NCBI GenBank assembly: GCA_016281125.1
Contig: JAEEIA010000013.1
Span: forward strand, 1-64,000
Length of the DNA stretch: 64,000 nt
Reading direction: 5' to 3'
Origin: Oscillospiraceae bacterium
Lineage (GTDB): Bacteria; Bacillota; Clostridia; Oscillospirales; Ruminococcaceae
Shown here: piece by piece, positions 1-64,000 of the stretch
Numbering within the stretch: the first letter of the stretch is position 1
Layout of the letters: the number at the start of each line of letters is the position of its first letter
The notes under the pieces: model-generated
The model's database searches: none
Seen by the model: only the letters and a program-made list of their open reading frames with translations
Told to the model about the DNA's origin: nothing
Translations under genes and position numbers: made by a program

Positions 1-860
1 GGATCCTCGGTGTAGCCGAAGGATTCGTTGTTCGCAACAGCCTTAACTGCAGCATTGATGCTGTCCTTGGTGATGTTCTCGCCCTTGACAACTGCTACAA
101 GGATGGTGGTAGAGCCTGTCGGAACCGGAACACGCTGAGCAGAGCCGATGAGCTTGCCGTTCAGCTCCGGGATAACCAGACCGATTGCCTTAGCAGCACC
201 GGTGGAGTTCGGGACGATGTTTGCAGCGCCTGCGCGTGCGCGGCGGAGATCACCCTTGCGGTGCGGGCCGTCGAGGATCATCTGGTCGCCGGTGTAAGCG
301 TGAATGGTGCTCATGATACCGGACTGGATCGGAGCGTAGTCATTCAGAGCCTTTGCCATCGGAGCGAGGCAGTTGGTGGTGCAGGAAGCTGCGGAGATGA
401 TGGTATCAGCAGCAGTCAGGGTGTTCTCGTTGACGGAGAAGACGATGGTCGGGAGATCGTTGCCTGCCGGAGCAGAGATAACGACCTTCTTTGCGCCTGC
501 GTTGATGTGAGCCTGGGACTTCTCCTTGGAGCAGTAGAAACCGGTGCACTCCAGAACGACGTCAACACCGATCTCGCCCCACGGCAGCTCAGCAGCGTTT
601 GCCTTTGCGTAGATCTTCAGGGTCTTGCCGTCAACTGTGATGGTGCCGGCCTCGTCGTCTGCGGAAACGGTGTGCAGATTCTCGCCGATGATGCCGCAGT
701 AGCCCTTCTGAGCAGTATCGTACTTCAGCAGGTGTGCGAGCATGGACGGCTTGGTCAGGTCATTGATAGCAACAACCTCGTAGCCCTCTGCGCCGAACAT
801 CTGGCGGAAAGCCAGACGGCCGATACGACCGAAACCATTGATAGCAACTTTAACAGACAT
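1..860 (-). CDS. gapA: Glyceraldehyde-3-phosphate dehydrogenase (3' end outside window)
   Basis: Glycolytic enzyme that oxidises glyceraldehyde-3-phosphate to 1,3-bisphosphoglycerate with NAD and phosphate in the cytoplasm. The reverse-strand reading starts [19 protein letters not shown], a classic NAD-binding Rossmann start, and contains the catalytic-cysteine motif SCTTNCLAP and the motif [12 protein letters not shown]. About 287 codons are present. The frame is open at base 1, so the last 50 or so residues lie outside the window; this is why the gene is missing from the ORF track. The ATG has TTTAGGAGG a few bases upstream. A promoter lies just upstream, and the gene diverges from the prepilin-like gene. 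Confidence 0.97.
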
Positions 861-890
861 GGGAATTACCTCCTAAAATTTGATACTTCT

Positions 891-919
891 ATTTTACACC
901 ATTTTCCCGGAAATTGCAA
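891..919 (-). promoter_or_regulatory. Promoter for gapA
   Basis: On the reverse strand TTGCAA (-35) and TAAAAT (-10) are separated by exactly 17 bases and lie about 30 bases upstream of the gapA ATG. Confidence 0.6.
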
Positions 920-1186
920 GCACTTTGACAAAAAAATAACGGGTATCCGGAAAAGAGATTGCTTTTGTACGGTTTGCCCGTCTGCGGTGCGCCAAAACTG
1001 TGCATATTCACAAATCTTGTCAAAACGCTCGCAATTTGCCTGCGGTTCGTGTATAATGGAAGCAGCAAATGTGAACGGAGCGTGCTGCCGGAGTCGGATC
1101 CGGCGCTTTGGTGATATTCGGCATAATGCATAAGGAATGAAAAATGCTTTTGTGAAATCTGTTCTTCATAAATTGTTCATTTTCTA

Positions 1187-1215
1187 TTGACATTTTGATA
1201 AAGATATGCTATACT
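1187..1215 (+). promoter_or_regulatory. Sigma-A promoter for the prepilin-like gene
   Basis: TTGACA, 17-base spacer, TATACT. The leader to the ATG at 1331 is about 110 bases and holds no recognised regulatory RNA. The rest of the 861-1330 gap holds only the gapA promoter. Confidence 0.75.
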
Positions 1216-1330
1216 ATTATTGGTATCGTAGTAAGTTTGCTATATCACTTGATGATTGATCACTTGATATGGACACAATAATATCTGCCTGCGCAGGCTG
1301 TTCTGCGCTGAAAAGGGGGATCTGATCATA

Positions 1331-1993
1331 ATGAAGAAGCAGGAAAAGCGCCTTTCAGGCTTTACGCTGGTCGAAATGGTCATCGTGATGGGTATTATCG
1401 GTATTTTGCTGGCCGTGCTTGTTCCGGCTATGAACGGCTATATCACCAGAAGCCGTCTGAATACCGCAAATGCAAATGCAAAGGTGCTGTTTAATTCGGC
1501 ACAGACCATTATGCAGGAGTATGAGTTCAGAGAGCGTCCGCTGCGCACCTCTGCATTCTACGGCAATACCAAGGCCGGAAACATTGCGTTTACCGGCTGG
1601 AACGGCCAGATTCAGGAGATTCTGCCCGGCGGTGGCGCAGAAGCAGGCTTTGATATTGACCCGGTCAATACGGTCGGCATTGCGGGCGCGGATGCACTTC
1701 CGGGTACATTCGGTTCCCGTCTGGCACGTCTGTTCTCGGAGTTCAATGATACGGCGTGGGCTGTCTGCATTGAGGATTACACCGTGCGCGGTGCGCTCTG
1801 TGCGAGAAACCAGCGTGCCGATGACATCGGCGGTTATCCGCTGCGCGTGACCGAAAGTGCGGGCGACGCAGGCTGTGAGCTGAACACAGCAAGCATCACC
1901 AGCATCAACGGCATCACCTTTGCTTCGATCAAGGCGTACAGCGATCTGGCATGGGGCGATACCCCGGCACCGCCTCCTTCTCCGGAAACCTGA
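1331..1993 (+). CDS. Type IV prepilin-like protein (N-terminal methylation domain)
   Basis: 220 residues. The start has the class III signal: a short basic leader, then G10-FTLVEMV with glutamate at mature position 5, followed by a hydrophobic helix (IVMGIIGILLAVLVPAM). Prepilin peptidase should cut after Gly10 and methylate the new N-terminus. Such proteins form type IV pili or pseudopili at the membrane. The remaining 170 residues resemble no family I can name, and the end is proline-rich (PAPPPSPET). No pilus assembly ATPase, platform protein or peptidase is adjacent, so it is an orphan pilin whose machinery must be elsewhere. A strong promoter precedes it and a hairpin terminator follows. 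Confidence 0.85.
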   Translation: MKKQEKRLSGFTLVEMVIVMGIIGILLAVLVPAMNGYITRSRLNTANANAKVLFNSAQTIMQEYEFRERPLRTSAFYGNTKAGNIAFTGWNGQIQEILPGGGAEAGFDIDPVNTVGIAGADALPGTFGSRLARLFSEFNDTAWAVCIEDYTVRGALCARNQRADDIGGYPLRVTESAGDAGCELNTASITSINGITFASIKAYSDLAWGDTPAPPPSPET

Positions 1994-2018
1994 TCCGTCT
2001 GAAATGAAAACAAACAAA

Positions 2019-2048
2019 AGGACCGGCTGAAAGATGCCGGTCTTTTTC
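2019..2048 (+). terminator. Terminator of prepilin-like gene
   Basis: Stem GACCGGC / GCCGGTC with an eight-base loop, followed by a T-run, 25 bases after the stop codon. Confidence 0.8.
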
Positions 2049-2060
2049 TTGCAGATACAG

Positions 2061-2107
2061 AAAAAATGAGGTGCGCCTGTTTCCGGACGCACCTCTTGCT
2101 TTTTTGT
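2061..2107 (-). terminator. Terminator of patatin gene (probably bidirectional)
   Basis: Stem GAGGTGCG / CGCACCTC flanked by A6 on one side and a T-rich run on the other, so it can act on both strands. It abuts the stop codon of the patatin gene. Confidence 0.75.
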
Positions 2108-3211
2108 TTACCGGTTGCGGAGCTCGCGGACAGCCTCGTACTCTGCAAGCGCTTTCAGCAGCTGCTGCGGCTGAAGCACCCACGCGATACGGACATTGTT
2201 CGCATCCAGGAAGCGGTAATGCACCTGCATACCGATGGTGCGCTGCTGCTGGAGCCGCCAGCCGTCCACCTCGAAAATGTTGTCGTAGAACACATTGCCG
2301 CCGAGTGTCGGGAACTGTACGTTCGGGGCAAAGCTGCTGCTGTATTCCCGCAGGAATCCTGCCAGCAATGCGGAATTCGGGAACAGACGCTGCATCTTTT
2401 CGGTCAGGAGCGCATTGATCTCCTCCTTGCTCTGCGGCATGCCGTCCAGCCCGTCCAGCTGGGATTTTGCATCGTTATAGCCCTGCTCCAGTCCCGCACG
2501 GATCTTATCCTGCGTGAAGTTCAGCGTGCCGGTCAGCAGATTGCCCATCGGGCGCAGCGGCTTGATCAGCGTGAAATTGCAGTCCGGATACTGCTGGGTC
2601 AGATTGCCGTTGCCGACACCGGAACCGCCGTACAGCGAAAGATTCGGCTTGAGCGTTACTGCAATCATCTCTCTGTGACCCTGCGAATAAACAGGCTGGA
2701 TGCAGAGGTCGCCCTCCGGGGTGACGCTGCCGTCCATCAGGTCGCGGCCGAGATAGCGCTCCGGCGCATAGATATGCGGAATCGCAGAGGAAGCGAGCAG
2801 CAGCGTGCGCACGGAATCGCGCGGCAGACCGTTCAGCTCGTAGAAAACAGGCTGATTTGCCTCAATATCATGTACGCAGACATGGACGCGGATCCCGGAT
2901 TCGCTGATGCGCTCCAGCGGGAGCTGATTGATCAGACGGATCAGGCCGTCCCGCGAGAAGAATGCACCGTCAGAGCCCTTGGCCAGCAGGTCGGAGGGCT
3001 GAATCTGTTCCCACATGTGCCGGGCATATTCCCAGTCCCCGAGTGCAAACAGCACGGCATTCAGTGCGCCGACCGAGCAGCCCGCGGCCGCGGAAATGTC
3101 CGTCAGCTTGCCGGCTTCTGCCAGTGCGCGCCATGCGCCGATCTGGAATGCACCCTTTGCACCGCCGCCGCCGAGCAGCAGAGCAGTCGGTTTGGTTCGA
3201 TTCTGTTCCAT
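2108..3211 (-). CDS. Patatin-like phospholipase
   Basis: 367-residue serine acyl hydrolase predicted to release fatty acids from membrane lipids. The oxyanion-hole loop GGGGAKGAFQIG is at residues 14-25, the nucleophile elbow GCSVG has Ser46, and the second member of the Ser-Asp dyad is in MDGS (Asp160). No signal peptide is present, so it is probably cytoplasmic. The ORF track begins 33 codons upstream inside the promoter region; I chose ATG 3211 because CGAAAGGAGA sits directly before it and the glycine loop is then at the usual N-terminal place. It is a single-gene unit with its own promoter and terminator. Confidence 0.92.
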   Translation of the reverse strand: MEQNRTKPTALLLGGGGAKGAFQIGAWRALAEAGKLTDISAAAGCSVGALNAVLFALGDWEYARHMWEQIQPSDLLAKGSDGAFFSRDGLIRLINQLPLERISESGIRVHVCVHDIEANQPVFYELNGLPRDSVRTLLLASSAIPHIYAPERYLGRDLMDGSVTPEGDLCIQPVYSQGHREMIAVTLKPNLSLYGGSGVGNGNLTQQYPDCNFTLIKPLRPMGNLLTGTLNFTQDKIRAGLEQGYNDAKSQLDGLDGMPQSKEEINALLTEKMQRLFPNSALLAGFLREYSSSFAPNVQFPTLGGNVFYDNIFEVDGWRLQQQRTIGMQVHYRFLDANNVRIAWVLQPQQLLKALAEYEAVRELRNR

Positions 3212-3271
3212 GTTGATTCTCCTTTCGTTGGGGTCAGAAACTGTTGTGAAAGCGGTGTTGCCGCTGATGTT

Positions 3272-3300
3272 ATCATAGCATGATATGAACCGTTTGTCAA
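3272..3300 (-). promoter_or_regulatory. Promoter for patatin gene
   Basis: Reverse strand TTGACA, 17-base spacer, TATGAT, about 60 bases upstream of the chosen ATG. This excludes the longer ORF-track start, which would lie upstream of the -10. Confidence 0.75.
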
Positions 3301-3340
3301 GTATCTTCATTTTAATTTTTGATGAAGAAACATGAAGAAA

Positions 3341-3368
3341 AAATGCACGGCTAGAAAACCGTGCATTT
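3341..3368 (-). terminator. Orphan terminator-like hairpin
   Basis: AAATGCACGG / CCGTGCATTT with an eight-base loop. On the reverse strand it is followed by a T-rich run. The only reverse gene upstream is the metallophosphoesterase ending at 3858, 490 bases away. It may be that gene's original terminator, displaced by the hairpin-rich stretch between them. Confidence 0.55.
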
Positions 3369-3857
3369 CAGAACTTCTATTTCAGAAGGGATATGAAGCG
3401 AAGCACTCCCAATAAGGCTACATGAGAGAATCAAGCATCATTTCTCCCAACGAAACGGGGGTGACAACCCAGGGGGACAAGGGGAAACTCGCTGCGCTCG
3501 CATTCCCCCTATCCCCCTAAGTTTTCGCGCCCGAGCTATTACTCCCCTCGCCCTTTCTCACAAAATGAAGCTGAGCGCACAGAGAGGGAGAGGAATAAGG
3601 AAAGAGAGTGTGAGGGAAAACCTTAAGGGAGAGGGGGAGACCGGAGCGAAGCGACGACTTCCCCTCTCTCTTATGGTTGTCCCTCACGATTCGCACCTCG
3701 CGCTCAAGTAAATCCAATCATGGACAAAACGATCAAGCGAGGATGACTGAAAACACTATGATATATCCCGATTTATCTGAGCAACATAATCCTAAAAAGC
3801 TTTCAGAATATCCGTTAATACGCGGAAAACAACCGTCAGCAGGAAGCCGGCGTCCGT
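3369..3857. repeat. Non-coding stretch rich in long imperfect inverted repeats
   Basis: No convincing gene. Two long stem-loops are visible. The arms CCCAGGGGGACAAGGGGAA (3468-3486) and 3503-3521 pair with three mismatches around a loop containing GCTGCGCTCG. The arms at 3624-3639 and 3658-3673 pair with two G-T-type mismatches around a loop containing GAGCGAAGCGAC. The two units share purine-rich 5' arms and a GAGCG-type loop, and look like copies of one palindromic element. Composition is unlike the flanking genes. Confidence 0.55.
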
Positions 3858-4631
3858 TCAGATCAGTCCGAGCTGCCGCTCATTCATAACGGTCTGGAAC
3901 ATCACCGCAAGGAGATATTCCGGAATGAAAGTGTCCATATGCAGATGTCCGCAGAACCATGCGCGGTAGCGGACGGTTTTCAGAATTGTATCCAGAAAAA
4001 AGGCGGTGCGGTCCGGCACACAGCGCTCCATGCTGTTCGCGTTATGCAGCAGCTGCCGCATGATGCTGTCCGGCGGCGTGTGCGTCAGGATGTAGTCCAC
4101 CTGATTGCTGCATGTCGCCAGATTGTGGTATGCGCGGGCAATCTCGTCCGGCTGTGCAGTTTCCGCTGCCCACCAGTTCAGTCCCTCAGTGCGGTATTCA
4201 CGGTCATGCGAGGCCGCGCCGCCGAAGGTGAAGATCCGCTTACCGTCAATCGCGTAAATCTCGCCGCGCATCAGATGAATTACGTTTTTCGCATCCGGGT
4301 GAACGTGTACTCTTCCGCCGAACATTTTGGTGATCGGCTGCCGTTTCCAGAAGGTGTGATTATCATGGTTGCCGTCAATCCAGAGCACCGTGAACGGCTT
4401 TTTTTTCAGAAAGTTGATCCACTTGTCATAGTCCGCATTGTATTCGCCCGAATTTTTCTTCTTTTTCTTTTTCTTCTTTTTGCGGTCATCGTCGAAAAAG
4501 GGCAGTCCGAAGTCACCCAGAATAATCAGATAATCGTCCTCACCCGGCAGGCCGCAGGTGTTGCGCAGATTCTTGTTTGCGAGCTTTTGCATGTCAATGC
4601 CGCCGTGCGTGTCACCGGTGAAGTAGATCAT
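3858..4631 (-). CDS. Calcineurin-like metallophosphoesterase with poly-lysine insert
   Basis: 257 residues. Metal-binding motifs appear in family order: GDTHG (residues 6-10), GDFG (39-42), GNHD, a THTPP histidine and GHLH near the C-terminus. This is a two-metal phosphatase/phosphodiesterase fold, probably cytoplasmic; the substrate is unknown. Residues 51-59 are nine consecutive lysines (AAG/AAA codons), placed between the GDFG and GNHD metal sites, where the family has a surface loop. Start ATG 4631 is chosen because CAGAAAGGAA lies upstream and it gives MIYFTGDTHG, the normal family start; the ORF track adds 32 unsupported residues. Confidence 0.88.
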   Translation of the reverse strand: MIYFTGDTHGGIDMQKLANKNLRNTCGLPGEDDYLIILGDFGLPFFDDDRKKKKKKKKKNSGEYNADYDKWINFLKKKPFTVLWIDGNHDNHTFWKRQPITKMFGGRVHVHPDAKNVIHLMRGEIYAIDGKRIFTFGGAASHDREYRTEGLNWWAAETAQPDEIARAYHNLATCSNQVDYILTHTPPDSIMRQLLHNANSMERCVPDRTAFFLDTILKTVRYRAWFCGHLHMDTFIPEYLLAVMFQTVMNERQLGLI

Positions 4632-4722
4632 GACCGATTGTTCCTTTCTGAAAAATCTGCGCAAACGATACGAAAACAGCGCGCTGCATTGCTGCGCGGC
4701 AGTATCGCTCTGCGCTGCCTTA

Positions 4723-4751
4723 ATCATAGCATATTTTTTTCAGAATTGCAA
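4723..4751 (-). promoter_or_regulatory. Promoter for metallophosphoesterase
   Basis: Reverse strand TTGCAA, 17 bases, TATGAT, about 90 bases upstream of the chosen start. It overlaps the region just before the tRNA-Trp promoter on the other strand. Confidence 0.6.
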
Positions 4752-4796
4752 GTGTTTGACGGGATCTGCCGCCGCAAAAATATTTCGTTCCCCCTC

Positions 4797-4825
4797 TTGA
4801 CAAATCTGTGCAGATATGGTATAAT
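4797..4825 (+). promoter_or_regulatory. Promoter for tRNA-Trp
   Basis: Consensus TTGACA, 17 bases, TATAAT, ending about 18 bases before the mature tRNA. Confidence 0.85.
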
Positions 4826-4843
4826 AAGCAAGTCGTCAGACAT

Positions 4844-4919
4844 AGGGGTATAGCTCAGCTGGTAGAGCAACGGACTCCAAATCCGTGTGCCGAGGGTTCG
4901 ATTCCTTCTGCCCCTGCCA
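4844..4919 (+). tRNA. trnW: tRNA-Trp (CCA anticodon)
   Basis: 76-nt cloverleaf. The acceptor stem AGGGGTA / TGCCCCT pairs fully with one wobble. The D-arm has GCTCAGCTGGTAGAGC, the anticodon loop is CTCCAAA with CCA for tryptophan, the T-loop is TTCGATT, the discriminator is G, and CCA is encoded. It has its own promoter and terminator. Confidence 0.97.
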
Positions 4920-4925
4920 TAGCAG

Positions 4926-4971
4926 AAACGTCGTAGATACGTGAAAAATTCGTATCTACGACGTTTTTCTT
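4926..4971 (+). terminator. Terminator of tRNA-Trp
   Basis: Perfect 16-bp stem (AAACGTCGTAGATACG and its complement) with a nine-base loop, running into TTTTTCTT. Confidence 0.93.
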
Positions 4972-5295
4972 ATATTCTGAAATACGTTGGAAATGCTGAT
5001 TTTGCACCCAAAATTCCCTATTTTACCCCCGATTTCTGCCAAAATCACACGAAATCACACGGAGTTACAGGGCACGGAATCATCGGTATCAGGCCCCAAA
5101 CAGCACATGCCCGCCTAGCGAACGGCGGCGAAAATCACACGGCGTGTGACCGGAAACGGCTGCTGTAAAATAATCAATCTGGATTGATTGATATTATGGC
5201 AGAATGTGGTATACTGATATCAGCTTACGATATTCATCTTTTAAGAATGGTGTTGCCTATACACATAGAAATATTTATTACGGAAGTGATAATTA

Positions 5296-5674
5296 ATGCA
5301 CGCGATCATTCGTCAGGGTAATGGAAAATACTATATTTCTGCCGTGTTCGGATATTATAGAGATATCTCAGCAGCGGATTACTATGAAAGTAATCCCTAC
5401 TGGATTGTCTGGGATGCTGAAATGAAGCATCTTATCAGATGGTTGGCTATGACCCCCAATACTAAATCAGTTCTTACCGAAAGGCGACTGCAATGCTGAC
5501 GGCAGCTTCACGATCGTCGACGTCATCCTTCTGCAAAAATGGCTTCTTACCGTTCCGGATACAGAACTTGCAGACTGGCCTTCCTGTGATTTATTCAGAG
5601 ACGGAAAACTGAATGCGATTGATCTGAGTCTCATGAAACGGGAATTGTTAGGCAGTCAGCAAGAAGGGCCTTGA
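5296..5674 (+). pseudogene. Frameshifted dockerin protein gene (fragment)
   Basis: The ORF track shows a 67-residue protein ending in LAMTPNTKSVLTERRLQC. One frame over, starting at the C5 run at 5453-5457, the sequence reads on as TPILNQFLPKGDCNADG and then a complete type I dockerin. That dockerin has two calcium loops (GDCNADGSFTIVDVILLQKW and FRDGKLNAIDLSLMKREL) and stops at 5672-5674. Removing one C restores a single reading frame of about 126 residues. No signal peptide is seen. A short open stretch upstream (about 5200-5292, NGVAYTHRNIYYGSD) looks like more of the same protein cut off by a stop, so this is probably the remnant of a larger cellulosomal enzyme. The 4972-5295 stretch otherwise holds nothing I recognise. 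Confidence 0.75.
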
Positions 5675-5842
5675 AGAATGTGAGGGCATTCCCGGAAATA
5701 CCGGATGAAAAAGAAAGGGAGTCCGTGAAGGGCTCTCTTTCTTGCACTCATTTTCCTGTTTCCTGATCGTATTCCCGCAGAAAATCTGTCATAAAGCTGT
5801 GCCGTCTGGCTGCAATTAGTTTTGCGGCATCCGTATTCATCT
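5632..5842. repeat. 211-bp direct repeat, copy A
   Basis: Runs from the last codons of the dockerin gene (CATGAAACGGGAATT) across the terminator and into the C-terminal codons of the HD hydrolase (CCGTATTCATCT). Copy B lies at 9021-9231 in the same orientation, has the same length, and is roughly 85% identical by eye. Confidence 0.9.
5711..5743. terminator. Bidirectional terminator between dockerin remnant and HD gene
   Basis: AAGAAAGGGAGTCC pairs with GGGCTCTCTTTCTT around GTGAA, with G-T pairs. Adenines precede and T-rich sequence follows, serving the two convergent genes. Confidence 0.75.
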
Positions 5843-6326
5843 GGTCTTTCAGAAGCAGCAGTTTGTCATAGAAATGCTGGATGGATTCATCGAGCGACCT
5901 TCCCACTTTGCCGCCGTAAGCAAAGGTTCGGGCAATTCCGATTGCGCCGAGTGCATCCAGTCGGTCTGCATCCTGAACAATCTTTCCTTCCGATGTTTCG
6001 GGCGTCCTGCCCTTGTTTTTGCTGAACGAAACAACATTGATCGTATCACAGATTCGTTCGATTGTTTCATCAGGCAGTTCATATTCCCTTAAAAATGCCC
6101 TGGCATTTGCATTGTTTTCCGTTTTGAACAGCTTATGGTCATCCACATCGTGCAGCAGCGCGGCTGACAGCGTCACAAAGCGATCCGCCTCCGGATAAGA
6201 TTCCAGAATCAACTGTGCGTTTTTGTATACTCTCAGTGTATGCAGCGCATCATGCCCGTCTGAATTTCCTGCAAACAGCCGCTCCGTATATTTCATTGCC
6301 TGCTGTATGATTTCATCCTGTAACAT
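5748..6326 (-). CDS. HD-domain phosphohydrolase
   Basis: 192-residue metal-dependent phosphohydrolase of the HD superfamily, resembling the YedJ-like group. Metal ligands are visible as GHDALHT, LLHDVDDHK (the HD pair) and DADRLDALGAIG. The reaction is likely hydrolysis of a phosphate ester or nucleotide; the substrate is unknown. It is soluble with no signal peptide. It starts at ATG 6326 with AAAGGGGC upstream and has a consensus promoter. The last codons and terminator fall in the 211-bp repeat, and a truncated second copy of its C-terminus is at 9137-9231. Confidence 0.88.
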   Translation of the reverse strand: MLQDEIIQQAMKYTERLFAGNSDGHDALHTLRVYKNAQLILESYPEADRFVTLSAALLHDVDDHKLFKTENNANARAFLREYELPDETIERICDTINVVSFSKNKGRTPETSEGKIVQDADRLDALGAIGIARTFAYGGKVGRSLDESIQHFYDKLLLLKDQMNTDAAKLIAARRHSFMTDFLREYDQETGK

Positions 6327-6390
6327 GAAAAAGCCCCTTTCCTGAAATACAAAAGGCAGAATATCCCCGAAATCTCACTTTTTAATTGCC

Positions 6391-6419
6391 ATTATACCCC
6401 GAAATCGCGCTTTTGTCAA
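6391..6419 (-). promoter_or_regulatory. Promoter for HD hydrolase
   Basis: Reverse strand TTGACA, 17 bases, TATAAT: a full consensus match. Confidence 0.85.
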
Positions 6420-6687
6420 CATCCTTTATTCAAATCAAGTATGCATTCGGCATCACCCGGCTTCATTTGCTTTTCTCATTCATTTTCTTGGAATAACCCC
6501 TTGACAATCTGCCAATCATTCTGATTCTTGCTGTTAGGCTTGTCTGGTATTTGAATGCTTTCATCAGCGGTGATACAAGACATCGTCCTGTTACCGCAAT
6601 ATAATCTGAATTATAATAATCTAAATTCTATTATTTTCAGAAGGATTGGATTGACCCGGAATTGTTGGGATATTCTGGTACATATTC

Positions 6688-6716
6688 TTCACAAAAATGA
6701 TAAAATGTGATATAAT
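6688..6716 (+). promoter_or_regulatory. Promoter for heparinase-like dockerin gene
   Basis: TTCACA, 17 bases, TATAAT, about 50 bases before the ATG at 6769. In the rest of the 6420-6687 gap I see only an isolated TTGACA at 6501 without a -10; its surroundings resemble the promoter region before 9341. Confidence 0.65.
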
Positions 6717-6768
6717 AAAAGCATAAGTGCGGGTTTTCGCTGTTGAACCGGGTTTACGGAGGTGTGTT

Positions 6769-8925
6769 ATGAGAAATCTGCGAAATACAGACTTGAAAAG
6801 ACAGATGTTCTGCATTCTGCTTGTACTGATTATGGTAATCGGTATCATACCAAACACCGCATTTGCGGCGGACAACGGTTCTCAGCCGGTGAATTACGGC
6901 ATATTCACAGACGGTGAACAGGTCATCAGCGATATGATCGAAACACACTGCATGTACGCACATCCGCGCATCATCATGTCGGAGGAGAAGTTTGCAAAGC
7001 TGAAAGCACAGATCGGCGGGGATTCCGTAACGGCAATCCTGCTTGAAAAGCTGCGCAGTGAAGCGGACAGAATCATGAAAACATCTGTATGTGAATATGA
7101 GATTTCGGACGGCATCCGTCTGCTGGAAACATCCAAACGAATTCAGCGCCGTGTCGCTGCGCTGGCGCTGGCATACAATCTTTTCGGTGATGAAAAATAT
7201 GCTGTCCGGTGCTATGCAGAGCTGGAGGCAGCGTGTAATTTCCCGGACTGGAACCCGCGTCATTTTCTCGATACCGCGGAAATGAGCACGGGCTTTGCGC
7301 TCGGCTATGACTGGCTTTATCACTGGATGAATGAGAGCCAACGGGCATTCATCCGGCAGAATATGATCGAAAAAGGTTTCAATCCGGTCATGGATGATTA
7401 TGCGGACAGGGAGCGAACCCGTACTTACAAGTGGTATCAGGATTATCCCGGCGATAACTGGAAGCTGGTCTGCACCGGCAGCATGAATCTGGCAGCGCTT
7501 GCATTCGGAGATGAAGCGGACGCAAGGAGCATTGCCTCTGAAATTCTCACCTGCGGTTACAAAGAAGCATATTCCTTTGTCCGCCGTGCTTACAGCGCAA
7601 AGGACGGAACATACAGCGAAGGACTGGGCTATTGGGATTACGCGACATATTATCTCGGGCTGCAATCCTCCGCGCTGATAAGTGCCGCAGGAACGGACTA
7701 CGGTCTGGCAGACTTTGACGGGCTTCGCAAATCTGTTGATTTTGTCCGCTATATGAGCTCCAACACGCCAAAATCTTTCAGCTTCGGCGACGACCGTGAA
7801 AGCCGGGATACAGGCTGGACGGTGCTTCTGTGGCTTGGTGATTATTTCAAAGAATACGACATTGCAGCCGTTCGCATCCGGAAAATACCGGACGACAGCT
7901 TCGATTATCTCGATCTTTTATGGATAGACGAAGAGAAAGCATCCGGCGCGGCAAAGGACAGCCCGACGGACTGGGGCGAGGTCGGCGCATCCAATGCGAG
8001 CTTCCGGAATACATGGGATGAAAGCGGCATTGTGGCGGCGCTTCATGCCGGTGAAAATGTGTATAAGTATCACGGCCATTACGATCTGGGTTCGTTTTAT
8101 CTGGAATCAAACGGTGCAAGGTTCTTTACCGATCTGGGCAATGAGAATTATGAGCTTGCAAACCGGCAGTATTCCTATCGCATCCGGGCGGAAGGTCACA
8201 ATACACTTGTGATCAATCCGTCTCAGGAGCTCGATCAGAAGGAAGGTGCAGAATGCCTGATCACCGCATTCAGCGGCGGGAATGAAGCATTTGCTGTTAC
8301 CGATTTGACCGATGCATACGAGCCGAGCGGTGCAGAAAGCGTTGTCCGCGGCCTGAAAATGATCAAGGATAAAGCGTGCGTCATCATTCAGGATGAAATC
8401 TCTCTGGATGCGCCCGGTGAGATATACTGGTTTGCACACACAAAGGGGGAGATCACGGTTGCGGATGACGGCAGAAGTGCTGTTGTAACGGTCGGTTCGG
8501 ATAAAATGTGGGTCGGTCTGCTCAGTGATGACGGAAAATTCACTGTGATGAATGCTGAATTATTACCGACATCCCATGCCGTATCGAATCAGACAGATAG
8601 CAGCGAATACAGAAAGCTCGCGGTTCATCTGACAAATACCAAAGAAACAACGATATCCGTTGCCTGCATTCCGCTGAAACAGGGAAAAGAGCAGCCTGCA
8701 TGGACACCGTCAGTCACAGCAATTTCCGAATGGACGTCGCAGATAACACCAGGCGATCTCAACGGCGACGGGGCGTTCAATATCGCTGATGCGGTCTTAT
8801 TACAAAAGTGGCTGCTTGCCGTACCGGATACGCGCCTTGTCAACTGGAAGGCTGCCGATTTCTCAAATGACGGCATGCTCAATGCGGTTGATCTGAGCCT
8901 CATGAAGCACGCATTGATGAAATAA
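6769..8925 (+). CDS. Secreted heparinase II/III-like polysaccharide lyase with type I dockerin
   Basis: 718 residues. An N-terminal signal peptide (CILLVLIMVIGIIPNTAFA) is followed by an (alpha/alpha) toroid region (HPRIIMSEEKFAKLK ... GYDWLYHWMNESQRAFIRQNM ... DNWKLVCTGSMNLAAL). A beta-sandwich heparinase II/III-like part follows (YKYHGHYDLGSFYLESNG, EGHNTLVINP). Residues 662-718 are a type I dockerin with two Ca loops (GDLNGDGAFNIADAVLLQKW and FSNDGMLNAVDLSLMKHAL). It should act outside the cell, bound to a cohesin scaffold, cleaving an acidic polysaccharide by beta-elimination; the exact substrate is not readable. Start ATG 6769 follows ACGGAGGTG; the track's GTG at 6727 adds 14 residues without a ribosome site. 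The signal peptide, both domains and the dockerin are intact. Confidence 0.85.
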   Translation: MRNLRNTDLKRQMFCILLVLIMVIGIIPNTAFAADNGSQPVNYGIFTDGEQVISDMIETHCMYAHPRIIMSEEKFAKLKAQIGGDSVTAILLEKLRSEADRIMKTSVCEYEISDGIRLLETSKRIQRRVAALALAYNLFGDEKYAVRCYAELEAACNFPDWNPRHFLDTAEMSTGFALGYDWLYHWMNESQRAFIRQNMIEKGFNPVMDDYADRERTRTYKWYQDYPGDNWKLVCTGSMNLAALAFGDEADARSIASEILTCGYKEAYSFVRRAYSAKDGTYSEGLGYWDYATYYLGLQSSALISAAGTDYGLADFDGLRKSVDFVRYMSSNTPKSFSFGDDRESRDTGWTVLLWLGDYFKEYDIAAVRIRKIPDDSFDYLDLLWIDEEKASGAAKDSPTDWGEVGASNASFRNTWDESGIVAALHAGENVYKYHGHYDLGSFYLESNGARFFTDLGNENYELANRQYSYRIRAEGHNTLVINPSQELDQKEGAECLITAFSGGNEAFAVTDLTDAYEPSGAESVVRGLKMIKDKACVIIQDEISLDAPGEIYWFAHTKGEITVADDGRSAVVTVGSDKMWVGLLSDDGKFTVMNAELLPTSHAVSNQTDSSEYRKLAVHLTNTKETTISVACIPLKQGKEQPAWTPSVTAISEWTSQITPGDLNGDGAFNIADAVLLQKWLLAVPDTRLVNWKAADFSNDGMLNAVDLSLMKHALMK

Positions 8926-8929
8926 AAAA

Positions 8930-8964
8930 GAAGGGGGCAGTTCAATTTGAACCGTCCCCTTCAT
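8930..8964 (+). terminator. Terminator of heparinase-like gene
   Basis: GAAGGGGGCAGTTCAA pairs with TTTGAACCGTCCCCTTC, directly after the stop codon. Confidence 0.75.
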
Positions 8965-9099
8965 TTGCAGACAATAACAGTCAGATGACAAACCGTTATA
9001 CGCTGAATTTTCACTTCTGACATGAAACGGGAATTAATCAGCAGTCAGCAAGAAAGACATTGAGGCCCGCAGTGCCATTCCCGGAAATGCCGGGTGAAA

Positions 9100-9132
9100 A
9101 AGAAAGGGAGTCCGCGAAGGGCTCCCTTTCTT
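9100..9132. terminator. Duplicated terminator hairpin
   Basis: AAGAAAGGGAGTCC / GGGCTCCCTTTCTT around GCGAA: the copy of the 5711-5743 hairpin, now without an intact gene on either side. Confidence 0.6.
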
Positions 9133-9136
9133 GCAC

Positions 9137-9231
9137 TCATTTTCCTGTTTCCTGATCGTATTCCCGAAGACAATCTGTCATAAAGCTGTGCCGCTTTTCC
9201 GCAATTTGCTTCGCGGCATCCGTATTCATCT
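9137..9231 (-). pseudogene. C-terminal fragment of a second HD hydrolase
   Basis: The reverse strand reads MNTDAAKQIAEKRHSFMTD, then CLREYDQETGK-stop, nearly identical to the last 31 residues of the HD hydrolase at 5748-6326 (MNTDAAKLIAARRHSFMTD, then FLREYDQETGK). Homology stops abruptly at 9231, so the rest of the gene has been deleted. It is a relic of a tandem duplication. Confidence 0.88.
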
Positions 9232-9340
9232 TATACCATATGAGAATGCCGAAGTCAAGTTTATGTCAGCTTGTTTTCGTTTGGTACTATTGTGATGCCT
9301 GCTGCTGCACGCAGCGCATTTTGAAATTTCCGGTTTCCCC

Positions 9341-9369
9341 TTGACAATCCGCCGGGAATATAGCATAAT
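9341..9369 (+). promoter_or_regulatory. Promoter for esterase/glycosidase dockerin gene
   Basis: TTGACA, 17 bases, CATAAT, about 70 bases before the ATG. Confidence 0.7.
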
Positions 9370-9437
9370 AAAGATAACGCAATCTGTGCTGAAAAGCCGG
9401 ATGTTTTTTTCAGAAACCATCGACGGAGGTGCATTCC

Positions 9438-12125
9438 ATGAAACGCTTTCTCGCCGCAGCGCTTGCTGCCGCTATGGCTGTTTTCCCGATGCCGCTGCAA
9501 ACCGATGCAGAAGCCGCATCGCTGATCACAAAACGCTTTGATTTCGGCGGACTCGGCACCGCAGAGGGCTATACCGGCGTATCTGCTTCAGACGGGTATG
9601 ATGCCGCAAAAGGCTACGGCTTTGCAAATACAGATGCCGTAGAAAATGTTCCGGCAAGCGGCACGGGCGCACTATCAGACGCGGTACGCTTCAAATCGGA
9701 TGTGCCGAATCACATCTTTCATGTTGATCTGCCAAGCGGTGTCTACAAAATCACGGTCACGACCGGCGATGTACAGTCCGCAACGATTACGGCGGAGGGC
9801 ATTCCGCAGCTGTTCTTCCTGACCGGCAGCAATGCATCTGATTCCTTTACGATTCCGGTCACGGACGGGCAGCTGAATCTCTATGCAGGCTCCGGCGTCG
9901 GAACGGCGTTTTCGATCAGCGCGCTGGAAATTGAGCAGACCTCTGCCGGTACAGTCACCAAGCCGACGATCTGGGTCGGCGGCGATTCTACCGCTGCAAG
10001 CTGCTACAATGTCACGGACGATGCCGTACACGGCTGGGGACAGTATCTCTGCAAATATGTGGATACGGATCAATATGATGTCCGGAATATCTCCGTCAGC
10101 GGTATCACATCCGGCGATCTGCGCGGCTATTCGTTTGAAACTGCCGCGCATTACGGCAAACCCGGCGACATCCTGCTGCTGGCGGTCGGCATCAACGATT
10201 ACATCAAAGCGCATCAGCAGAATCCGGATACGGCTGACGCGAGCGGTTATATCACGAACATGACCGATATGATTGAACGCGCAAAGGCGAAGGGCATGAC
10301 CGTTTATCTGGTCAGGCAGCACGGTCAGGAAAGCGACCTTTTCAAGTATCCGCTGCCGGAATCCGAATGGTTCGGCCATGAGGCCGACGAGCTCGCAAAA
10401 TCTGAACAGACCGGCGTGATTGATCTGTTCCGCCCGTGGCTGGAGCTCTGTCTGGAAAACCGGTATTATGCGCAGGAATCATATTATGCTGCGGACGGTC
10501 TGCATCTGAATGCGCGTGGTGCGGACAAAATGGCGGAGATGGTCAGCGCACAGCTTTTCCCGCAGACAATGCCCGCTGTTCCGGCTGCGGGCTATGATCT
10601 CGGCATTCCGGATGCGGTTTACGAAATCGAAAGTTCGGGCAAACCGGTTTCCAATCCGCACAAGGGCTTTGTTATGACTGCGTATGCGCCGTATATGATC
10701 GACTCGTCGCAGGGCTATCAGTACGGCATCGGCGGCACGGCGGAGAATCACGCATGGGATGTGGTGACAATCGTCAGCGGATCGCCGAAATGGAATGACC
10801 TGAATCCGAAAAAAGGCGTTTACAAATGGGATGAGATTGATGCCATGCTTGACGCCTGCGAAGCGCACGGGCTGACCTACGGCATCCGCATCATGCCGTA
10901 TTCTTCGTATCTGGGGGAGGACTATGTGCCGCAGTGGGTGTATGACGCAGGTGCCAAAAAGTACACAGCGGAGTCGCGGGACAATCCGGGGGAAGAAGTC
11001 GTCTTTCCGAAGTGGGACGATCCGGTCTATTTGCAGGCGCATAAGGATTTTGTCAAAGCGCTGGCAAAACAGTATGACGGCGACCCCAGAGTGGAATTTG
11101 TGGACGTCCGGCCGTTCGGTGATTACGGCGAATGGCACAATTCGTTCGCGGTCGGCGATGAGAAATTTATGCCCTCACTGGAAATCCAGAAGGATATGCT
11201 GGACTGTTATGCCGCGGCATTTCAAAAGTCGCTGCTTGTGCTGCCGTCCAATGCGCGGGGCGAGATTTATCGGTATGCGCTGTCCATCGGCATTACCAAG
11301 CGCGACGACGGCCTGATCTCTACGCCGAATGTGGAATGGAGCCTGCTGCCGGCTTACCGCGCCAATATGCCGGTAATCGGTGAGAATTACTGGCCGTATG
11401 CGTGGGCACGCGACACGGTGCGGGAAAACGAGTATTCACTTGTGAACTGGACGCAAAAGCGGTTCCGTGAAACGATTGAAATTCCGCATATGTCGGTCTT
11501 TGCGCTCGACCAGGACAGCCATTGCAGCTATGAATTCTATCAGGAGCAGCAGGAAGTGATCGACGAAATGTGCAACAGACTGGGCTACAATTTCACCGTG
11601 ACCTCTGCGGCGCGGTACGGAAACAAGCTCGCCGTGAGAATCCAAAATACCGGTCTGGCTCCCGCATATTTCAACATTGATCTGTGCGCGGAAATCACAG
11701 ACGCGGACGGGAACAGGCTGGGAGCCTTCGGAAAGCCGGTCAGAATCGAAAGCGGCTCCTTCCGTGACGGGGAAGAAAAGGCGTTTCTGTTTGAATATGA
11801 CGGTACATTTGATGCAGATACAGGCATCTGCCTTGCGATGTACGACTGCGACAATCCGCTCTGTCAGGGCAAAAATCCGACCTTGCGCTTTGACAACAAG
11901 AATACATTATCGACCAACAGGCTAAAGCTGGTGCAGACAGAACCGGCTGCCGGGGATGTGAATGCGGACGGAAAACGGAACATCGCAGATGCGGTTCTGC
12001 TGCAAAGATGGCTGCTTGCAGTGCCGGATACCCACCTTGCAAACTGGAAGGCGGCAGATTATTCGGATGACGGCAAACTCAATGCGGCTGACCTGACACG
12101 GATGAAGCGGGAATGGATGAAATAA
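9438..12125 (+). CDS. Secreted SGNH acetylesterase + DUF4832-type glycosidase-like domain + dockerin
   Basis: 895 residues with four parts. The signal peptide is roughly residues 1-27. A beta-sandwich domain (FDFGGLGTAEGYTGV...) of the kind fused to rhamnogalacturonan acetylesterases covers about 30-172. An SGNH/CE12-like esterase covers about 175-380, with WVGGDST (Ser184), GIND and DGLHLN (Asp353, His356). From about 395 to 830 is a TIM-barrel-like region (NPHKGF, WNDLNPKKGVYKWDEID, VRPFGDYGEW, GENYWPYAW) ending in an Ig-like segment, resembling DUF4832 proteins. A type I dockerin is at 839-895. It likely deacetylates and trims pectic or hemicellulosic side chains on the cellulosome. ATG 9438 follows CGACGGAGG; the track start is an upstream GTG. 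Two catalytic modules in one chain are unusual. Confidence 0.83.
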   Translation: MKRFLAAALAAAMAVFPMPLQTDAEAASLITKRFDFGGLGTAEGYTGVSASDGYDAAKGYGFANTDAVENVPASGTGALSDAVRFKSDVPNHIFHVDLPSGVYKITVTTGDVQSATITAEGIPQLFFLTGSNASDSFTIPVTDGQLNLYAGSGVGTAFSISALEIEQTSAGTVTKPTIWVGGDSTAASCYNVTDDAVHGWGQYLCKYVDTDQYDVRNISVSGITSGDLRGYSFETAAHYGKPGDILLLAVGINDYIKAHQQNPDTADASGYITNMTDMIERAKAKGMTVYLVRQHGQESDLFKYPLPESEWFGHEADELAKSEQTGVIDLFRPWLELCLENRYYAQESYYAADGLHLNARGADKMAEMVSAQLFPQTMPAVPAAGYDLGIPDAVYEIESSGKPVSNPHKGFVMTAYAPYMIDSSQGYQYGIGGTAENHAWDVVTIVSGSPKWNDLNPKKGVYKWDEIDAMLDACEAHGLTYGIRIMPYSSYLGEDYVPQWVYDAGAKKYTAESRDNPGEEVVFPKWDDPVYLQAHKDFVKALAKQYDGDPRVEFVDVRPFGDYGEWHNSFAVGDEKFMPSLEIQKDMLDCYAAAFQKSLLVLPSNARGEIYRYALSIGITKRDDGLISTPNVEWSLLPAYRANMPVIGENYWPYAWARDTVRENEYSLVNWTQKRFRETIEIPHMSVFALDQDSHCSYEFYQEQQEVIDEMCNRLGYNFTVTSAARYGNKLAVRIQNTGLAPAYFNIDLCAEITDADGNRLGAFGKPVRIESGSFRDGEEKAFLFEYDGTFDADTGICLAMYDCDNPLCQGKNPTLRFDNKNTLSTNRLKLVQTEPAAGDVNADGKRNIADAVLLQRWLLAVPDTHLANWKAADYSDDGKLNAADLTRMKREWMK

Positions 12126-12128
12126 CAA

Positions 12129-12161
12129 ACAGGGAGCAGTTCGGCTTGAACTGCTCCCTGT
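12129..12161 (+). terminator. Terminator after dockerin gene (probably bidirectional)
   Basis: Perfect 14-bp stem ACAGGGAGCAGTTC / GAACTGCTCCCTGT with a five-base loop between two convergent genes. Confidence 0.85.
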
Positions 12162-12180
12162 CGTTTGATACATATGCGGT

Positions 12181-12864
12181 TCAGGCCTGACGCGCTTCCC
12201 GCTTTCTGAGCATGACGGAATTGACAATCCAGGCTATCAGCAGCACCAGATTTCCGCCCAGGAACAAAAGTACGCTCATGAACGCGTATCCGAGTCCGTC
12301 CCAGCTGTTATTGTGATGTACGGCCAGAAGCCAGAAGATACAGGCAGCCGCTGCAATCAGACCGTAAATCACGGTCATGGGAACGACAAACGATTTTCGT
12401 TTCCTGCATTCCGCCGCAATCATCTTCCGGCTCGGGATGCCGAGCAGGAGCAGCAGCACAGTCAGAATGAGAATCGGTTTGTTCGTGCCGCAGTCTGTTC
12501 CGACATCGAATGCGCGTTCCGCGGCGGTTCGCTGCCGCTGCCGTTTCGTCTGACACAACAGGAATCTCGGATTGCGGTTTCTGGTGACGACCTCAACCGG
12601 ATCACCGGCCTGATACGACGTGTCATTCGTATAAATTCCCGAATTGGAATATTCTTTTCCGGTTTCCGGGTCGTGATACCGGAAATACAGGAAGATGCCG
12701 CCTGTATCATTGGGATTGTAGGTGCTGATCCGGTCAATCGGCAGCGTTTCCACCTGTTCGGTGTACCGGAATTCTTCGATGAGCCTGTCTGCGTAATATA
12801 CCCATGCACTCAGCAAGGACGCGGCCAGAAATGTCAGGATACACAAAAGCAGACCTTTTTTCAT
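12181..12864 (-). CDS. Hypothetical membrane protein (DUF3592-like layout)
   Basis: 227 residues, family not firmly recognised. An N-terminal membrane segment (LLLCILTFLAASLLSAWVYY) is followed by an extracytoplasmic stretch of about 80 residues (YFRYHDPETGKEYSNSGIYT ... GDPVEVVTRNRNPRF) and then three further hydrophobic segments. The single-anchor, small beta domain and GDPVEV-type motif are reminiscent of DUF3592 proteins. ATG 12864 has AAAGGAGATG upstream. It is convergent with the dockerin gene and separated from the next reverse gene by 170 bases. No function is inferred. Confidence 0.7.
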   Translation of the reverse strand: MKKGLLLCILTFLAASLLSAWVYYADRLIEEFRYTEQVETLPIDRISTYNPNDTGGIFLYFRYHDPETGKEYSNSGIYTNDTSYQAGDPVEVVTRNRNPRFLLCQTKRQRQRTAAERAFDVGTDCGTNKPILILTVLLLLLGIPSRKMIAAECRKRKSFVVPMTVIYGLIAAAACIFWLLAVHHNNSWDGLGYAFMSVLLFLGGNLVLLIAWIVNSVMLRKREARQA

Positions 12865-13006
12865 TGCTGCACATCTCCTTTCAGCATCAGAAGGACAGTG
12901 CGTTCTGATGTCCTTTCTGTGTTCATTATAGCATGAAACAGATGCGCAGGGAAGATGCCTTGTGTCATGGATGCAGTGACAAATGTAACAGCTTTTGACA
13001 GAATGA

Positions 13007-13029
13007 GAGCCCTGCGCAAAGCAGGGCTC
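13007..13029 (-). terminator. Hairpin after amidohydrolase gene
   Basis: GAGCCCTGC / GCAGGGCTC with a five-base loop, four bases past the stop; the T-tract on the reverse strand is weak. Confidence 0.55.
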
Positions 13030-13033
13030 ATTA

Positions 13034-13789
13034 TCATATCAGGTGATAGACTGCACAGGCATTCCGGTGCATAAGCAGCTCCCGCTGCTCTGCGGTGCTA
13101 TCAAGGGAAGCGGCAAAATCCAGATGCGCGCGCTGGGAACAGCTGCCGAAGTCAGAGCCGAACAGGAACCTGTGCGGCATTGCGGGGATTGCAGCAGCAA
13201 GCGCCCGCCGGATGCCGGGCAGCTTATCCGGATCGTCCGCCAGAGAAGAAAGCTCAAAGGATACGTTTTCCATGCATTTGAGCGTTTCAAAGCACTGTGC
13301 CGCCTCCGGATAATAGCAGTGGCAGTACACAAACCGATTCTGCGGGCGGCGCTGCGCAAGCTGCTTCATGATCTGCGGGGCGGCGTACTGCGCATCGTTC
13401 CAGCCGGTATGAAACAGCACCGGCACCGAAAATTCCGCAGCAAGATCATACACAGGCTCCAGCGCGGGATCCGTACAGTAAAAATGCTCGTGACCGGTAA
13501 ACAGCTTCAGCCCGACGATTTCGCTGTGCTCCAGCAGCGTTCTGCAAAGCGCAAGCTGTTCGCGGAAGCTGAAAAACGGGCTGATGCCCGCGACGACCCT
13601 GATCACAGGATCCCCGCGGAACAGCTCCGCACAGTCACGGGTAGAGCCGATTGTGCTTTCCAATGCGGAATCCGCGATGACGATGCCGCGGTCTACGCCG
13701 TTTTTTCGCAGCTCCGCAAGCAGTGCGGTTCGTTTGGCAGGAAAATCGGGACAGTCAACGGGAAGATGCAGGTGTGAATCAATAATCAT
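13034..13789 (-). CDS. Amidohydrolase-family metal-dependent hydrolase
   Basis: 251-residue TIM-barrel hydrolase of the amidohydrolase_2 / TatD-like superfamily. The metal-binding DSHLHLP is at residues 4-10, GLKLFTGHEH supplies the strand-4 region, VLFHTG a histidine, VYCHCYYPE another, and FLFGSDFG the conserved Asp. It is cytoplasmic, and the substrate cannot be told. The ATG at 13789 has AAAGGAGAACCC before it. It sits 10 bases downstream of the alpha/beta hydrolase gene and its ribosome site overlaps that gene's end, so the two are co-translated in one operon. Confidence 0.85.
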   Translation of the reverse strand: MIIDSHLHLPVDCPDFPAKRTALLAELRKNGVDRGIVIADSALESTIGSTRDCAELFRGDPVIRVVAGISPFFSFREQLALCRTLLEHSEIVGLKLFTGHEHFYCTDPALEPVYDLAAEFSVPVLFHTGWNDAQYAAPQIMKQLAQRRPQNRFVYCHCYYPEAAQCFETLKCMENVSFELSSLADDPDKLPGIRRALAAAIPAMPHRFLFGSDFGSCSQRAHLDFAASLDSTAEQRELLMHRNACAVYHLI

Positions 13790-13799
13790 GGGTTCTCCT

Positions 13800-14900
13800 T
13801 TATTCGGGACATTTGTTCAGCATTCCGCTGAGGATATCGGCAAATGCTGCGGGGGCGGCGAATTGCGGAACGTGACCGCAGCCGGGAACCGCTGCATACG
13901 CTTTCAGGGGCGCTGTGATATCCGCACAGTATTGCTCGGACAGTGCATAGCTGCATATAAAGTCACGGTCGCCGGAAATAAAGAACGCCGGCATCGGATA
14001 GTTCATATCATCGTCATAAATATCGCAGGTGTAGATCATATCAAAGAGCTGCCTGTTCAGTGCGGCATATCCGTCAGGATCAAGCATTTGTTTCAGCGTC
14101 CACCGTACATCGTCAATGCCGGTGTACGGAGAAAACAATGCAGACCGCAGCGTGTGTGCTTTTACTGACGCAGGATGATAGGGTGCGGCCGCTTTTCTCA
14201 GCGCCAGAAATTCCTGCATAGTTTCAGCGTTCAGATAGTTCTGATAAGCGGCATCCAGTGCCGACGGATCTTCGTTTCGGGCAGCTGCGGCTGACCGTGC
14301 ATCCTGGTAAGACAGTTCGTCCGATCTTCGGATGTTGACAAACTGCCCGATTCCGACAAATGCCCGGACTTTTTCCGGATGTGCCTTTGCATATCTGCTC
14401 CCGAGCAATGAACCGTATGAATGCCCCATTATGACGACCTGGTCGGCATGGAATCTGCCCCGCAGATACTCGACGACCGCATCTGTGTCAAGGAGTGCCT
14501 GTTCAAACGTCGCCGTCGTGTTGGACGGATCCTTGTCCCGGTTACGGTAATAAGTTCTGCCGCAGCCCCGCTGATCCCAGCATACAACCGTGTAGCCGTC
14601 GGTCAGATAATCGGAAAAGAGATTTGAGATTGCCGCATCGGGACCGGCAGGCCCGCCGTGCAGATACAGGATGACCGGGTTTTCCGTATCGCTGCCTCTG
14701 AGCAGAAGATACTGTTCCTGACCGCAGACCGGTACGAAGATTGATTCATCGACGCCTTTTTCGGGATCTATGGGGTGTCTGTGCCGGTTGATGCTTCTTC
14801 CGGTCATGACGGCAGCGGTCATGAGTAACAGCAGGATGACAGGCAGCAGACACAGTGCTTTCAGAAGCCGGATGCCGCGGCTTTTTTTCTTCTTTCGCAA
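13800..14900 (-). CDS. Membrane-anchored alpha/beta hydrolase (prolyl-aminopeptidase-like)
   Basis: 366 residues. A basic start and one N-terminal membrane helix (LLKALCLLPVILLLLMTAAVM) anchor an alpha/beta hydrolase domain outside the membrane. Motifs are HGGPAGPDA (oxyanion region), WDQRGCGRT, GHSYGSLLGSRYA (nucleophile Ser), SGDRDFICS (acid) and GCGHVPQF (His). HGGP plus DQRGCGRT are typical of the proline iminopeptidase S33 family. The start codon appears to be TTG at 14900 with only a distant AAAGG, so the exact start is uncertain. It lies 48 bases after corA and 10 bases before the amidohydrolase. Confidence 0.83.
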   Translation of the reverse strand: MRKKKKSRGIRLLKALCLLPVILLLLMTAAVMTGRSINRHRHPIDPEKGVDESIFVPVCGQEQYLLLRGSDTENPVILYLHGGPAGPDAAISNLFSDYLTDGYTVVCWDQRGCGRTYYRNRDKDPSNTTATFEQALLDTDAVVEYLRGRFHADQVVIMGHSYGSLLGSRYAKAHPEKVRAFVGIGQFVNIRRSDELSYQDARSAAAARNEDPSALDAAYQNYLNAETMQEFLALRKAAAPYHPASVKAHTLRSALFSPYTGIDDVRWTLKQMLDPDGYAALNRQLFDMIYTCDIYDDDMNYPMPAFFISGDRDFICSYALSEQYCADITAPLKAYAAVPGCGHVPQFAAPAAFADILSGMLNKCPE

Positions 14901-14948
14901 AGTTTTATTCTGAACCTTTCTGAGATATGTATGTGATGCCGTTGAAAC

Positions 14949-15866
14949 TCACAGCCATTTTTTCTTTTTGAAGAACACAAGGCTCAGAATCACAATGGCT
15001 ATGCTGATGACAATGACAATCGGGTAGGCAGCTTTGTATTCCAGCTCCGGCATATATTTGAAGTTCATGCCGTACCAGCCGGCAATCAGCGTCAGCGGCA
15101 TAAAGATCGAGGAGATGATCGTGAGCAGCGCCATGATGCGGTTCTGCCTGACGTCCAGCTGGGACTGATACAGATCGCGGATCTGAATGGAAAACTCGCG
15201 CAGAGAGGACGTCAGATCGTGCAGTCTGGAAACGCGCTGCGAAAACAGATGAAAATAACGGGTATTTTCCCTCTTGAAGAAATTGTTTTCATTTTCCTCC
15301 AGCTCCTGACTGAGATCCAGCAGCTGGTCATAATGGTTGCGCAGATCGCGGAGATCGCTCCGGATGCGGCTGACGCGCTGCGAGGGATCCGTGACCGTGC
15401 CCTCCAGGATACCGGATTCGATTCCGTCCAGCTCCTTGTCATACTGTTCCAGAATGACCTGGTCCTCTGAAACGATCTGTTCCAGAAAATCATACAGAAA
15501 GCGTTCCAGGCTCGGCACCGCCCAGCGTTTGGCGGCAACGATCCGGTCAATCTGCTTCATGACATACCCGCTGTCGTCAATGAACACAATGCCCTTTTCA
15601 TCCAGTGCAAACGCAAAGTTCGTGTTCGGCGCGGAGATATGTTTCCTGTCCGGGATCGAGAACGTGCCGGTCAGCGAATCGTAGTTGACCTCCGCTTTGG
15701 TGGAGTGAGTCGAGGACAGGTCAATGTCCATTTCGATGCCCATGTCAAATTTGTCCTTGCTTTCCAGCCACTCCGCGGCGGTCAGCACCGCGACATACCG
15801 GCTGTTCTTCTTGGTGAAATTCAGATGCTCCGCTTTTTCCAGCGTATTTCTGATATAATAATACAT
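14949..15866 (-). CDS. corA: CorA-family Mg2+/divalent metal transporter
   Basis: 305-residue pentameric magnesium channel of the CorA/MIT family. It has an N-terminal cytoplasmic alpha/beta domain, a long helical stalk (EQYDKELDGIESGILEG ... RNHYDQLLDLSQELEENENNFF) and two C-terminal membrane helices. The signature YGMNF sits at the end of the first helix, and the chain ends in a basic FFKKKKWL tail. ATG 15866 was chosen because CAGGGAGAAAA precedes it and a promoter lies just upstream; the track start is 92 codons further up, beyond the promoter. It probably heads a transcript running into the hydrolase and amidohydrolase genes. Confidence 0.92.
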   Translation of the reverse strand: MYYYIRNTLEKAEHLNFTKKNSRYVAVLTAAEWLESKDKFDMGIEMDIDLSSTHSTKAEVNYDSLTGTFSIPDRKHISAPNTNFAFALDEKGIVFIDDSGYVMKQIDRIVAAKRWAVPSLERFLYDFLEQIVSEDQVILEQYDKELDGIESGILEGTVTDPSQRVSRIRSDLRDLRNHYDQLLDLSQELEENENNFFKRENTRYFHLFSQRVSRLHDLTSSLREFSIQIRDLYQSQLDVRQNRIMALLTIISSIFMPLTLIAGWYGMNFKYMPELEYKAAYPIVIVISIAIVILSLVFFKKKKWL

Positions 15867-15932
15867 CGGTTTTCTCCCTGCGTATTTTTCGGATGCGGAC
15901 GGCCTGCGCCGTCCCTTTTTGTACATATCATT

Positions 15933-15961
15933 ATTATAGCATACCGGTTCTGATTTGACAA
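15933..15961 (-). promoter_or_regulatory. Promoter for corA
   Basis: Reverse strand TTGTCA, 17 bases, TATAAT with TGC just before the -10. Confidence 0.7.
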
Positions 15962-16068
15962 GAGGCTTTCCCAGCTGCAATTTGTTCGATTTTTTGCACA
16001 TTTTCTTTTGGGGGAAGAAGCAGGATTCCGGGGAAGGCGGTCTGACAGCACTTTTTTGCTGCGAATGA

Positions 16069-16097
16069 TTGCATTTTCCGGCGAAATGTGATATAAT
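16069..16097 (+). promoter_or_regulatory. Promoter for two-component operon
   Basis: TTGCAT, 17 bases, TATAAT (context TGTGATATAATAAAA), 44 bases before the response-regulator ATG. Confidence 0.65.
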
Positions 16098-16140
16098 AAA
16101 ACAGAATATGCAGAAAACAAAATCAATCAGGGAGGATTCC

Positions 16141-16842
16141 ATGATTTATCTGTTGGAGGATGACCAGAACATCCGGGATTTTACGATTTATGCAATCGAA
16201 AGTGCGGGCTGTGAGATCCGCGGCTTTTCCCTGCCGTCGGCATTCCGGGCGGCGGTGGAAGAGCAGACACCGGACGTCGTGCTGCTCGACATCATGCTGC
16301 CGGAGGAGAACGGCTTTTCCGTTCTGCGCTGGCTCCGTGACAATCCCGCGACCAAAAAGCTCCCGATCATGATGCTCTCCGCGCGCAGCACCGAGTACGA
16401 CAAGGTGCTCGGGCTGGACAGCGGCGCCGACGATTACCTTGCAAAGCCGTTTGGTGTCATGGAGCTGCTCTCCCGGATCCGGGCACTGCTGCGGCGCACC
16501 GCTTCCCAGGAAACGGAGGACGAAACGCTCTGCTGCGGCAGCATCCTGCTGAGCACGGCGCGGCACTTCGTTTCCGTGCGGGAGGAGGAGGTCGTCCTGA
16601 CCGGCAAGGAATTTGATCTGCTTGCCATGCTGATGCGCAATCAGGGTATCGTCCTGAGCAGAGAGCGCATTTTGCAGACTGTCTGGGGCTATGACTATAC
16701 CGGCGAAAGCCGCACGGTCGATGTCCACATCCGGACGCTCCGCGCAAAGCTCGGGGAGGCGGGCAATGCCGTCGAAACTGTCCGCGGCGTCGGATACCGT
16801 TTCCAGGCAAATCCGACCGATCCCACGGAGGCAACAGAATGA
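16141..16842 (+). CDS. OmpR/PhoB-family response regulator
   Basis: 233 residues. The receiver domain (MIYLLEDDQNIRDF) has the acidic pair, phospho-acceptor Asp50 in DVVLLDIMLPEENG, Ser/Thr switch MLSAR and Lys in YLAKPFG. The C-terminal winged helix (VVLTGKEFDLLAMLMRNQG ... SRTVDVHIRTLRAKLGE ... VRGVGYRF) binds DNA. Start ATG 16141 follows GGGAGGATTCC. It overlaps the kinase start by 4 bases (ATGA), so the two are translationally coupled. Adjacency to a Na/Pi transporter suggests a PhoP/PhoB-like phosphate sensor; this is inferred from context. Confidence 0.93.
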   Translation: MIYLLEDDQNIRDFTIYAIESAGCEIRGFSLPSAFRAAVEEQTPDVVLLDIMLPEENGFSVLRWLRDNPATKKLPIMMLSARSTEYDKVLGLDSGADDYLAKPFGVMELLSRIRALLRRTASQETEDETLCCGSILLSTARHFVSVREEEVVLTGKEFDLLAMLMRNQGIVLSRERILQTVWGYDYTGESRTVDVHIRTLRAKLGEAGNAVETVRGVGYRFQANPTDPTEATE

Positions 16843-19019
16843 AAAAGACACTGTTCCGCAAGCTGCTGATTGCAATGGGCGCCACGCTCGGCCTCTGCCT
16901 GCTGGTTTATCCGCTGCTGCTGCCGACCGAAAACTATTTCCGGCTGGTGCTTCAGCTGCTGCCGCTCGCCGTGCTGGTCGGGCTGCTGATGCTGGTGCCG
17001 CTTTATTTTATCAGCGATAAATTTTCCAAAGATACCGCACTGGAGCTGAAAAAGCTGCGGCTTGATTCCGGCTCCGCGCTGACGCAGTATCCTGAGCTGC
17101 GGCCGCTGGCACGGCAGGTCGGCAGCCTGAAAGCGCAGATCAATGCGCAGATGAACGAACTGACCGGTCAGCAGGAGCAGCTTCGCGTTCTGACCGACAA
17201 TATGCAGGAAGGTCTGCTGCTGATCAGTGCGGCGGGCAGAGTGCTTTCGCATAACCATGCGGCACTGGAGCTGCTCGGCAAAGAGCGCGAAATCCGTGAG
17301 GAGATTTTCTCGGTATTCGATCTCAGCGATGCAGAGCCGTTCCGGCGCGTGGTCGGACAGGCGCTTGCAGGCGCGCGGGCCTCTGCCGTCCTGACGGTCG
17401 AGGATACCGCCGTGCAGCTGATCGCAAACCCGGTCACACGGGAAAACCGCATGACCGGCGCGGTCATGGTGCTGCTGGACGTCACCGAGCGCGAAAAGCG
17501 CGATGCCCTGCGGCGGGAATTCACCGCAAACATCTCCCATGAGCTGAAAACTCCGCTGACCTCGATTTACGGCATTGCCGACATGATGGAAAGCGGCATG
17601 GTCAAGAAAAAGGACATCGGCGGGTTTGCCCTGCGCATCCGCGACGAGTCCGCGCGCATGATCGCGCTGATCGAGGATATTATCCGTTTGTCCCGCCTGG
17701 ATGACGAGAGCTTCACCGAGGAGGTGCTCCCGCTTGATCTTTACGAGATTGCGGAAAATGTTCTGGAGCAGCTGCGTCCCGCTGCCGAAACACGGCAGAT
17801 CACGATTACGCTGGAGGGCGAATCCGCCCCGATGCAGGGCGTGCCGGTCATTGTGGAGGAAATGCTCTATAATCTCTGCGACAACGCAATCAAATATAAT
17901 GTGGAGCAGGGCGCGGTACATATGAAGGTCAGCTGCACTGAGCAGCAGACGATCTTCACGGTCACGGATACCGGCATCGGCATTCCGCAGGCAGACCGCG
18001 AGCGCATTTTTGAGCGCTTCTACCGCGTGGACAAGAGCCATTCCAAGCAGATCGGCGGCACGGGACTCGGCCTGTCGATTGTCAAGCACGGCGCGCAGTT
18101 CCACAATGCGACCATTGAGCTGGAAAGCCAGCTCGGCAGCGGCACGACGATTACGCTGTTCTTCCCGCGCAGTGCGGAGGCGGCGGCGCAGGCGGAAAGC
18201 TCTGCGCGGTTTGACCCGCTGAATGTGGATATTCCCGGCGAGGCTGAAGCAAAGCTGATTCAGATTCGCGGCGGAGAACCGGAGCCGGAATCTAAGCCGG
18301 AGCCTGTCGAAGCAGCAGAACCGGAATTCGAGCCGGAGCTTGTTACAGCAGAAGAGCCGGAATCCGAGCCGGAGCTTGTTGCAGAAGAAGAGCCGGAATC
18401 TGAGCCAGAGCCTGTTGCAGAAGAAGAGCCGGAATCCGAGCCGGAGCTTGTTGCAGAAGAAGAGCCGGAATCTGAGCCGGAGCCTGTTGCAGAAGAAGAG
18501 CCGGAATCTGAGCCAGAGCCTGTTGCAGAAGAAGAACCGGAACCCGAGCCGGAGTCCATTGAAGCAGAAGAACCGGAATCCGAGCCGGAGCCTGTTGCAG
18601 CGGCAGAGCCGAAATCCGAGCCGGAGCTCACCGAAGCAGCGGAACCGGAATATCCGGACTATGTGGAGCAGCCGCTGTTTTCCGAACCCGAACCGGTGGC
18701 GGAACAAAAGGGCGGATCATCTGTGGCGCCCGCGCATATGCTGGATGAAACGGAGCGCCTGCTGAACGAGGCATGCGCTGCACTCGATCTGGATCTGTTC
18801 GGCACGCCCGAACCGGAGGAACCCGCAGAGGCGGAGCCGTATTACGAGGAGACGCCCGAGGCAGAGCCTTACTACGAGGAGGATGACGGCGATCTGCCGG
18901 CGGAATCCGATTATCCCGAGGCGGACGAGGTCATTCCGGAGCCGGAGGAGCCTGTCAAAGAAGCCCGCCGCATCAGCATCGTTCCGCTGGATGAGGATAC
19001 GATGGATATCCGGATTTAA
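16839..19019 (+). CDS. PhoR-like sensor histidine kinase with repetitive acidic tail
   Basis: 726 residues. Two membrane helices near the N-terminus (about 7-29 and 36-58) have only a short loop between, so there is little external sensor. Next come a PAS-like domain, a HisKA box FTANISHELKTP (His234) and an ATPase with N box LCDNAIKYN, DTGIGIP and GGTGLGLSIVKH. The kinase core ends near residue 450. It is followed by about 270 residues of glutamate/proline-rich tail, including nine 12-residue repeats (EPESEPEPVAEE type) and the motif AEPYYEE, ending VPLDEDTMDIRI. Ordinary PhoR/WalK kinases end at the ATPase; the tail is presumably cytoplasmic and disordered. It is coupled to the regulator upstream. 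The opposite-strand 670-residue ORF is a shadow of the repeats. Confidence 0.92.
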   Translation: MKKTLFRKLLIAMGATLGLCLLVYPLLLPTENYFRLVLQLLPLAVLVGLLMLVPLYFISDKFSKDTALELKKLRLDSGSALTQYPELRPLARQVGSLKAQINAQMNELTGQQEQLRVLTDNMQEGLLLISAAGRVLSHNHAALELLGKEREIREEIFSVFDLSDAEPFRRVVGQALAGARASAVLTVEDTAVQLIANPVTRENRMTGAVMVLLDVTEREKRDALRREFTANISHELKTPLTSIYGIADMMESGMVKKKDIGGFALRIRDESARMIALIEDIIRLSRLDDESFTEEVLPLDLYEIAENVLEQLRPAAETRQITITLEGESAPMQGVPVIVEEMLYNLCDNAIKYNVEQGAVHMKVSCTEQQTIFTVTDTGIGIPQADRERIFERFYRVDKSHSKQIGGTGLGLSIVKHGAQFHNATIELESQLGSGTTITLFFPRSAEAAAQAESSARFDPLNVDIPGEAEAKLIQIRGGEPEPESKPEPVEAAEPEFEPELVTAEEPESEPELVAEEEPESEPEPVAEEEPESEPELVAEEEPESEPEPVAEEEPESEPEPVAEEEPEPEPESIEAEEPESEPEPVAAAEPKSEPELTEAAEPEYPDYVEQPLFSEPEPVAEQKGGSSVAPAHMLDETERLLNEACAALDLDLFGTPEPEEPAEAEPYYEETPEAEPYYEEDDGDLPAESDYPEADEVIPEPEEPVKEARRISIVPLDEDTMDIRI
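18318..18641 (+). repeat. Nine in-frame 36-bp tandem repeats in kinase tail
   Basis: Unit encodes EPESEPE(P/L)VAEE. Nine units run from residue 494 to 601; the middle five are almost identical and the outer ones diverged. Unit length is a multiple of three, so copy number can change without a frameshift. Confidence 0.9.
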
Positions 19020-19026
19020 CGCAAAT

Positions 19027-19053
19027 TTAACATTGGTTTACGTGTTCTTAACA
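19027..19053 (+). promoter_or_regulatory. Possible Pho box before Na/Pi transporter gene
   Basis: TTAACA (19027), TTTACG (19037) and TTAACA (19048) recur at 10-11 base spacing, like the tandem TT(A/C/T)ACA repeats bound by PhoP in Bacillus. They lie 37 bases upstream of a TATACT -10 candidate (19090-19095) that lacks a good -35, as expected for an activator-dependent promoter. Confidence 0.45.
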
Positions 19054-19132
19054 TTCGCAATACAGAAATTTGATTTTCCTGTACTATGATATACTTGGTA
19101 ATAATGAGTATGAAAGCAGAAGGAAAAATCAG

Positions 19133-20920
19133 ATGGGTATTGCGAATGTTCTTGCTTTAATCGGCGGTGTAGCGTTGTTTTTGTTCGGTATGCAGCTCAT
19201 GGGGGACGGCCTCAAGCGTGTTGCCGGAAACAAGCTGGAGCTGGTTCTCTGGAAGCTCTCCGGCACACCGCTCAAGGGAATCCTGCTCGGCACGGTGGTC
19301 ACCGCGGTCGTGCAGTCCTCCTCCGCGACCTCTGCGATGGTCGTCGGCTTCGTCAACTCGGCCATGATGACCGTTGCGCAGTCGATCCCGATTGTCATGG
19401 GCGCAAACATCGGCACGAGCGTCACGGGCTGGCTGCTCTGCCTCTCAATGCTCGGCGGCAGCAACGGCTGGCTGAGCCTGCTCTCCACGGATACGATCTC
19501 CGCGGTTGTGGCGTTCATCGGCATCATCTGGCTGATGTTCTCCAAAAATGAAACGAAAAAGCACATCGGCGGCATTATGCTCGGCTTTGCGGTGCTGATG
19601 TACGGCATGGCGGCCATGAGCGACGCCGTTTCGCCGCTGAAAGAGAGCGAAACCTTCCGGAATCTGCTGACGATGTTTGATAACCCGCTGCTGGGCATTC
19701 TGGTCGGTATTCTGATTACCGCACTGCTCCAGAGCAATTCCGCATCGGTCGGTATTTTGCAGGCACTTTCCGTCACGGGCGCGGTCAGCTACGCAGCTGC
19801 CTTCCCGATGATCATGGGCATGGGCATCGGTGCCTCGATCCCCGTGCTGCTCTCCGCTGTCGGCGCAAACCGGAACGGCAAGCGCACCTCGCTGATCTAT
19901 CTGCTGATCAATGTATTCGGCACTTTGATCTGCACGCTGCTGTTCTACGGCGCCAATCTGCTGCTGCATTTTGATTTCATGCAGAACAGTACCCCGATCA
20001 GCATGATCGGCATTGCATTTGTAAACACGCTGTACCGTATTGCTGCGATCATCGTGCTGATTCCGTTCATCAAATCGCTGGAACGGTTCACGGACTTCCT
20101 GCTGAGAAACTCGTCGGATCCCGAACCGGAAAAGGCCGAGGAGAAGATCCCGGTTGTGCAGCTGGAGGAGCGTTTTCTGGAAAACCCTGTGCTCGCGCTG
20201 ACGCAGAGCAAGGAGGCCATGCGGCAGATGGCCGTTATCACAGAGGAAAACCTGTTCCTCTCCTTTGATCTGATCGGCAAGTACAACGCGGAGGATGCAC
20301 AGAAGGTCATCGACGCGGAGGATGCCGTGGACCATTATGAGGACAAGCTCGGCACATATCTGGTCAAGGTCACGGGCCAGACACTCAATCACGCGGAAAC
20401 ACTGGAATGCTCCCTGTATCTGCATACGGTCGCGGACTTTGAGCGCATCAGCGACCATTCCGTCAACATTCAGGAGGCGGCACTGGAGCTCTATGAAAAG
20501 AACGTCAAATTTTCCGAAAGCGCAAAGGATGAGCTGCGCGTGCTGGAAAATGCGCTGCGCAAGATCGTGACCATCACGTTCAAGGCGTTCCGTGAGGGCG
20601 ATCTGGAGCTTGCTGCCCATGTTGAACCGCTGGAGGAGCTGATCGACTCGCTGTGCCAGTCGGCCAAGCTGAACCATGTTGCGCGTCTGCAAACGCAGAT
20701 CTGTACGCTCCAGCAGGGATTTGTGTTCAATGATCTTCTCAGCAACTTTGAGCGTGTCGCGGATCACTGCTCCAATATTGCAGTCGCACTGGTCGAGCTG
20801 CATGCGGATTCGTTTGATACGCACGAATACCTCAGCAATATCAAGAACCGCCAGAATGCGGAATTCCAGCAGATGTACGACGAGTACAGCAGGGAATTCG
20901 CCTTTCTGGACATCGACTGA
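19133..20920 (+). CDS. Na+/phosphate cotransporter (NptA-type) with C-terminal PhoU domain
   Basis: 595 residues. Two inverted membrane repeats carry the family QSSS signature, QSSSATSAMVVGFV and QSNSASVGILQALS, within about ten helices. From about residue 350 a cytoplasmic PhoU-like helical domain follows (LTQSKEAMRQMAVITEENLFLSF ... ERISDHSVNIQEAA ... ERVADHCSNIAVAL), with the two E-x-x-x-D metal motifs typical of PhoU. It imports phosphate with sodium. The ATG at 19133 follows AGAAGGAAAAA; the track's earlier start is within the promoter. It lies downstream of the two-component pair with a possible Pho box, supporting a phosphate-stress role. Terminators follow. Confidence 0.93.
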   Translation: MGIANVLALIGGVALFLFGMQLMGDGLKRVAGNKLELVLWKLSGTPLKGILLGTVVTAVVQSSSATSAMVVGFVNSAMMTVAQSIPIVMGANIGTSVTGWLLCLSMLGGSNGWLSLLSTDTISAVVAFIGIIWLMFSKNETKKHIGGIMLGFAVLMYGMAAMSDAVSPLKESETFRNLLTMFDNPLLGILVGILITALLQSNSASVGILQALSVTGAVSYAAAFPMIMGMGIGASIPVLLSAVGANRNGKRTSLIYLLINVFGTLICTLLFYGANLLLHFDFMQNSTPISMIGIAFVNTLYRIAAIIVLIPFIKSLERFTDFLLRNSSDPEPEKAEEKIPVVQLEERFLENPVLALTQSKEAMRQMAVITEENLFLSFDLIGKYNAEDAQKVIDAEDAVDHYEDKLGTYLVKVTGQTLNHAETLECSLYLHTVADFERISDHSVNIQEAALELYEKNVKFSESAKDELRVLENALRKIVTITFKAFREGDLELAAHVEPLEELIDSLCQSAKLNHVARLQTQICTLQQGFVFNDLLSNFERVADHCSNIAVALVELHADSFDTHEYLSNIKNRQNAEFQQMYDEYSREFAFLDID

Positions 20921-20926
20921 ATATGG

Positions 20927-20953
20927 ATCCCCCTTTCCGCGTGAAAGGGGGAT
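20927..20953 (+). terminator. Terminator of Na/Pi transporter gene
   Basis: Perfect 11-bp stem ATCCCCCTTTC / GAAAGGGGGAT with a five-base loop and TATTTA after. Confidence 0.8.
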
Positions 20954-20965
20954 TATTTACTGCAA

Positions 20966-21010
20966 AAACAGCGCACCCCACCGTTTCAGCGAGGTGCGCT
21001 GTTTATTTTT
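20966..21010. terminator. Bidirectional terminator between convergent genes
   Basis: 12-bp stem AAACAGCGCACC / GGTGCGCTGTTT preceded by A-run and followed by ATTTTT; it ends at the stop of the deacetylase gene. Confidence 0.85.
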
Positions 21011-21857
21011 ATCCCCAGTCGGGGTGCTCGCTCAGCAGCCTGAACGAATACCCGCGGTCGATCAGATCCTGCAAAATAATCGGCAGGATCTGGACTGAGC
21101 CTTCCTCCGTATCGTGGAACAGGAACACGACCGGCACATCCGGCGTATCCTGATACCAGCCGATGCACTCCTGATAGGACTGCATGAAGTATTCCGTATC
21201 AGAAAGTCCCTTTGTGTTGCCCTTCGGCCATTTGTCGTTGTCGGCGGCGTTCCAGTCGAACCAGCGGTAGCCCTCATAGTTGATCCGCTGGATAATGTCC
21301 TCGCGCACGTCGGCGGCGTACTTGGTCGTGGAGCCGCCCGGGAACCGCACGCAGATCCGCTCCGGAAGGCTGCCGCACGCTTTCTGTACAGCGCGCTTCC
21401 ATTTTTCGGTTTCCGCAAAGAACGCATCCGCCGAGGCATAGCACTTTTCAAATTCATGCGTATAGGTGTGGCACGCGATCAGATTGCCGCGCTTCACAAT
21501 CTCCGCCGCGGTTTCCGGATAGAGATCCACAAAGGAACCGACCGTGAAGAAGGTTGCCTTTGCCCCGTAGCGATCCAGAATATCGAGCACCTGCGGCGTA
21601 TTCTTGCAGGGGCCGTCGTCAAAGGTCAGATAGATCTGCCGTCCGGTTTCCGCATTCCGCGTCGCCGGAGCAGGCTCTCCGATGATGGCGGGGGGCGTGG
21701 TCATGGTCACCTGCGGCGCAGGCTCGGCCGCTGCGGAATTTGCATCCGCATGTTTATAGTAGGCGACTGCGGCGTACCCGACCATCAGCAGCATGACCAT
21801 CAGAAACAGCGGCGAAATGCCCTGCGGCTGCGCATCCTTTTTTTCATTCTCACTCAT
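21009..21857 (-). CDS. Membrane-anchored polysaccharide deacetylase (NodB domain)
   Basis: 282 residues. One membrane helix (LFLMVMLLMVGYAAVAYY) is followed by a linker and a carbohydrate esterase 4 domain. The motifs are LTFDDGPCKNT (catalytic Asp and metal Asp), HTYTH (metal histidines), RFPGGS and FLFHDTEEGS. It removes N-acetyl groups from peptidoglycan or another surface glycan outside the membrane. Start ATG 21857 lies near the predicted transcript start. It diverges from the acylation operon, so this locus may modify one surface polymer in two ways (inference). Confidence 0.92.
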   Translation of the reverse strand: MSENEKKDAQPQGISPLFLMVMLLMVGYAAVAYYKHADANSAAAEPAPQVTMTTPPAIIGEPAPATRNAETGRQIYLTFDDGPCKNTPQVLDILDRYGAKATFFTVGSFVDLYPETAAEIVKRGNLIACHTYTHEFEKCYASADAFFAETEKWKRAVQKACGSLPERICVRFPGGSTTKYAADVREDIIQRINYEGYRWFDWNAADNDKWPKGNTKGLSDTEYFMQSYQECIGWYQDTPDVPVVFLFHDTEEGSVQILPIILQDLIDRGYSFRLLSEHPDWG

Positions 21858-21907
21858 TGTTCTGTCATCTCTTTTCCGGTTCTGAACGGCAGAGCCGTTT
21901 TTTTCTT

Positions 21908-21936
21908 ATTATACCATTCAGATGCCGGTCTGTCAA
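21908..21936 (-). promoter_or_regulatory. Promoter for polysaccharide deacetylase
   Basis: Reverse strand TTGACA, 17 bases, TATAAT; full consensus. Confidence 0.85.
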
Positions 21937-21989
21937 TAGCTTTTACTTATCCGGACAGCAGCGGATGCTTATATTTTTACGGAAACCGC

Positions 21990-22018
21990 TTGCATGTTTC
22001 GTTTTTTTGTGATATAAT
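21990..22018 (+). promoter_or_regulatory. Promoter for MBOAT-DHHW-ACP operon
   Basis: TTGCAT, 17 bases, TATAAT (TGTGATATAATAG context), about 95 bases before the MBOAT ATG. Confidence 0.7.
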
Positions 22019-22112
22019 AGTAAAGGCGCGCAAAAATCAGCGCCTGACAGAAAAAATACAGCGGCAGCGCACAGAACGTATGCCGGAAGAACAAAAAGCA
22101 GGAGCAAACAGT

Positions 22113-23525
22113 ATGGTCTTTTCAAGCCTTTATTTTCTATACCTGTTTCTGCCCGTATGCCTGCTCTGCTACGGGCTTTCGCCGTCTTTATCGGTCAAAA
22201 ATATTACATTAACGCTGTTCTCACTGATCTTTTATGCCTGGGGCGAGCCGACCTATATCATTCTGCTGCTGATCAGCGTGCTGATGAACTATCTGTTCGG
22301 CCTCGGCATCGGCGGCTGCCAGAAGCGGGAGAAAGCAGGCGGCGCCAAGGCGGTCATGATTCTGAGCCTGGTTTTCAACATCGGCCTGCTAGGCGTGTTC
22401 AAATACAGCGGCTTTATCGCGGAAAACCTGAACCTGATTCCCGGGGTAAGCATCCCCGTGCCGAAGCTGACGCTGCCCATCGGCATCAGCTTTTACACCT
22501 TCCAGATCCTCTCCTATATCATTGACCTGTACTGGGAGAAGATCGACGTCCAGCGCAACCCGCTGCATCTGCTGCTGTATATCTCCATGTTCCCGCAGCT
22601 GATTGCGGGCCCGATTGTCCGTTACGCGACCATCGCAGAGGAGATCAAAAACCGCAAAACCACGCTTGCAGACCTGAGCGAGGGGCTCACCCGCCTGATG
22701 CTCGGCCTCGGCAAAAAGGTCATTCTGGCGAATCATCTCTCTGTGATCGTCGATCAGTTCTTCGGCACGCCCGGCACGCCGATTTCTGTGACCGGCACCT
22801 GGTATGCCGTCATCGTCTATGCGATGCAGATTTACTTTGACTTTTCCGGCTATTCGGATATGGCAATCGGCATGGGACGCATGTTCGGGTTCCACTTTGA
22901 CGAGAACTTCCGGCATCCGTTCCTCTGCAAGGATATTTCGGAGTTCTGGCAGCGCTGGCATATCTCGCTGGGTACCTTCTTCCGCGATTACCTGCTCTAT
23001 GTGCCGATCTTCGGCAAGCGCAGAAAATACGGCGGCCTGTTCCTCGTGTGGTTCTGCACGGGACTCTGGCACGGCGCAAGCTGGAACTTTATCATCTGGG
23101 GCTTGTACTTCGGCGTGTTTATCCTGATTGAACAGCTGATCGGCAAAAAGCGCATGAAGAAGATCCCGATTGTCATTCGTCATATCTACAACAAAATCGT
23201 CATTATCATCGGCTTTGGCATCTTCTATTTTGAGGATCTGGGCAGACTGGGCGGATTCTTCGGGAATCTGGTCGGCGCAAACGGAAACGCGCTGATGGAC
23301 AAGACGGTGCAGCTCTCGGTGCAGAATAATCTGTTTTTGCTGATTGCCGCGCTGATCTGCTGCTTCCCGCTCTATGAGGGACTGCAAAAGCTGAAAACGC
23401 GCTATGCGGCGGCTGTTTATGCGGTCGATGTGGTTCAGACCGTCTGCAATGCCGCGCTGCTGATTGTCAGCAGTATTCTGCTTGTGGATGCCACAAACAA
23501 CCCGTTCCTGTATTTCCGCTTCTGA
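22113..23525 (+). CDS. MBOAT O-acyltransferase (AlgI-like)
   Basis: 470-residue polytopic membrane protein beginning MVFSSLYFLYLFLPVCLLCY, the usual AlgI-family start. It carries the family's conserved region FWQRWHISLGTFFRDY (His283) and GLWHGASWNF (His320, the MBOAT catalytic histidine). It should move an acyl group across the membrane to a surface glycan. The ORF track starts 333 codons upstream in a shadow reading; ATG 22113 with CAGGAG before it gives the family length. It is first gene of a three-gene operon with the DHHW protein and ACP. Confidence 0.93.
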   Translation: MVFSSLYFLYLFLPVCLLCYGLSPSLSVKNITLTLFSLIFYAWGEPTYIILLLISVLMNYLFGLGIGGCQKREKAGGAKAVMILSLVFNIGLLGVFKYSGFIAENLNLIPGVSIPVPKLTLPIGISFYTFQILSYIIDLYWEKIDVQRNPLHLLLYISMFPQLIAGPIVRYATIAEEIKNRKTTLADLSEGLTRLMLGLGKKVILANHLSVIVDQFFGTPGTPISVTGTWYAVIVYAMQIYFDFSGYSDMAIGMGRMFGFHFDENFRHPFLCKDISEFWQRWHISLGTFFRDYLLYVPIFGKRRKYGGLFLVWFCTGLWHGASWNFIIWGLYFGVFILIEQLIGKKRMKKIPIVIRHIYNKIVIIIGFGIFYFEDLGRLGGFFGNLVGANGNALMDKTVQLSVQNNLFLLIAALICCFPLYEGLQKLKTRYAAAVYAVDVVQTVCNAALLIVSSILLVDATNNPFLYFRF

Positions 23526-23577
23526 GTACGGGACATGGATCAGAAAGAGCGATATATCAAAGAAAGGAGGCTTTGCC

Positions 23578-26016
23578 ATGCCGAATACCGATCTGCCGGA
23601 TGATGAAATCATGCAGCCGGAACCGGATGACACAGCCTTTCCGGAGGACGACCTGCCGGAGGAGCCGCTGATCGACCGGCGCACAGCCATTGCACAGGCG
23701 AGAGCAATCCGCCGTGAGGCAGCCGCGCTGGAGCAGGCGGAAAAGGAAAAGGCCGCAGAAACCGCAAACAGCATTCTGGAGCTTGCAGGCCCTGAGCCGA
23801 AGCGCTCGATCCGCAGGCAGATGGCGCCGATTCCGGTTTCTGTCACAACCGGAAAATTCAGCTGGCTGGACGATGTCAAAAAGCTAAAGCCCGCACAGTC
23901 GGACGCAGAGGAAATCGTGGAGCAGCTGGTGGCGGAATCCCGCCAGCGTGATGCAGAGCCTGCCGCGGAGGATTTGGCAGAGGCAAAGCAGGTGGATCCT
24001 GCCGATCTGCTGGAGCATATCATCACGGAGGTGCAGAATCCCCACGCACCGGAGGCGATTGTCGCGCAGGTGCTGCGGGAATCCGCAGCTGCCTCTGCTG
24101 CACAGGAGCTTATTCCCGAGCCGGACGGGGAACCGGCGGCATCCGCAGAGGCAGCGGAGCAGGAATCCGCGGACGAGCCGGTGTATGCGCCGGAGGAACC
24201 TTTTGCAGCGGATGACGCAGATCCGGACAGCGCGGCGGAAGCTGATGCTGCGGAATATGATGATGAAGCCGCGGAGGAACCTGCGGAATATAATGAGGAA
24301 ACCGCGGAGGCGTCTGCGGAATATTATGAAGAATACGCAGATGAGCCTGCGGAATATTTTGATGATGACGCAGAGGAATCTGCTGCATATTTTGATGACG
24401 ACACGGCTGATGCCGCAGAATATGATGATTACGGTGCGGACGATGACACGGACTATGCGGACGAGGCTGAATACGAAGAATATGATGAATACGCAGATGA
24501 GCCGGAGCCGGTGAGAAAGCCCGTGCGGAGAATGCCGGTGCATGTGCCGCCCTGTTCGGATGAGGAGGCTTCCGCGCAGTACCGTGCTGCCGTCAGGGAC
24601 GGGCGTGCAGGGCTGAAAAAGCAGACGCGCCGCAGCAACCGCGCTTGGAACCGCGAGGCCGCGGGCATCCGCGCAAAGCTGACCGGCGAAAAAACCGCGC
24701 GTCAGACCGCCAAATGGAATGTCGGCATCTGCCTGACAGTTCTGTTCGGCGTTGCAGTCGGGATGCTTGTGCTGGAACGCCCGACCGTTTCCATGGAAGA
24801 AAACCGCACGCTTGCGAAGATGCCGGAATTCACCGTGGAGGATTATCTCGACGGCAAATACACGGCAGGTGTTGCGGAATACTATAATGATACGGTGCCC
24901 GGGCGCTCGACGCTCAAGGGCTGGGTGCAGGAGATCCGCAAGTGCATGGGCCTGCGCAGTGAGGTTTCGCTTCACGGCAGCGGCGCCGTGCAGCAGCCTG
25001 TTCCTGCGGAAACAACCGTTCCGGTTCCGGAAACGACCGCGCCGCGTGTGACGGCCGTCACGCTGTATGCAGCAGAGGAAATTCCGGAAACGACGACGAC
25101 AACCGCTGCGCCGGAGCCGGAAGAACCGGAGCGCGAGGGCGAAATCAGCAACAATATCCTGATTGTGGACAAACGCGGCATCATGCTGTTCGGCGGCTGG
25201 GAAACCATGGGCGAAACCTATGCGGCAAATGTCAACCGCTTCAAGGAATCGCTGCCGAATGTCAATATGTATTCGATGGTTGTGCCGACGCCCTGCTCGT
25301 ATTATACGCCGGAGGATTTCCAGTATCTGATTACGAGCGAGAAAGCGAATATTGACTATATCAACCGTTCACTGGTCAATGTCACGCCGGTGGATGTCTA
25401 TTCGGCACTGGAAAAGCACAAGGACGAGCCGATCTTCATGCGGACGGATCACCACTGGACGTCCCTCGGTGCCTTCTACGGCGCAGAGGTGTTCTCTGCG
25501 GCGGCACGCGTGCCGTTTGCGCGGATCGACGAATACGATCGGCATTCCAAGGACGGCTACGTCGGCACGCTGTACGGCTTCTCCAATGACATCATCCTGA
25601 AAGAGAATCCGGAGGAGTTTTTCTGGTACGTGCCGAAGAAGCAGTTCCGCACCGAGTATTACAACCGGTCGTTCGGCTTTGAGCGCGAGGGCGATTTCTT
25701 CATGGATATTGAGAATGTCGCGCCGGTCAGCTGGTATATGGTGTATATGGCCGGTGACGACCATGTGCTGAAAATTACCTCGGATGTCGGCAACGGCAGA
25801 AAGCTCTGCGTGATCAAGGACAGCTACGGCAATGCGCTGATTCCGTGGCTGACGTCCTCGTTTGACGAGATCTATGTAATCGACATGCGGTATTTCAATC
25901 TGAATGCCGTGCAGTTTATCAAGGATCAGGGCATTACCGATGTGCTGTTTGCGATGAACAGCTTCAGCGCGAACGGCCCGAATACGGATAAGATCGAAAC
26001 GATCCGCGTGCAGTGA
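23578..26016 (+). CDS. DHHW-family (AlgJ/AlgX-like) protein with long acidic N-terminus
   Basis: 812 residues. The first 370 are cytoplasmic and highly acidic, with D/E/Y/A repeats such as AEYDDEAAEEPAEYNEE. One membrane helix (VGICLTVLFGVAVGMLVLE, near 378-398) leads to an extracellular part with ENRTLAKMPEFTVEDYLDG, the usual DHHW entry motif, a Thr/Pro-rich linker (ETTTTTAAPEPEEPE), and the signature MRTDHHWTSLGAF near residue 624. DHHW/AlgJ proteins complete O-acylation with an MBOAT partner. ATG 23578 follows AAAGGAGG, 52 bases after the MBOAT stop. Family members normally lack the 370-residue acidic extension. Confidence 0.88.
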   Translation: MPNTDLPDDEIMQPEPDDTAFPEDDLPEEPLIDRRTAIAQARAIRREAAALEQAEKEKAAETANSILELAGPEPKRSIRRQMAPIPVSVTTGKFSWLDDVKKLKPAQSDAEEIVEQLVAESRQRDAEPAAEDLAEAKQVDPADLLEHIITEVQNPHAPEAIVAQVLRESAAASAAQELIPEPDGEPAASAEAAEQESADEPVYAPEEPFAADDADPDSAAEADAAEYDDEAAEEPAEYNEETAEASAEYYEEYADEPAEYFDDDAEESAAYFDDDTADAAEYDDYGADDDTDYADEAEYEEYDEYADEPEPVRKPVRRMPVHVPPCSDEEASAQYRAAVRDGRAGLKKQTRRSNRAWNREAAGIRAKLTGEKTARQTAKWNVGICLTVLFGVAVGMLVLERPTVSMEENRTLAKMPEFTVEDYLDGKYTAGVAEYYNDTVPGRSTLKGWVQEIRKCMGLRSEVSLHGSGAVQQPVPAETTVPVPETTAPRVTAVTLYAAEEIPETTTTTAAPEPEEPEREGEISNNILIVDKRGIMLFGGWETMGETYAANVNRFKESLPNVNMYSMVVPTPCSYYTPEDFQYLITSEKANIDYINRSLVNVTPVDVYSALEKHKDEPIFMRTDHHWTSLGAFYGAEVFSAAARVPFARIDEYDRHSKDGYVGTLYGFSNDIILKENPEEFFWYVPKKQFRTEYYNRSFGFEREGDFFMDIENVAPVSWYMVYMAGDDHVLKITSDVGNGRKLCVIKDSYGNALIPWLTSSFDEIYVIDMRYFNLNAVQFIKDQGITDVLFAMNSFSANGPNTDKIETIRVQ

Positions 26017-26037
26017 AAAAAGAAAGGAGTATGCAAA

Positions 26038-26283
26038 ATGACAAAGGCAGAAGCAATGGAGGCTCTGACGCCGATTTTCCGCGAGGTGTTTGACGATGAC
26101 AGCATCGAGCTCACGGACGAGCTGACCGCAGCAGATGTGGAGGGCTGGGACAGCGTTGAGCATTTCAACCTGATTTCGGAGATTGAGAGCGCATTCGGCA
26201 TGCGCTTTAAGATGAAGGAGGTTTCCGGCATGAAGAATGTCGGAGAGCTCGCAGAAATCGTTGCAGAGCGCGGGAGCTTATAA
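26038..26283 (+). CDS. Acyl carrier protein
   Basis: 81 residues with the ACP helix pattern and attachment motif GWDSVEHFNL (Ser39 for 4'-phosphopantetheine). The chain is strongly acidic in the first half (FDDDSIELTDEL). It lies 21 bases after the DHHW gene with AAAGAAAGGAG before the start. Its operon position with an MBOAT points to a dedicated acyl donor, as DltC serves DltB, not to fatty acid synthesis. No adenylating ligase (DltA-like) is nearby, so the source of the acyl group is unknown. Confidence 0.93.
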   Translation: MTKAEAMEALTPIFREVFDDDSIELTDELTAADVEGWDSVEHFNLISEIESAFGMRFKMKEVSGMKNVGELAEIVAERGSL

Positions 26284-26336
26284 GGCATCGCTGCGCTGCG
26301 CAGACAGAATCCCATATCCCGTAAGAGCGAAATTAC

Positions 26337-26366
26337 AGGGCGCTGACGAAACCGTCGGCGCCCTTT
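26337..26366 (+). terminator. Terminator of acylation operon
   Basis: AGGGCGCTGACG / CGTCGGCGCCCT around AAAC, then TTTGT; 55 bases after the ACP stop. Confidence 0.7.
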
Positions 26367-26430
26367 GTCTGTATAAAAAGTGATGAGAATGGTGGAGCTT
26401 CCGCCCGCTCCGCAATGCGTTTGCAAGCAA

Positions 26431-26592
26431 ACTTGCCCCAAGCCCCTGCTTAAGGAACATTGGCCCTGAAGAATCCGCTTGTGACGAAAATAATGTATTT
26501 TCGTAATTTTCCTATAATTCGGGATTCCAAAGGAATTCTGTCCCTTTGGCGGGGTTTGGGGCAGCGCCCCATTATCAATCGGAGATACCGCT
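26431..26592. mobile_element. MITE-like repeat, copy 1 (degenerate)
   Basis: Aligns with the copy at 35165-35363: CCCCTGCTTAAGG, GATTCCAAAGG, TGGGGCAGCGCCCCATTAT and the right end ATCGGAGATACCGCT. The first hairpin is mutated, four bases are missing near the right end, and the left inverted repeat is not recognisable. The remainder of the 26284-27078 gap shows only a perfect hairpin CCGGCTGCGG / CCGCAGCCGG (26612-26640) and AT-rich sequence without a gene. Confidence 0.75.
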
Positions 26593-27078
26593 CTATAATC
26601 AAAAGTGTGAACCGGCTGCGGCAGTGCCTTCCGCAGCCGGAAAGCTGATGAAATTGCGGCTTGAATCCGGCAAAATGCTCTCAGAAAAAATGGCGTTCCG
26701 GCGCGTTCCGAACGCTGCCCGGAACCATATTTTCCAAGTGGGAAATCCGGAAAACGGTTACAATTTTCGGCTGAAAAATGACAGATTGTTAATTTTTTCG
26801 GTCGATTTGAACAGGAACGAAACGAAAAAATATGAGCGTTTCCGGCGTGACGGCAGAGTTCCCAATTCTGTCCGTTTAGGACATCTCCTTTTTATCAAAA
26901 AAGCAAAATAATAGTATTACTTATGGGCGATGTTGCCGCATAAATAACGGGGAGGAAAACGGAATTGGTATCTCAATTTTGTGTAATATGTCAAATTCTT
27001 TTTACCTATGGTATAAAACATGGCAATTCTACTACAAAATGCACAAAAGAACCATGCAAGATTCTACAAAGCAGCATC

Positions 27079-27107
27079 TTGCAATTATCGCAAAAATGTT
27101 GTATAAT
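27079..27107 (+). promoter_or_regulatory. Promoter for AraC-type regulator
   Basis: TTGCAA, 17 bases, TATAAT, 70 bases before the ATG. Confidence 0.7.
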
Positions 27108-27176
27108 AAAGTTGAGGAAAGTGACAAAATCACTGATTCCGGTGAAATCTGTAAAAATTTGTGAGGAGGATTTCTT

Positions 27177-28040
27177 ATGCCGCAGCAGAGTTTTGCGCAA
27201 GCCCCGAATCCGCTCGACAGCCGGATCATGAAGACCCCGAGTGCCGTTGCACGACGCGCGTTCTTCTATCTGCAGGAGTGCGGACATCTGAAAGCGGGCG
27301 AAAATCATCACACGAGCCGTCAGAACCTGCAATCGTTCCTGTTTGCAGTTGTTCTGAACGGGAAGGGAAGCCTGACATACGAAGGAAGACAGTTCCAACT
27401 GGAGGGCGGGGACTGCTTCTTCATCGACTGCCGGGCAGCGCATTCGTATCAGAGCGATGCGCAGGATCCGTGGGAGCTGCTTTGGATTCATTTCAACGGC
27501 TGCACCTCGGAGGAATATTATAAGTTGTTCACGGCGCAGCTTCAGCCGGTGTTCCATCCGGTGTCAACAGTGAAGTTCGTTTCCCTGTTGCAGGAAATCA
27601 TGCGCCTGAATGCCGAAACCTATGCAGATACCGAGGTGCTGACCTCCGGTCTGATCGTCAATCTGCTGACCATGCTGCTGACTGTCAACAGCATCGCAGA
27701 GGAAAACGACACCGCGCTCCAGGCGAAGCTCAAGACTGTGCTGGCGCACATTGACGCGAACTTCACCGGGGAGATCCGTCTGGACGATCTGGCCAAGCGC
27801 TTTGACATCAGCAAATACTACCTGACGCGCGAATTCAAGCGCGCCTACGGAGAAACGATCTTCCAGCACATCATCGCGCTGCGCATCAACTACGCAAAGC
27901 GCCTGCTGCGCTTCACGGACAAATCCGTGGAGGAGATCTCCGCCCTGTGCGGCTTCAACGATCAAAGCTACTTCTCCAAGCAATTCAAGAAAGCGGAGAA
28001 TGTAACATGTCTGGCTTTCCGCCGCCGCTGGCGCGATTGA
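27177..28040 (+). CDS. AraC-family transcriptional regulator
   Basis: 287 residues. The N-terminal cupin sensor domain (LKAGENHHTSRQNLQSFLFAVVLNGKGSLTYEGRQ) is followed by two helix-turn-helix motifs at the C-terminus (IRLDDLAKRFDISKYYLTREFKRAYG and VEEISALCGFNDQSYFSKQFKKAENVT). The family usually senses sugars and activates nearby carbohydrate genes. The sugar ABC operon 2 kb downstream is a plausible target but sits inside the inserted segment. The last residues CLAFRRRWRD replace the usual P-x-x-[FY]-R. ATG 27177 follows GTGAGGAGG. A hairpin TGCTGCATGA / TCATGCAGCA (28104-28135) follows. Confidence 0.9.
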   Translation: MPQQSFAQAPNPLDSRIMKTPSAVARRAFFYLQECGHLKAGENHHTSRQNLQSFLFAVVLNGKGSLTYEGRQFQLEGGDCFFIDCRAAHSYQSDAQDPWELLWIHFNGCTSEEYYKLFTAQLQPVFHPVSTVKFVSLLQEIMRLNAETYADTEVLTSGLIVNLLTMLLTVNSIAEENDTALQAKLKTVLAHIDANFTGEIRLDDLAKRFDISKYYLTREFKRAYGETIFQHIIALRINYAKRLLRFTDKSVEEISALCGFNDQSYFSKQFKKAENVTCLAFRRRWRD

Positions 28041-28173
28041 ACGCTCCTCGGGAACCACGGCGGGATACCACCCAGGGAACCGGCCGCCGCTTGCGGGTAG
28101 CCGTGCTGCATGATATTTACGGGTGTCATGCAGCAGCCTGACCGTTATACTATAATAGTATCGCAAAATAGTA

Positions 28174-28393
28174 GAGCAGTGAGGCTTCCGGACGGCAGGC
28201 GGTTTCCTTTTTTCTCCGGACGCGGAGCGAGGGCGAAGGCTGCCGCACTGTGCAGCTCAGCCGTCTGCGGGAGGTGCTCGGCACGTTTCCGCTGATTGTC
28301 AATACGGTTCCGTCCATGCTTCTGGACCGTGAAACGCTCCGCTGCGTCCGGCGGGACGCACTCATTCTTGATCTGGCTTCAAAGCCGGGCGGG
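28174..28393 (+). pseudogene. dpaA: Middle fragment of dipicolinate synthase subunit A
   Basis: The frame at 28250-28393 reads REVLGTFPLIVNTVPSMLLD, then RETLRC and DALILDLASKPGG. This is the nucleotide-binding part of DpaA/SpoVFA, which ends in the conserved DLASKPGG. Upstream, pieces of the same protein (LRTAGG, SGRGARAKAAAL) appear in other frames, so the left part carries indels. The first 150 or so residues are absent. Reading stops matching right after PGG, exactly where the inserted segment begins; the continuation is at 34441. Expected role when intact: making dipicolinic acid for spores with DpaB. Confidence 0.8.
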
Positions 28394-28448
28394 GATGATA
28401 ACAAAGCCATTTCCAATGTGACGGATCACCATTTGGGGGAATGCGGCT

Positions 28449-29201
28449 ATGCGCAAACAGTATATCTGGATCCTGACTGTCGGAATCGGTGCGGCGATGA
28501 TTGCCGTGCTGACCGCACTTCTGCTACAGCAGCCGGAAAAGCCGGTCGTGATCAGCTTGCAGGAGGAAGAAACAGTGCAGGTGTCCGGTGCGGGGGCAAT
28601 GCTGTCTGCCACGCAGTGTGCTTTGGGAGAGCATACTGCGGCGCCGCAGATCCGTCATTCATCAGAGGTTTTACCTCCGTTCAGCACGACGCCGGACACA
28701 AACCTGAATACTGCGGGTACAGCAGATTTGCAGGCAGTGTCCGGCGTCGGTGCCGTTTTAGCAGAGGAGATTGTTTCGTACCGCGAATCAATCGGCGGTT
28801 TCACAAGAAGATCCCAGCTGCTGGAAATCCACGGCATCGGGGAAACGCTTGCGGCACGGATCATGGATACTTTTTATATCCCGAACGAGCTTCCGGAGGA
28901 GGAAACAACTGTTCCGGAGAAAGGAACTTCTGTTCCGCAGCAGGAAACAGAAACTGCTCCCGCGGAGCCGCAGGAGCAGGAAAATACAGAACAGGAGTTT
29001 CTCATGCTGAATCTGAATACCGCGCAGAAGGAAGATCTCATGCGGCTGCCGGGAATGACGGAGCTGCTTGCAGACAAAATCATCAAGCTGCGGGAAGATA
29101 TCGGCGGGTATCAGAATATTCAAGAGCTGCTGCTGATTGAGGGAATGAAGCCGGAATACTTTGAGTACACGCTCCGGGAACACGTTTATGTAACAGAATA
29201 A
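28449..29201 (+). CDS. ComEA-like membrane protein with two helix-hairpin-helix domains
   Basis: 250 residues. An N-terminal membrane anchor (IWILTVGIGAAMIAVLTALLL) is followed by a linker and two HhH units: LNTAGTADLQAVSGVGAVLAEEIVSYRESIGGF and LNLNTAQKEDLMRLPGMTELLADKIIKLREDIGG. A Glu/Pro/Thr-rich spacer separates them. ComEA binds DNA outside the membrane during transformation; it normally has one HhH pair, so the duplication with a spacer is unusual. GGGGGA lies before the ATG. No comEC is adjacent. It is the first gene inside the putative insertion. Confidence 0.8.
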   Translation: MRKQYIWILTVGIGAAMIAVLTALLLQQPEKPVVISLQEEETVQVSGAGAMLSATQCALGEHTAAPQIRHSSEVLPPFSTTPDTNLNTAGTADLQAVSGVGAVLAEEIVSYRESIGGFTRRSQLLEIHGIGETLAARIMDTFYIPNELPEEETTVPEKGTSVPQQETETAPAEPQEQENTEQEFLMLNLNTAQKEDLMRLPGMTELLADKIIKLREDIGGYQNIQELLLIEGMKPEYFEYTLREHVYVTE

Positions 29202-29206
29202 CAGCT

Positions 29207-29527
29207 TTACGGCATCCGGGAATCGGCGGCGGGGTAGTAGTCCTCGCCGCCGATTCTGCCGAACTGCCAGGCGTGTGCGCGGCTCTTGCGCGTCGCGGCG
29301 GCGCCGACCGGCAGATCGCAGACAAGGTGCAGCGAGGGATCGGTTTCGCAGAGCTCTCCGATGCTCAGGACGATTGCTTCCTCTTCTGTGTGCTGTCCGT
29401 CACAGACGAATTCCCAGGTGTTGTCGTTGAAATGGTGACAGACCATTGTGATATCCGCGCCCTCCAGCACATGTGTGCAGGTCAGCACGAGCAGGTCAGG
29501 ACGGTCGGTAAAGGGATAATGTGCCAT
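29207..29527 (-). CDS. Small hypothetical protein
   Basis: 106 residues, family not recognised. Sequence features are a cysteine/histidine scatter (LTCTHV, MVCHHFND, EFVCDG), a middle resembling a small alpha/beta fold (EEEAIVLSIGELCETDPSLHLVCDLP) and a basic tail (ATRKSRAHAWQFGRIGGEDYYPA). It has no membrane segment. The ORF-track start is 74 codons too far upstream; ATG 29527 follows ACGGAGGTT and a promoter lies 34 bases above. It converges on the ComEA-like gene with only five bases between stops. Confidence 0.7.
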   Translation of the reverse strand: MAHYPFTDRPDLLVLTCTHVLEGADITMVCHHFNDNTWEFVCDGQHTEEEAIVLSIGELCETDPSLHLVCDLPVGAAATRKSRAHAWQFGRIGGEDYYPAADSRMP

Positions 29528-29560
29528 AGGTGAACCTCCGTTGCAGTTTTCGTTACTATT

Positions 29561-29589
29561 ATCATACCGGAAAATGACGGAAATTGCAA
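29561..29589 (-). promoter_or_regulatory. Promoter for small hypothetical gene
   Basis: Reverse strand TTGCAA, 17 bases, TATGAT. Confidence 0.6.
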
Positions 29590-29867
29590 GAGCAAATCGC
29601 AATTTCTGTGACAGAACGGAAAAATACGTGAAAGCATGGTGAAAATGACGGAAATCAGAGGCTGTTTTGCACGATTTCGTGAAATGGGGTCGCGGTTTTT
29701 GCGCCAATTTGTAAACAATCGGCCGAAAAATGTAACCGAAATGTAACAAAACCGCAAAAAATCATGAAAAACAGGTGTCAAATCACAAATAATGCACAAG
29801 AGCGCAAGATTTGGGTTGAACGGATTGCACAAAACAACCAAATAAGATGACGAAATGATGTTATGCA

Positions 29868-29896
29868 TTGACTTTTCAGGGATTTTCGTGTATATT
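29868..29896 (+). promoter_or_regulatory. Promoter for sugar ABC operon
   Basis: TTGACT, 17 bases, TATATT. The leader to the ATG at 30132 is about 230 bases, with short complementary blocks (GGAACG / CGTTCC, GCTGCG / CGCAGC), but matches no riboswitch class I know. Between 29590 and 29867 I see nothing definite. Confidence 0.65.
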
Positions 29897-30131
29897 ACAA
29901 GTATGAAAACGAGGAACGCGGGTACACGGGCTCCGACGGAAGCCTGACACCGAAAGAACTCCGTTCCGGCAGACCTTGTTTGCAAGTGAAGCAGCCCTGT
30001 AAGAAGGATGCAGGCCGTGCTTCCGTGCTGCGCAAAACGCAGCGAAAATTCGCACCCGAATGATCGGGACAATATTTTCACAGCTGCGAACGCAGCAAAA
30101 TTTCGCAGCAAATTGAAGGAGGAAATTCCAA

Positions 30132-31568
30132 ATGAACAAGCTGAAGAAGTCTCTTGCTCTGATTGCAACTCTCGCAATCGCATCCACCGCTTTCTATGCA
30201 TGCGGTGACGACACCACTCCGGCAAGCACCCCGGATTCCGTTGCTGAGTCCTCTGAGGACGCACCGGCTGAGTCCAGCGAAGAAGAAGGCACCGAGGAAA
30301 GCGAAGGCGAAACCCCGGCTGCTGCTGACATCAAGTTCGATGAGACCGGCGACAAGCTGTCCGTTCTCTGCTGGACCGGTGACGACATCGAGAAGATGAT
30401 CGAGAACTTCACTGCAAAGAACCCGGACTACGCAGGCAAGGTTGAGTACGTTAACGTCGGTTCCAAGGGCCAGGAAGCTCGTGAGCAGTATGCTACCTAC
30501 TTCCAGGGCGGCGAGGATGCTGACCTGTTCGTCCTCGAGGCAGACTGGATCCTCGAGTACATCAACAACGATGAGTACACCGCTCCGCTGAGCGACCTCG
30601 GTTTCTCTGATTCCGATTTCGCAGGCTGCTATCCGTACACCGTTGCAATCGGTACCGATAACAACGGCGTTCTGAAGGCTGCTTCCTGGCAGGCAACTCC
30701 GGGCGCATACGTCTACAGAGCTGACCTCGCTGAGGAGTACCTCGGTGTTAAGACTCCGGAAGAGATGCAGCCGTTCGTGAAGGACTGGGATACCTTCACT
30801 GAGACCGCAAAGACCGTTAAGGAAAAGTCCGGCGGCAAGTGCGCAATGGCTGATACCCTCGGCGGTATGTGGCAGGTCTGGCAGTACAACCGCAAGAACG
30901 CATGGGCAAAGGATGACACCCTCGTGATCGACGACTACTGCAAGCAGTATGCAGAGCTCGCAAAGGATTACTGGGATAACGGTTATGTCACCAAGGAGTC
31001 CCAGTGGGACGACAAGGGCTGGTATCCGATCGGCCAGGATGGTTCCACCATGGGTTACTTCTTCTGCACCTGGTGCCTCGGCAAGGGCTCTATGCTGAGC
31101 AACGCTGAAGGCGGCGAGGGCGGCGCAACCTACGGTAAGTACAACATCACCGCTGGTCCTTCTGACTGGGCATGGGGCGGCTCTTGGCTGGCAGTTTCTC
31201 CGAACTGCGACAACGGTCAGATCGCTCACGACTTTGTGAAGTACTTCACTGTTGACGAGGCTTCCATGGAAGACTATGCTCTGTTCAAGGGCGAGTTCGT
31301 CAACAACCCGACCGTTATGAAGAAGATCGTTGATGACGGTTCCAACAAGAACGATCTGCTCGGCGGCCAGGATCAGTTCTCTGTTCTGTATGAGTCTGCT
31401 TCCAAGATCGACATGGACGGCAAGATCACTGCTTACGATGCACAGATCAAGGACGCATTCAACAATGCTGTCACGAAGTTCGTCAAGGGCGAGGTTGCTT
31501 CCTACGATGACATGATCACCGAGTTCAAGAAGAACGCTGCTACGATCGAGGGTCTGACCGTCGAGTAA
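30132..31568 (+). CDS. ABC sugar transporter substrate-binding lipoprotein
   Basis: 478 residues. A lipoprotein signal (LALIATLAIASTAFYACG) puts the acylated Cys at about 24. An acidic Ser/Glu linker and a family-1 extracellular solute-binding fold follow (KLSVLCWTGDDIEKMIENFTAKNPDY ... GGMWQVWQYNRKNAWAKDD ... WGGSWLAVSPNC). It captures an oligosaccharide at the cell surface for the two permeases downstream. Codon use is strongly biased toward GCT/GTT/GAC-type codons compared with neighbours, suggesting high expression. AAGGAGG precedes the ATG. A stable hairpin separates it from the permeases. Confidence 0.93.
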   Translation: MNKLKKSLALIATLAIASTAFYACGDDTTPASTPDSVAESSEDAPAESSEEEGTEESEGETPAAADIKFDETGDKLSVLCWTGDDIEKMIENFTAKNPDYAGKVEYVNVGSKGQEAREQYATYFQGGEDADLFVLEADWILEYINNDEYTAPLSDLGFSDSDFAGCYPYTVAIGTDNNGVLKAASWQATPGAYVYRADLAEEYLGVKTPEEMQPFVKDWDTFTETAKTVKEKSGGKCAMADTLGGMWQVWQYNRKNAWAKDDTLVIDDYCKQYAELAKDYWDNGYVTKESQWDDKGWYPIGQDGSTMGYFFCTWCLGKGSMLSNAEGGEGGATYGKYNITAGPSDWAWGGSWLAVSPNCDNGQIAHDFVKYFTVDEASMEDYALFKGEFVNNPTVMKKIVDDGSNKNDLLGGQDQFSVLYESASKIDMDGKITAYDAQIKDAFNNAVTKFVKGEVASYDDMITEFKKNAATIEGLTVE

Positions 31569-31635
31569 TTCTTACTCACGACAGACATTCAGACATTTCC
31601 GATATACAGATAATGCCTGAAAAATAGCATAATCG

Positions 31636-31679
31636 AATATTTGCCTATTGGGCCCTGTGCCCAATAGGCGAATATTTTA
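31636..31679 (+). terminator. Intra-operon hairpin after binding-protein gene
   Basis: 18-bp stem AATATTTGCCTATTGGGC / GCCCAATAGGCGAATATT with a five-base loop, then TTAT. It lies between the binding-protein stop and the first permease, consistent with partial termination or mRNA protection so that binding protein exceeds permease. Confidence 0.75.
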
Positions 31680-31726
31680 TCTCGGTTCGTAAATTTCACT
31701 AATTTTTTCTTGAAAGGGTGTGCTGA

Positions 31727-32764
31727 ATGGCTACAGCTGCACAAAGACGGATCAAATCCGTCAGCTACGCAAAGTACGGCTATATCTTCATTCTGCCGTT
31801 CTTTGTCGTGTACTTTATTTTCAGCCTCTATCCGCTGCTTCAGACCTTCATCCTTGCATTCCATTCCAACGGTGCAAGAACGAATCTGGATTTTGTCGGT
31901 CTGGCTAACTTTAAGACAATCCTTGCGACTCCGGCTGAGAATGATTTTAAGGCGTTGGGTATTCATGACACCTTCTGGCGTTACATGAAGAACACCGTCA
32001 TCATCTGGGTCGGCAACTTTATTCCGCAGATTTCTCTTTCGCTGCTGCTCGCAGTGTGGTTCACGGATCTGCGCGTTAAAATGCCCGGCAAAGGCTTCTT
32101 CAAGGTCGTGATGTATATGCCGAATATCATCACTGCTGCGTCCGTTGCCGGTCTGTACCTCTCCCTGTTCGGTGATTCCTCTTACAGTGTCATCAACATG
32201 CTTCGCGGATGTAATGACCCTGCACGTTCCGTGGAACCGCTGAAAATTATTACAAGCGTCTGGGGTGCCCGCATCCTCGTTATGTTCATTCAGGTATGGA
32301 TGTGGTTCGGCAACACCATGATCATGCTGATGTCCGGTATTCAGGGTATCAACGAGTCGCTGTTCGAGGCGGCTGAGATCGACGGTGCAAACTCCCGCCA
32401 GACCTTCTGGAAGATCACCTTCCCGCTTCTGAAGACGATCATGGTCTACACGCTGCTGACCTCTATGATCGGCGGCTTGCAGATGTTCGATATTCCGTTC
32501 ATGCTCCATACGGGCAATGTTCTGAATGAGAATATCGCAACCGTTGCTGTGTTCGTTTATCAGATGTTCCACAAGAATTTTGCAAAGCCTTCCTTTGGCT
32601 ATTCTGCAGCTGCTTCTGTCATTCTGTTTGTCATTACGTCGATTCTCGGCGCACTCGTCTTCTGGGTGCAGCGCGATAAGGACGCAATGGAGAAGGCCAA
32701 GAAGCGCAGACAGCAGATCAAGGAAGCCAAGCGCAGAGCGAAAGGAGGCGGGTTCACGATATGA
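31727..32764 (+). CDS. Sugar ABC transporter permease (MalF/UgpA type)
   Basis: 345 residues with six predicted membrane helices, starting KYGYIFILPFFVVYFIFSLYPLLQTF, the usual CUT1 first-permease opening. The cytoplasmic EAA loop that docks the ATPase reads EAAEIDGANSRQTFWKITFPLL. A basic C-terminal tail (KRRQQIKEAKRRAKGGG) ends just before the next gene; the stop overlaps the next ATG by four bases. No ATP-binding subunit is in the operon; CUT1 systems often share one MsmX-type ATPase encoded elsewhere. TTGAAAGGGTG is a modest ribosome site. Confidence 0.94.
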   Translation: MATAAQRRIKSVSYAKYGYIFILPFFVVYFIFSLYPLLQTFILAFHSNGARTNLDFVGLANFKTILATPAENDFKALGIHDTFWRYMKNTVIIWVGNFIPQISLSLLLAVWFTDLRVKMPGKGFFKVVMYMPNIITAASVAGLYLSLFGDSSYSVINMLRGCNDPARSVEPLKIITSVWGARILVMFIQVWMWFGNTMIMLMSGIQGINESLFEAAEIDGANSRQTFWKITFPLLKTIMVYTLLTSMIGGLQMFDIPFMLHTGNVLNENIATVAVFVYQMFHKNFAKPSFGYSAAASVILFVITSILGALVFWVQRDKDAMEKAKKRRQQIKEAKRRAKGGGFTI

Positions 32765-33654
32765 GCAAGCGTATTACATATGATGACGGCAAGGGCGGCT
32801 ATCAGACCCAGGTGTTCGTCAAGTCTGCGCTGATTTATGTCGCGCTGATCCTGCTGACACTGATCTGCCTTGTTCCGATCTGGATCCTGATTGTCAATGC
32901 AACGAGATCCAACACTGAAATCATTGCAAAGGTTCATCTGCTTCCGGGTACGCATCTGTTTGAGAACATGCGGACGCTGAAGGAGAATTCCCTGTACAAC
33001 AAGTTCTTCAATCCGATCCGCGGCATGGTGAATTCTTTGATCATCGCAGGCGGATGCAGTGCGCTGACCGTGTTCTTCTCCGGTCTGACCGCATACGGCC
33101 TTGTTGTGTATGATTTCAAGCTCAAGGGACCGGCTTTTGTCTTTATCCTGGCAGTCATGATGGTTCCGACACAGGTCACTGCGGTCGGTTTCATGAACCT
33201 GCTGATCAAAATGAAGCTGCTTGACAGCTATATTCCGCTGATCGTTCCGGCGATTGCTGCACCTGCAATCGTGTTCTTCATGCGTCAGTATATGCTGTCC
33301 TCGTTCCCGCTGGACATCATTGAGGCTGCCCGAATCGACGGCTCCAATGAGTTCCGCACGTTCCTGACCATCTCCATTCCGATGATGAAGCCGGCATTTG
33401 CCGTGCAGGCGATTTTCGCATTCATCCAGAAGTGGAATGATTACTACACCCAGTCCATCGTCCTGGTTTCCGGTAAGAAGAACCAGCTGACGATGCCGAT
33501 GATGGTGCAGAAGGTTATCTCGATTGACCGTAATCCGGATGCCGGTGCAAACTACACCGCCATCTTCCTGTCGATTATCCCGGTCGTTGTGATCTACATT
33601 GTTCTGTCCAAGTTCATCATTGGCGGCGTTGCAGCCGGCGGTGTCAAGGAATAA
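32761..33654 (+). CDS. Sugar ABC transporter permease (MalG/UgpE type)
   Basis: 297 residues, second CUT1 permease. It begins with a cytoplasmic tail, then ALIYVALILLTLICLVPIWILIVNATRS. The EAA loop reads EAARIDGSNEFRTFLTISIPMM and the chain ends in KFIIGGVAAGGVKE, the typical MalG-like terminus (IIGG...GAVKG). It pairs with the preceding permease to form the membrane channel. The start overlaps the upstream stop by four bases, so the two are translationally coupled. A strong terminator follows. Confidence 0.94.
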   Translation: MSKRITYDDGKGGYQTQVFVKSALIYVALILLTLICLVPIWILIVNATRSNTEIIAKVHLLPGTHLFENMRTLKENSLYNKFFNPIRGMVNSLIIAGGCSALTVFFSGLTAYGLVVYDFKLKGPAFVFILAVMMVPTQVTAVGFMNLLIKMKLLDSYIPLIVPAIAAPAIVFFMRQYMLSSFPLDIIEAARIDGSNEFRTFLTISIPMMKPAFAVQAIFAFIQKWNDYYTQSIVLVSGKKNQLTMPMMVQKVISIDRNPDAGANYTAIFLSIIPVVVIYIVLSKFIIGGVAAGGVKE

Positions 33655-33672
33655 TCCGTTTTTCGGCAGCAG

Positions 33673-33707
33673 AAAAGCACAGTGTCACACGGCACTGTGC
33701 TTTTTTT
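33673..33707 (+). terminator. Terminator of sugar ABC operon
   Basis: 12-bp stem AAAAGCACAGTG / CACTGTGCTTTT followed by TTTTG; directly precedes the next gene. Confidence 0.88.
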
Positions 33708-33719
33708 GTGAGGTATCAT

Positions 33720-34448
33720 ATGATTGATTTTGCAGAGGCGCTGGCAGCGGCGCAGCGGGATGCGGGCGGCAGAGGGGTCGGCACGCTCGGAGAGAAAACG
33801 CTGCATCTTGCGCTGAAATATTTTTGCGCCCCCGATCCGGAAACACATGAGCGGCCGCTCGGCGGGTTCATTGCGGATGCGGTCACCGAGGACGGCGTCT
33901 TTGAAATCCAGACGCGCGGGCTGAATCGCCTGAAATCGAAGCTCCATGCGTTTTTGCCGCTCTGCCGGGTGACAGTCGTGCATCCGGTCATTGCTGAGAA
34001 GCTGCTGATTCGCGTCGATGAAGCCGGGGAGCTGCTCTCAACGCGCCGTTCCCCGAAGCATGAAACGCCGGTTTCCGTCATGCGGGAGATCTATCCGTTG
34101 CGCGAATATGTCGCAGATCCGCGATTCCGCATCATGCTCTGTGAGCTGGAGCTCGCGGAATATTCCGTCCAGCACAGCAAAAGCCGGAGAGAAAAATGTG
34201 ACCGCGTTCCGGTTGCGCTGCGCCGGATTCATATGCTGCAAACGCCTGCGGATTACGCTGCTTTTCTGCCGGAGCCGCTGCCCGAACCGCTGACGTCGTC
34301 GGCGCTGGCGGCCGCGCTGCATACCGCAGAGCTGCCTGCGCGGCTGTATCTGAACCTGCTCGGGCGCATGGGGATTCTTGCCGAAGCTGGGCGCGCCGGG
34401 CGGCTGAAATGCTGGAAACGAACCGGCTTTGACGACATCCGGCGTTGA
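33720..34448 (+). CDS. Hypothetical protein, possible PD-(D/E)XK-like nuclease fold
   Basis: 242 residues, not firmly recognised; it resembles a widespread uncharacterised Firmicutes family (I think the one catalogued as DUF8091). Conserved-looking parts are GTLGEKTLHLALKYF, the stretch FIADAVTEDGVFEIQTRGLN, PLCRVTVVHPV, and STRRSPKHETP. D-x8-E-x-Q after a helix is like a restriction-nuclease active site, but this is inference. ATG 33720 follows GTGAGGTATC; the track start is a GTG four codons up. The final codons run across the right end of the inserted segment, and the stop codon is made by dpaA sequence. It may lack a promoter of its own behind the terminator. Confidence 0.7.
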   Translation: MIDFAEALAAAQRDAGGRGVGTLGEKTLHLALKYFCAPDPETHERPLGGFIADAVTEDGVFEIQTRGLNRLKSKLHAFLPLCRVTVVHPVIAEKLLIRVDEAGELLSTRRSPKHETPVSVMREIYPLREYVADPRFRIMLCELELAEYSVQHSKSRREKCDRVPVALRRIHMLQTPADYAAFLPEPLPEPLTSSALAAALHTAELPARLYLNLLGRMGILAEAGRAGRLKCWKRTGFDDIRR

Positions 34449-34593
34449 CTTTGAAGCTGCTTCGGAATCCGGCCTGCAAGTGATCTGGGCGCTGTCGCTG
34501 CCGGGCAGAACAGCGCCGGTATCGGCAGGCGAAATCGTTGCACAGACTGTGCAGGAGCTTCTGGAATCCGAGGACGGTGATGCAGATGGCTGA
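34441..34593 (+). pseudogene. dpaA: C-terminal fragment of dipicolinate synthase subunit A
   Basis: The reading GVDFEAASESGLQVIWALSL, then PGRTAPVSAGEIV, is the conserved C-terminus of DpaA, following on from the DLASKPGG fragment at 28393. It ends in TGA at 34591-34593, overlapping the dpaB start by eight bases, the usual dpaA-dpaB arrangement. It is not in the ORF track because it has no start codon. Confidence 0.85.
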
Positions 34594-35185
34594 CCTTTCC
34601 GGGATCCGGCTGGGCTTTGCGCTGTGCGGGTCGTTCTGTAATGCTGCGCGTGCGGTTGCGGCAGCGGAGGCCTGTGTTTGCGCGGGCGCGTCGCTGCTGC
34701 CGGTTGTGTCGGAGCATTTTGCGTCAATTCCGACGAGATTCGGCGCGCCCGAGGATTTTCTCTCGCCCCTGCGTACGCTGAGCGGCGGTCGATTGATTCG
34801 CTCTATTACCGAGGCGGAACCGATCGGCCCGAAAAACCTGACGGACGCGCTGGCGGTTTGTCCGTGTACGGGAAATCTGCTCGCAAAGCTGTCTGCGGGG
34901 ATTACAGACGGCACCGTGCCGATGGCGGTGAAGTCGCATCTGCGGGGCGGAAAGCCGGTGATTCTCTGCATTGCGACAAATGACGGGCTGGCGGCGTCGG
35001 CGCGGAACCTCGGGGATCTGCTGAACCGCCGGCATTATTATTTTGTTCCGTTCGGGCAGGATGACCCGGTGCGGAAGCCGACATCACTGGTCGCAGATTT
35101 TTCGCTGTTGCCGGATACGGTCGAAGCCGCGCTCCGCGGCAGCCAGCTCCAGCCCGTGCTGTGCAGGGGTATCTCCGATGGATAA
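34586..35185 (+). CDS. dpaB: Dipicolinate synthase subunit B
   Basis: 199-residue flavoprotein subunit (SpoVFB) that with DpaA makes dipicolinic acid for spore cores. Family motifs are GIRLGFALCGSFCNAARAV, TRFGAPEDF, AEPIGPKNLTDAL, PCTGNLLAKLSAGITD, HLRGGKPVI, TNDGLAASARNLGDLL and FVPFGQDDPVRKPTSLVAD. ATG 34586 has GAGGACGG eight bases upstream; ATG 34580 is possible. The natural end QLQPVL is followed by CRGISDG-stop, which is encoded by the left inverted repeat of a MITE. The partner dpaA is broken, so the gene is probably no longer useful. Confidence 0.9.
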   Translation: MADLSGIRLGFALCGSFCNAARAVAAAEACVCAGASLLPVVSEHFASIPTRFGAPEDFLSPLRTLSGGRLIRSITEAEPIGPKNLTDALAVCPCTGNLLAKLSAGITDGTVPMAVKSHLRGGKPVILCIATNDGLAASARNLGDLLNRRHYYFVPFGQDDPVRKPTSLVADFSLLPDTVEAALRGSQLQPVLCRGISDG

Positions 35186-35363
35186 AAAAATGGGGACTCC
35201 GTCCCCAAACCCCTGCTTAAGGGACATTGTCCCTTAAGAATCCCATTATGATGAAAGTGATGCATTTGCAGCATTTTCCTGTGCTGTGGGATTCCAAAGG
35301 GATTTTATCCCTTTGGCGGAGTTTGGGGCAGAGCCCCATTATAAATCCATCGGAGATACCGCT
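35165..35363. mobile_element. MITE-like repeat, copy 2 (most complete)
   Basis: About 199 bp. Perfect 16-bp terminal inverted repeats are GGTATCTCCGATGGAT (35168-35183) and its complement (35345-35360), with partial pairing continuing to about 28 bp (AATGGGG). Between them are hairpins TGGGGACTCCGTCCCCA, CTTAAGGGA/TCCCTTAAG, CCAAAGGGAT/ATCCCTTTGG and TGGGGC/GCCCCA. There is no coding capacity. The left end supplies the last codons and stop of dpaB. Confidence 0.85.
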
Positions 35364-35369
35364 ATATGA

Positions 35370-35402
35370 AAGGGGACGCCCCATACCGCAGGGCATCCCC
35401 TT
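35370..35402. terminator. Terminator between dpaB and metY
   Basis: AAGGGGACGCCC / GGGCATCCCCTT around a nine-base loop, then ATTTTG; it could serve both convergent genes. Confidence 0.7.
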
Positions 35403-35430
35403 ATTTTGTAGAAAAAGTTCCTATGGCAGG

Positions 35431-35469
35431 GGGGCAGAGCCCCATTATAAATCCATCGGAGATACCGCT
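35431..35469. mobile_element. MITE-like repeat, copy 4 (right end only)
   Basis: GGGGCAGAGCCCCATTATAA, then ATCCATCGGAGATACCGCT, identical to the right 39 bases of copy 2. Its last base is part of the metY stop codon. Confidence 0.85.
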
Positions 35470-36749
35470 CACACGGCTGCAAAGCCCTTTTCAAGGTCTG
35501 CGATGATGTCGTCAATGTGCTCCGTGCCGATGGACAGACGGATTGTCGCCTGGGTGATGCCGGATTCGGTCAGCTCCTCTTCGGTCAGCTGGGAATGCGT
35601 GGTCGTGGCCGGGTGAATGACCAGCGATTTGACATCTGCCACATTTGCAAGCAGCGAGAAGATTTCCAGGTGATCAATGAACGCATGTGCTTCCTTCTGG
35701 CCGCCCTTGATCTCAAATGTGAAGATGCTGCCGCCGCCGTTCGGGAAGTAGCGCTCATACAGCGCATGATCCGGATGATCCGGCAGGGACGGGTGATTGA
35801 CCTTTGCGACCTTCGGATGATTTTTGAGGAAATCAACGACCTTCTTGGTATTCTCTGCGTGACGCTCCAGACGCAGCGAGAGCGTTTCCGTACCCTGGAG
35901 CAGCAGGAACGCTGCAAACGGAGAAAGTGTTGCGCCCTCATCGCGCAGCAGAATTGCGCGGATGTAGGTCACGAATGCAGCCGGGCCGACGACCTCTGCG
36001 AACGAAACGCCGTGATAGCTCGGGTTCGGCGCCGCAATCGGTGCATATTTGCCGCTGGCCTTCCAGTCAAACTTTCCGGAATCGACAATGATGCCGCCGA
36101 GCGTTGTGCCGTGGCCGCCGATAAACTTGGTAGCGGAATGAACCACGATATCTGCGCCGTGTTCAATCGGGCGGATCAGGAACGGCGTGCCGAAGGTGTT
36201 GTCCACGACAAGCGGCAGACCGTGCTTATGCGCGATTTCTGCAATCGCGTCAATGTCCGGAATATCGGAATTCGGATTGCCGAGTGTTTCGATGTAAATT
36301 GCCTTGGTGTTCTCGCGGATTGCGCCCTCAACCTCGCTGAGGTCATGCGCATTGACGAACGTGGTGTCAATGCCGAACTGCGGCAGCGTATGTGCCAGCA
36401 GGTTGTAGGAGCCGCCGTAGATCGTCTTCTGGGCAACGATGTGTTCGCCTGCCTGTGCGAGCGCCTGAATCGTGTAGGTGATGGCTGCTGCACCGGATGC
36501 CAGTGCCAGCGCCGCAACGCCGCCCTCCAGCGCCGCGATGCGCTTTTCCAGCACATCCTGCGTGGAGTTGGTCAGTCTGCCGTAAATGTTGCCGGCATCA
36601 GCCAGGCCGAAGCGTGCGGCCGCATGTGCGGAATTACGGAACACATAGGATGTGGTTGCATAAATCGGGACGGCTCTTGCGTCCGAAGCGGGATCAGGCT
36701 GTTCCTGACCGACGTGCAGCTGAAGGGTTTCAAATTTATAGTTACTCAT
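35469..36749 (-). CDS. metY: O-acetylhomoserine sulfhydrylase (aminocarboxypropyltransferase)
   Basis: 426-residue PLP enzyme of the Cys/Met metabolism family that makes homocysteine from O-acetylhomoserine and sulfide. The PLP lysine is in VVHSATKFIGGHG, and other motifs are YGRLTNSTQDVLEKRIAALEGG, VDNTFGTPF and the C-terminal IRLSIGTEHIDDIIADLEKGF. I prefer ATG 36749 (MSNYKFETLQLHVGQEQPD, the normal family start, nine bases from GAGGT) over 36755. It is a monocistronic unit with a consensus promoter, an operator-like palindrome and a small leader ORF upstream. Its stop codon is formed by the end of a repeat element. Confidence 0.95.
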   Translation of the reverse strand: MSNYKFETLQLHVGQEQPDPASDARAVPIYATTSYVFRNSAHAAARFGLADAGNIYGRLTNSTQDVLEKRIAALEGGVAALALASGAAAITYTIQALAQAGEHIVAQKTIYGGSYNLLAHTLPQFGIDTTFVNAHDLSEVEGAIRENTKAIYIETLGNPNSDIPDIDAIAEIAHKHGLPLVVDNTFGTPFLIRPIEHGADIVVHSATKFIGGHGTTLGGIIVDSGKFDWKASGKYAPIAAPNPSYHGVSFAEVVGPAAFVTYIRAILLRDEGATLSPFAAFLLLQGTETLSLRLERHAENTKKVVDFLKNHPKVAKVNHPSLPDHPDHALYERYFPNGGGSIFTFEIKGGQKEAHAFIDHLEIFSLLANVADVKSLVIHPATTTHSQLTEEELTESGITQATIRLSIGTEHIDDIIADLEKGFAAV

Positions 36750-36813
36750 TTTCATTTACCTCGTTTTCATAATGATAATTTTGGGTGCCGGTTTTCCGGC
36801 AGTGATATGCGGA

Positions 36814-36891
36814 TCAACAGATATGAAAACAGGGGTACATTCGTCCGAAGCGGTAATTGCCCCGGTTCAGATCGGGAAAAAGGATGCTCAT
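36814..36891 (-). CDS. Possible 25-residue leader peptide upstream of metY
   Basis: Reverse-strand ATG 36891, preceded by GGAGTG, opens a 25-codon frame ending in PCFHIC-stop, with two cysteine codons in the last five. It lies between the metY promoter and metY. A hairpin TGCCGG-AAAA-CCGGCA follows the stop, then the metY ribosome site. A cysteine-rich leader before a sulfur-assimilation gene resembles ribosome-mediated attenuation, but no clear terminator T-run is present. This could be chance. Confidence 0.35.
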   Translation of the reverse strand: MSILFPDLNRGNYRFGRMYPCFHIC

Positions 36892-36915
36892 AGCGTATTC
36901 ACTCCGTTCGTCTAT

Positions 36916-36941
36916 CGGATAAGTAGGATTTAGCTTATCCG
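36916..36941 (-). promoter_or_regulatory. Operator-like palindrome at metY transcription start
   Basis: CGGATAAG-N10-CTTATCCG, perfect 8-bp arms, immediately downstream of the -10. The spacer contains CTAAATCCTA, reminiscent of Rrf2/CymR-type sulfur repressor sites, but the family match is not certain. Confidence 0.5.
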
Positions 36942-36942
36942 T

Positions 36943-36971
36943 ATTATAGCATACCGCGCGGCACTTGTCAA
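36943..36971 (-). promoter_or_regulatory. Promoter for metY
   Basis: Reverse strand TTGACA, 17 bases, TATAAT; full consensus. The leader to metY is about 190 bases. Confidence 0.85.
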
Positions 36972-37057
36972 GTGGAAATTCCATTCCCGGCGGATTTTTG
37001 TCTGCACATATAATCCTAGCGACATGATAGGTATTTATTTTGTAGCAATATACAAAA

Positions 37058-37101
37058 AAGTCACCGTTTCCCTGACTGTGCAGTCAGAAAAACGGTGACT
37101 T
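37058..37101 (-). terminator. Terminator of cohesin-like lipoprotein gene
   Basis: AAGTCACCGTTT pairs with AAACGGTGACTT, with an inner CTGACT/AGTCAG stem; on the reverse strand TTTTTTGTA follows. Confidence 0.8.
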
Positions 37102-37122
37102 GTCTGCTGTGTGAATGTGGGA

Positions 37123-38043
37123 TTACTCCGTGTCATCCATCGTATCGGCGGTGAGTCTTGCTCTCTTGCCGAGGTCGCTGCCCGCAGCAGCCTTTTCAAT
37201 CGAGATGATCTTGTTGTCGTAGTGCATACGGAGCACAAACGCAACGATGCCGGGGTTGTTATCGACGCGGACATTGAAGCGGGCGGTATCGCCGGGCTTT
37301 ACGGAAATGCTGTCGCAGGAGAGTGCCATCTTGGTGCCGGGCTGATCGGTTTCCGGCGCGTCCTTGTTGACTGCGATGTAGCCCTTGATCAGCTCGCAGT
37401 CCTTCAGGATCGAGGTGTTCTCATCCTGGTTTGCGCTGTAATTGGACAGGTCTGCATAATAGAGCTCGACCGGATAAACGCCGTCCGGTGCGTCATCTGC
37501 AACCTTGACCTCGAATTCCAGCAGATTGCCGTCAAAGACAAAATCCTTCTTCTGGGAAACGTCGAGCCAGAGTGCCTGATAGCTCTTGATATCGGGCGTG
37601 TAGTTGACCTGGTAATCAATTTTGCCCGGCTCCTTGTAGGGCTCGGTGACGGTTTCGCCGCTGCCGTTGACGGCGGCCTGTCCGTTGATATCGGTCTTTG
37701 CAACATAGTAATTGCCGTCCTCACCGCGGAACGGTACAGCAACCGGCGTGTCATTCACGTTCTCACTGAACGTCAGCTTCTGGTTGCGGTGACCGTCCTC
37801 ATCGAGGACAACATTCTCCTCCAGCATCTGCATGGCCTGCTCTGCTGCGGAATCCAGCGGTGCAGCCTGACCGCCCTGGTTGTTCTCGCCGCCGTCGCCG
37901 GCGTCGCTGTTGCCCGGGTTGTCAATGTCGCTCAGAACGGGATCTGTCTTGCTGTTTCCCTGGATTTTCTCTCCGCAGGCATACGCCGGGATGGTCACCA
38001 TCGCAGCAAGCAGCACTGCTGTCATTTTCTTCAAAGTGTTCAT
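37123..38043 (-). CDS. Lipoprotein with cohesin-like segments
   Basis: 306 residues. Lipoprotein signal MNTLKKMTAVLLAAMVTIPAYACG with Cys near 23, then a Gly/Asn-rich linker. Residues around 130-215 (DYQVNYTPDIKSYQALWLDV, FDGNLLEFEVKVADDAPDGVYPVELYYADL) resemble the second half of a cohesin. The C-terminus (SISVKPGDTARFNVRVDNNPGIVAFVLRMHYDNKIISIEKA) resembles the first half. The protein ends about 25 residues later, so the second unit is incomplete or the fold is permuted. It could hold dockerin enzymes such as those at 6.8-12.1 kb at the membrane (inference). ATG 38043 lies nine bases after AAAGGAG. Confidence 0.72.
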   Translation of the reverse strand: MNTLKKMTAVLLAAMVTIPAYACGEKIQGNSKTDPVLSDIDNPGNSDAGDGGENNQGGQAAPLDSAAEQAMQMLEENVVLDEDGHRNQKLTFSENVNDTPVAVPFRGEDGNYYVAKTDINGQAAVNGSGETVTEPYKEPGKIDYQVNYTPDIKSYQALWLDVSQKKDFVFDGNLLEFEVKVADDAPDGVYPVELYYADLSNYSANQDENTSILKDCELIKGYIAVNKDAPETDQPGTKMALSCDSISVKPGDTARFNVRVDNNPGIVAFVLRMHYDNKIISIEKAAAGSDLGKRARLTADTMDDTE

Positions 38044-38110
38044 AGCCATAGGCTCCTTTCGATTTTCCATTCGTCCCTCTCGGGCAGAGAGAACCCTCTG
38101 TCCGTGTACC

Positions 38111-38139
38111 ATTATACACAATATCGCGCAAAAAGTCAA
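38111..38139 (-). promoter_or_regulatory. Promoter for cohesin-like lipoprotein
   Basis: Reverse strand TTGACT, 17 bases, TATAAT. Confidence 0.75.
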
Positions 38140-38211
38140 GTGAAATTCTGGTGACAGTCCGGTATCAGCATTGTTACAGGAAGCCGGAAAGCCTGTGGCT
38201 GCGCAATCTTT

Positions 38212-38931
38212 TTACAGGGCGGAGAACACTGCGCCGATCTTCTCATGCAGCACCAGATCCGCGCGGGCATCCATCGGCGTGGGGTCGCGGTTGACCAGTG
38301 CCAGCGTATCGCCTTTGAAATAATGGATTAGCCCGGCGGCGGGATACACCGCGAGCGAGGTGCCGCCGATGATCATCATATCGGCAGCGCGGATGCAGCG
38401 GATTGCTTCGTCCATCACGTCATTGTCGAGCGCTTCCTCATAGAGCACGACGTCCGGCTTGATGATTGCGCCGCATTCCGGGCAGTACGGCACGCATTCC
38501 GCCGCACGGATCACGGAAACGTCATAGAAGCGGTTGCATTTGGTGCAGTGATTGCGCAGGACGCTGCCGTGCAGCTCCAGTACGTGCTTGCTGCCCGCCG
38601 CCTGATGCAGTCCGTCAATGTTCTGCGTGATGACGGCATTCAGTTTGCCCTGCTGCTCCCATTCCGCGAGCTTTTTGTGCGCGGCGTTCGGCTGCGCGTC
38701 ATGCGAGAGCAGCTTGTCGTGATAGAACCGGTAAAACTCCTCCGGATGCCGCACGAAGAATGTGTGGCTAAGGATCGTTTCCGGCGGATAGTCGTACTTC
38801 TGGTTGTACAGGCCGTCCACGCTGCGGAAATCCGGGATGCCGCTTTCCGTGGAAACGCCCGCGCCGCCGAAGAATACGACGGTCTTTGCCTTCTGCACCG
38901 CCTCGCGGAGCTGTTCGATGGTTGCTGTCAT
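38212..38931 (-). CDS. cobB: NAD-dependent protein deacylase, sirtuin
   Basis: 239-residue Sir2-family enzyme that removes acetyl or other acyl groups from lysines using NAD. Motifs are FFGGAGVSTESGIPDFRS (NAD binding), TQNIDGLHQAAGS, catalytic LELHGSV, two zinc Cys pairs (CTKC and CPEC) and GTSLAVYPAAGLI. ATG 38931 has AAGGAGGTATTTTT upstream; the track adds 21 residues. Soluble, cytoplasmic, apparently a single gene. No clear partner acyltransferase is nearby. Confidence 0.95.
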   Translation of the reverse strand: MTATIEQLREAVQKAKTVVFFGGAGVSTESGIPDFRSVDGLYNQKYDYPPETILSHTFFVRHPEEFYRFYHDKLLSHDAQPNAAHKKLAEWEQQGKLNAVITQNIDGLHQAAGSKHVLELHGSVLRNHCTKCNRFYDVSVIRAAECVPYCPECGAIIKPDVVLYEEALDNDVMDEAIRCIRAADMMIIGGTSLAVYPAAGLIHYFKGDTLALVNRDPTPMDARADLVLHEKIGAVFSAL

Positions 38932-39021
38932 AAAAATACCTCCTTGAAAGATGATTGCATATCCCGGACCTGCATACAGATCACAACGGAACAACGATCA
39001 GGGATATGCCTGCAAACAATT

Positions 39022-39726
39022 TCAGGAATGCCCTTTTGACTTGATTTTTTCCAATATTCCGATAAGCAGTTCCCTGTTTTCCTTATTTTTATTCTTTTCA
39101 GACTTCAAAGTGCTGCGAACCGCCGAAACAAACTGCTCTGTTGCACATTTCGAGTTTACTTTGGAATAGATCGCACGCAGCCACGCAAGATCCCGATCAA
39201 TCTTGTACTGTTTGAGGTTCTCCTCTATTGTTCCGTATCGTCTGTTTTCAACGCCGTATCCGTCATATCCAAGACACGCTTCATCCAGCCACTTGAGATA
39301 GAACTCCTTAAATCCATGCACGATCATCGGGTGATAAACTGCCATCTCGTCAGCATCATAAGCCAATTCACCGAAATGTTCACCTTCCAGAATAATGCTT
39401 ATGCCGTAAGTGCAGCCTGTACTGAATACAGGCAGGGAATACTTTTCCACACCCATATAATGACCGGGTAATTCTTCGCAGGAAAATCCGGCATACCCTA
39501 ACGGATAAAAGCGATATGAGGACATCCATATGCCGCCGTTTCCGACATTCGTGATAAACCACACATAATCTTCCGGAAGAATAACATCATTTTCAATTTC
39601 AAATTTTTCTGCTTCTTCGACCGAAATGACGTCATATATTTCGACTGTCGGATCTATGGAAATCAGCTTTTCGATCTTTTTCCGGATTGCAACAGCTTCC
39701 GGATCGCTTGTATTATAATTCCCCAT
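39022..39726 (-). CDS. SMI1/KNR4 (SUKH)-family protein
   Basis: 234 residues. The SUKH core is recognisable: SVEEAEKFEIENDVILPEDYVWFITNVGNGGIW followed by FYPLGYAGF, FSTGCTYGISIILEGEHFGELAYD and FKEFYLKWLDEA. SUKH proteins are often immunity proteins against nuclease or other polymorphic toxins, but some are housekeeping. The C-terminal 70 residues are lysine-rich (KSEKNKNKENRELLIGILEK). ATG 39726 follows AAAGAGGTG. No toxin gene is adjacent, so it is an orphan here. Confidence 0.8.
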   Translation of the reverse strand: MGNYNTSDPEAVAIRKKIEKLISIDPTVEIYDVISVEEAEKFEIENDVILPEDYVWFITNVGNGGIWMSSYRFYPLGYAGFSCEELPGHYMGVEKYSLPVFSTGCTYGISIILEGEHFGELAYDADEMAVYHPMIVHGFKEFYLKWLDEACLGYDGYGVENRRYGTIEENLKQYKIDRDLAWLRAIYSKVNSKCATEQFVSAVRSTLKSEKNKNKENRELLIGILEKIKSKGHS

Positions 39727-39794
39727 AAAACAGCACCTCTTTATAAAAGCATTTCTGATGGAAATCGAAGCGTTGACCGTGTTCAAGCCTGATA

Positions 39795-42700
39795 TTACAG
39801 TGTGACCGGAATTGTCCTGTTCAGGGTAACGGAATAGAGATAACACGCCTTGACGGGCTTGGAAAACAGCAGATGCAGCGCCTCCGCATAGAGCCGGATC
39901 TGCTCGGTGTACTGTTCAAGCAGCGCCTCCGCATTCGCGGCGCGGTCGGTCTTGTAATCGACCAGCACGATGCCGTCCTTCTCCGCAAAGACCAGATCCA
40001 TAATGCCGATCAGCATACCGTCGGTGCCTGCGTAATCCCTGCCGAGCTGTTCCAGCGGGCCGGTCAGCGACAGGTCGCGCAGGCGGACGGTGAATTTCTG
40101 CTCCCGCCAGACCTTTTCCGCACCGGCAATCCGCTGATAAAGCTCTGATGCAAAAAAGCGTCCGATGCTGCTTTTCCGGACGGCATTGGCCTGCCGCGCG
40201 GTCAGTCTGCCCTGTGCCTCCAGCCGGTCGATTTCCGCGGCGAGATCCTGCGCCGCAGCGGCGAAATCCGCATACTGCATAAAGGTATGCACCGCGGTGC
40301 CGCGCTCTGCGCCGGAAAGCCCGTGCTGCTCGCGGACAAACTGCGGCCGCCGGAGCGGCGCGGAGAAGTCCTCTGCCTTGGCAAGCTCCGATACGCCGTA
40401 TTTTGCGGTGAGGGTTGCAAGGCGGCTCTCATAATGCCAGCTGCACTGCTGTTCCAGCAATGTGAGCAGCGCCGGATCCGCCTGCACGGATGCAGCCTCC
40501 TGTGCGGCGGCCTCCGCATTGTCCTCCGGCAGCGCCTCCGTGCAGAATACCGCCGGGAGCATCATCTGCTTTGCGTCCGAGCCGCATTCCAGATTGAACT
40601 TCCGCCGCAGCGCTTCGCATGCAGGATTGCGCACGAGCGCCATATACAGCCATTCCTTGTAGCAGCCGGCGGTTTCGGTCAGCGCGTCGGTCTGGCCGCC
40701 GAAGGCGGTCTGTTCCGCTGCATAGTCTTTGAGATCGTCGACGGTTGTGCCCGCATACGGCAGACTGATGATCAGATATTCCCGCGCGCGGGTCAGTGCG
40801 ACGTAGAGCAGACGCAGCTCCTCGCTGACGGTTTCCCTGCGGTTCTGTGCATAGATCAGCACCCACGGCAGCGAGCGCCCGACGCTGTGCGTTTCCGGAT
40901 CGTGCAGCCGGAACCCGATGCCGTAGTCCGCATGATACTGGTACGGCTTGCGCGCGTCCTCCGCGGAAAAGGGATGCCCCGTATCCGTCAGGATCACAAA
41001 CGGCGCTTCCAGTCCCTTGGAGCCGTGAATCGTCATCATCCGGACGACGTTCTCCGTGCCTGCCGGAACGCCGCCGCCTTTCAGATCGGAACGGCGCGAA
41101 AGAAAACCGTCAAGATACCGCAGAAATGCGGAGAGCCCGCCGCCGCGGTTTTCCTCAAAGGTGCGCGCGTAGGAGATCAGCGCACGGAGATTCGCTTTTT
41201 TCTGTGCGCCGCCCGGCGTCATCTGCATCAGCCCGAGAAAATCCGTCTGCCGGTAGATCCGGCGGATCAGCTGTTCCGGCGTATCCATTGCCGAGCAGAG
41301 CCGCATGGATTCCAGAAAATCCAGAAAGCCGCAGACCTTTTGCAGCAGCACCGCATCGGGCTGCGCTTCTCCGCTTTCCGCATCCTGCTTCATTTTGTTC
41401 ATCGCGCGGAACAGCTTGCTCTTTCTGTCGTACAGCCGCACCGCGACCAGTTCATCGAGCGTAAAGCCGAACATCGGGGAGAGCATTGCCGCAGTGACCG
41501 GAATCTCCAGCAGGGGATTGTCCACTGCACGCAGAATATCCAGCAGCAGCATGATTTCCGGCGACTGCAAATAGCCCTTCTGCTCCGGCGTCCGCACCGG
41601 GATGCCCCGTGCCTTGAGCGCGTCTGCGTATGCCGGAAAGCGCGTGCTGTTGCGCATCAGAATCAGGAAATCCCGCGCCTCGCACGGCCGCAGACGGCCG
41701 TCCTCCCCGCGCACGGGTGTTCCGTTGTTCAGGTGAAAGGCAATCCGCTCCGCGATGTATTTCGGCGCATCCGGCGCAGAAACACCCTTCTGCGGCACCA
41801 TGACAAATTCCGCGGGCCGCCGCGCTTCGGGATAATCCGCGCCGCGCACCAGCGCCTGCGTTTCGTCGTAGCTGATTTCACCGACCTGCTCGGTCATCAG
41901 CTGCCCGAACACATGGTTGACGACGTCCACAACCTCCTGCGCACTCCGGAAATTCCGGTTCAGGTGGATGCAGGTGTTCTCTGTCAGCTGCGGGCCGTGA
42001 TAGGGCGCGCCCTCCCTCATGGCGTGATAAAAGTTCTTCGGGTTTGCGTTGCGGAAGCGGTAAATGCACTGCTTGCTGTCACCGACCACAAACAGATTAT
42101 CGCCGTATTTCTCCGCGCTGCCGCCCCTTGAAAGCATCCGGAAAATCAGATCCTGCTGGTCGTCCGAATCCTGAAACTCGTCGATCATGATGCAGGCATA
42201 CTGCTGCGAAAGCTGCTCTGCGAGCGGCGTTTTCGTGATGCGGCCGTCCGGTTCACGCTTTGCAAGGAGCGACAGCGTCATCGTCATCGCGTCCCCGAAG
42301 CCGAAGGCATTGCGCTCCCGCTTGCGGCGCATCAGTTCCTCGGAGAAGTCCTGCACCAGCCCGGAGAGCGCCCGCAGAATCTGTGCATGGCGCGGCAGAT
42401 CCTGCTCCGCAAACTGCAGCGGCACTGACCAGTCATCCCGCAGCGATTCGAAGCTTTTCAGCGCATGATTGCGCAGCGCCCTGATGCACACGCTTTCCTG
42501 CGGAAATTTTTTTAACGGGACGGTCAGGCGGCCTTTTTCCATCTGCTGCATCAGCGTCCCGATGCGTGCAAAATCGCCCTCCGGCACGGCGCTCCTGACC
42601 GCTTCGATCGGTGTGATCTCGTCCTGCAAAACAGCCATGACCTTCTCCGCGCCGATCTGCGCTGCATATTCCATGGCTTTTGCATAGAGCGAGAGGGTGC

Positions 42701-43355
42701 TGTCCAGCCGCTCCGTCAGTACGGCGGCGGCCTTTTCCCGCATTGTGCCGGATTCGCAGGCCTTTGCCGCATCCCGCAGCAGATATTCCCCGAACGGGGT
42801 ATTCTGCGTCAGCTCAAACAGCGAGAGGATCATCTCCTCCAGCGGACGGTCATCGCCTGTGCAGAAAGCCGCCAGCAGCAGGCGCTGCGATTCCTTTGCG
42901 TCCGGCTCGGAATCGGCGCGGCGGCTGAAATCCTCCAGCACCTGCCGGAGCGCGGCTGCCCGGACGTCGGCTTCCTCGTTTTCATCCATCTGCCGGAAGC
43001 CTGCCGAGATATCCAGTGCGGCGAACTGCTCGCGCATCAGCGAAAAGCAGAAGCTGTGGATCGTGGAAATATGCGCGCTTTGCAGCATAGTATGCTGCCT
43101 GCGGAGCCATGTGTTTTCCGGATCGGCAAGAATCCGCTCGGTCAGCTTGCGGTTCATGCGGGAGCGCACCTCACCGGCGGCGTCACGCGTAAAGGTCACG
43201 ACGACTGTTTTCTCCGCCGGAAAATCCGGCTCGGAGAGCAGCGCCGCGATGCGCTCGGTCAGGACAGAGGTCTTGCCGCTGCCCGCTGCCGCGCTGACCA
43301 CGACCGACGCGCCCCGCGCCTTGATCGCGGCCTCCTGTTCAGCTGTCCATGCCAT
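39795..43355 (-). CDS. addA: ATP-dependent helicase/nuclease subunit A
   Basis: 1186-residue UvrD-type helicase with C-terminal nuclease, half of the AddAB complex that processes double-strand ends for recombination (RecBCD counterpart). Motifs are QEAAIKARGASVVVSAAAGSGKTSVLTERI (Walker A), TFTRDAAGEVRSRM, IMIDEFQDSDDQQ (Walker B), VVGDSKQCIYRFRNA, TIHGSKGLEAPFVILTD, LLYVALTRAREYLII, and nuclease GIMDLVFAEKDGIVLVDYKTD. The start overlaps the end of addB by 17 bases and has GGAGAGGAGGAA upstream. Length is normal for the family. Large opposite-strand ORFs here are shadows. Confidence 0.97.
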   Translation of the reverse strand: MAWTAEQEAAIKARGASVVVSAAAGSGKTSVLTERIAALLSEPDFPAEKTVVVTFTRDAAGEVRSRMNRKLTERILADPENTWLRRQHTMLQSAHISTIHSFCFSLMREQFAALDISAGFRQMDENEEADVRAAALRQVLEDFSRRADSEPDAKESQRLLLAAFCTGDDRPLEEMILSLFELTQNTPFGEYLLRDAAKACESGTMREKAAAVLTERLDSTLSLYAKAMEYAAQIGAEKVMAVLQDEITPIEAVRSAVPEGDFARIGTLMQQMEKGRLTVPLKKFPQESVCIRALRNHALKSFESLRDDWSVPLQFAEQDLPRHAQILRALSGLVQDFSEELMRRKRERNAFGFGDAMTMTLSLLAKREPDGRITKTPLAEQLSQQYACIMIDEFQDSDDQQDLIFRMLSRGGSAEKYGDNLFVVGDSKQCIYRFRNANPKNFYHAMREGAPYHGPQLTENTCIHLNRNFRSAQEVVDVVNHVFGQLMTEQVGEISYDETQALVRGADYPEARRPAEFVMVPQKGVSAPDAPKYIAERIAFHLNNGTPVRGEDGRLRPCEARDFLILMRNSTRFPAYADALKARGIPVRTPEQKGYLQSPEIMLLLDILRAVDNPLLEIPVTAAMLSPMFGFTLDELVAVRLYDRKSKLFRAMNKMKQDAESGEAQPDAVLLQKVCGFLDFLESMRLCSAMDTPEQLIRRIYRQTDFLGLMQMTPGGAQKKANLRALISYARTFEENRGGGLSAFLRYLDGFLSRRSDLKGGGVPAGTENVVRMMTIHGSKGLEAPFVILTDTGHPFSAEDARKPYQYHADYGIGFRLHDPETHSVGRSLPWVLIYAQNRRETVSEELRLLYVALTRAREYLIISLPYAGTTVDDLKDYAAEQTAFGGQTDALTETAGCYKEWLYMALVRNPACEALRRKFNLECGSDAKQMMLPAVFCTEALPEDNAEAAAQEAASVQADPALLTLLEQQCSWHYESRLATLTAKYGVSELAKAEDFSAPLRRPQFVREQHGLSGAERGTAVHTFMQYADFAAAAQDLAAEIDRLEAQGRLTARQANAVRKSSIGRFFASELYQRIAGAEKVWREQKFTVRLRDLSLTGPLEQLGRDYAGTDGMLIGIMDLVFAEKDGIVLVDYKTDRAANAEALLEQYTEQIRLYAEALHLLFSKPVKACYLYSVTLNRTIPVTL

Positions 43356-46300
43356 CGGGCTGTTCCTCCTCTCCGTTCATGATTGCCAGCATGGCGGCCT
43401 TTGCCTGCTTTTGGGGGAGCGGTCTGCGCTGGCGTTCCGTATCGTCCGCCGTCACGCCGCAGATGCTCCGGTATTGGCAGTACATGCAGGCGTCTGCGTA
43501 ATAGTCCGGCTTGCCGCCGCACATCGGGGACGGCGCGACATCGCCCTCTGCATACTTCGCGGCACATTCTGTCACGAGTGCCTCTGCGTATGTGCGCAGA
43601 CGGGCCAGCTGTGCCGCCGTGAACACCTGCGAGTTCTCGGTCAGCTTCGGCGTCCCGGTGCCGTCGTCATCCGCCGCAGCTTTGACCGGAATATACACAC
43701 CGGCCAGCGTTTCCTCCATCTTGGTCAGAATGCCGCGGTCGAGCAGCACGGTGCCGCTCATGCGGAAATACTCACTGAAATATTCCGCGACCGGCTTCAT
43801 CTCCTCCCGCTTCTGCGCCTCCGGCGTACCCGAGGGCATATAGAGCACGCCCGCGGGTGCCGCACCGGGATAGGCGGCGGGATCGTCCAGCAGCGCAAAC
43901 AGATACAGCAGCATTTGCAGATTCAGTCCGTAGTACACATCTTCAAGCGCAAACTGCTTTTTTCCGGTTTTATAGTCCACGATGCGCAGATAGCGCCTGC
44001 CGTCCTGCTCCGTGATATCCACGCGATCGACTTTGCCGTTCAGGCAGAGCATTGTGCCGTCCGGCAGCGTCAGCGTAAACGGCGAGATGCCGGATTCCTC
44101 CTGCACCCTTCCGATCACGAGCTCGCAGGCATCCGGCACGAATTTCGACTGCCGCATTTCCTCCTGCGTATGGAGCAGCAGCGCGGTCATGCGGCGCGTC
44201 ATCCGGTCGTACTGCTGCAAGGTGCGGCTGGGCTTGCCCTCTCTGCCGCCGAGCGATTCGGACAGAAAATCCTCCGCGCATCGCTTTGCGTGATCCTTCA
44301 GATCCTGCGGCGTCATTGCAAGAAAATCCTCCCGCTCCGGATGCTCCCGGAACAGACGCTCCATGCAGTAATGCACCAGATTGCCCGCAGACAGCTTATT
44401 GAGGTCGTTTTTCGTCCGTTCATAGAGCCGCAGACCGTTTGCGCAGAAGGCCAGAAACGGGCATTTGATCGTATTCTCGATCTGTGTTGCCGAGATGCGG
44501 AGCTCTTTGCCGGTCAGCTGCTGCATCAGCCTGCGGTCGTGTACGCGCAGCCGGTCGGGATCGGCTGTTCTGCGCAGACGCTCCAGCCGGGCAGCCTCCT
44601 CCGGCATCGCGGAGAGCAGACTGCGCACGGTTTCGCGCTCGGTCGGCGTGATATTGTAATCCTGCACAAAGCTGTAATATGCCGCGGCTTTGGTCGATAC
44701 GTAAAAACCGGCGCCCATTTCGTCCGCACGCTGAAAATACGGCGGGAACGCAGTCGCGGGGAGCAGCTTGCGCACCTCCTCCAGCAGCGAGGAGGGCGTC
44801 AGGTGACTGCCGTCCTCTCCGGCCATCGGATAGCAGAGCCAGAGCCGCTCCGAGGGCGCCGACAGCGTCTTGTAAACGATCAGCCGCTCGTCCGCGCAGA
44901 GGTCGCGCGCGGAACGCGAGAGCTCCACGTCATGCGCTTTCAGCAAAGCGCGCTCCTGCTCCGAGAAGAAGCCGTCCGCGCTGACGTCCGCGGGGAATAC
45001 GCCCTCATTGACGCCGAGCACGAATACGATCTTCGGTGCGTCATAGCGGGCAGCCGCGGCGCTCTGCACGGTCACGGCATCGAGCGTCTGCGGCGGAACA
45101 GGAATCTGATTGTTCCGCAGCACCGCCGTCAGCAATGCAGAGAGCTGCTGCGGCGTGACAGGTGTTTCCGCCAGCGCATCGTGCATGGCGTCAAGAATCT
45201 CCGTAAAGCGGTTCCAGAGCCGTCTGAGGGCACGTCCGCCCGCGACGTCGCCGCTTTCGTACATATGCGATGCCAGACCGCCGATGCGCATCGGGATTGC
45301 CATTTCCTCTATGCAGCCGTAAAGCGCCTCACAGAGTTTCGCGCCGGGAAGCGGCTCGCCGTCCTGCGTTCTGACCCGGTTCCGCATATGCAGAATCGGC
45401 GGAATCAGCTTCTGCCGGATCGCCTCACAGTGTCCGTCGGGATCGTCCTCCGGCCGGAAGGGCTTTTCCCATTGGAATCCATCAATATCCCATGAAAATG
45501 CGTAGTTTTCAAGATCTGCTGCCTCTGCGGGATGCAGCGGGCTGAGCTGCGTTTTCAGCAGAAGGAGAATCTGCTCGGTTTCCGTGCGCTGCATCAGGCC
45601 GATCAGCGCCTCCGGGAGCTTCATGACGGCGGTGTGCAGCACACTGCGGCGGAGATCCATGAAATACGGAATCTCATACCGCTGGAATGCTGTTTCCAGC
45701 AGCGCGCCGCTGCCTGCCAGATCGTGCATCACGACCATGATGTCCGCGCAGCGCGCCTGTCCGTGCATCAGCAGCTGCCGGATCTGTGCAGCGCAGTATT
45801 CCGCTTCCAGCGTTGCGTCCCGCGCCTCGCAGACCGTCACGGCAGGGACGCCGGCAAAGGCCGGGGCCTGCGTATCAAACAGATATTTGCTCAGGTGTGC
45901 AAGCGACGGATCCGCATAGCGGTACTGCTGTTCAAAGAGGCGGGTTTCCGTTCCGGCATTCTGTGCCTTTGCAAGCCGGATCAGCCTTCTTGCCGTTTCG
46001 TTGACCGCGTCAAACCGCGTGAAATCCGGTGCGTTGATATTGTCGGTGCGCAGTGCAATCCAGACCTCGGATGCATCGCGGAGCATGACCTCCAGCATCC
46101 GGTACTGGTCGCCGGTGAAGGACTCAAACTCGTCCAGAAAGACCGATGCCCCGCGCAGAATCGCAGAGCCGTCCGCTGCGGCTGCCGCGGTCATCGGGTC
46201 GCTGAGCACATCGCGCAGACCGAGCGTCTCCAGTTCGGCGAGGTAATCCGCGAAGATGCGCGCAATATCAAACAGCTTTTCCGAGAGCACGCCGTTCTGC

Positions 46301-46740
46301 TCCGCGGTATCGGCGGCGGCCTGCATCAGCTGTTCCGGCGTATGGCTGGACTGCATCAGCTCTGCAAGCTGTGCCTGCATCTCTGCAAGAAAAGCGGGCT
46401 TATCGGTCTGGCGGCCGTAAAAGCGCAGCACATGCTCTTTGCCGAGCCTTTGCAGCAGGCGGTGCAGCACGACGGCCTTTGCAACGTCGTCGGCAGCATC
46501 CCGCGGGGCGGCCGCAATCGTGCCGAGAATCTCTGCGGTCAGACTGCGGAAGCTGCCTGTTTTGATGCGGTTGAAATCCGCCGCGCCGAGCTTGTCGTAC
46601 AGGCGCTTGTCGTAAGTATAGGAAAACGGCTCCGGCACCAGCGTGCGGACGTCGGCGCCCGCAGCTGCGGCTTTGGCAATCTCTGAAATCAGCGCTTCGG
46701 ATTTTCCGCATCCGGCGCCGCCGAGCAGCATATGCAGCAT
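43339..46740 (-). CDS. addB: ATP-dependent helicase/nuclease subunit B
   Basis: 1133 residues, partner of AddA. The start MLHMLLGGAGCGKSEALISEI carries the AddB Walker A. The C-terminal nuclease has LRIVDYKTGKKQFALEDV, and a cysteine cluster DACMYCQYRSICGV matches the AddB iron-sulfur site that pins the nuclease fold. It contributes the second nuclease and Chi recognition. ATG 46740 is preceded by GGAGGGATCCC; the ORF track starts 58 codons upstream across the promoter. It is the first gene of the addB-addA operon. Confidence 0.96.
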   Translation of the reverse strand: MLHMLLGGAGCGKSEALISEIAKAAAAGADVRTLVPEPFSYTYDKRLYDKLGAADFNRIKTGSFRSLTAEILGTIAAAPRDAADDVAKAVVLHRLLQRLGKEHVLRFYGRQTDKPAFLAEMQAQLAELMQSSHTPEQLMQAAADTAEQNGVLSEKLFDIARIFADYLAELETLGLRDVLSDPMTAAAAADGSAILRGASVFLDEFESFTGDQYRMLEVMLRDASEVWIALRTDNINAPDFTRFDAVNETARRLIRLAKAQNAGTETRLFEQQYRYADPSLAHLSKYLFDTQAPAFAGVPAVTVCEARDATLEAEYCAAQIRQLLMHGQARCADIMVVMHDLAGSGALLETAFQRYEIPYFMDLRRSVLHTAVMKLPEALIGLMQRTETEQILLLLKTQLSPLHPAEAADLENYAFSWDIDGFQWEKPFRPEDDPDGHCEAIRQKLIPPILHMRNRVRTQDGEPLPGAKLCEALYGCIEEMAIPMRIGGLASHMYESGDVAGGRALRRLWNRFTEILDAMHDALAETPVTPQQLSALLTAVLRNNQIPVPPQTLDAVTVQSAAAARYDAPKIVFVLGVNEGVFPADVSADGFFSEQERALLKAHDVELSRSARDLCADERLIVYKTLSAPSERLWLCYPMAGEDGSHLTPSSLLEEVRKLLPATAFPPYFQRADEMGAGFYVSTKAAAYYSFVQDYNITPTERETVRSLLSAMPEEAARLERLRRTADPDRLRVHDRRLMQQLTGKELRISATQIENTIKCPFLAFCANGLRLYERTKNDLNKLSAGNLVHYCMERLFREHPEREDFLAMTPQDLKDHAKRCAEDFLSESLGGREGKPSRTLQQYDRMTRRMTALLLHTQEEMRQSKFVPDACELVIGRVQEESGISPFTLTLPDGTMLCLNGKVDRVDITEQDGRRYLRIVDYKTGKKQFALEDVYYGLNLQMLLYLFALLDDPAAYPGAAPAGVLYMPSGTPEAQKREEMKPVAEYFSEYFRMSGTVLLDRGILTKMEETLAGVYIPVKAAADDDGTGTPKLTENSQVFTAAQLARLRTYAEALVTECAAKYAEGDVAPSPMCGGKPDYYADACMYCQYRSICGVTADDTERQRRPLPQKQAKAAMLAIMNGEEEQPDGMDS

Positions 46741-46774
46741 GGGATCCCTCCTTTGGAATCGGTTGTTTGATTCT

Positions 46775-46803
46775 ATTATAGCACGCGGCACGGCAAAATG
46801 CAA
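46775..46803 (-). promoter_or_regulatory. Promoter for addBA
   Basis: Reverse strand TTGCAT, 17 bases, TATAAT with TGC before it. Confidence 0.7.
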
Positions 46804-46875
46804 TAAGGACGCAGCGGGAGCGGATACCTTATTCATAAAAACCCCGTTTTGACATTCCCAGGGGGCTCTCCGCCC

Positions 46876-46904
46876 TCGACAAACTGCACAATCTGTGGTA
46901 TAAT
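46876..46904 (+). promoter_or_regulatory. Promoter for sigma/anti-sigma operon
   Basis: TCGACA, 17 bases, TATAAT, about 100 bases before the sigma factor start. It diverges from the addBA promoter. Confidence 0.65.
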
Positions 46905-47010
46905 TTCCATGCATGAAAAATTCTTTTCAGAAAATGTAATCCGGCACCGGTGATTTCTGTCTGTTACAGTGAAGCGCTTCACAACCCCGCGGAGAAAGGA
47001 GGCATCCCGC

Positions 47011-47565
47011 ATGAACGATCAGGAGCTGATCGCGCTGTACTATGCGCGCAGTGAGCAGGCCTCTGCCGAAACATACCGGCAGTTCGGCAGCTGCTGCTAT
47101 ATGATCGCACGCAATATTCTCGGCTGCGCGCAGGACGCGGAGGAATGCGTCAACGATGTGCTGATCCGTCTTTGGGACAGGATCCCGCCTGCAAAGCCGA
47201 AAAACTTTTTCGCGTACATTGCAGCCGTCACGCGCAGCATCGCCTGCAACCGCTATATCGCATCCCGTGCGAAAAAACGCGGCGGCGGAGAGGTCGCGCT
47301 GGCTTTGGAGGAGCTCTGTGACTGCTCCGGCGATGAGAACGTCGAACAGGAGATTGACAAAAAGGCGCTTGCAGAAGCACTGGACGCGTTTCTCGGCACA
47401 TTAAAGCCCGATCACAGAAAGATCTTTGTGCAGCGGTACTGGTACTTCTGCCCTGTGGACGACATCGCGGAACAGTTCGGGATGACCAAATCAAAGGTCA
47501 CGGTGTCGCTGATGCGTACCCGTGAAAAGCTCCGGAACTATCTTGAGGAGGAGGGGTTTTTATGA
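47011..47565 (+). CDS. ECF-type RNA polymerase sigma factor
   Basis: 184 residues. Region 2 (CAQDAEECVNDVLIRLWDRIPP, then NFFAYIAAVTRSIACNRY) and region 4 (LKPDHRKIFVQRYWYFCPVDDIAEQFGMTKSKVTVSLMRTREKL) are both present; region 3 is missing, as in ECF factors. It directs polymerase to a stress or envelope regulon. ATG 47011 follows GAGAAAGGAGG. The stop overlaps the start of the next gene by four bases (ATGA), which fits a sigma/anti-sigma pair. Confidence 0.92.
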   Translation: MNDQELIALYYARSEQASAETYRQFGSCCYMIARNILGCAQDAEECVNDVLIRLWDRIPPAKPKNFFAYIAAVTRSIACNRYIASRAKKRGGGEVALALEELCDCSGDENVEQEIDKKALAEALDAFLGTLKPDHRKIFVQRYWYFCPVDDIAEQFGMTKSKVTVSLMRTREKLRNYLEEEGFL

Positions 47566-50192
47566 AACCGAACGATCTGCTGGATGCCATGGGCCGCATC
47601 TCGTCTGAATATGTCACGGAAGCAAAGCCCGCTCCGAAGCAGCAGACGGATGCCCGCACCGCACAAAACGGTGTGCAGGGCAGTGCGGAGCCGGTCACGG
47701 GTTCCAGCAGCGGTGCATCTGTGCATCAAACAACAGAAAAGGATTACGTTATGAAAAAGAATACGATCATACGCCGGATCACGACCGGATTTGCAGCGGC
47801 GGCTGCATGCGCCGTTTTTGCAGGCGGCGGCTGGTTTATCTACAAGCAGGCACAGCAGCAGACCGAGCAGGAGCCCGACGGCCAGACAGTTTCGGAAGTC
47901 AGTCAGTCTGAAAGCAGCACACCGGACGTGCAGCAGATCAGCACGAATTTCCTCGGCGGAAAGGGGGAAATCCGGATTCTTGGAAACGGCATGCAGGGTG
48001 AATCGGAAAACGAGACGGTTCTCTATGACGACACCCGCTGGTATTTCAACGGCGCCTCCAGCTATGCTGACCGTACCGGCGAAAACGCAGGCGCGTACCG
48101 CTTAATGCCTTCCGAGGTAACAGCGTATTACACTCATGTGCTGAACGACGGCAAACATTTCTATTACGCGGAGGAGCAAAGCCTTTACACGCTGGAAGAT
48201 GACGGAACGCGCTCCGCTGAGCCGGTCTTTCAGCTGACAGACAACATGCTGGATCCGGCAAAAACGGCGTGGCGCCCGCTGTTCTCCTCAGAGGACACAG
48301 AGGCGGATCACGGAGACAGCACACAGTTCTCTTTCCGCAACATCGTTCCGATGTCGGAGAACAAATGCCTGATCGTTATGTCCGGCCCGCCGGAGTGGTT
48401 CATGGCAATCTGCGACAGGGAAACCGGCGACGTGCAGGTTCTGCCGATCTCCGGTCTTGCAAATCCCCAGCCGGACGATACGATATGCAGCATCTTTCTT
48501 TCCTGCGCAGACGGCAGCGTCATGGCGGTTCTCAACAGCGCGACAATGAAGGACGGCGGGATCATCCGCATTGCGCCGGACGGCAGCTCCGAGGTTTGCA
48601 CGCGCTTCTCCGGCAATACGAATAAAGTACGGTATTATTCCGTGACAAACAACAAGCTGTATGTGCTGCTTGACTCCTACGATGAGATCGGATACCGGTA
48701 CGAATACGGCGAAATCGACCTTTCCACGCATGATATTGTAAAGAACCGTTCACTGTATGACGAGCCCGATCCGTGGGTTTATCTTGCATTTTCAGATCCG
48801 GAAAGAAAGCAGGATTTCGTTGTCAAGCTCTTTTTGGACGAAACCAGCTGGGCGCTTTATGCCACAGATCCCGGGTGGGAAAGCATGACAGAACTGTACC
48901 GTATGGATGAGGCCGAAGCGGAACGGACAAACTGCCGGCAAACAGACGATTCTGCGTATAAAATTGAGGATGCATGGGCAGACGCGCATTATGTGATGAT
49001 GCGGATGAACGGAGAACAGTTCGTGCTTTACGATCTCGGCAGCAAAACCGTTCAGTTTATCCGTGCCTCCGGGGAAGCGGAGGGCGAAGCCACGGGAGCA
49101 GACGAACTGCATCTGGACGAATCGCAGTATACCGAGCTGGATCCGGGCTTTACCGGCACGAATTTCCTCGGCGGGCAGGGCTCGCTGCATATTCCGAAAA
49201 GAATAGGCGGGTTTTCTCCATATGGCTCCTGTGAATTTATGTATGACGAAACATATTACTACGGTGGCGGTATGATCTTCCCGCGCAGCGGAAACCGGTG
49301 CGTGGAATACAGCGGAAATCCGGATTATGAATTTGATCTGGGTTCCCATTATATCATCAGTGACGGCGAACGGCTGTACGTGACAACAAACAGCGCGGTC
49401 AATCTGATCGACAGCAGCGGCAAGCTGACGCCGTTTTTCAGGCTCTCCGATGTCGGAGCTGACGAATATGAAAAGTTTACCGGCGTATTCCGCATTGGAA
49501 GTTCATATTTGTTCTACGGCGCGGAGAATATCTGGGTCGATGAAAACGGCAGGCTGCTCAATGTCAGCCCTGAATATGCTCTGGCACGTGTATGCCCCGG
49601 TTCGCCGGACGATGAACGCAGCAAATATGCGTATTTCTGGGGTCTGGAAGTCGGTAAGACGGAGATCCACCGTCTTGCGGATCCGGCAAGCGGTGAAAAA
49701 ACTCTGAAATTCACACTGCCGGACTGCCGGGAGGACTGGTACAATGAGGAGTACGGATGGTTCAGTGCCGTGACGGATGACAAATTCCTGTATCTGGACA
49801 AGAACGGCGCATTCTGCGGATATGATCCGGATACGGGAGAAAAAACAGTCCTTCTGGAAGCGGGTTCGCCCGATGCCGAAGCAATGGGGGTCAAAGCAGA
49901 AGCGGGTTCGCCCGATGTCGACGCAATGGGGTTCAGATGTGCCGTGATCGACGGCAAGCTCTATTACATGCTGGCAGATCCGTACAGCGAGCAGCCGGAT
50001 CACGCGGATCTGATACAGCTGGATCTGAATACCGGCGAACGGCAGAAGCTGATTTCTTTTGACGTTGCGGAACTGCCCAGCCCGAACTGGATTGGGAGGA
50101 TCGACAGCAAGCTCTCGATCGAACTACTGAACGGCGTTTTTGCGTACTATGATCCCGCAACCGGAGAACTGTTCCGGGTTTCCTATTTTTAA
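47562..50192 (+). CDS. Membrane protein with duplicated beta-propeller-like repeats, probable anti-sigma partner
   Basis: 876 residues. About 70 cytoplasmic residues (MKPNDLLDAMGRISSEYVTEA) are followed by one membrane helix (ITTGFAAAAACAVFAGGGWFIYK) and then a large extracellular part made of two related halves. Each half begins with TNFLGG(K/Q)G and contains (Y/M)(D)ET-YY / DDTRWYF-type turns, DGERLYV and similar, like DUF5050-type propellers. Coupling to the sigma gene and the short N-terminal cytoplasmic domain suggest an anti-sigma factor that senses an external signal; no zinc ZAS motif (HxxxCxxC) is seen. A 42-bp tandem duplication (EAGSPDAEAMG / EAGSPDVDAMG) lies near residue 770. Confidence 0.78.
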   Translation: MKPNDLLDAMGRISSEYVTEAKPAPKQQTDARTAQNGVQGSAEPVTGSSSGASVHQTTEKDYVMKKNTIIRRITTGFAAAAACAVFAGGGWFIYKQAQQQTEQEPDGQTVSEVSQSESSTPDVQQISTNFLGGKGEIRILGNGMQGESENETVLYDDTRWYFNGASSYADRTGENAGAYRLMPSEVTAYYTHVLNDGKHFYYAEEQSLYTLEDDGTRSAEPVFQLTDNMLDPAKTAWRPLFSSEDTEADHGDSTQFSFRNIVPMSENKCLIVMSGPPEWFMAICDRETGDVQVLPISGLANPQPDDTICSIFLSCADGSVMAVLNSATMKDGGIIRIAPDGSSEVCTRFSGNTNKVRYYSVTNNKLYVLLDSYDEIGYRYEYGEIDLSTHDIVKNRSLYDEPDPWVYLAFSDPERKQDFVVKLFLDETSWALYATDPGWESMTELYRMDEAEAERTNCRQTDDSAYKIEDAWADAHYVMMRMNGEQFVLYDLGSKTVQFIRASGEAEGEATGADELHLDESQYTELDPGFTGTNFLGGQGSLHIPKRIGGFSPYGSCEFMYDETYYYGGGMIFPRSGNRCVEYSGNPDYEFDLGSHYIISDGERLYVTTNSAVNLIDSSGKLTPFFRLSDVGADEYEKFTGVFRIGSSYLFYGAENIWVDENGRLLNVSPEYALARVCPGSPDDERSKYAYFWGLEVGKTEIHRLADPASGEKTLKFTLPDCREDWYNEEYGWFSAVTDDKFLYLDKNGAFCGYDPDTGEKTVLLEAGSPDAEAMGVKAEAGSPDVDAMGFRCAVIDGKLYYMLADPYSEQPDHADLIQLDLNTGERQKLISFDVAELPSPNWIGRIDSKLSIELLNGVFAYYDPATGELFRVSYF
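49857..49940 (+). repeat. 42-bp tandem duplication
   Basis: GAAGCGGGTTCGCCCGATG starts both units (49857 and 49899). It encodes two 14-residue units in the propeller protein and is in frame. Confidence 0.9.
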
Positions 50193-50204
50193 CACGCAAA
50201 ACAC

Positions 50205-50242
50205 AAGACGGCCGGATTCCGATGCAGGAATCCGGCCGTCTT
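50205..50242. terminator. Bidirectional terminator
   Basis: Perfect 16-bp stem AAGACGGCCGGATTCC / GGAATCCGGCCGTCTT between convergent genes, with TTCTG after. Confidence 0.9.
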
Positions 50243-50259
50243 TTCTGCTTGTATTCAGA

Positions 50260-50799
50260 TCAGTAATTTTCTGCACGCAGCTTGAAATAAGACTGCGGAT
50301 GAGCGCAGACCGGGCACATCTTCGGCGCGTTCTTGCCGATGACGATGTGACCGCAGTTCATACATTCCCAGATCATGTCGCCGTCGCGGGAGAACACCAG
50401 GCCGCCCTCGATGTTGGCGATCAGCTTGCGGTAGCGCTCCTCGTGCGCCTTCTCGATCTTGCCGACCATCTCAAACAGTGCCGCAATGCGGGTGAAGCCC
50501 TCTTCCTTTGCGACCTTTGCGAACTCGGCATACATGTCCGTCCATTCAAAGTTCTCGCCGTCGGCTGCTGCCTTCAGGTTTTCAACGGTATCCGGCACCT
50601 CGCCGCCGTGCAGTTCCTTGAACCAGAGCTTTGCATGCTCCTTTTCGTTGTTCGCAGTTTCCTCAAAGATCTCCGCAATCTGGACATAGCCTTCCTTGCG
50701 CGCCTTGGATGCAAAATACGTATACTTGTTTCTTGCCTGCGATTCACCGGCAAATGCAGCCTGTAAATTCGCTTCTGTTCTTGAGCCTTTCAGTTCCAT
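50260..50799 (-). CDS. rbr: Rubrerythrin
   Basis: 179 residues. An N-terminal ferritin-like diiron domain ([23 protein letters not shown] ... [18 protein letters not shown] ... [13 protein letters not shown]) is followed by a C-terminal rubredoxin domain with CMNCGH and CPVCAHP iron ligands. It reduces hydrogen peroxide in anaerobes using electrons from rubredoxin or NADH-linked donors. The ATG at 50799 follows AAGGAGGAAGCT. It has a consensus promoter and stands alone. Confidence 0.97.
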
Positions 50800-50859
50800 A
50801 ATAGCTTCCTCCTTGGATCAGAAAATAGATCGGATGTCCGTGCGGCGCATCCTGCTCTT

Positions 50860-50888
50860 ATTATACCTATATTTCGGATCAGTGTCAA
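50860..50888 (-). promoter_or_regulatory. Promoter for rubrerythrin
   Basis: Reverse strand TTGACA, 17 bases, TATAAT; full consensus. Confidence 0.85.
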
Positions 50889-50949
50889 GAGCGATTTTGT
50901 GAAAATCGGAAAAAATATCTGTGCGTGCTGTTCCCCGCGGCTGCGCCTC

Positions 50950-50978
50950 TTGACAAACCTGAGAAAATCGAATAAAAT
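50950..50978 (+). promoter_or_regulatory. Promoter for T-box/aspS
   Basis: TTGACA, 17 bases, TAAAAT. Confidence 0.78.
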
Positions 50979-50984
50979 AGGTAT

Positions 50985-51240
50985 CAGGAGACCCGCGCGC
51001 AATGAACGCTCCGGTCAGAGAGAATGCGCCGAAGGCTGAAAGCGCGTCACGGAGAAAGCGGCAGCGGCAACACTCCTGCGACGGGATGCTACCCGCGCAA
51101 AACCGAATGCCCCATAAAAAGTGAACCGTGCGGCGTATGCACACGGTTAAATCGGGTGGCACCGCGGGCTTTTTCAGTATGAAACGCTCGTCCCGAAGCA
51201 GTCTGATTGCAGGCAGCTTTGGGGCGTTTTTATTTTTTTC
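50985..51240 (+). ncRNA. T-box riboswitch controlling aspS
   Basis: The leader carries the T-box core GGGTGGCACCGCGG (about 51155-51168), which base-pairs with uncharged tRNA, followed by a terminator-like stem (CGTCCCGAAG ... CTTTGGGGCG) and TTTTTATTTTTTT. A GAC triplet at 51080-51082 in the stem I region is a candidate aspartate specifier. Uncharged tRNA-Asp would stabilise the antiterminator and let aspS be transcribed. Stem I boundaries are approximate. Confidence 0.9.
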
Positions 51241-51254
51241 AGGAGGAGAAAACA

Positions 51255-53000
51255 ATGTACCGTACCGTAATGTGCAATGATCTGCGCAAGGAAAACATCG
51301 GGCAGACCGTTTCGCTGGCCGGCTGGGTTGATACGATCCGCGACCACGGCGGCGTGCTGTTCCTCGCGCTCCGCGATGAAACCGGCATCACCCAGACTGT
51401 GTTCCATGACGATTCCATGCTCAAGGGCATCGGCAGAGAATGCGTCATTTCCGTGACCGGCAAGGTTGTCGAGCGTGACGCCGAAACCGTTGATCCGAAG
51501 CTCGCAACCGGTCTGGTTGAAGTGCTCGTCGAGAAGATGGAGCTGCTCGGCCCGTCGAAATCCATGCTGCCGTTTATCCCGGCGGAATCCATGGATACCC
51601 GTGAGGAGGTGCGCCTGAAATACCGCTACCTCGACCTCAGAAACCCGAAGATTCACGAGAATATTATTCTGCGTTCGCGCGTGATTACCTATCTGCGCCG
51701 CAAGATGGAGGACCTCGGCTTCCTGGATATCCAGACGCCGATTCTGACCGCGTCCTCTCCGGAGGGTGCGCGTGACTTCCTCGTGCCGAGCAGAAAGCAC
51801 AAGGGCAAGTTCTATGCGCTGCCGCAGGCGCCGCAGCAGTTCAAGCAGCTGCTCATGGTTTCCGGCTTCAACAAGTATTATCAGATCGCACCGTGCTTCC
51901 GCGATGAGGACGCGCGGCAGGACAGATCGCCCGGCGAGTTCTATCAGCTGGACTTTGAAATGGCATTCGCAACGCAGGACGAGGTTCTGGCTGTCTGCGA
52001 AAAGGTCATCTCCGAAACCTTCAAGGAGTTCAAGCCGGATGCGGTCATCTCCGATGCGCCGTTTGAGCGCATCACCTACCGCGATGCCATGATGAAATAC
52101 GGCTCCGACAAGCCGGATCTCCGCAACCCGCTGACGATCATCGACCTGACGGATTTCTTCGCAAATGTGGACTTCCCGATCTTCAAGGGCAAGCCGGTGC
52201 GCGGCATTGTCGCCGACTGCGCAGGCTGCTCCAAGAAGTTCTTTGAGGATTCGCTGAAATTTGCGACCTCTATCGGCATGAAGGGCCTCGGCTATCTGAC
52301 TGCCGTGGAAGGTCAGGCCAACTTCAAGGGCCCGATCGACAAGTTCCTCTCCGACGAACAGCGCGATGAGATCCGGAAGCTGTCCGGCATCAAGGACGGC
52401 GAAACTGTGTTCTTCATCTCTGACAAGAAGGGCACCGTTGATCTGTACGCAGGCCAGATCCGCAACTGGCTCGGCGAGCGGCTGGATCTGCTGGAGAAAA
52501 ATGCATTCCGCTTCTGCTTTGTCGTTGACTTCCCGATGTACGAGATCAACGAGGAAACGCACAAGCTGGACTTCACGCACAATCCGTTCTCGATGCCGCA
52601 GGGCGGTCTGGATGCGCTGGAAAACCAGGATCCGCTGGAAATTCTGGCATATCAGTATGACCTTGTGTGCAACGGCATTGAGCTGGCATCCGGCGCGGTC
52701 AGAAACCACAGCGTCGATATTATGAAGAGGGCGTTTGCACTGGCAGGCTATACCGAGGAGGAGCTGGCTGCACGGTTCTCCGCGCTGTATACGGCATTCC
52801 AGTACGGCGCACCGCCGCACGCAGGCATGGCGCCCGGCATCGACCGCATGATCATGCTGCTGGCAGATACCGAAACGATCCGCAACGTCATTGCGTTCCC
52901 GCTGAACGGCAATGCGCAGGATCTCCTGCTCGGCGCACCGTCGCAGGTCACGGAGCAGCAGCTGCGTGAAGCGAACATCCAGATCCGCGAGGAAGCGTGA
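51255..53000 (+). CDS. aspS: Aspartyl-tRNA synthetase
   Basis: 581-residue class IIb synthetase. It has an N-terminal OB-fold anticodon domain (SLAGWVDTIRDHGGVLFLALRDETG), motif 2 (CFRDEDARQDRSPGEFYQLDFEM), a bacterial insertion (GAD) domain, and motif 3 (PPHAGMAPGIDRMIMLL). It charges tRNA-Asp in the cytoplasm. ATG 51255 follows CAGGAGGAGAA; the ORF-track start lies in the leader. It is controlled by the T-box upstream. A MITE-like repeat begins within a few bases of its stop codon. Confidence 0.97.
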   Translation: MYRTVMCNDLRKENIGQTVSLAGWVDTIRDHGGVLFLALRDETGITQTVFHDDSMLKGIGRECVISVTGKVVERDAETVDPKLATGLVEVLVEKMELLGPSKSMLPFIPAESMDTREEVRLKYRYLDLRNPKIHENIILRSRVITYLRRKMEDLGFLDIQTPILTASSPEGARDFLVPSRKHKGKFYALPQAPQQFKQLLMVSGFNKYYQIAPCFRDEDARQDRSPGEFYQLDFEMAFATQDEVLAVCEKVISETFKEFKPDAVISDAPFERITYRDAMMKYGSDKPDLRNPLTIIDLTDFFANVDFPIFKGKPVRGIVADCAGCSKKFFEDSLKFATSIGMKGLGYLTAVEGQANFKGPIDKFLSDEQRDEIRKLSGIKDGETVFFISDKKGTVDLYAGQIRNWLGERLDLLEKNAFRFCFVVDFPMYEINEETHKLDFTHNPFSMPQGGLDALENQDPLEILAYQYDLVCNGIELASGAVRNHSVDIMKRAFALAGYTEEELAARFSALYTAFQYGAPPHAGMAPGIDRMIMLLADTETIRNVIAFPLNGNAQDLLLGAPSQVTEQQLREANIQIREEA

Positions 53001-53115
53001 GTGTGCCTCCGACGGATTGATTATGAGGGTTCTGCCCTCAACCCCCCGCTTAAGGGACATTGTCCCTTAAGAATCCCATTTTGATGAAAACAATGTATTT
53101 GCATTGATTTTGCCG
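53001..53115. mobile_element. MITE-like repeat, copy 3 (left half)
   Basis: Aligns from the left inverted repeat of copy 2 (CCTCCGACGGAT for TCTCCGATGGAT) through CCGCTTAAGGGACATTGTCC and ATTTTGATGAAAACAATG, then loses similarity near 53115. The right half is missing. It starts directly after the aspS stop. Confidence 0.75.
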
Positions 53116-53157
53116 GCTTTCAGCTTTTCGCAAAATCGTTGCATGCAGAACCATTGT

Positions 53158-53196
53158 GAAAAAATACCGCCCGGGCATGCCGGACGGTATTTTTGT
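53158..53196. terminator. Bidirectional terminator, aspS / lipoprotein
   Basis: AAAATACCG / CGGTATTTT outer stem with inner GCCCGG/CCGG pairing, A-run before and TTTTGTTTG after. Confidence 0.8.
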
Positions 53197-53199
53197 TTG

Positions 53200-53808
53200 T
53201 CAGCTTTTTTCGTGATAGGTCAGGAACAGGTTGACGGATGCACAGTTCTCGTCAAAGCCTTCGCCGTACCATTCCTTGAACGCCGCGCGGATGTCATCCG
53301 TCATGGAAACCGCAATGCCGGTGATCCCGACGGTGTCTTTGGGGAGCTCCTCGGCCGAAACCGTGCCGTCGGCGCTCTTTTGCAGGTAATCCTTCCACTG
53401 GGCGGAAAGTGACGCAATCGCCTCCTGCTCGCTCTGTTCGTTCGTGCCGAACAGGAAACAACGCGACGCCGAATCGTAGAACGAATAATACTTCATCTGC
53501 GTATCAGCGGCATAATCCTGCCCGTCGATTTTGCAGTAACACGGCGCTTCTGTCACAAGCCCCTCCGTGATGGTGATATTGCCGGTCAGCACGTCGCCCG
53601 GCCAGACGGTCGCAGCGGCAAGACCGTCCGTTTTGATCCTGCTTCCGGTCGGCTTGACTTCCATTTCCAGTATTTTTGCCGGAGCAGAGGAGGCATCGCC
53701 GGAGCCGGTGTTCCCGGCGCTGTTCTCGGTTTTGTTTCCGCAGCCTGCAAAGCTCAGCAGGCAGGCGGTGAGTGCGGCGCCGGTCAGGATGCGGTAGATC
53801 AGCTTCAT
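53200..53808 (-). CDS. Hypothetical lipoprotein
   Basis: 202 residues, family not recognised. A lipoprotein signal (LTGAALTACLLSFAGCGNK) with the acylated Cys near residue 23 is followed by a Ser/Gly/Asn linker and a single domain (ILEMEVKPTGSRIKTDG ... PCYCKIDGQDYAADTQMKYY ... VGITGIAVSMTDDIRAAFKEWYGEGFDENCASVNLFLTYHEKS). It is surface-attached. ATG 53808 is preferred because AAAGGAA lies before it; ATG 53823 overlaps the stop of the upstream sigma gene. It is thus downstream in the dnaG-rpoD cluster transcript. Confidence 0.75.
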   Translation of the reverse strand: MKLIYRILTGAALTACLLSFAGCGNKTENSAGNTGSGDASSAPAKILEMEVKPTGSRIKTDGLAAATVWPGDVLTGNITITEGLVTEAPCYCKIDGQDYAADTQMKYYSFYDSASRCFLFGTNEQSEQEAIASLSAQWKDYLQKSADGTVSAEELPKDTVGITGIAVSMTDDIRAAFKEWYGEGFDENCASVNLFLTYHEKS

Positions 53809-53822
53809 ATGTATTCCTTTCA

Positions 53823-54899
53823 TCAGTGCTCGAGATAATCCCGAACCTTTTTGCTTCTGCTGGGGTGCCGGAGCTTCCGGAGCGCTTTCGCTTCAATCTG
53901 ACGGATGCGCTCACGCGTGACATTGAAGGCCTTTCCGACATCCTCCAGCGTTTTCGGCGGCTCATTGTCCAGCCCGTAGCGCATCCGCAGGACGTCCGCT
54001 TCACGCGGCGTCAGTGTGGAAAGCACCTCGTTGAGCTGTTCCTTGAGCATCGTGTTGTTTGCCGCATCATTCGGGGACTGCGCGTGATTATCCGGGATGA
54101 AGTCGCCGAGGTGGCTGTCCTCCTCCTCACCGATCGGTGTTTCAAGAGAAACCGGCTCCTGAGCGATGCGCATGACCTCGCGCACCTTGTCGATCGGCAT
54201 ATCGAGATAATCCGCGATCTCCTCCTCGGAGGGATCCCGTCCGTTCAGATGCAGCAGCTGGCTGGAAGCCTTTTTGACGCGGGTGATCGTTTCGACCATG
54301 TGGACGGGAATCCGGATCGTCCTTGCCTGATCCGCAATCGCGCGGGTAATGGACTGGCGGATCCACCATGTCGCATAGGTCGAGAACTTAAAGCCCTTGG
54401 TATAGTCGAATTTATCGACCGCTTTCAGCAGTCCCATGTTCCCCTCCTGAATCAGGTCAAGGAACTGCATGCCGCGTCCGACATATTTCTTTGCAATGCT
54501 GACGACCAGACGGAGATTTGCCTCGGAAAGGCGGTTCTTTGCGGCCTGATCGTTCGGGTTATCGGCAAGTCTTCTTGCCAGATCTGTCTCTTCCTCGGGT
54601 GTCAGGAGCGGCACGCGGCCGATCTCCTTGAGATAGATCTTGACAGGGTCATCCGGAGAGGAGCCGCCCTCCAGGGACATTGCATCCTCCTCCGCGAGCC
54701 GTGTTTCGATATCGTCGTCCAGCAGCTCCTCGTCCGCGAGCTCAAGATTCAGCAGGTTGCACTGCTCGTAGAATGCGCTGATCTCCTCATCGGTGAATTC
54801 CATCTCCGAAAAGGCGGTGTCCAGCTCATTCTGCGGGAGCTTTCCGCTGAGCTTAATCCGTTCAAGAAGCTGATCGACCTTCTGATTATCTGCTGCCAT
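53823..54899 (-). CDS. Primary-type sigma factor, second tandem copy
   Basis: 358 residues. Regions 2, 3 and 4 match sigma-[79 protein letters not shown], and [29 protein letters not shown]. The DNA-contact helices in 2.4 and 4.2 are nearly the same as in the copy at 54990. The acidic N-terminal region (residues 1-85) and region 3 differ clearly. It is probably a paralogue with overlapping promoter preference. ATG 54899 has AAGGGAGGAAACA upstream. It lies 90 bases after the first copy. Confidence 0.92.
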
Positions 54900-54989
54900 A
54901 TTGTGTTTCCTCCCTTTCTTTACCCTTCTGCCTGTTCTTTGCGTTCAGCGCGTCTGCCGCGCCTGACGTGATGCAGCCGTGACCCTGCA

Positions 54990-56042
54990 TCAGTCAATAT
55001 ATCCTTGCAGCTTTTTGCTTCTGCTGTAATGCTTGAGCTTCCGGAGCGCCTTGGCTTCGATCTGCCGGATGCGCTCACGGGTGACCCCGAGCGCCTTTCC
55101 GACGTCCTCAAGCGTCTGCTGTCTGCCGTTTTCCAGCCCGTAGCGCATCCGCATGACCTTTGCTTCGCGCTCTGTCAGGGTGGAGAGCACCTCATTGAGC
55201 TGCTCCTTCAGCATGGCATTGGAGGCCGCCTCGTCCGGAGAGGGCGCCTGATCGTCCGGGATGAAGTCACCGAGGTGGCTGTCCTCCTCCTCACCGACCG
55301 GCGTTTCCAGCGAAACGGGATCCTGTGCGATGCGCATGATCTCGAGCACCTTTTCCACGGGCATCTCGAGCTTTTTGGCGATTTCCTCGGGGCTTGCTTC
55401 CTGTCCGGTTTCGTGCAGAATCTGGCTGGAAACCTTCTTCACCTTGGTGATGCTCTCCACCATATGCACGGGAATACGGATCGTTCTCGCCTGATCGGCC
55501 AGCGCTCTGGTGATTGCCTGCCGGATCCACCATGTTGCATAGGTGGAGAACTTGAAGCCCTTGGTATAGTCAAACTTATCGACCGCTTTCAGCAGACCCA
55601 TGTTGCCCTCCTGAATCAGGTCGAGGAACTGCATGCCGCGTCCGACATATTTCTTTGCGATGCTGACGACCAGTCTGAGGTTGGCCTCGGCAAGGCGCTG
55701 CCGTGCGGGCTCGTCCTGCGGATTGTCCGCCAGTCTGCGTGCCAGCTCGGTTTCCTCGTCCGTGGTCAGCAGTGCAACCCGGCCGATCTCTTTCAGATAG
55801 ATCTTGACGGAGTCGTCATTCGAGATTTCGTCATTGGCAAGGGTGACGGCGGGATCGGATGCGTCCTCCAGCGAGAGCTCGTCATCGACCAGCTCAATCT
55901 GCATGGCTGAGCAGCGCTCCATGATGTGCTCCGGCTCCAGAGCAAGGCTCTCGGAAGCCTCCTGCACCTCGGCAATGGTTATTTTTCCGCTTGTCTTTGC
56001 CTTCTCAAGGATCTGATCAAGACGCTTTTCTTCATCTGCCAT
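54990..56042 (-). CDS. rpoD: RNA polymerase primary sigma factor
   Basis: 350-residue sigma-70/SigA. Region 1.1-like start [38 protein letters not shown] (1.2), the invariant 2.1-2.4 block ending [29 protein letters not shown], region 3, and 4.2 [28 protein letters not shown]. It confers recognition of TTGACA/TATAAT promoters, which dominate this window. It follows dnaG by 86 bases, with AAAGGAGGAAACC before the ATG, the classic dnaG-rpoD order. A second sigma-A paralogue lies immediately downstream. Confidence 0.95.
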
Positions 56043-56128
56043 TTTCGGTTTCCTCCTTTGCGCGGAATCCGCGCAGTCTAACGGGCATATATCCGTTCTG
56101 TCAGCCGCTGCGGGAACAGCGGCACAGC

Positions 56129-57880
56129 TTATGATCGTTTGCGCTTTGCGAGGCTCTGCATCCTTGCCTGCCAGTCATCGTTGTCCATATCCGCAGCCTG
56201 CGACGGTGCGAGCTTCTGCTCTTTCAGAATGCGGATGCAGTCCTGAACGGCCTTCGGGGTGATGTCCACCTCGTCGTATGTAGGCTCAATGCCGGTGATC
56301 CTGCCCATTTCCTCCGGCGTGAAGCTGTCGGAAAAGAGGGAGAGATCGTAGGTGTAGCCCTGCCTGAGCTTGTCCGCCAGATGCTGAAAAATCCTGCGGT
56401 TCAGCTCGGTGGCGAAGTCCTCCGGCCGGATCTGCTTCATGACGTCCTCCAGCGCGTCGGGCTGCCGGAACAGATAGCAGAGGATCTGCTCCTCGGCCAT
56501 TGCCTCCTTCCGTTTGGCGGAGGCCTCCGGATTGACCGGATCCGGGAGCATCGGTGCGGATTTCAGCGCAGTCCATGACTGCTTTTTCTCGTTCTTTCTG
56601 CGCTTTCTGATCTCCTGCTCGACCTGTGCTTTCAGAATCTCCGTTGAGATTTCGTAATCCTTGGCGAGCTTTGAGAGATACACATTGCGGTCAAGCTCGT
56701 TTTCGATGCCCGCAAGCACGCTGACCGCCTTGTGCAGTGCGGTGATTGCGCCGTCCTCGGTAGCGGCGTCCGTGCCGTCCCGGCATCTTTGCAGCTCGTA
56801 GGTGACGGCGTCGTCAGCCTCCTCCAGCAGCTTCCGGAAATAGGCTGACCCGAATTTCTTGATATATTCGTCGGGATCCTTCGCGTCATGCATATGCAGG
56901 ATTCTCGGGCGCAGCCCGACGGCGCGCAGCAGATTGACCGCCTTGACGGTCGCGTTCTGACCGGCGGCGTCACTGTCGTAGGAGATGACGACCTCCTCTG
57001 CATACTGCCGCATCAGTCTGCACTGATCGGCGGTCAGCGCGGTGCCGAGCGAGGCCACGACATTTTCAAAGCCCGCCTGGTGGATCGCAATGACGTCCAT
57101 GTAGCCCTCCGCGAGGATCAGCCGCTTGGACTGCGATTTTTTCGCAAAGTTCATGGAAAACAGGTTCCGTCCCTTTTTGAACACCGGTGTATCGGACGAG
57201 TTCAGGTATTTGGGCTCGCCGTCCTTTTCAATCGTGCGGCCGCCGAATGCGATGACGCTGCCGCGCAGGTCAAAGATCGGGAAGATCACACGGTTCCGGA
57301 ACCGGTCGTAGAGATTGCCGGATTTCCGGGAGCGGCTGCACAGATTGGAGGCGAGCAGTTCCTCATCGGTATAGCCGAGATTATGCATGGCGTTCAGCAG
57401 ACCGTCCCACTGTTCGCCCGCGTAGCCGAGCCCGTATTTCCGGATGATTTCCGGCTTGAGGGCGCGTTCTTTCAGATAGATCAGACCGCGCTTGTCAGGG
57501 CCGGTCAGGTTTTCAAAGTAATATTTTGCGGCGGCGCGGTTCATTTCCAGCAGCCGCATCCGCATATTCGCTTCGCCGTTGTCATGCTCCTGCTCCGGCA
57601 CGGACATGCCTGCGCGCTCTGCGAGCATCCGCACGGCGTCCATATACTGGAGCCCCTCAATCTTCATGATGAAGGTGATGACGTCGCCGCCCGCATGGCA
57701 GCCGAAGCAGTAAAAGCTGTTATTCTGCGTATATACGACGCATGACGGCGTTTTTTCCGAGTGGAACGGGCACTGACATTTGAGCAGGGAGCCCGCCCGG
57801 ATCAGCTGCACATAGCTGCCCATGACCGCGTCAATCGGATTGGCCTGCTTTAACTGGTACAGAAATTCCTGCGGCAGCAT
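56129..57880 (-). CDS. dnaG: DNA primase
   Basis: 583 residues. The N-terminal zinc-binding domain has the CHC2 ligands ([13 protein letters not shown] ... [11 protein letters not shown]). A TOPRIM catalytic core follows ([17 protein letters not shown], then [13 protein letters not shown]), and a C-terminal DnaB-interaction domain. It makes RNA primers at the replication fork. ATG 57880 follows CAAAGGAGGTG and gives [20 protein letters not shown]; the track begins 10 codons upstream. Together with dgt and rpoD it forms a macromolecular synthesis cluster. Confidence 0.97.
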
Positions 57881-58013
57881 CTGCGCACCTCCTTTGTGTT
57901 TTGCATTCATCGTATCATGCTCCGGACAGCGCTGTATGACAGCTTTCCGAAAAACAGATGAAATCGGGGCGCGCCTTCATAGAATACGTACCGCCGTGCG
58001 GAAAAACGCTGTG

Positions 58014-59006
58014 TTATTTCACATCCCACGAGCGCGGGATAAAGAGCTTTTCGTAGTCGTTGATCGCGTAATCGTCGCTCATGCCCGAGATGTAATCGCA
58101 GACGGCACGCGCGACCGAATCCCGTTCCGCGATGAGGCGGTAGACAGCGGGCATCTCCTCCGGATGCGCCTCGTAGTGCGCATACAGGCGGCGGATCAGC
58201 TCCTGCGCCTTGTGATCCTCCGTTTTGGCCGCGGAGCCGGAATACACATTCTGATACAGGAACCGGTGCAGCGCGTCATGCGCCTGCCGGATATCGGGCA
58301 TCATGTCCATGTCGTCGTCACCGTGTTCGATGACCGAGGTGATCATCGTCGTGATGCGCGAGGATTTGGAATGCCCGAGAATTTCGGTGCAGTCTGCGGG
58401 CAGGTCGCTCTCTTTCAGGATGCCGCCGCGGATGGCATCGTCGATGTCGTGGTTGATGTATGCGATGCGGTCGGCCAGCCGGACGAGATTGCCCTCTCTG
58501 GTGGCTGCGGTCATATTCGTATGGCAGAGGATGCCGTCGCGCACCTGTCTGGTGAGGTTCAGCCCCTTGCCGCCCTTTTCGATGCACTCGACCACGCGGA
58601 CGCTCTGCTCGTAATGGCGGTAGCCGCCCGGGGTGATGTCGTGGAGCGCCGCTTCGCCGGCGTGTCCGAACGGGGAATGCCCGAGGTCATGCCCCAGCGC
58701 AATCGCTTCGGTGAGATCCTCGTTCATGCGGAGCGCTCTTGCCATGGTTCTTGCGATCTGCGCGACCTCCAGCGTATGCGTCAGGCGCGTGCGGTAATGA
58801 TCGCCGATCGGGGACAAAAAGACCTGCGTCTTGCGCTTTAACCGCCGGAACGATGCGGAATGCAGGATGCGGTCGCGGTCCCGCTGAAATTCGGTGCGCA
58901 GCGGGCAGAACGGCTCCGGCACATCGCGGACGGCTTCTGCGGCATGGCAGGCATTTTTGCAGAGCATGGCTTCTTCAAAGACTTCGGTCTGTTCACGGAC
59001 TGTCAT
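58014..59006 (-). CDS. dgt: dGTP triphosphohydrolase-like HD protein
   Basis: 330-residue HD-domain dNTPase. The motifs FRRLKRKTQVFL, RTRLTHTLEVAQIARTMAR (first metal His) and ALGHDLGHSPFGHAGEAAL (HD pair and further His), then HYEQSVRVVE and LADRIAYINHDIDDA, match dGTPases. It splits dGTP or other dNTPs to nucleoside and tripolyphosphate, tuning dNTP pools. ATG 59006 follows CCGGAAGGAG; the ORF track is 51 codons too long. It stands just before dnaG, as in many Clostridia. Confidence 0.93.
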   Translation of the reverse strand: MTVREQTEVFEEAMLCKNACHAAEAVRDVPEPFCPLRTEFQRDRDRILHSASFRRLKRKTQVFLSPIGDHYRTRLTHTLEVAQIARTMARALRMNEDLTEAIALGHDLGHSPFGHAGEAALHDITPGGYRHYEQSVRVVECIEKGGKGLNLTRQVRDGILCHTNMTAATREGNLVRLADRIAYINHDIDDAIRGGILKESDLPADCTEILGHSKSSRITTMITSVIEHGDDDMDMMPDIRQAHDALHRFLYQNVYSGSAAKTEDHKAQELIRRLYAHYEAHPEEMPAVYRLIAERDSVARAVCDYISGMSDDYAINDYEKLFIPRSWDVK

Positions 59007-59181
59007 AGGATCACTCCTTCCGGCAGAGCTGTTTCTTCTTCTGTTTATATATACAGGAAAAAGGCTGTGAAATCCTCTGTTTCGCCGTGAATTTTCATAA
59101 AATTCAGAATTTTTTACATTCGTGAAGCGGTGCCGGAACTCTGTTTTATGCAAAATCACGGTGCCGCATAGAAATGAAAGA

Positions 59182-59214
59182 TCCGGCTGCTGACATTGCA
59201 GTCATGCAGCCGGA
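59182..59214 (-). terminator. Terminator of COG2426 gene
   Basis: TCCGGCTGC / GCAGCCGGA; on the reverse strand the hairpin is followed by TCTTTCATTTC. Confidence 0.7.
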
Positions 59215-59240
59215 ATGATTTCATGAATAGCACGCGAAGA

Positions 59241-59792
59241 TTATTTTGAGAACAGGTCGATCAGCCACTGGAGACCGCCGTACCAGAGGAGGCACATGAT
59301 AATCGTTGCGAGGATCAGTCCGAGGAGAATCGCCGGAACGGATTTCTTACGGGACACATGCAGCAGCGAGGCGATCAGGGAGCCTGTCCATGCGCCGGTG
59401 CCGGGCAGCGGGATGCCGACGAACAGCAGCAGTCCCACAAATTCGACCTTGCGGATTTTATCCGCCTTTTTACCGGTGCCGCGCGCTTTCAGCCAGAGCG
59501 CCAGCTTGCGCATCCAGCCGATTTTGCAGCCTTCCATCCAGTTGAGGATTTTTTCGATGAACAGCAGAATGAACGGGATCGGCAGGATGTTGCCGAGGAT
59601 GCAGAAGCCGACGGCCTCCCACATCGGGATATTCAGAATGGACGCCGCAAGCAGGCCGCCGCGGAGCTCCAGCAGCGGAATCATCGAGATCACGAACGGG
59701 ATCAGGATCGGCGGCAGTCCGCCGAGCAGGGACGTCATTTTTTCGGCGAGCCGTTCGGCACCGCCGGATAACAGAAATGCAGAGAGCATCAT
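59241..59792 (-). CDS. COG2426 small multi-drug export-like membrane protein
   Basis: 183 residues with about four membrane segments: LGGLPPILIPFVISMIPLLELRGGLLAA, then IPMWEAVGFCILGNILPIPFILLFIEKIL, FVGLLLFVGIPLPGTGAWTGSLIASLL and SVPAILLGLILATIIMCLLWYGG. The motifs PLLELRGG and GIPLPGTGAWTG typify this family. Its transport role is by name only and unproven. ATG 59792 (or 59789) follows CATACGGAGGAAG; the track adds 40 residues. It is a single-gene unit. Confidence 0.88.
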   Translation of the reverse strand: MMLSAFLLSGGAERLAEKMTSLLGGLPPILIPFVISMIPLLELRGGLLAASILNIPMWEAVGFCILGNILPIPFILLFIEKILNWMEGCKIGWMRKLALWLKARGTGKKADKIRKVEFVGLLLFVGIPLPGTGAWTGSLIASLLHVSRKKSVPAILLGLILATIIMCLLWYGGLQWLIDLFSK

Positions 59793-59883
59793 GATGCAGC
59801 TTCCTCCGTATGTCAGCCGCGGAATCTGCGGCGGATTCTTTCGTGTTTGGCGCTGTCCCGCCGGATGCGGGGACACATGTGAT

Positions 59884-59912
59884 ATTATCCCATAAAACGG
59901 CCGCGGCGTCAA
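59884..59912 (-). promoter_or_regulatory. Promoter for COG2426 gene
   Basis: Reverse strand TTGACG, 17 bases, GATAAT. Confidence 0.6.
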
Positions 59913-60125
59913 GTATTTTGCGGAAAATTACCGCTTTTGCACAAATTTCCCGTATCCTGCCGCTGAAATCGTCGATTATCTCTAAAAAGATGTACAGTGC
60001 TCGCAGATTCCTCGATGAACTGCATAAATCAGCCGCACGGCTCTTTTCTTTTTTTGCAATTTGTGATAAAATAGGACTGTCAGTTGTGTACATCCGATGC
60101 ACAACGGGAAAGGAACGGAAAACGT

Positions 60126-61064
60126 ATGGGATTTTCAGTTACAGAGCTGTATAAAAAGTACGGCGACAAGGTTGTCGTGGATCACCTCAGCTTCCGCATG
60201 GATGAGCCGGGCGTGTACGCGCTGCTCGGCACGAACGGCGCAGGCAAAACGACTTCGATCCGCATGATTCTCAACATGCTGGCGAAGGACGGCGGCACCG
60301 TGGAATGGAACGGCGGCCCGCTGACGCTCCGCACCTGCAATGTCGGGTATCTGGCGGAGGAGCGCGGTCTGTATCCGAAAAACACGCTGATGGATCAGCT
60401 GATGTATTTTGCGGCGCTGCGCGGCGTATCGAAGGACGAGGCGAAAAAGCGCATCGCATACTGGGCAAAGCGCCTGGAGGCGGAGGAGTACCTCTATCCG
60501 AAGCAGGAGGGCAGAAAGCCCGTCAAGCCGAAGAAGGCCGATCAGCTTTCCAAGGGCAATCAGCAGAAGATTCAGCTGATGATGGCGCTGCTGAGCGACC
60601 CGGAGCTGCTCATCCTCGACGAGCCGCTTTCCGGTCTGGATCCGGTCAACACGGATCTGTTCAAGAGCATTATTCATGAGGAGATCGACAAGGGCAAGTA
60701 CCTGATCATGTCCAGCCACCAGATGGCGACCATCGAGGAATTCTGCACCGATCTGACGATTCTCAACCGCAGCAAGACCGTTTTGCAGGGCAATCTGGCC
60801 GAGATCAAAAAGAGCTACGGCCGGATCAATCTGTTCGTCAAGGCGGAGCAGGATCTGAAAGCGCTGATCGAGGCGGCGGGCGTCACGATTCTGACGAGCG
60901 TCGGCTTCTCCTATCAGTGCAGAGTGACCGGCGAGGCACAGGCGAACGAGCTGCTGAAAACGCTGGTTGCACAGGGCATCACGCTGATTGCCTTTGAGCT
61001 GCGCGAGCCGAGCCTGCATGAGATCTTTGTGGAAAAGGTGGGCGAAGTGCATGAAGAATCCTGA
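60126..61064 (+). CDS. ABC transporter ATP-binding protein (NatA-like, DUF4162 tail)
   Basis: 312 residues. Walker A is GTNGAGKTT, the signature is LSKGNQQKIQ (typical of the NatA/DUF4162 group), Walker B is LLILDEPLSGLDP, with a switch histidine in MSSHQ. The C-terminal 80 residues (INLFVKAEQDLKALIEAAGV ... LREPSLHEIFVEKVG) form the DUF4162 tail. It powers export or efflux by the two ABC-2 permeases that follow, with 14-base overlaps between all three genes. ATG 60126 follows GGGAAAGGAACGG. Confidence 0.95.
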   Translation: MGFSVTELYKKYGDKVVVDHLSFRMDEPGVYALLGTNGAGKTTSIRMILNMLAKDGGTVEWNGGPLTLRTCNVGYLAEERGLYPKNTLMDQLMYFAALRGVSKDEAKKRIAYWAKRLEAEEYLYPKQEGRKPVKPKKADQLSKGNQQKIQLMMALLSDPELLILDEPLSGLDPVNTDLFKSIIHEEIDKGKYLIMSSHQMATIEEFCTDLTILNRSKTVLQGNLAEIKKSYGRINLFVKAEQDLKALIEAAGVTILTSVGFSYQCRVTGEAQANELLKTLVAQGITLIAFELREPSLHEIFVEKVGEVHEES

Positions 61065-62475
61065 ACTGCGCGGGATCGGAACGGTCTTTCGCTACACGGT
61101 GCAGCAGCACTATAAAACGCGCTCGGTCATTATTTTTCTTGTGATTCTGTTTCTGCTTGCTGTCGCGTCCATGCCGGTGATGCTGCTGCTCTCCGGCCGC
61201 CAGAAGGAGGTCACGGAAACGCAGATCGCATCGGTGTATCTGCGCAATGAAACCGGCTATGCGTTCAATCCGGACGCCGTACACGCGGATGCGCGTTATG
61301 CGGGCGTCACGATAATAGAAACGGCTGAGGATGACGAAGCACTCACGCAGCGCGTGATGAACGAGGAAACAGCGGCCGCGGCAGTGCTGTCAACCGGCAC
61401 GGACAAGGCATCGGTGTTCCGCAGCGCGGCCGCAGCGAACAAGAACACAGCCGCTTCTGTCGGAGAACAGAAGCAGTTTACGATCCGGACGTATTACGGC
61501 GAGGACGGCAGCGTGACCGGCGCGGATGCCGAAACGCTTAACCGTGTACTGGAGGAGGCACTGCATCAGTCGCTGCTGGAATCTCTGGACATTACGGAGG
61601 AACAGGAGATCACCGTAAACAGCGCGGCGGTCGCACAGGTCGCAAAGGTTTCGGAGTATCAGAGCGGGACGGAGGAATCCAATCTGGATACGCATGCCGC
61701 CGTCAATATGGCCTATTCCTATCTGTTGCTGATTCTCTGCGCCATGTCAATCGGTTATGTCACGCAGTCCTGCATGGAGGAAAAGGTTTCCAAGCTGGTT
61801 GAATCGCTGATGGTCAGCGTTTCTCCGGTTGCACTGCTGGCGGGCAAGCTGCTGGCTGTCGCCATGTTTATCTTTCTGGGGTTCGGCCTGGTCGGCGCCG
61901 GATTATGCATCTCCTATCAGATCGCAGGGCATCTCGGGGGCTTCTCGTTCCTGAAGCCGCTGCTGGAGGAGATCATGCCCTTCCGCCTGACGGCGCTGCA
62001 CTTCTCCGGCAGTACGGTTGTGCTGCTGGTGATATGCATGCTGCTGGCCTTTGCAATCAGCATGGGCCTGAGCGGCATTTCCGGCTCCTGCGTTTCCAAG
62101 ACGGAGGATATGCAGTCCGCGAGCTTTCTGAACATGTTTTTCCTGATGGGCGGTTATCTGGGCGGCGTGTTTGCGCCGCTGGCCGAGAGTGATGCCGTCA
62201 ACCTGTTTTGCTCGCTGTTCCCGGTCACGTCGCCGTTCTGTGCGTTCCCGAATTACACCTGCGGCAAGATCGGTCTGCCGGTCTTTCTGCTTGCGCTGGT
62301 CATTCAGGCCGCGACAGCTGTGCTGCTTGTGCGTATGGCGGGCAGGGTGTATAAGATGATGCTGCTGTACCGCGGCAGCGTTCCGAAGCCCGCACAGATC
62401 CTGCGGATGCTGAAGGAGGAACGCGCCGCCGCGAAGGCTGCTGCCGGAAAGGAGGCTCCGTATGGAAAACAATAA
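61051..62475 (+). CDS. ABC-2 family permease 1 (NatB-like)
   Basis: 474 residues. One N-terminal membrane helix (SVIIFLVILFLLAVASMPVMLLLSG) is followed by a large extracytoplasmic domain (about 60-210) and five or more C-terminal helices (AYSYLLLILCAMSIGYVTQSCMEEKVSKLVESLMVSVSP ... ). The E-E-K-V-S-K-L-x-E-S-L stretch is the NatB/ABC-2 coupling helix. The start overlaps the ATPase gene by 14 bases, and the end overlaps the second permease by 14 bases. The substrate is unknown; relatives export sodium ions or peptides. Confidence 0.92.
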   Translation: MKNPELRGIGTVFRYTVQQHYKTRSVIIFLVILFLLAVASMPVMLLLSGRQKEVTETQIASVYLRNETGYAFNPDAVHADARYAGVTIIETAEDDEALTQRVMNEETAAAAVLSTGTDKASVFRSAAAANKNTAASVGEQKQFTIRTYYGEDGSVTGADAETLNRVLEEALHQSLLESLDITEEQEITVNSAAVAQVAKVSEYQSGTEESNLDTHAAVNMAYSYLLLILCAMSIGYVTQSCMEEKVSKLVESLMVSVSPVALLAGKLLAVAMFIFLGFGLVGAGLCISYQIAGHLGGFSFLKPLLEEIMPFRLTALHFSGSTVVLLVICMLLAFAISMGLSGISGSCVSKTEDMQSASFLNMFFLMGGYLGGVFAPLAESDAVNLFCSLFPVTSPFCAFPNYTCGKIGLPVFLLALVIQAATAVLLVRMAGRVYKMMLLYRGSVPKPAQILRMLKEERAAAKAAAGKEAPYGKQ

Positions 62476-63898
62476 TCATACAATGCATGCAAATCCGTTT
62501 GCGGGCACCGGCAAGGTCTTTTCGTACAGCTTCCGGCAGATGCTGAAATCCAAGGGCTGGCTGATCACGACGCTTCTGATGGCGGGGATTCTGCTGATCG
62601 GCGTGCCGCTGGTGACATTCTGCGTCACGAAGCTCGCGTCAAAAGAGGAAACCGAAGTAGATGAGAGCGCCGTCAGCACGGTGTATATTGCGGATGAAAC
62701 CACCGGAAAGGCAGACTATAATGTACTGAAGGATACCGGCGATTATACGGATGTGGAATACATCCCGTGCGATTCCATGGATGCGGCGGTTGAAGCCGCA
62801 GCGGACGATGCCGGCGCGGTCATCCTGCGGGTGACGAAGCCGGAGGACGTCTATGCGCTGACCGTCTATCTGACGGAGGATACGGAGGTATCCCGCAGCA
62901 AGGCGAGCAGCTTTGCGTCCTTTGCGGAGAGCAATTTCTCTGCGCTGCTGATGCAGAAGGCAAACCTGACGGCGGAGGAAACCGCACTGCTCTCTATGAA
63001 AGTGCGCTCCGAAACGACAGCCGTTTCCCCGGATGCGGAAGAAAAGGATGCGGATGACAGCCTTGTCAAGCAGATTCTTGAAACATTCATCCCGTTCATG
63101 ACGGTAATGATGGTCTATATGATGGTCATTCTGTACGGCCAGGCGATGGCGAACAGCGTCATGCTGGAAAAGACGTCCAAGCTCATGGAAACGATTCTGA
63201 CGGCGGTGCATCCGGTCGCGCTGATGACCGGCAAGCTGCTCGCAACGGCCTGCGCAGCGGTGTTCCAGATCGGCATCTGGATGGTTGCGGCGGTCGGCGG
63301 CATGATCGGTTCGGTCATTGCGGCACTGCCGATGATAATGAAAAGCATGAACGAGGGCGCTGCGGCTGCCGTGAATATGCCGGATGCGGATAAAATGGCG
63401 GCGGTCACGGAAATGCTGGGCGGCAGCTTCCCGGCGATTTCGGTTTCCGGCATTTTCCTGACGCTTGTTGTGATGGCGCTCGGCTTTCTGCTGTATCTGG
63501 CTGTTGCAACCGTTTCCGGCGCAATGGCCTCCAAGCAGGAGGACATGGGAAAGACGCTCACCGTTTTTGTGCTGACGCTGCTCATCAGCCTGATGCTCTG
63601 CTTTAACCCGGAGATCAACGAGGTCAGCGAATCGTTCAGCCTGGTTTCCGACGCGAAATGGCTGCGCTTCTTCCCGTTCACAGGAATGCTGGTGCTCCCG
63701 GCAGACCTGATCTTCGGAAAGCTCGCGGGCTGGGAGATTGCACTGGCGCTGCTGTCCTTTGTCGCGGCCGTGCTGCTGCTGGTCTGGCTGGCCGCAGCGG
63801 TCTACAAGCTGCTGGTGCTCTACCGCGGCAATCCGCCGAAGCTCCGCCAGCTGATCGGAATGCTCCGCCCGAAGAAGGACGGAAAGAGCGGCTCATGA
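62462..63898 (+). CDS. ABC-2 family permease 2 (NatB-like)
   Basis: 478 residues and a paralogue of the preceding permease: an N-terminal helix (GWLITTLLMAGILLIGVPLVTFCVTK), an external domain, then YGQAMANSVMLEKTSKLMETILTAVHPVALMTGKLLA, which is the same coupling helix, and several helices. Two different permeases sharing one ATPase suggest a heterodimeric channel. It starts 14 bases inside the previous gene after GGAAAGGAGG. A strong terminator follows. Confidence 0.92.
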   Translation: MENNNHTMHANPFAGTGKVFSYSFRQMLKSKGWLITTLLMAGILLIGVPLVTFCVTKLASKEETEVDESAVSTVYIADETTGKADYNVLKDTGDYTDVEYIPCDSMDAAVEAAADDAGAVILRVTKPEDVYALTVYLTEDTEVSRSKASSFASFAESNFSALLMQKANLTAEETALLSMKVRSETTAVSPDAEEKDADDSLVKQILETFIPFMTVMMVYMMVILYGQAMANSVMLEKTSKLMETILTAVHPVALMTGKLLATACAAVFQIGIWMVAAVGGMIGSVIAALPMIMKSMNEGAAAAVNMPDADKMAAVTEMLGGSFPAISVSGIFLTLVVMALGFLLYLAVATVSGAMASKQEDMGKTLTVFVLTLLISLMLCFNPEINEVSESFSLVSDAKWLRFFPFTGMLVLPADLIFGKLAGWEIALALLSFVAAVLLLVWLAAAVYKLLVLYRGNPPKLRQLIGMLRPKKDGKSGS

Positions 63899-63934
63899 CG
63901 GGCATCGTGATATTGTACAAAAAATAACGTGCAG

Positions 63935-63974
63935 TCCGCCGGAAATTCTTTATGGGAATCTCCGGCGGATTTCT
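63935..63974 (+). terminator. Terminator of ABC-2 operon
   Basis: TCCGCCGGAAATTC pairs with GAATCTCCGGCGGA (one mismatch), loop TTTATGG, then TTTCTTG. Confidence 0.85.
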
Positions 63975-64000
63975 TGTCAAACGGCGGAAAATATGATATA

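Follow-up and report, generated by a model that had tools for sequence, protein, structure and literature searches.

The genes at 47,011 to 50,192 of the window (the whole 64,000-nucleotide stretch of Oscillospiraceae DNA that was analysed) probably form a two-gene sigma/anti-sigma unit, in which a short cytoplasmic tail would hold an ECF sigma factor through its region 4 (sigma4), extracellular propellers would act as the sensor, and the family of such pairs would tune surface enzymes and scaffolds. Our best reading is that of a minimal anti-sigma family, RsgI-like but not homologous to RsgI, which has expanded greatly in a gut bacterium with cellulosomes of the Ruminococcus type. The sigma/anti-sigma interpretation, first put forward in a preliminary description of this DNA, is upheld by the layout of the operon and the co-evolution of a tail motif with sigma4.

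The operon and its two products

The sigma gene runs from an ATG at 47,011 to a stop at 47,565 (plus strand, 184 aa). It is followed by the gene of a single-pass membrane sensor and putative anti-sigma factor, hereafter the partner (47,562 to 50,192, plus strand, 876 aa); the two ORFs share an ATGA, that is, they overlap by 4 bp. The same layout is repeated in the close relatives L064 to L067 and L069, and 203 of the 231 pairs of the wider family have exactly this 4-bp overlap; the arrangement is therefore far beyond chance. Because an ECF-type promoter (TGTAAT, 17 nt, TGTC; 46,933 to 46,964, plus strand) lies in front of the genes and a hairpin terminator behind them, sigma and partner look like a closed two-gene operon. 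The intrinsic terminator, read directly from the sequence, has a 14-bp stem, a 6-nt loop and a T run (50,207 to 50,244, plus strand). AddAB-like helicase-nuclease genes (assigned by reading) are found on one side of the operon and a converging rubrerythrin gene on the other. No dockerin or CAZyme neighbour was found among the genes around the pair, nor any dockerin gene within 5 kb downstream.

The sigma protein matches TIGR02937 (E = 2.7e-22) and the Pfam models Sigma70_r2 and Sigma70_r4_2. By Pfam, regions 2 and 4 are present and region 3 is absent, which is the domain content of an ECF factor, and the nearest solved relative of the family profile is SigW (5wuq, E = 9e-16). Judged by these matches, it is an ordinary ECF sigma factor. 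The SigI model is absent from the best 25 of its 77 NCBIfam matches. Two other sigma genes lie in the window, on the minus strand, at 53,823 to 54,899 and 54,990 to 56,042: they are RpoD-like and of primary type, each with regions 1.2, 2, 3 and 4, and their side-by-side position looks unusual.

The partner begins with a 22-residue motif, MKPNDLLDAMGRISSEYVTEAK (47,562 to 47,627, plus strand), which is common to nearly all 231 partners and is predicted to bind sigma. A transmembrane helix follows at residues 73 to 94 approximately (47,778 to 47,843, plus strand); it was detected by hydropathy and falls within an AlphaFold2 helix spanning residues 60 to 101. This helix is rich in A and G, and its hydropathy lies under a stricter cut-off of 1.6. 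Outside the membrane, a first predicted beta-propeller covers residues 122 to 520 approximately and begins TNFLGGKGEIRI (47,925 to 49,121, plus strand; AlphaFold2 and Foldseek), and a second, supported by HHalign against the first, covers residues 534 to 876 approximately and begins NFLGGQGSLHI (49,161 to 50,189, plus strand). Profile comparison indicates that the two halves are homologous to each other (HHalign 98%, E = 2e-13). In the AlphaFold2 model both are all-beta (mean pLDDT 66.8, pTM 0.53), and the top PDB fold matches found by Foldseek are mostly multi-propeller proteins (tricorn protease at 2e-14, the BT4663 sensor domain, LRP6 and GH74), with low whole-chain TM-scores. These results support a double beta-propeller as the fold class of the exterior; since the model is moderately confident, the proposal is confined to the class and does not extend to the details. 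The partner contains no Pfam family, and its NCBIfam matches are sub-cut-off noise only. The zinc motif HxxxCxxC is absent from it, as it is from every other partner (0 of 231). The preliminary description thus holds on all of its structural points: an ECF sigma gene coupled to a large propeller-like partner at this place, a short cytoplasmic domain devoid of a ZAS motif, one membrane helix and two homologous extracellular halves.

The promoter was examined at three scales. Around the window pair, the elements TGTAAT[CT] and [CT]CTGTCT are kept upstream of five relatives. Across the family, 64 of the 229 upstream regions contain the pattern TGTnA[CTG]-N18-GTC, compared to 0.6 expected, and 17 contain it with a 17-nt spacing (the expectation across spacings being 0.6 to 0.8); other spacings are near background, with smaller peaks at 14 and 22. 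When a promoter model was fitted from a seed of this form, most of the 30 sigma genes in the window genome were assigned a site upstream. A predicted ECF-type promoter hence precedes the sigma gene, in keeping with its ECF assignment, and since the sigma genes carry such promoters, the window operon is likely autoregulated. At the scale of the genome, the operon's own site was the only match to the window promoter with fewer than three mismatches, and the strict general motif TGTAAC-CGTC was not enriched (7 occurrences, versus 42 in the reversed control); a large shared regulon was therefore not found by this genome-wide motif search. Two individual candidates were discarded. One, on contig C73, has its promoter match inside a transporter gene (by reading); the other, upstream of a cohesin gene of the window (38,178, minus strand), is at chance level, as we estimate that about two such matches are expected per 64 kb. 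Contig C73 also encodes a propeller-like protein (L263), whose gene precedes ABC transporter genes and by reading is unlinked to the sigma family.

Co-evolution of the tail with sigma region 4

The tail has a family-wide consensus of approximately M[KN]xx[DE][LF][LF][DE]A[ILM]GxI[DP][DE]x[YLF][IV]xEA. Mean-field direct-coupling analysis was applied to 228 sigma/partner pairs (195 effective). The best coupling joined sigma R136 to partner E20, with a score of 3.4 compared to permutation maxima of 1.0 to 1.9; further top couplings were V140-I13, D125-S14, F146-L7, G129-Y17, L120-A9, A121-R12 and L102-L6 (sigma residue first). Sigma residues 114 to 158 (47,350 to 47,484, plus strand) held nine of the ten top inter-protein couplings, where about a quarter was expected (P = 2.6e-5), and this sigma4 surface is predicted to bind the N-terminus of the partner. 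The top pairs were unchanged when the genome of the window was left out. In pairs whose sigma factor has another residue in place of R136, position 20 of the partner is frequently basic or neutral (Q-K, C-R, A-K), a pattern that, on these alignments, is charge-compensating. Nothing comparable was seen with the juxtamembrane stretches of the partners.

Couplings of this kind could in principle reflect only the shared ancestry of duplicated operons, with no physical contact. Joint duplication alone would indeed make sigma and motif distances correlate, and they do (Mantel r 0.41 overall, 0.53 in the window's own genome). However, the couplings gather in a single hairpin of sigma4 and pick out individual residue pairs. 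In a control of equal ancestry, the membrane segment of these partners, neither such strength nor such concentration was seen. Moreover, pairing could be predicted across genomes even when close pairs were removed. Using couplings trained on other genomes only, we scored all combinations among the 30 pairs of the window genome: with the top 20 couplings, the true partner had a median rank of 1 out of 30 and came first in 19 of the 30 cases. After removal of training pairs more than 60% identical, the median rank was 5 out of 30. The permutation P for this out-of-sample pairing was below 2e-4. The window pair itself ranked first with the top 20 couplings in both the full and the reduced training sets; with the reduced set it fell to rank 4 when 40 couplings were used and to rank 12 when all were used. 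We therefore consider shared ancestry alone a very improbable explanation, and these covariation data support a specific contact between the tail of the partner and the first helices of sigma4.

The preliminary description had assigned sigma binding to the N-terminal 70 residues. It is indeed the N-terminus that couples with sigma4, but the predicted contact is narrower and comprises about 22 residues. The same description named the lack of any interaction between N-terminus and sigma as the outcome that would overturn it, and the strong residue-level co-evolution, a computed result, contradicts such a lack. No coupling of the tail or of the juxtamembrane stretch with sigma2 rose above the null in the direct-coupling analysis, to which invariant contacts would be invisible. 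Either the family uses one sigma surface, or its sigma2 contacts are invariant and escape this method.

Co-evolution indicates contact and not the sign of regulation, so the partner might bind sigma mainly to activate, deliver or stabilise it, in the manner of a pro-sigma or a membrane tether. The single contact surface seen here, which is less than the dual blockade exerted by known anti-sigma factors (PMC7406223), would fit such a role. On the other hand, an overlapping operon, a single-pass protein and an ECF-type promoter make up the layout of an ordinary anti-sigma pair, and known anti-sigma domains place their first helix on sigma4 (PMC7406223). An activator or tether is thus unlikely, if somewhat less so than shared ancestry, and inhibition by the tail is the reading we keep below.

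A family of thirty pairs in a cellulosome-type genome

The window genome contains 30 strong paralogues of the sigma factor (E below 1e-37), plus a weak one. In all 30 strong cases, the sigma gene is followed by an overlapping gene for a membrane protein, which starts with a similar motif of 21 to 22 residues and diverges completely thereafter. In the family of 231 pairs, 230 partners have a membrane helix (hydropathy of at least 1.4); the motif is separated from this helix by a median of 15 residues, compared to about 50 in the window protein. A survey of 120 genomes of the same taxonomic family found the sigma family in 55, mostly in one or two copies (copy numbers are lower bounds); at the threshold of that survey, the window genome had at least 28 copies and the next genome at least 19. 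Order-wide, 99 of 197 genomes contained it. Nearly all named relatives belong to uncultured Oscillospiraceae, Ruminococcus or Clostridia, and many of these genomes come from ruminants. Among 90 relatives scanned, a handful matched any Pfam or NCBIfam model, and no such model covers the tail.

The exteriors are of several kinds. By Pfam, three of the 30 partners have PASTA domains and one has a serpin (E = 1e-60); another has a dockerin match just below the cut-off (E = 6e-4), and a second probable dockerin exterior was recognised by eye in L059. In the L041 partner (G000:C76), two stretches match scaffoldin cohesins (E = 0.001 and 0.009), and the L053 partner (G000:C1) has a sub-threshold cohesin match; both exteriors are probable double cohesins. 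For L041 the predicted structure is of low confidence (pLDDT 41), and Foldseek lists the cohesin dyad 3l8q among mixed matches, which is no more than suggestive. Such a double-cohesin partner would be a sensor into which dockerin proteins could plug. The propeller unit signature N-x-x-G-G-x-G is present in seven of the 30 partners. Since the sister exteriors include serpin, PASTA, dockerin and probable cohesin domains, the signals to which the family responds are not necessarily sugars, and the carbohydrate sensing put forward in the preliminary description is, for the window pair, a hypothesis. The partner with the full serpin exterior (L046, G000:C25, 14.7 to 16.8 kb approximately) is apparently a membrane-tethered protease inhibitor wired to a sigma factor, and could sense proteases.

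The same genome is rich in cellulosome components: at least 150 dockerin matches at E up to 0.01, and 16 cohesins over the cut-off. Three dockerin-bearing ORFs are in the window itself, on the plus strand (at 5,480, 8,749 and 11,949), together with a secreted or lipoprotein-like gene on the minus strand (37,123 to 38,139), whose frame ends in the middle of a cohesin (Pfam positions 2 to 56 of 139) and which appears to be either truncated or frameshifted. A dockerin gene on the same strand within 5 kb downstream was found for 8 of the 30 sigma pairs, compared to 3.4 expected (P about 0.01); at the other distances tested, P ranged from 0.006 to 0.07. The adjacency is modest. In at least four pairs (L037, L047, L049 and L050) the dockerin gene begins within about 85 bp of the end of the partner gene, and the double-cohesin partner of L041 adjoins a downstream dockerin gene encoding a CBM4_9-esterase. 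Locus L039 (G000:C60:48350-54770) has a tandem of two sigma/propeller pairs that closely resemble each other, and the next gene downstream of this propeller sister encodes a GH26-CBM35-dockerin protein. A correlation between sigma copies and dockerin number was also considered and set aside (Spearman 0.50 over 27 genomes, 0.35 with P = 0.09 once two extremes were removed). As dockerin-free genomes also carry the sigma family (G015 and G044, eight copies each), cellulosome control is at most one use of it.

Plausible, though in our view less probable, is the alternative that the sensor responds to the envelope or to a protein (the state of the cell wall, a protease or a secreted protein) and is unrelated to polysaccharides or cellulosomes. 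The PASTA and serpin exteriors of sister partners, the several pairs found in dockerin-free genomes, the lack of a CAZyme or dockerin neighbour at the window pair, and the many kinds of ligand bound by beta-propellers are all in its favour. However, the window genome is rich in cellulosome-type genes, a GH26-CBM35 dockerin enzyme follows the propeller sister pair, and the window propeller is found also in one secreted dockerin protein: propeller 1 is 39% identical to part of this protein, encoded on contig C1 (G000:C1:123536), upstream of which no ECF-type promoter was found.

We propose that the first 22 or so residues of the partner form one or two short helices lying on the first two helices of sigma4, a placement based on co-evolution, and that the tail would thereby keep the ECF sigma inactive at the membrane. 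The single membrane helix would link it to two extracellular propellers acting as the sensor. A ligand located at the cell surface or close to it, possibly a glycan or a cellulosome-type protein in the case of the window pair, would alter the outer part and cause release of the tail, probably by proteolysis as in RsgI. Once freed, sigma would use the promoter at 46,933 to 46,964 to transcribe its own operon, and would also transcribe other targets; 30 largely insulated sigma/sensor pairs could in this way tune surface enzymes and scaffolds. A bolder proposal, which we regard as doubtful, is that a dedicated ECF suite controls Ruminococcus-type cellulosomes, with a peptide code of 22 residues that binds sigma4 and keeps each sigma factor insulated, that this suite senses the assembly of the cellulosome, and that the window propeller reads a cellulosomal or glycan ligand. 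If so, the cohesin and dockerin exteriors would let the cell sense the assembly state of its cellulosome besides plant material, and the window propeller would share its ligand with the dockerin-propeller protein of contig C1.

Relation to known sigma/anti-sigma systems

No description of this family was found in the literature consulted, which was largely open-access and did not include the principal ECF classification. The closest parallel is SigI/RsgI of Clostridium (Acetivibrio) thermocellum, where a cellulosome producer likewise has a suite of paralogous sigma factors and membrane anti-sigma factors whose extracellular sensors are interchangeable. In that system, the N-terminal domain of RsgI binds the C-terminal domain of sigma, and the model involves an outer sensor, intramembrane cleavage and sigma release (PMC12203970). 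The differences are several: the sigma factor here is an ECF one; the partner has no RsgI_N domain (PF12791); the cytoplasmic contact is a motif of about 22 residues, and there is no recognised autocleaving periplasmic domain; there are 30 pairs instead of 8 to 9; and the sensors are propellers, PASTA, serpin, dockerin and probable cohesin domains, whereas those of RsgI are CBMs. A search for RsgI_N returned nothing over the cut-off in the window genome; by analogy, the window pair would therefore be RsgI/SigI-like in its working and not a member of that family. The analogy drawn in the preliminary description, with cellulosome control in Clostridium through a different sensor, agrees well with a suite of 30 paralogous sigma/sensor pairs in a cellulosome-type genome.

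Among ECF systems, CnrH/CnrY (class II) shares with the window pair a short zinc-free N-terminal tail, a single-pass protein and a helix on sigma4, the latter known here from co-evolution only. Known ECF anti-sigma classes contact both sigma2 and sigma4, the first helix of CnrY being on sigma4 (PMC7406223); in contrast, a sigma2 contact was not detected here, and the exteriors are large and modular. The CnrY-type model NF033790 was not among the matches of the window protein, and matched 1 of 90 relatives (E = 0.0011). The ZAS proteins of class I, such as RsiW, are alike in their gene pair, their membrane anchor and the nearest solved sigma, SigW, but differ by the zinc motif that all partners lack. 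As for the exterior, BT4663, a hybrid two-component sensor of Bacteroides and a top fold match, also has an extracytoplasmic multi-propeller, which there senses glycans; unlike the partner, it signals through a kinase and not a sigma factor, and no sequence family common to the two could be detected.

The unusually small sigma-binding tail, with a pairing that can be predicted from sequence, could be useful for the design of orthogonal switches. With regard to cellulosomes, a 2024 survey of producers found the RsgI sensor suite only in Acetivibrio-type species (PMC11557425). The family described here is a concrete and testable candidate for the regulation of Ruminococcus-type cellulosomes, which that survey left open, and the window pair may be part of it.
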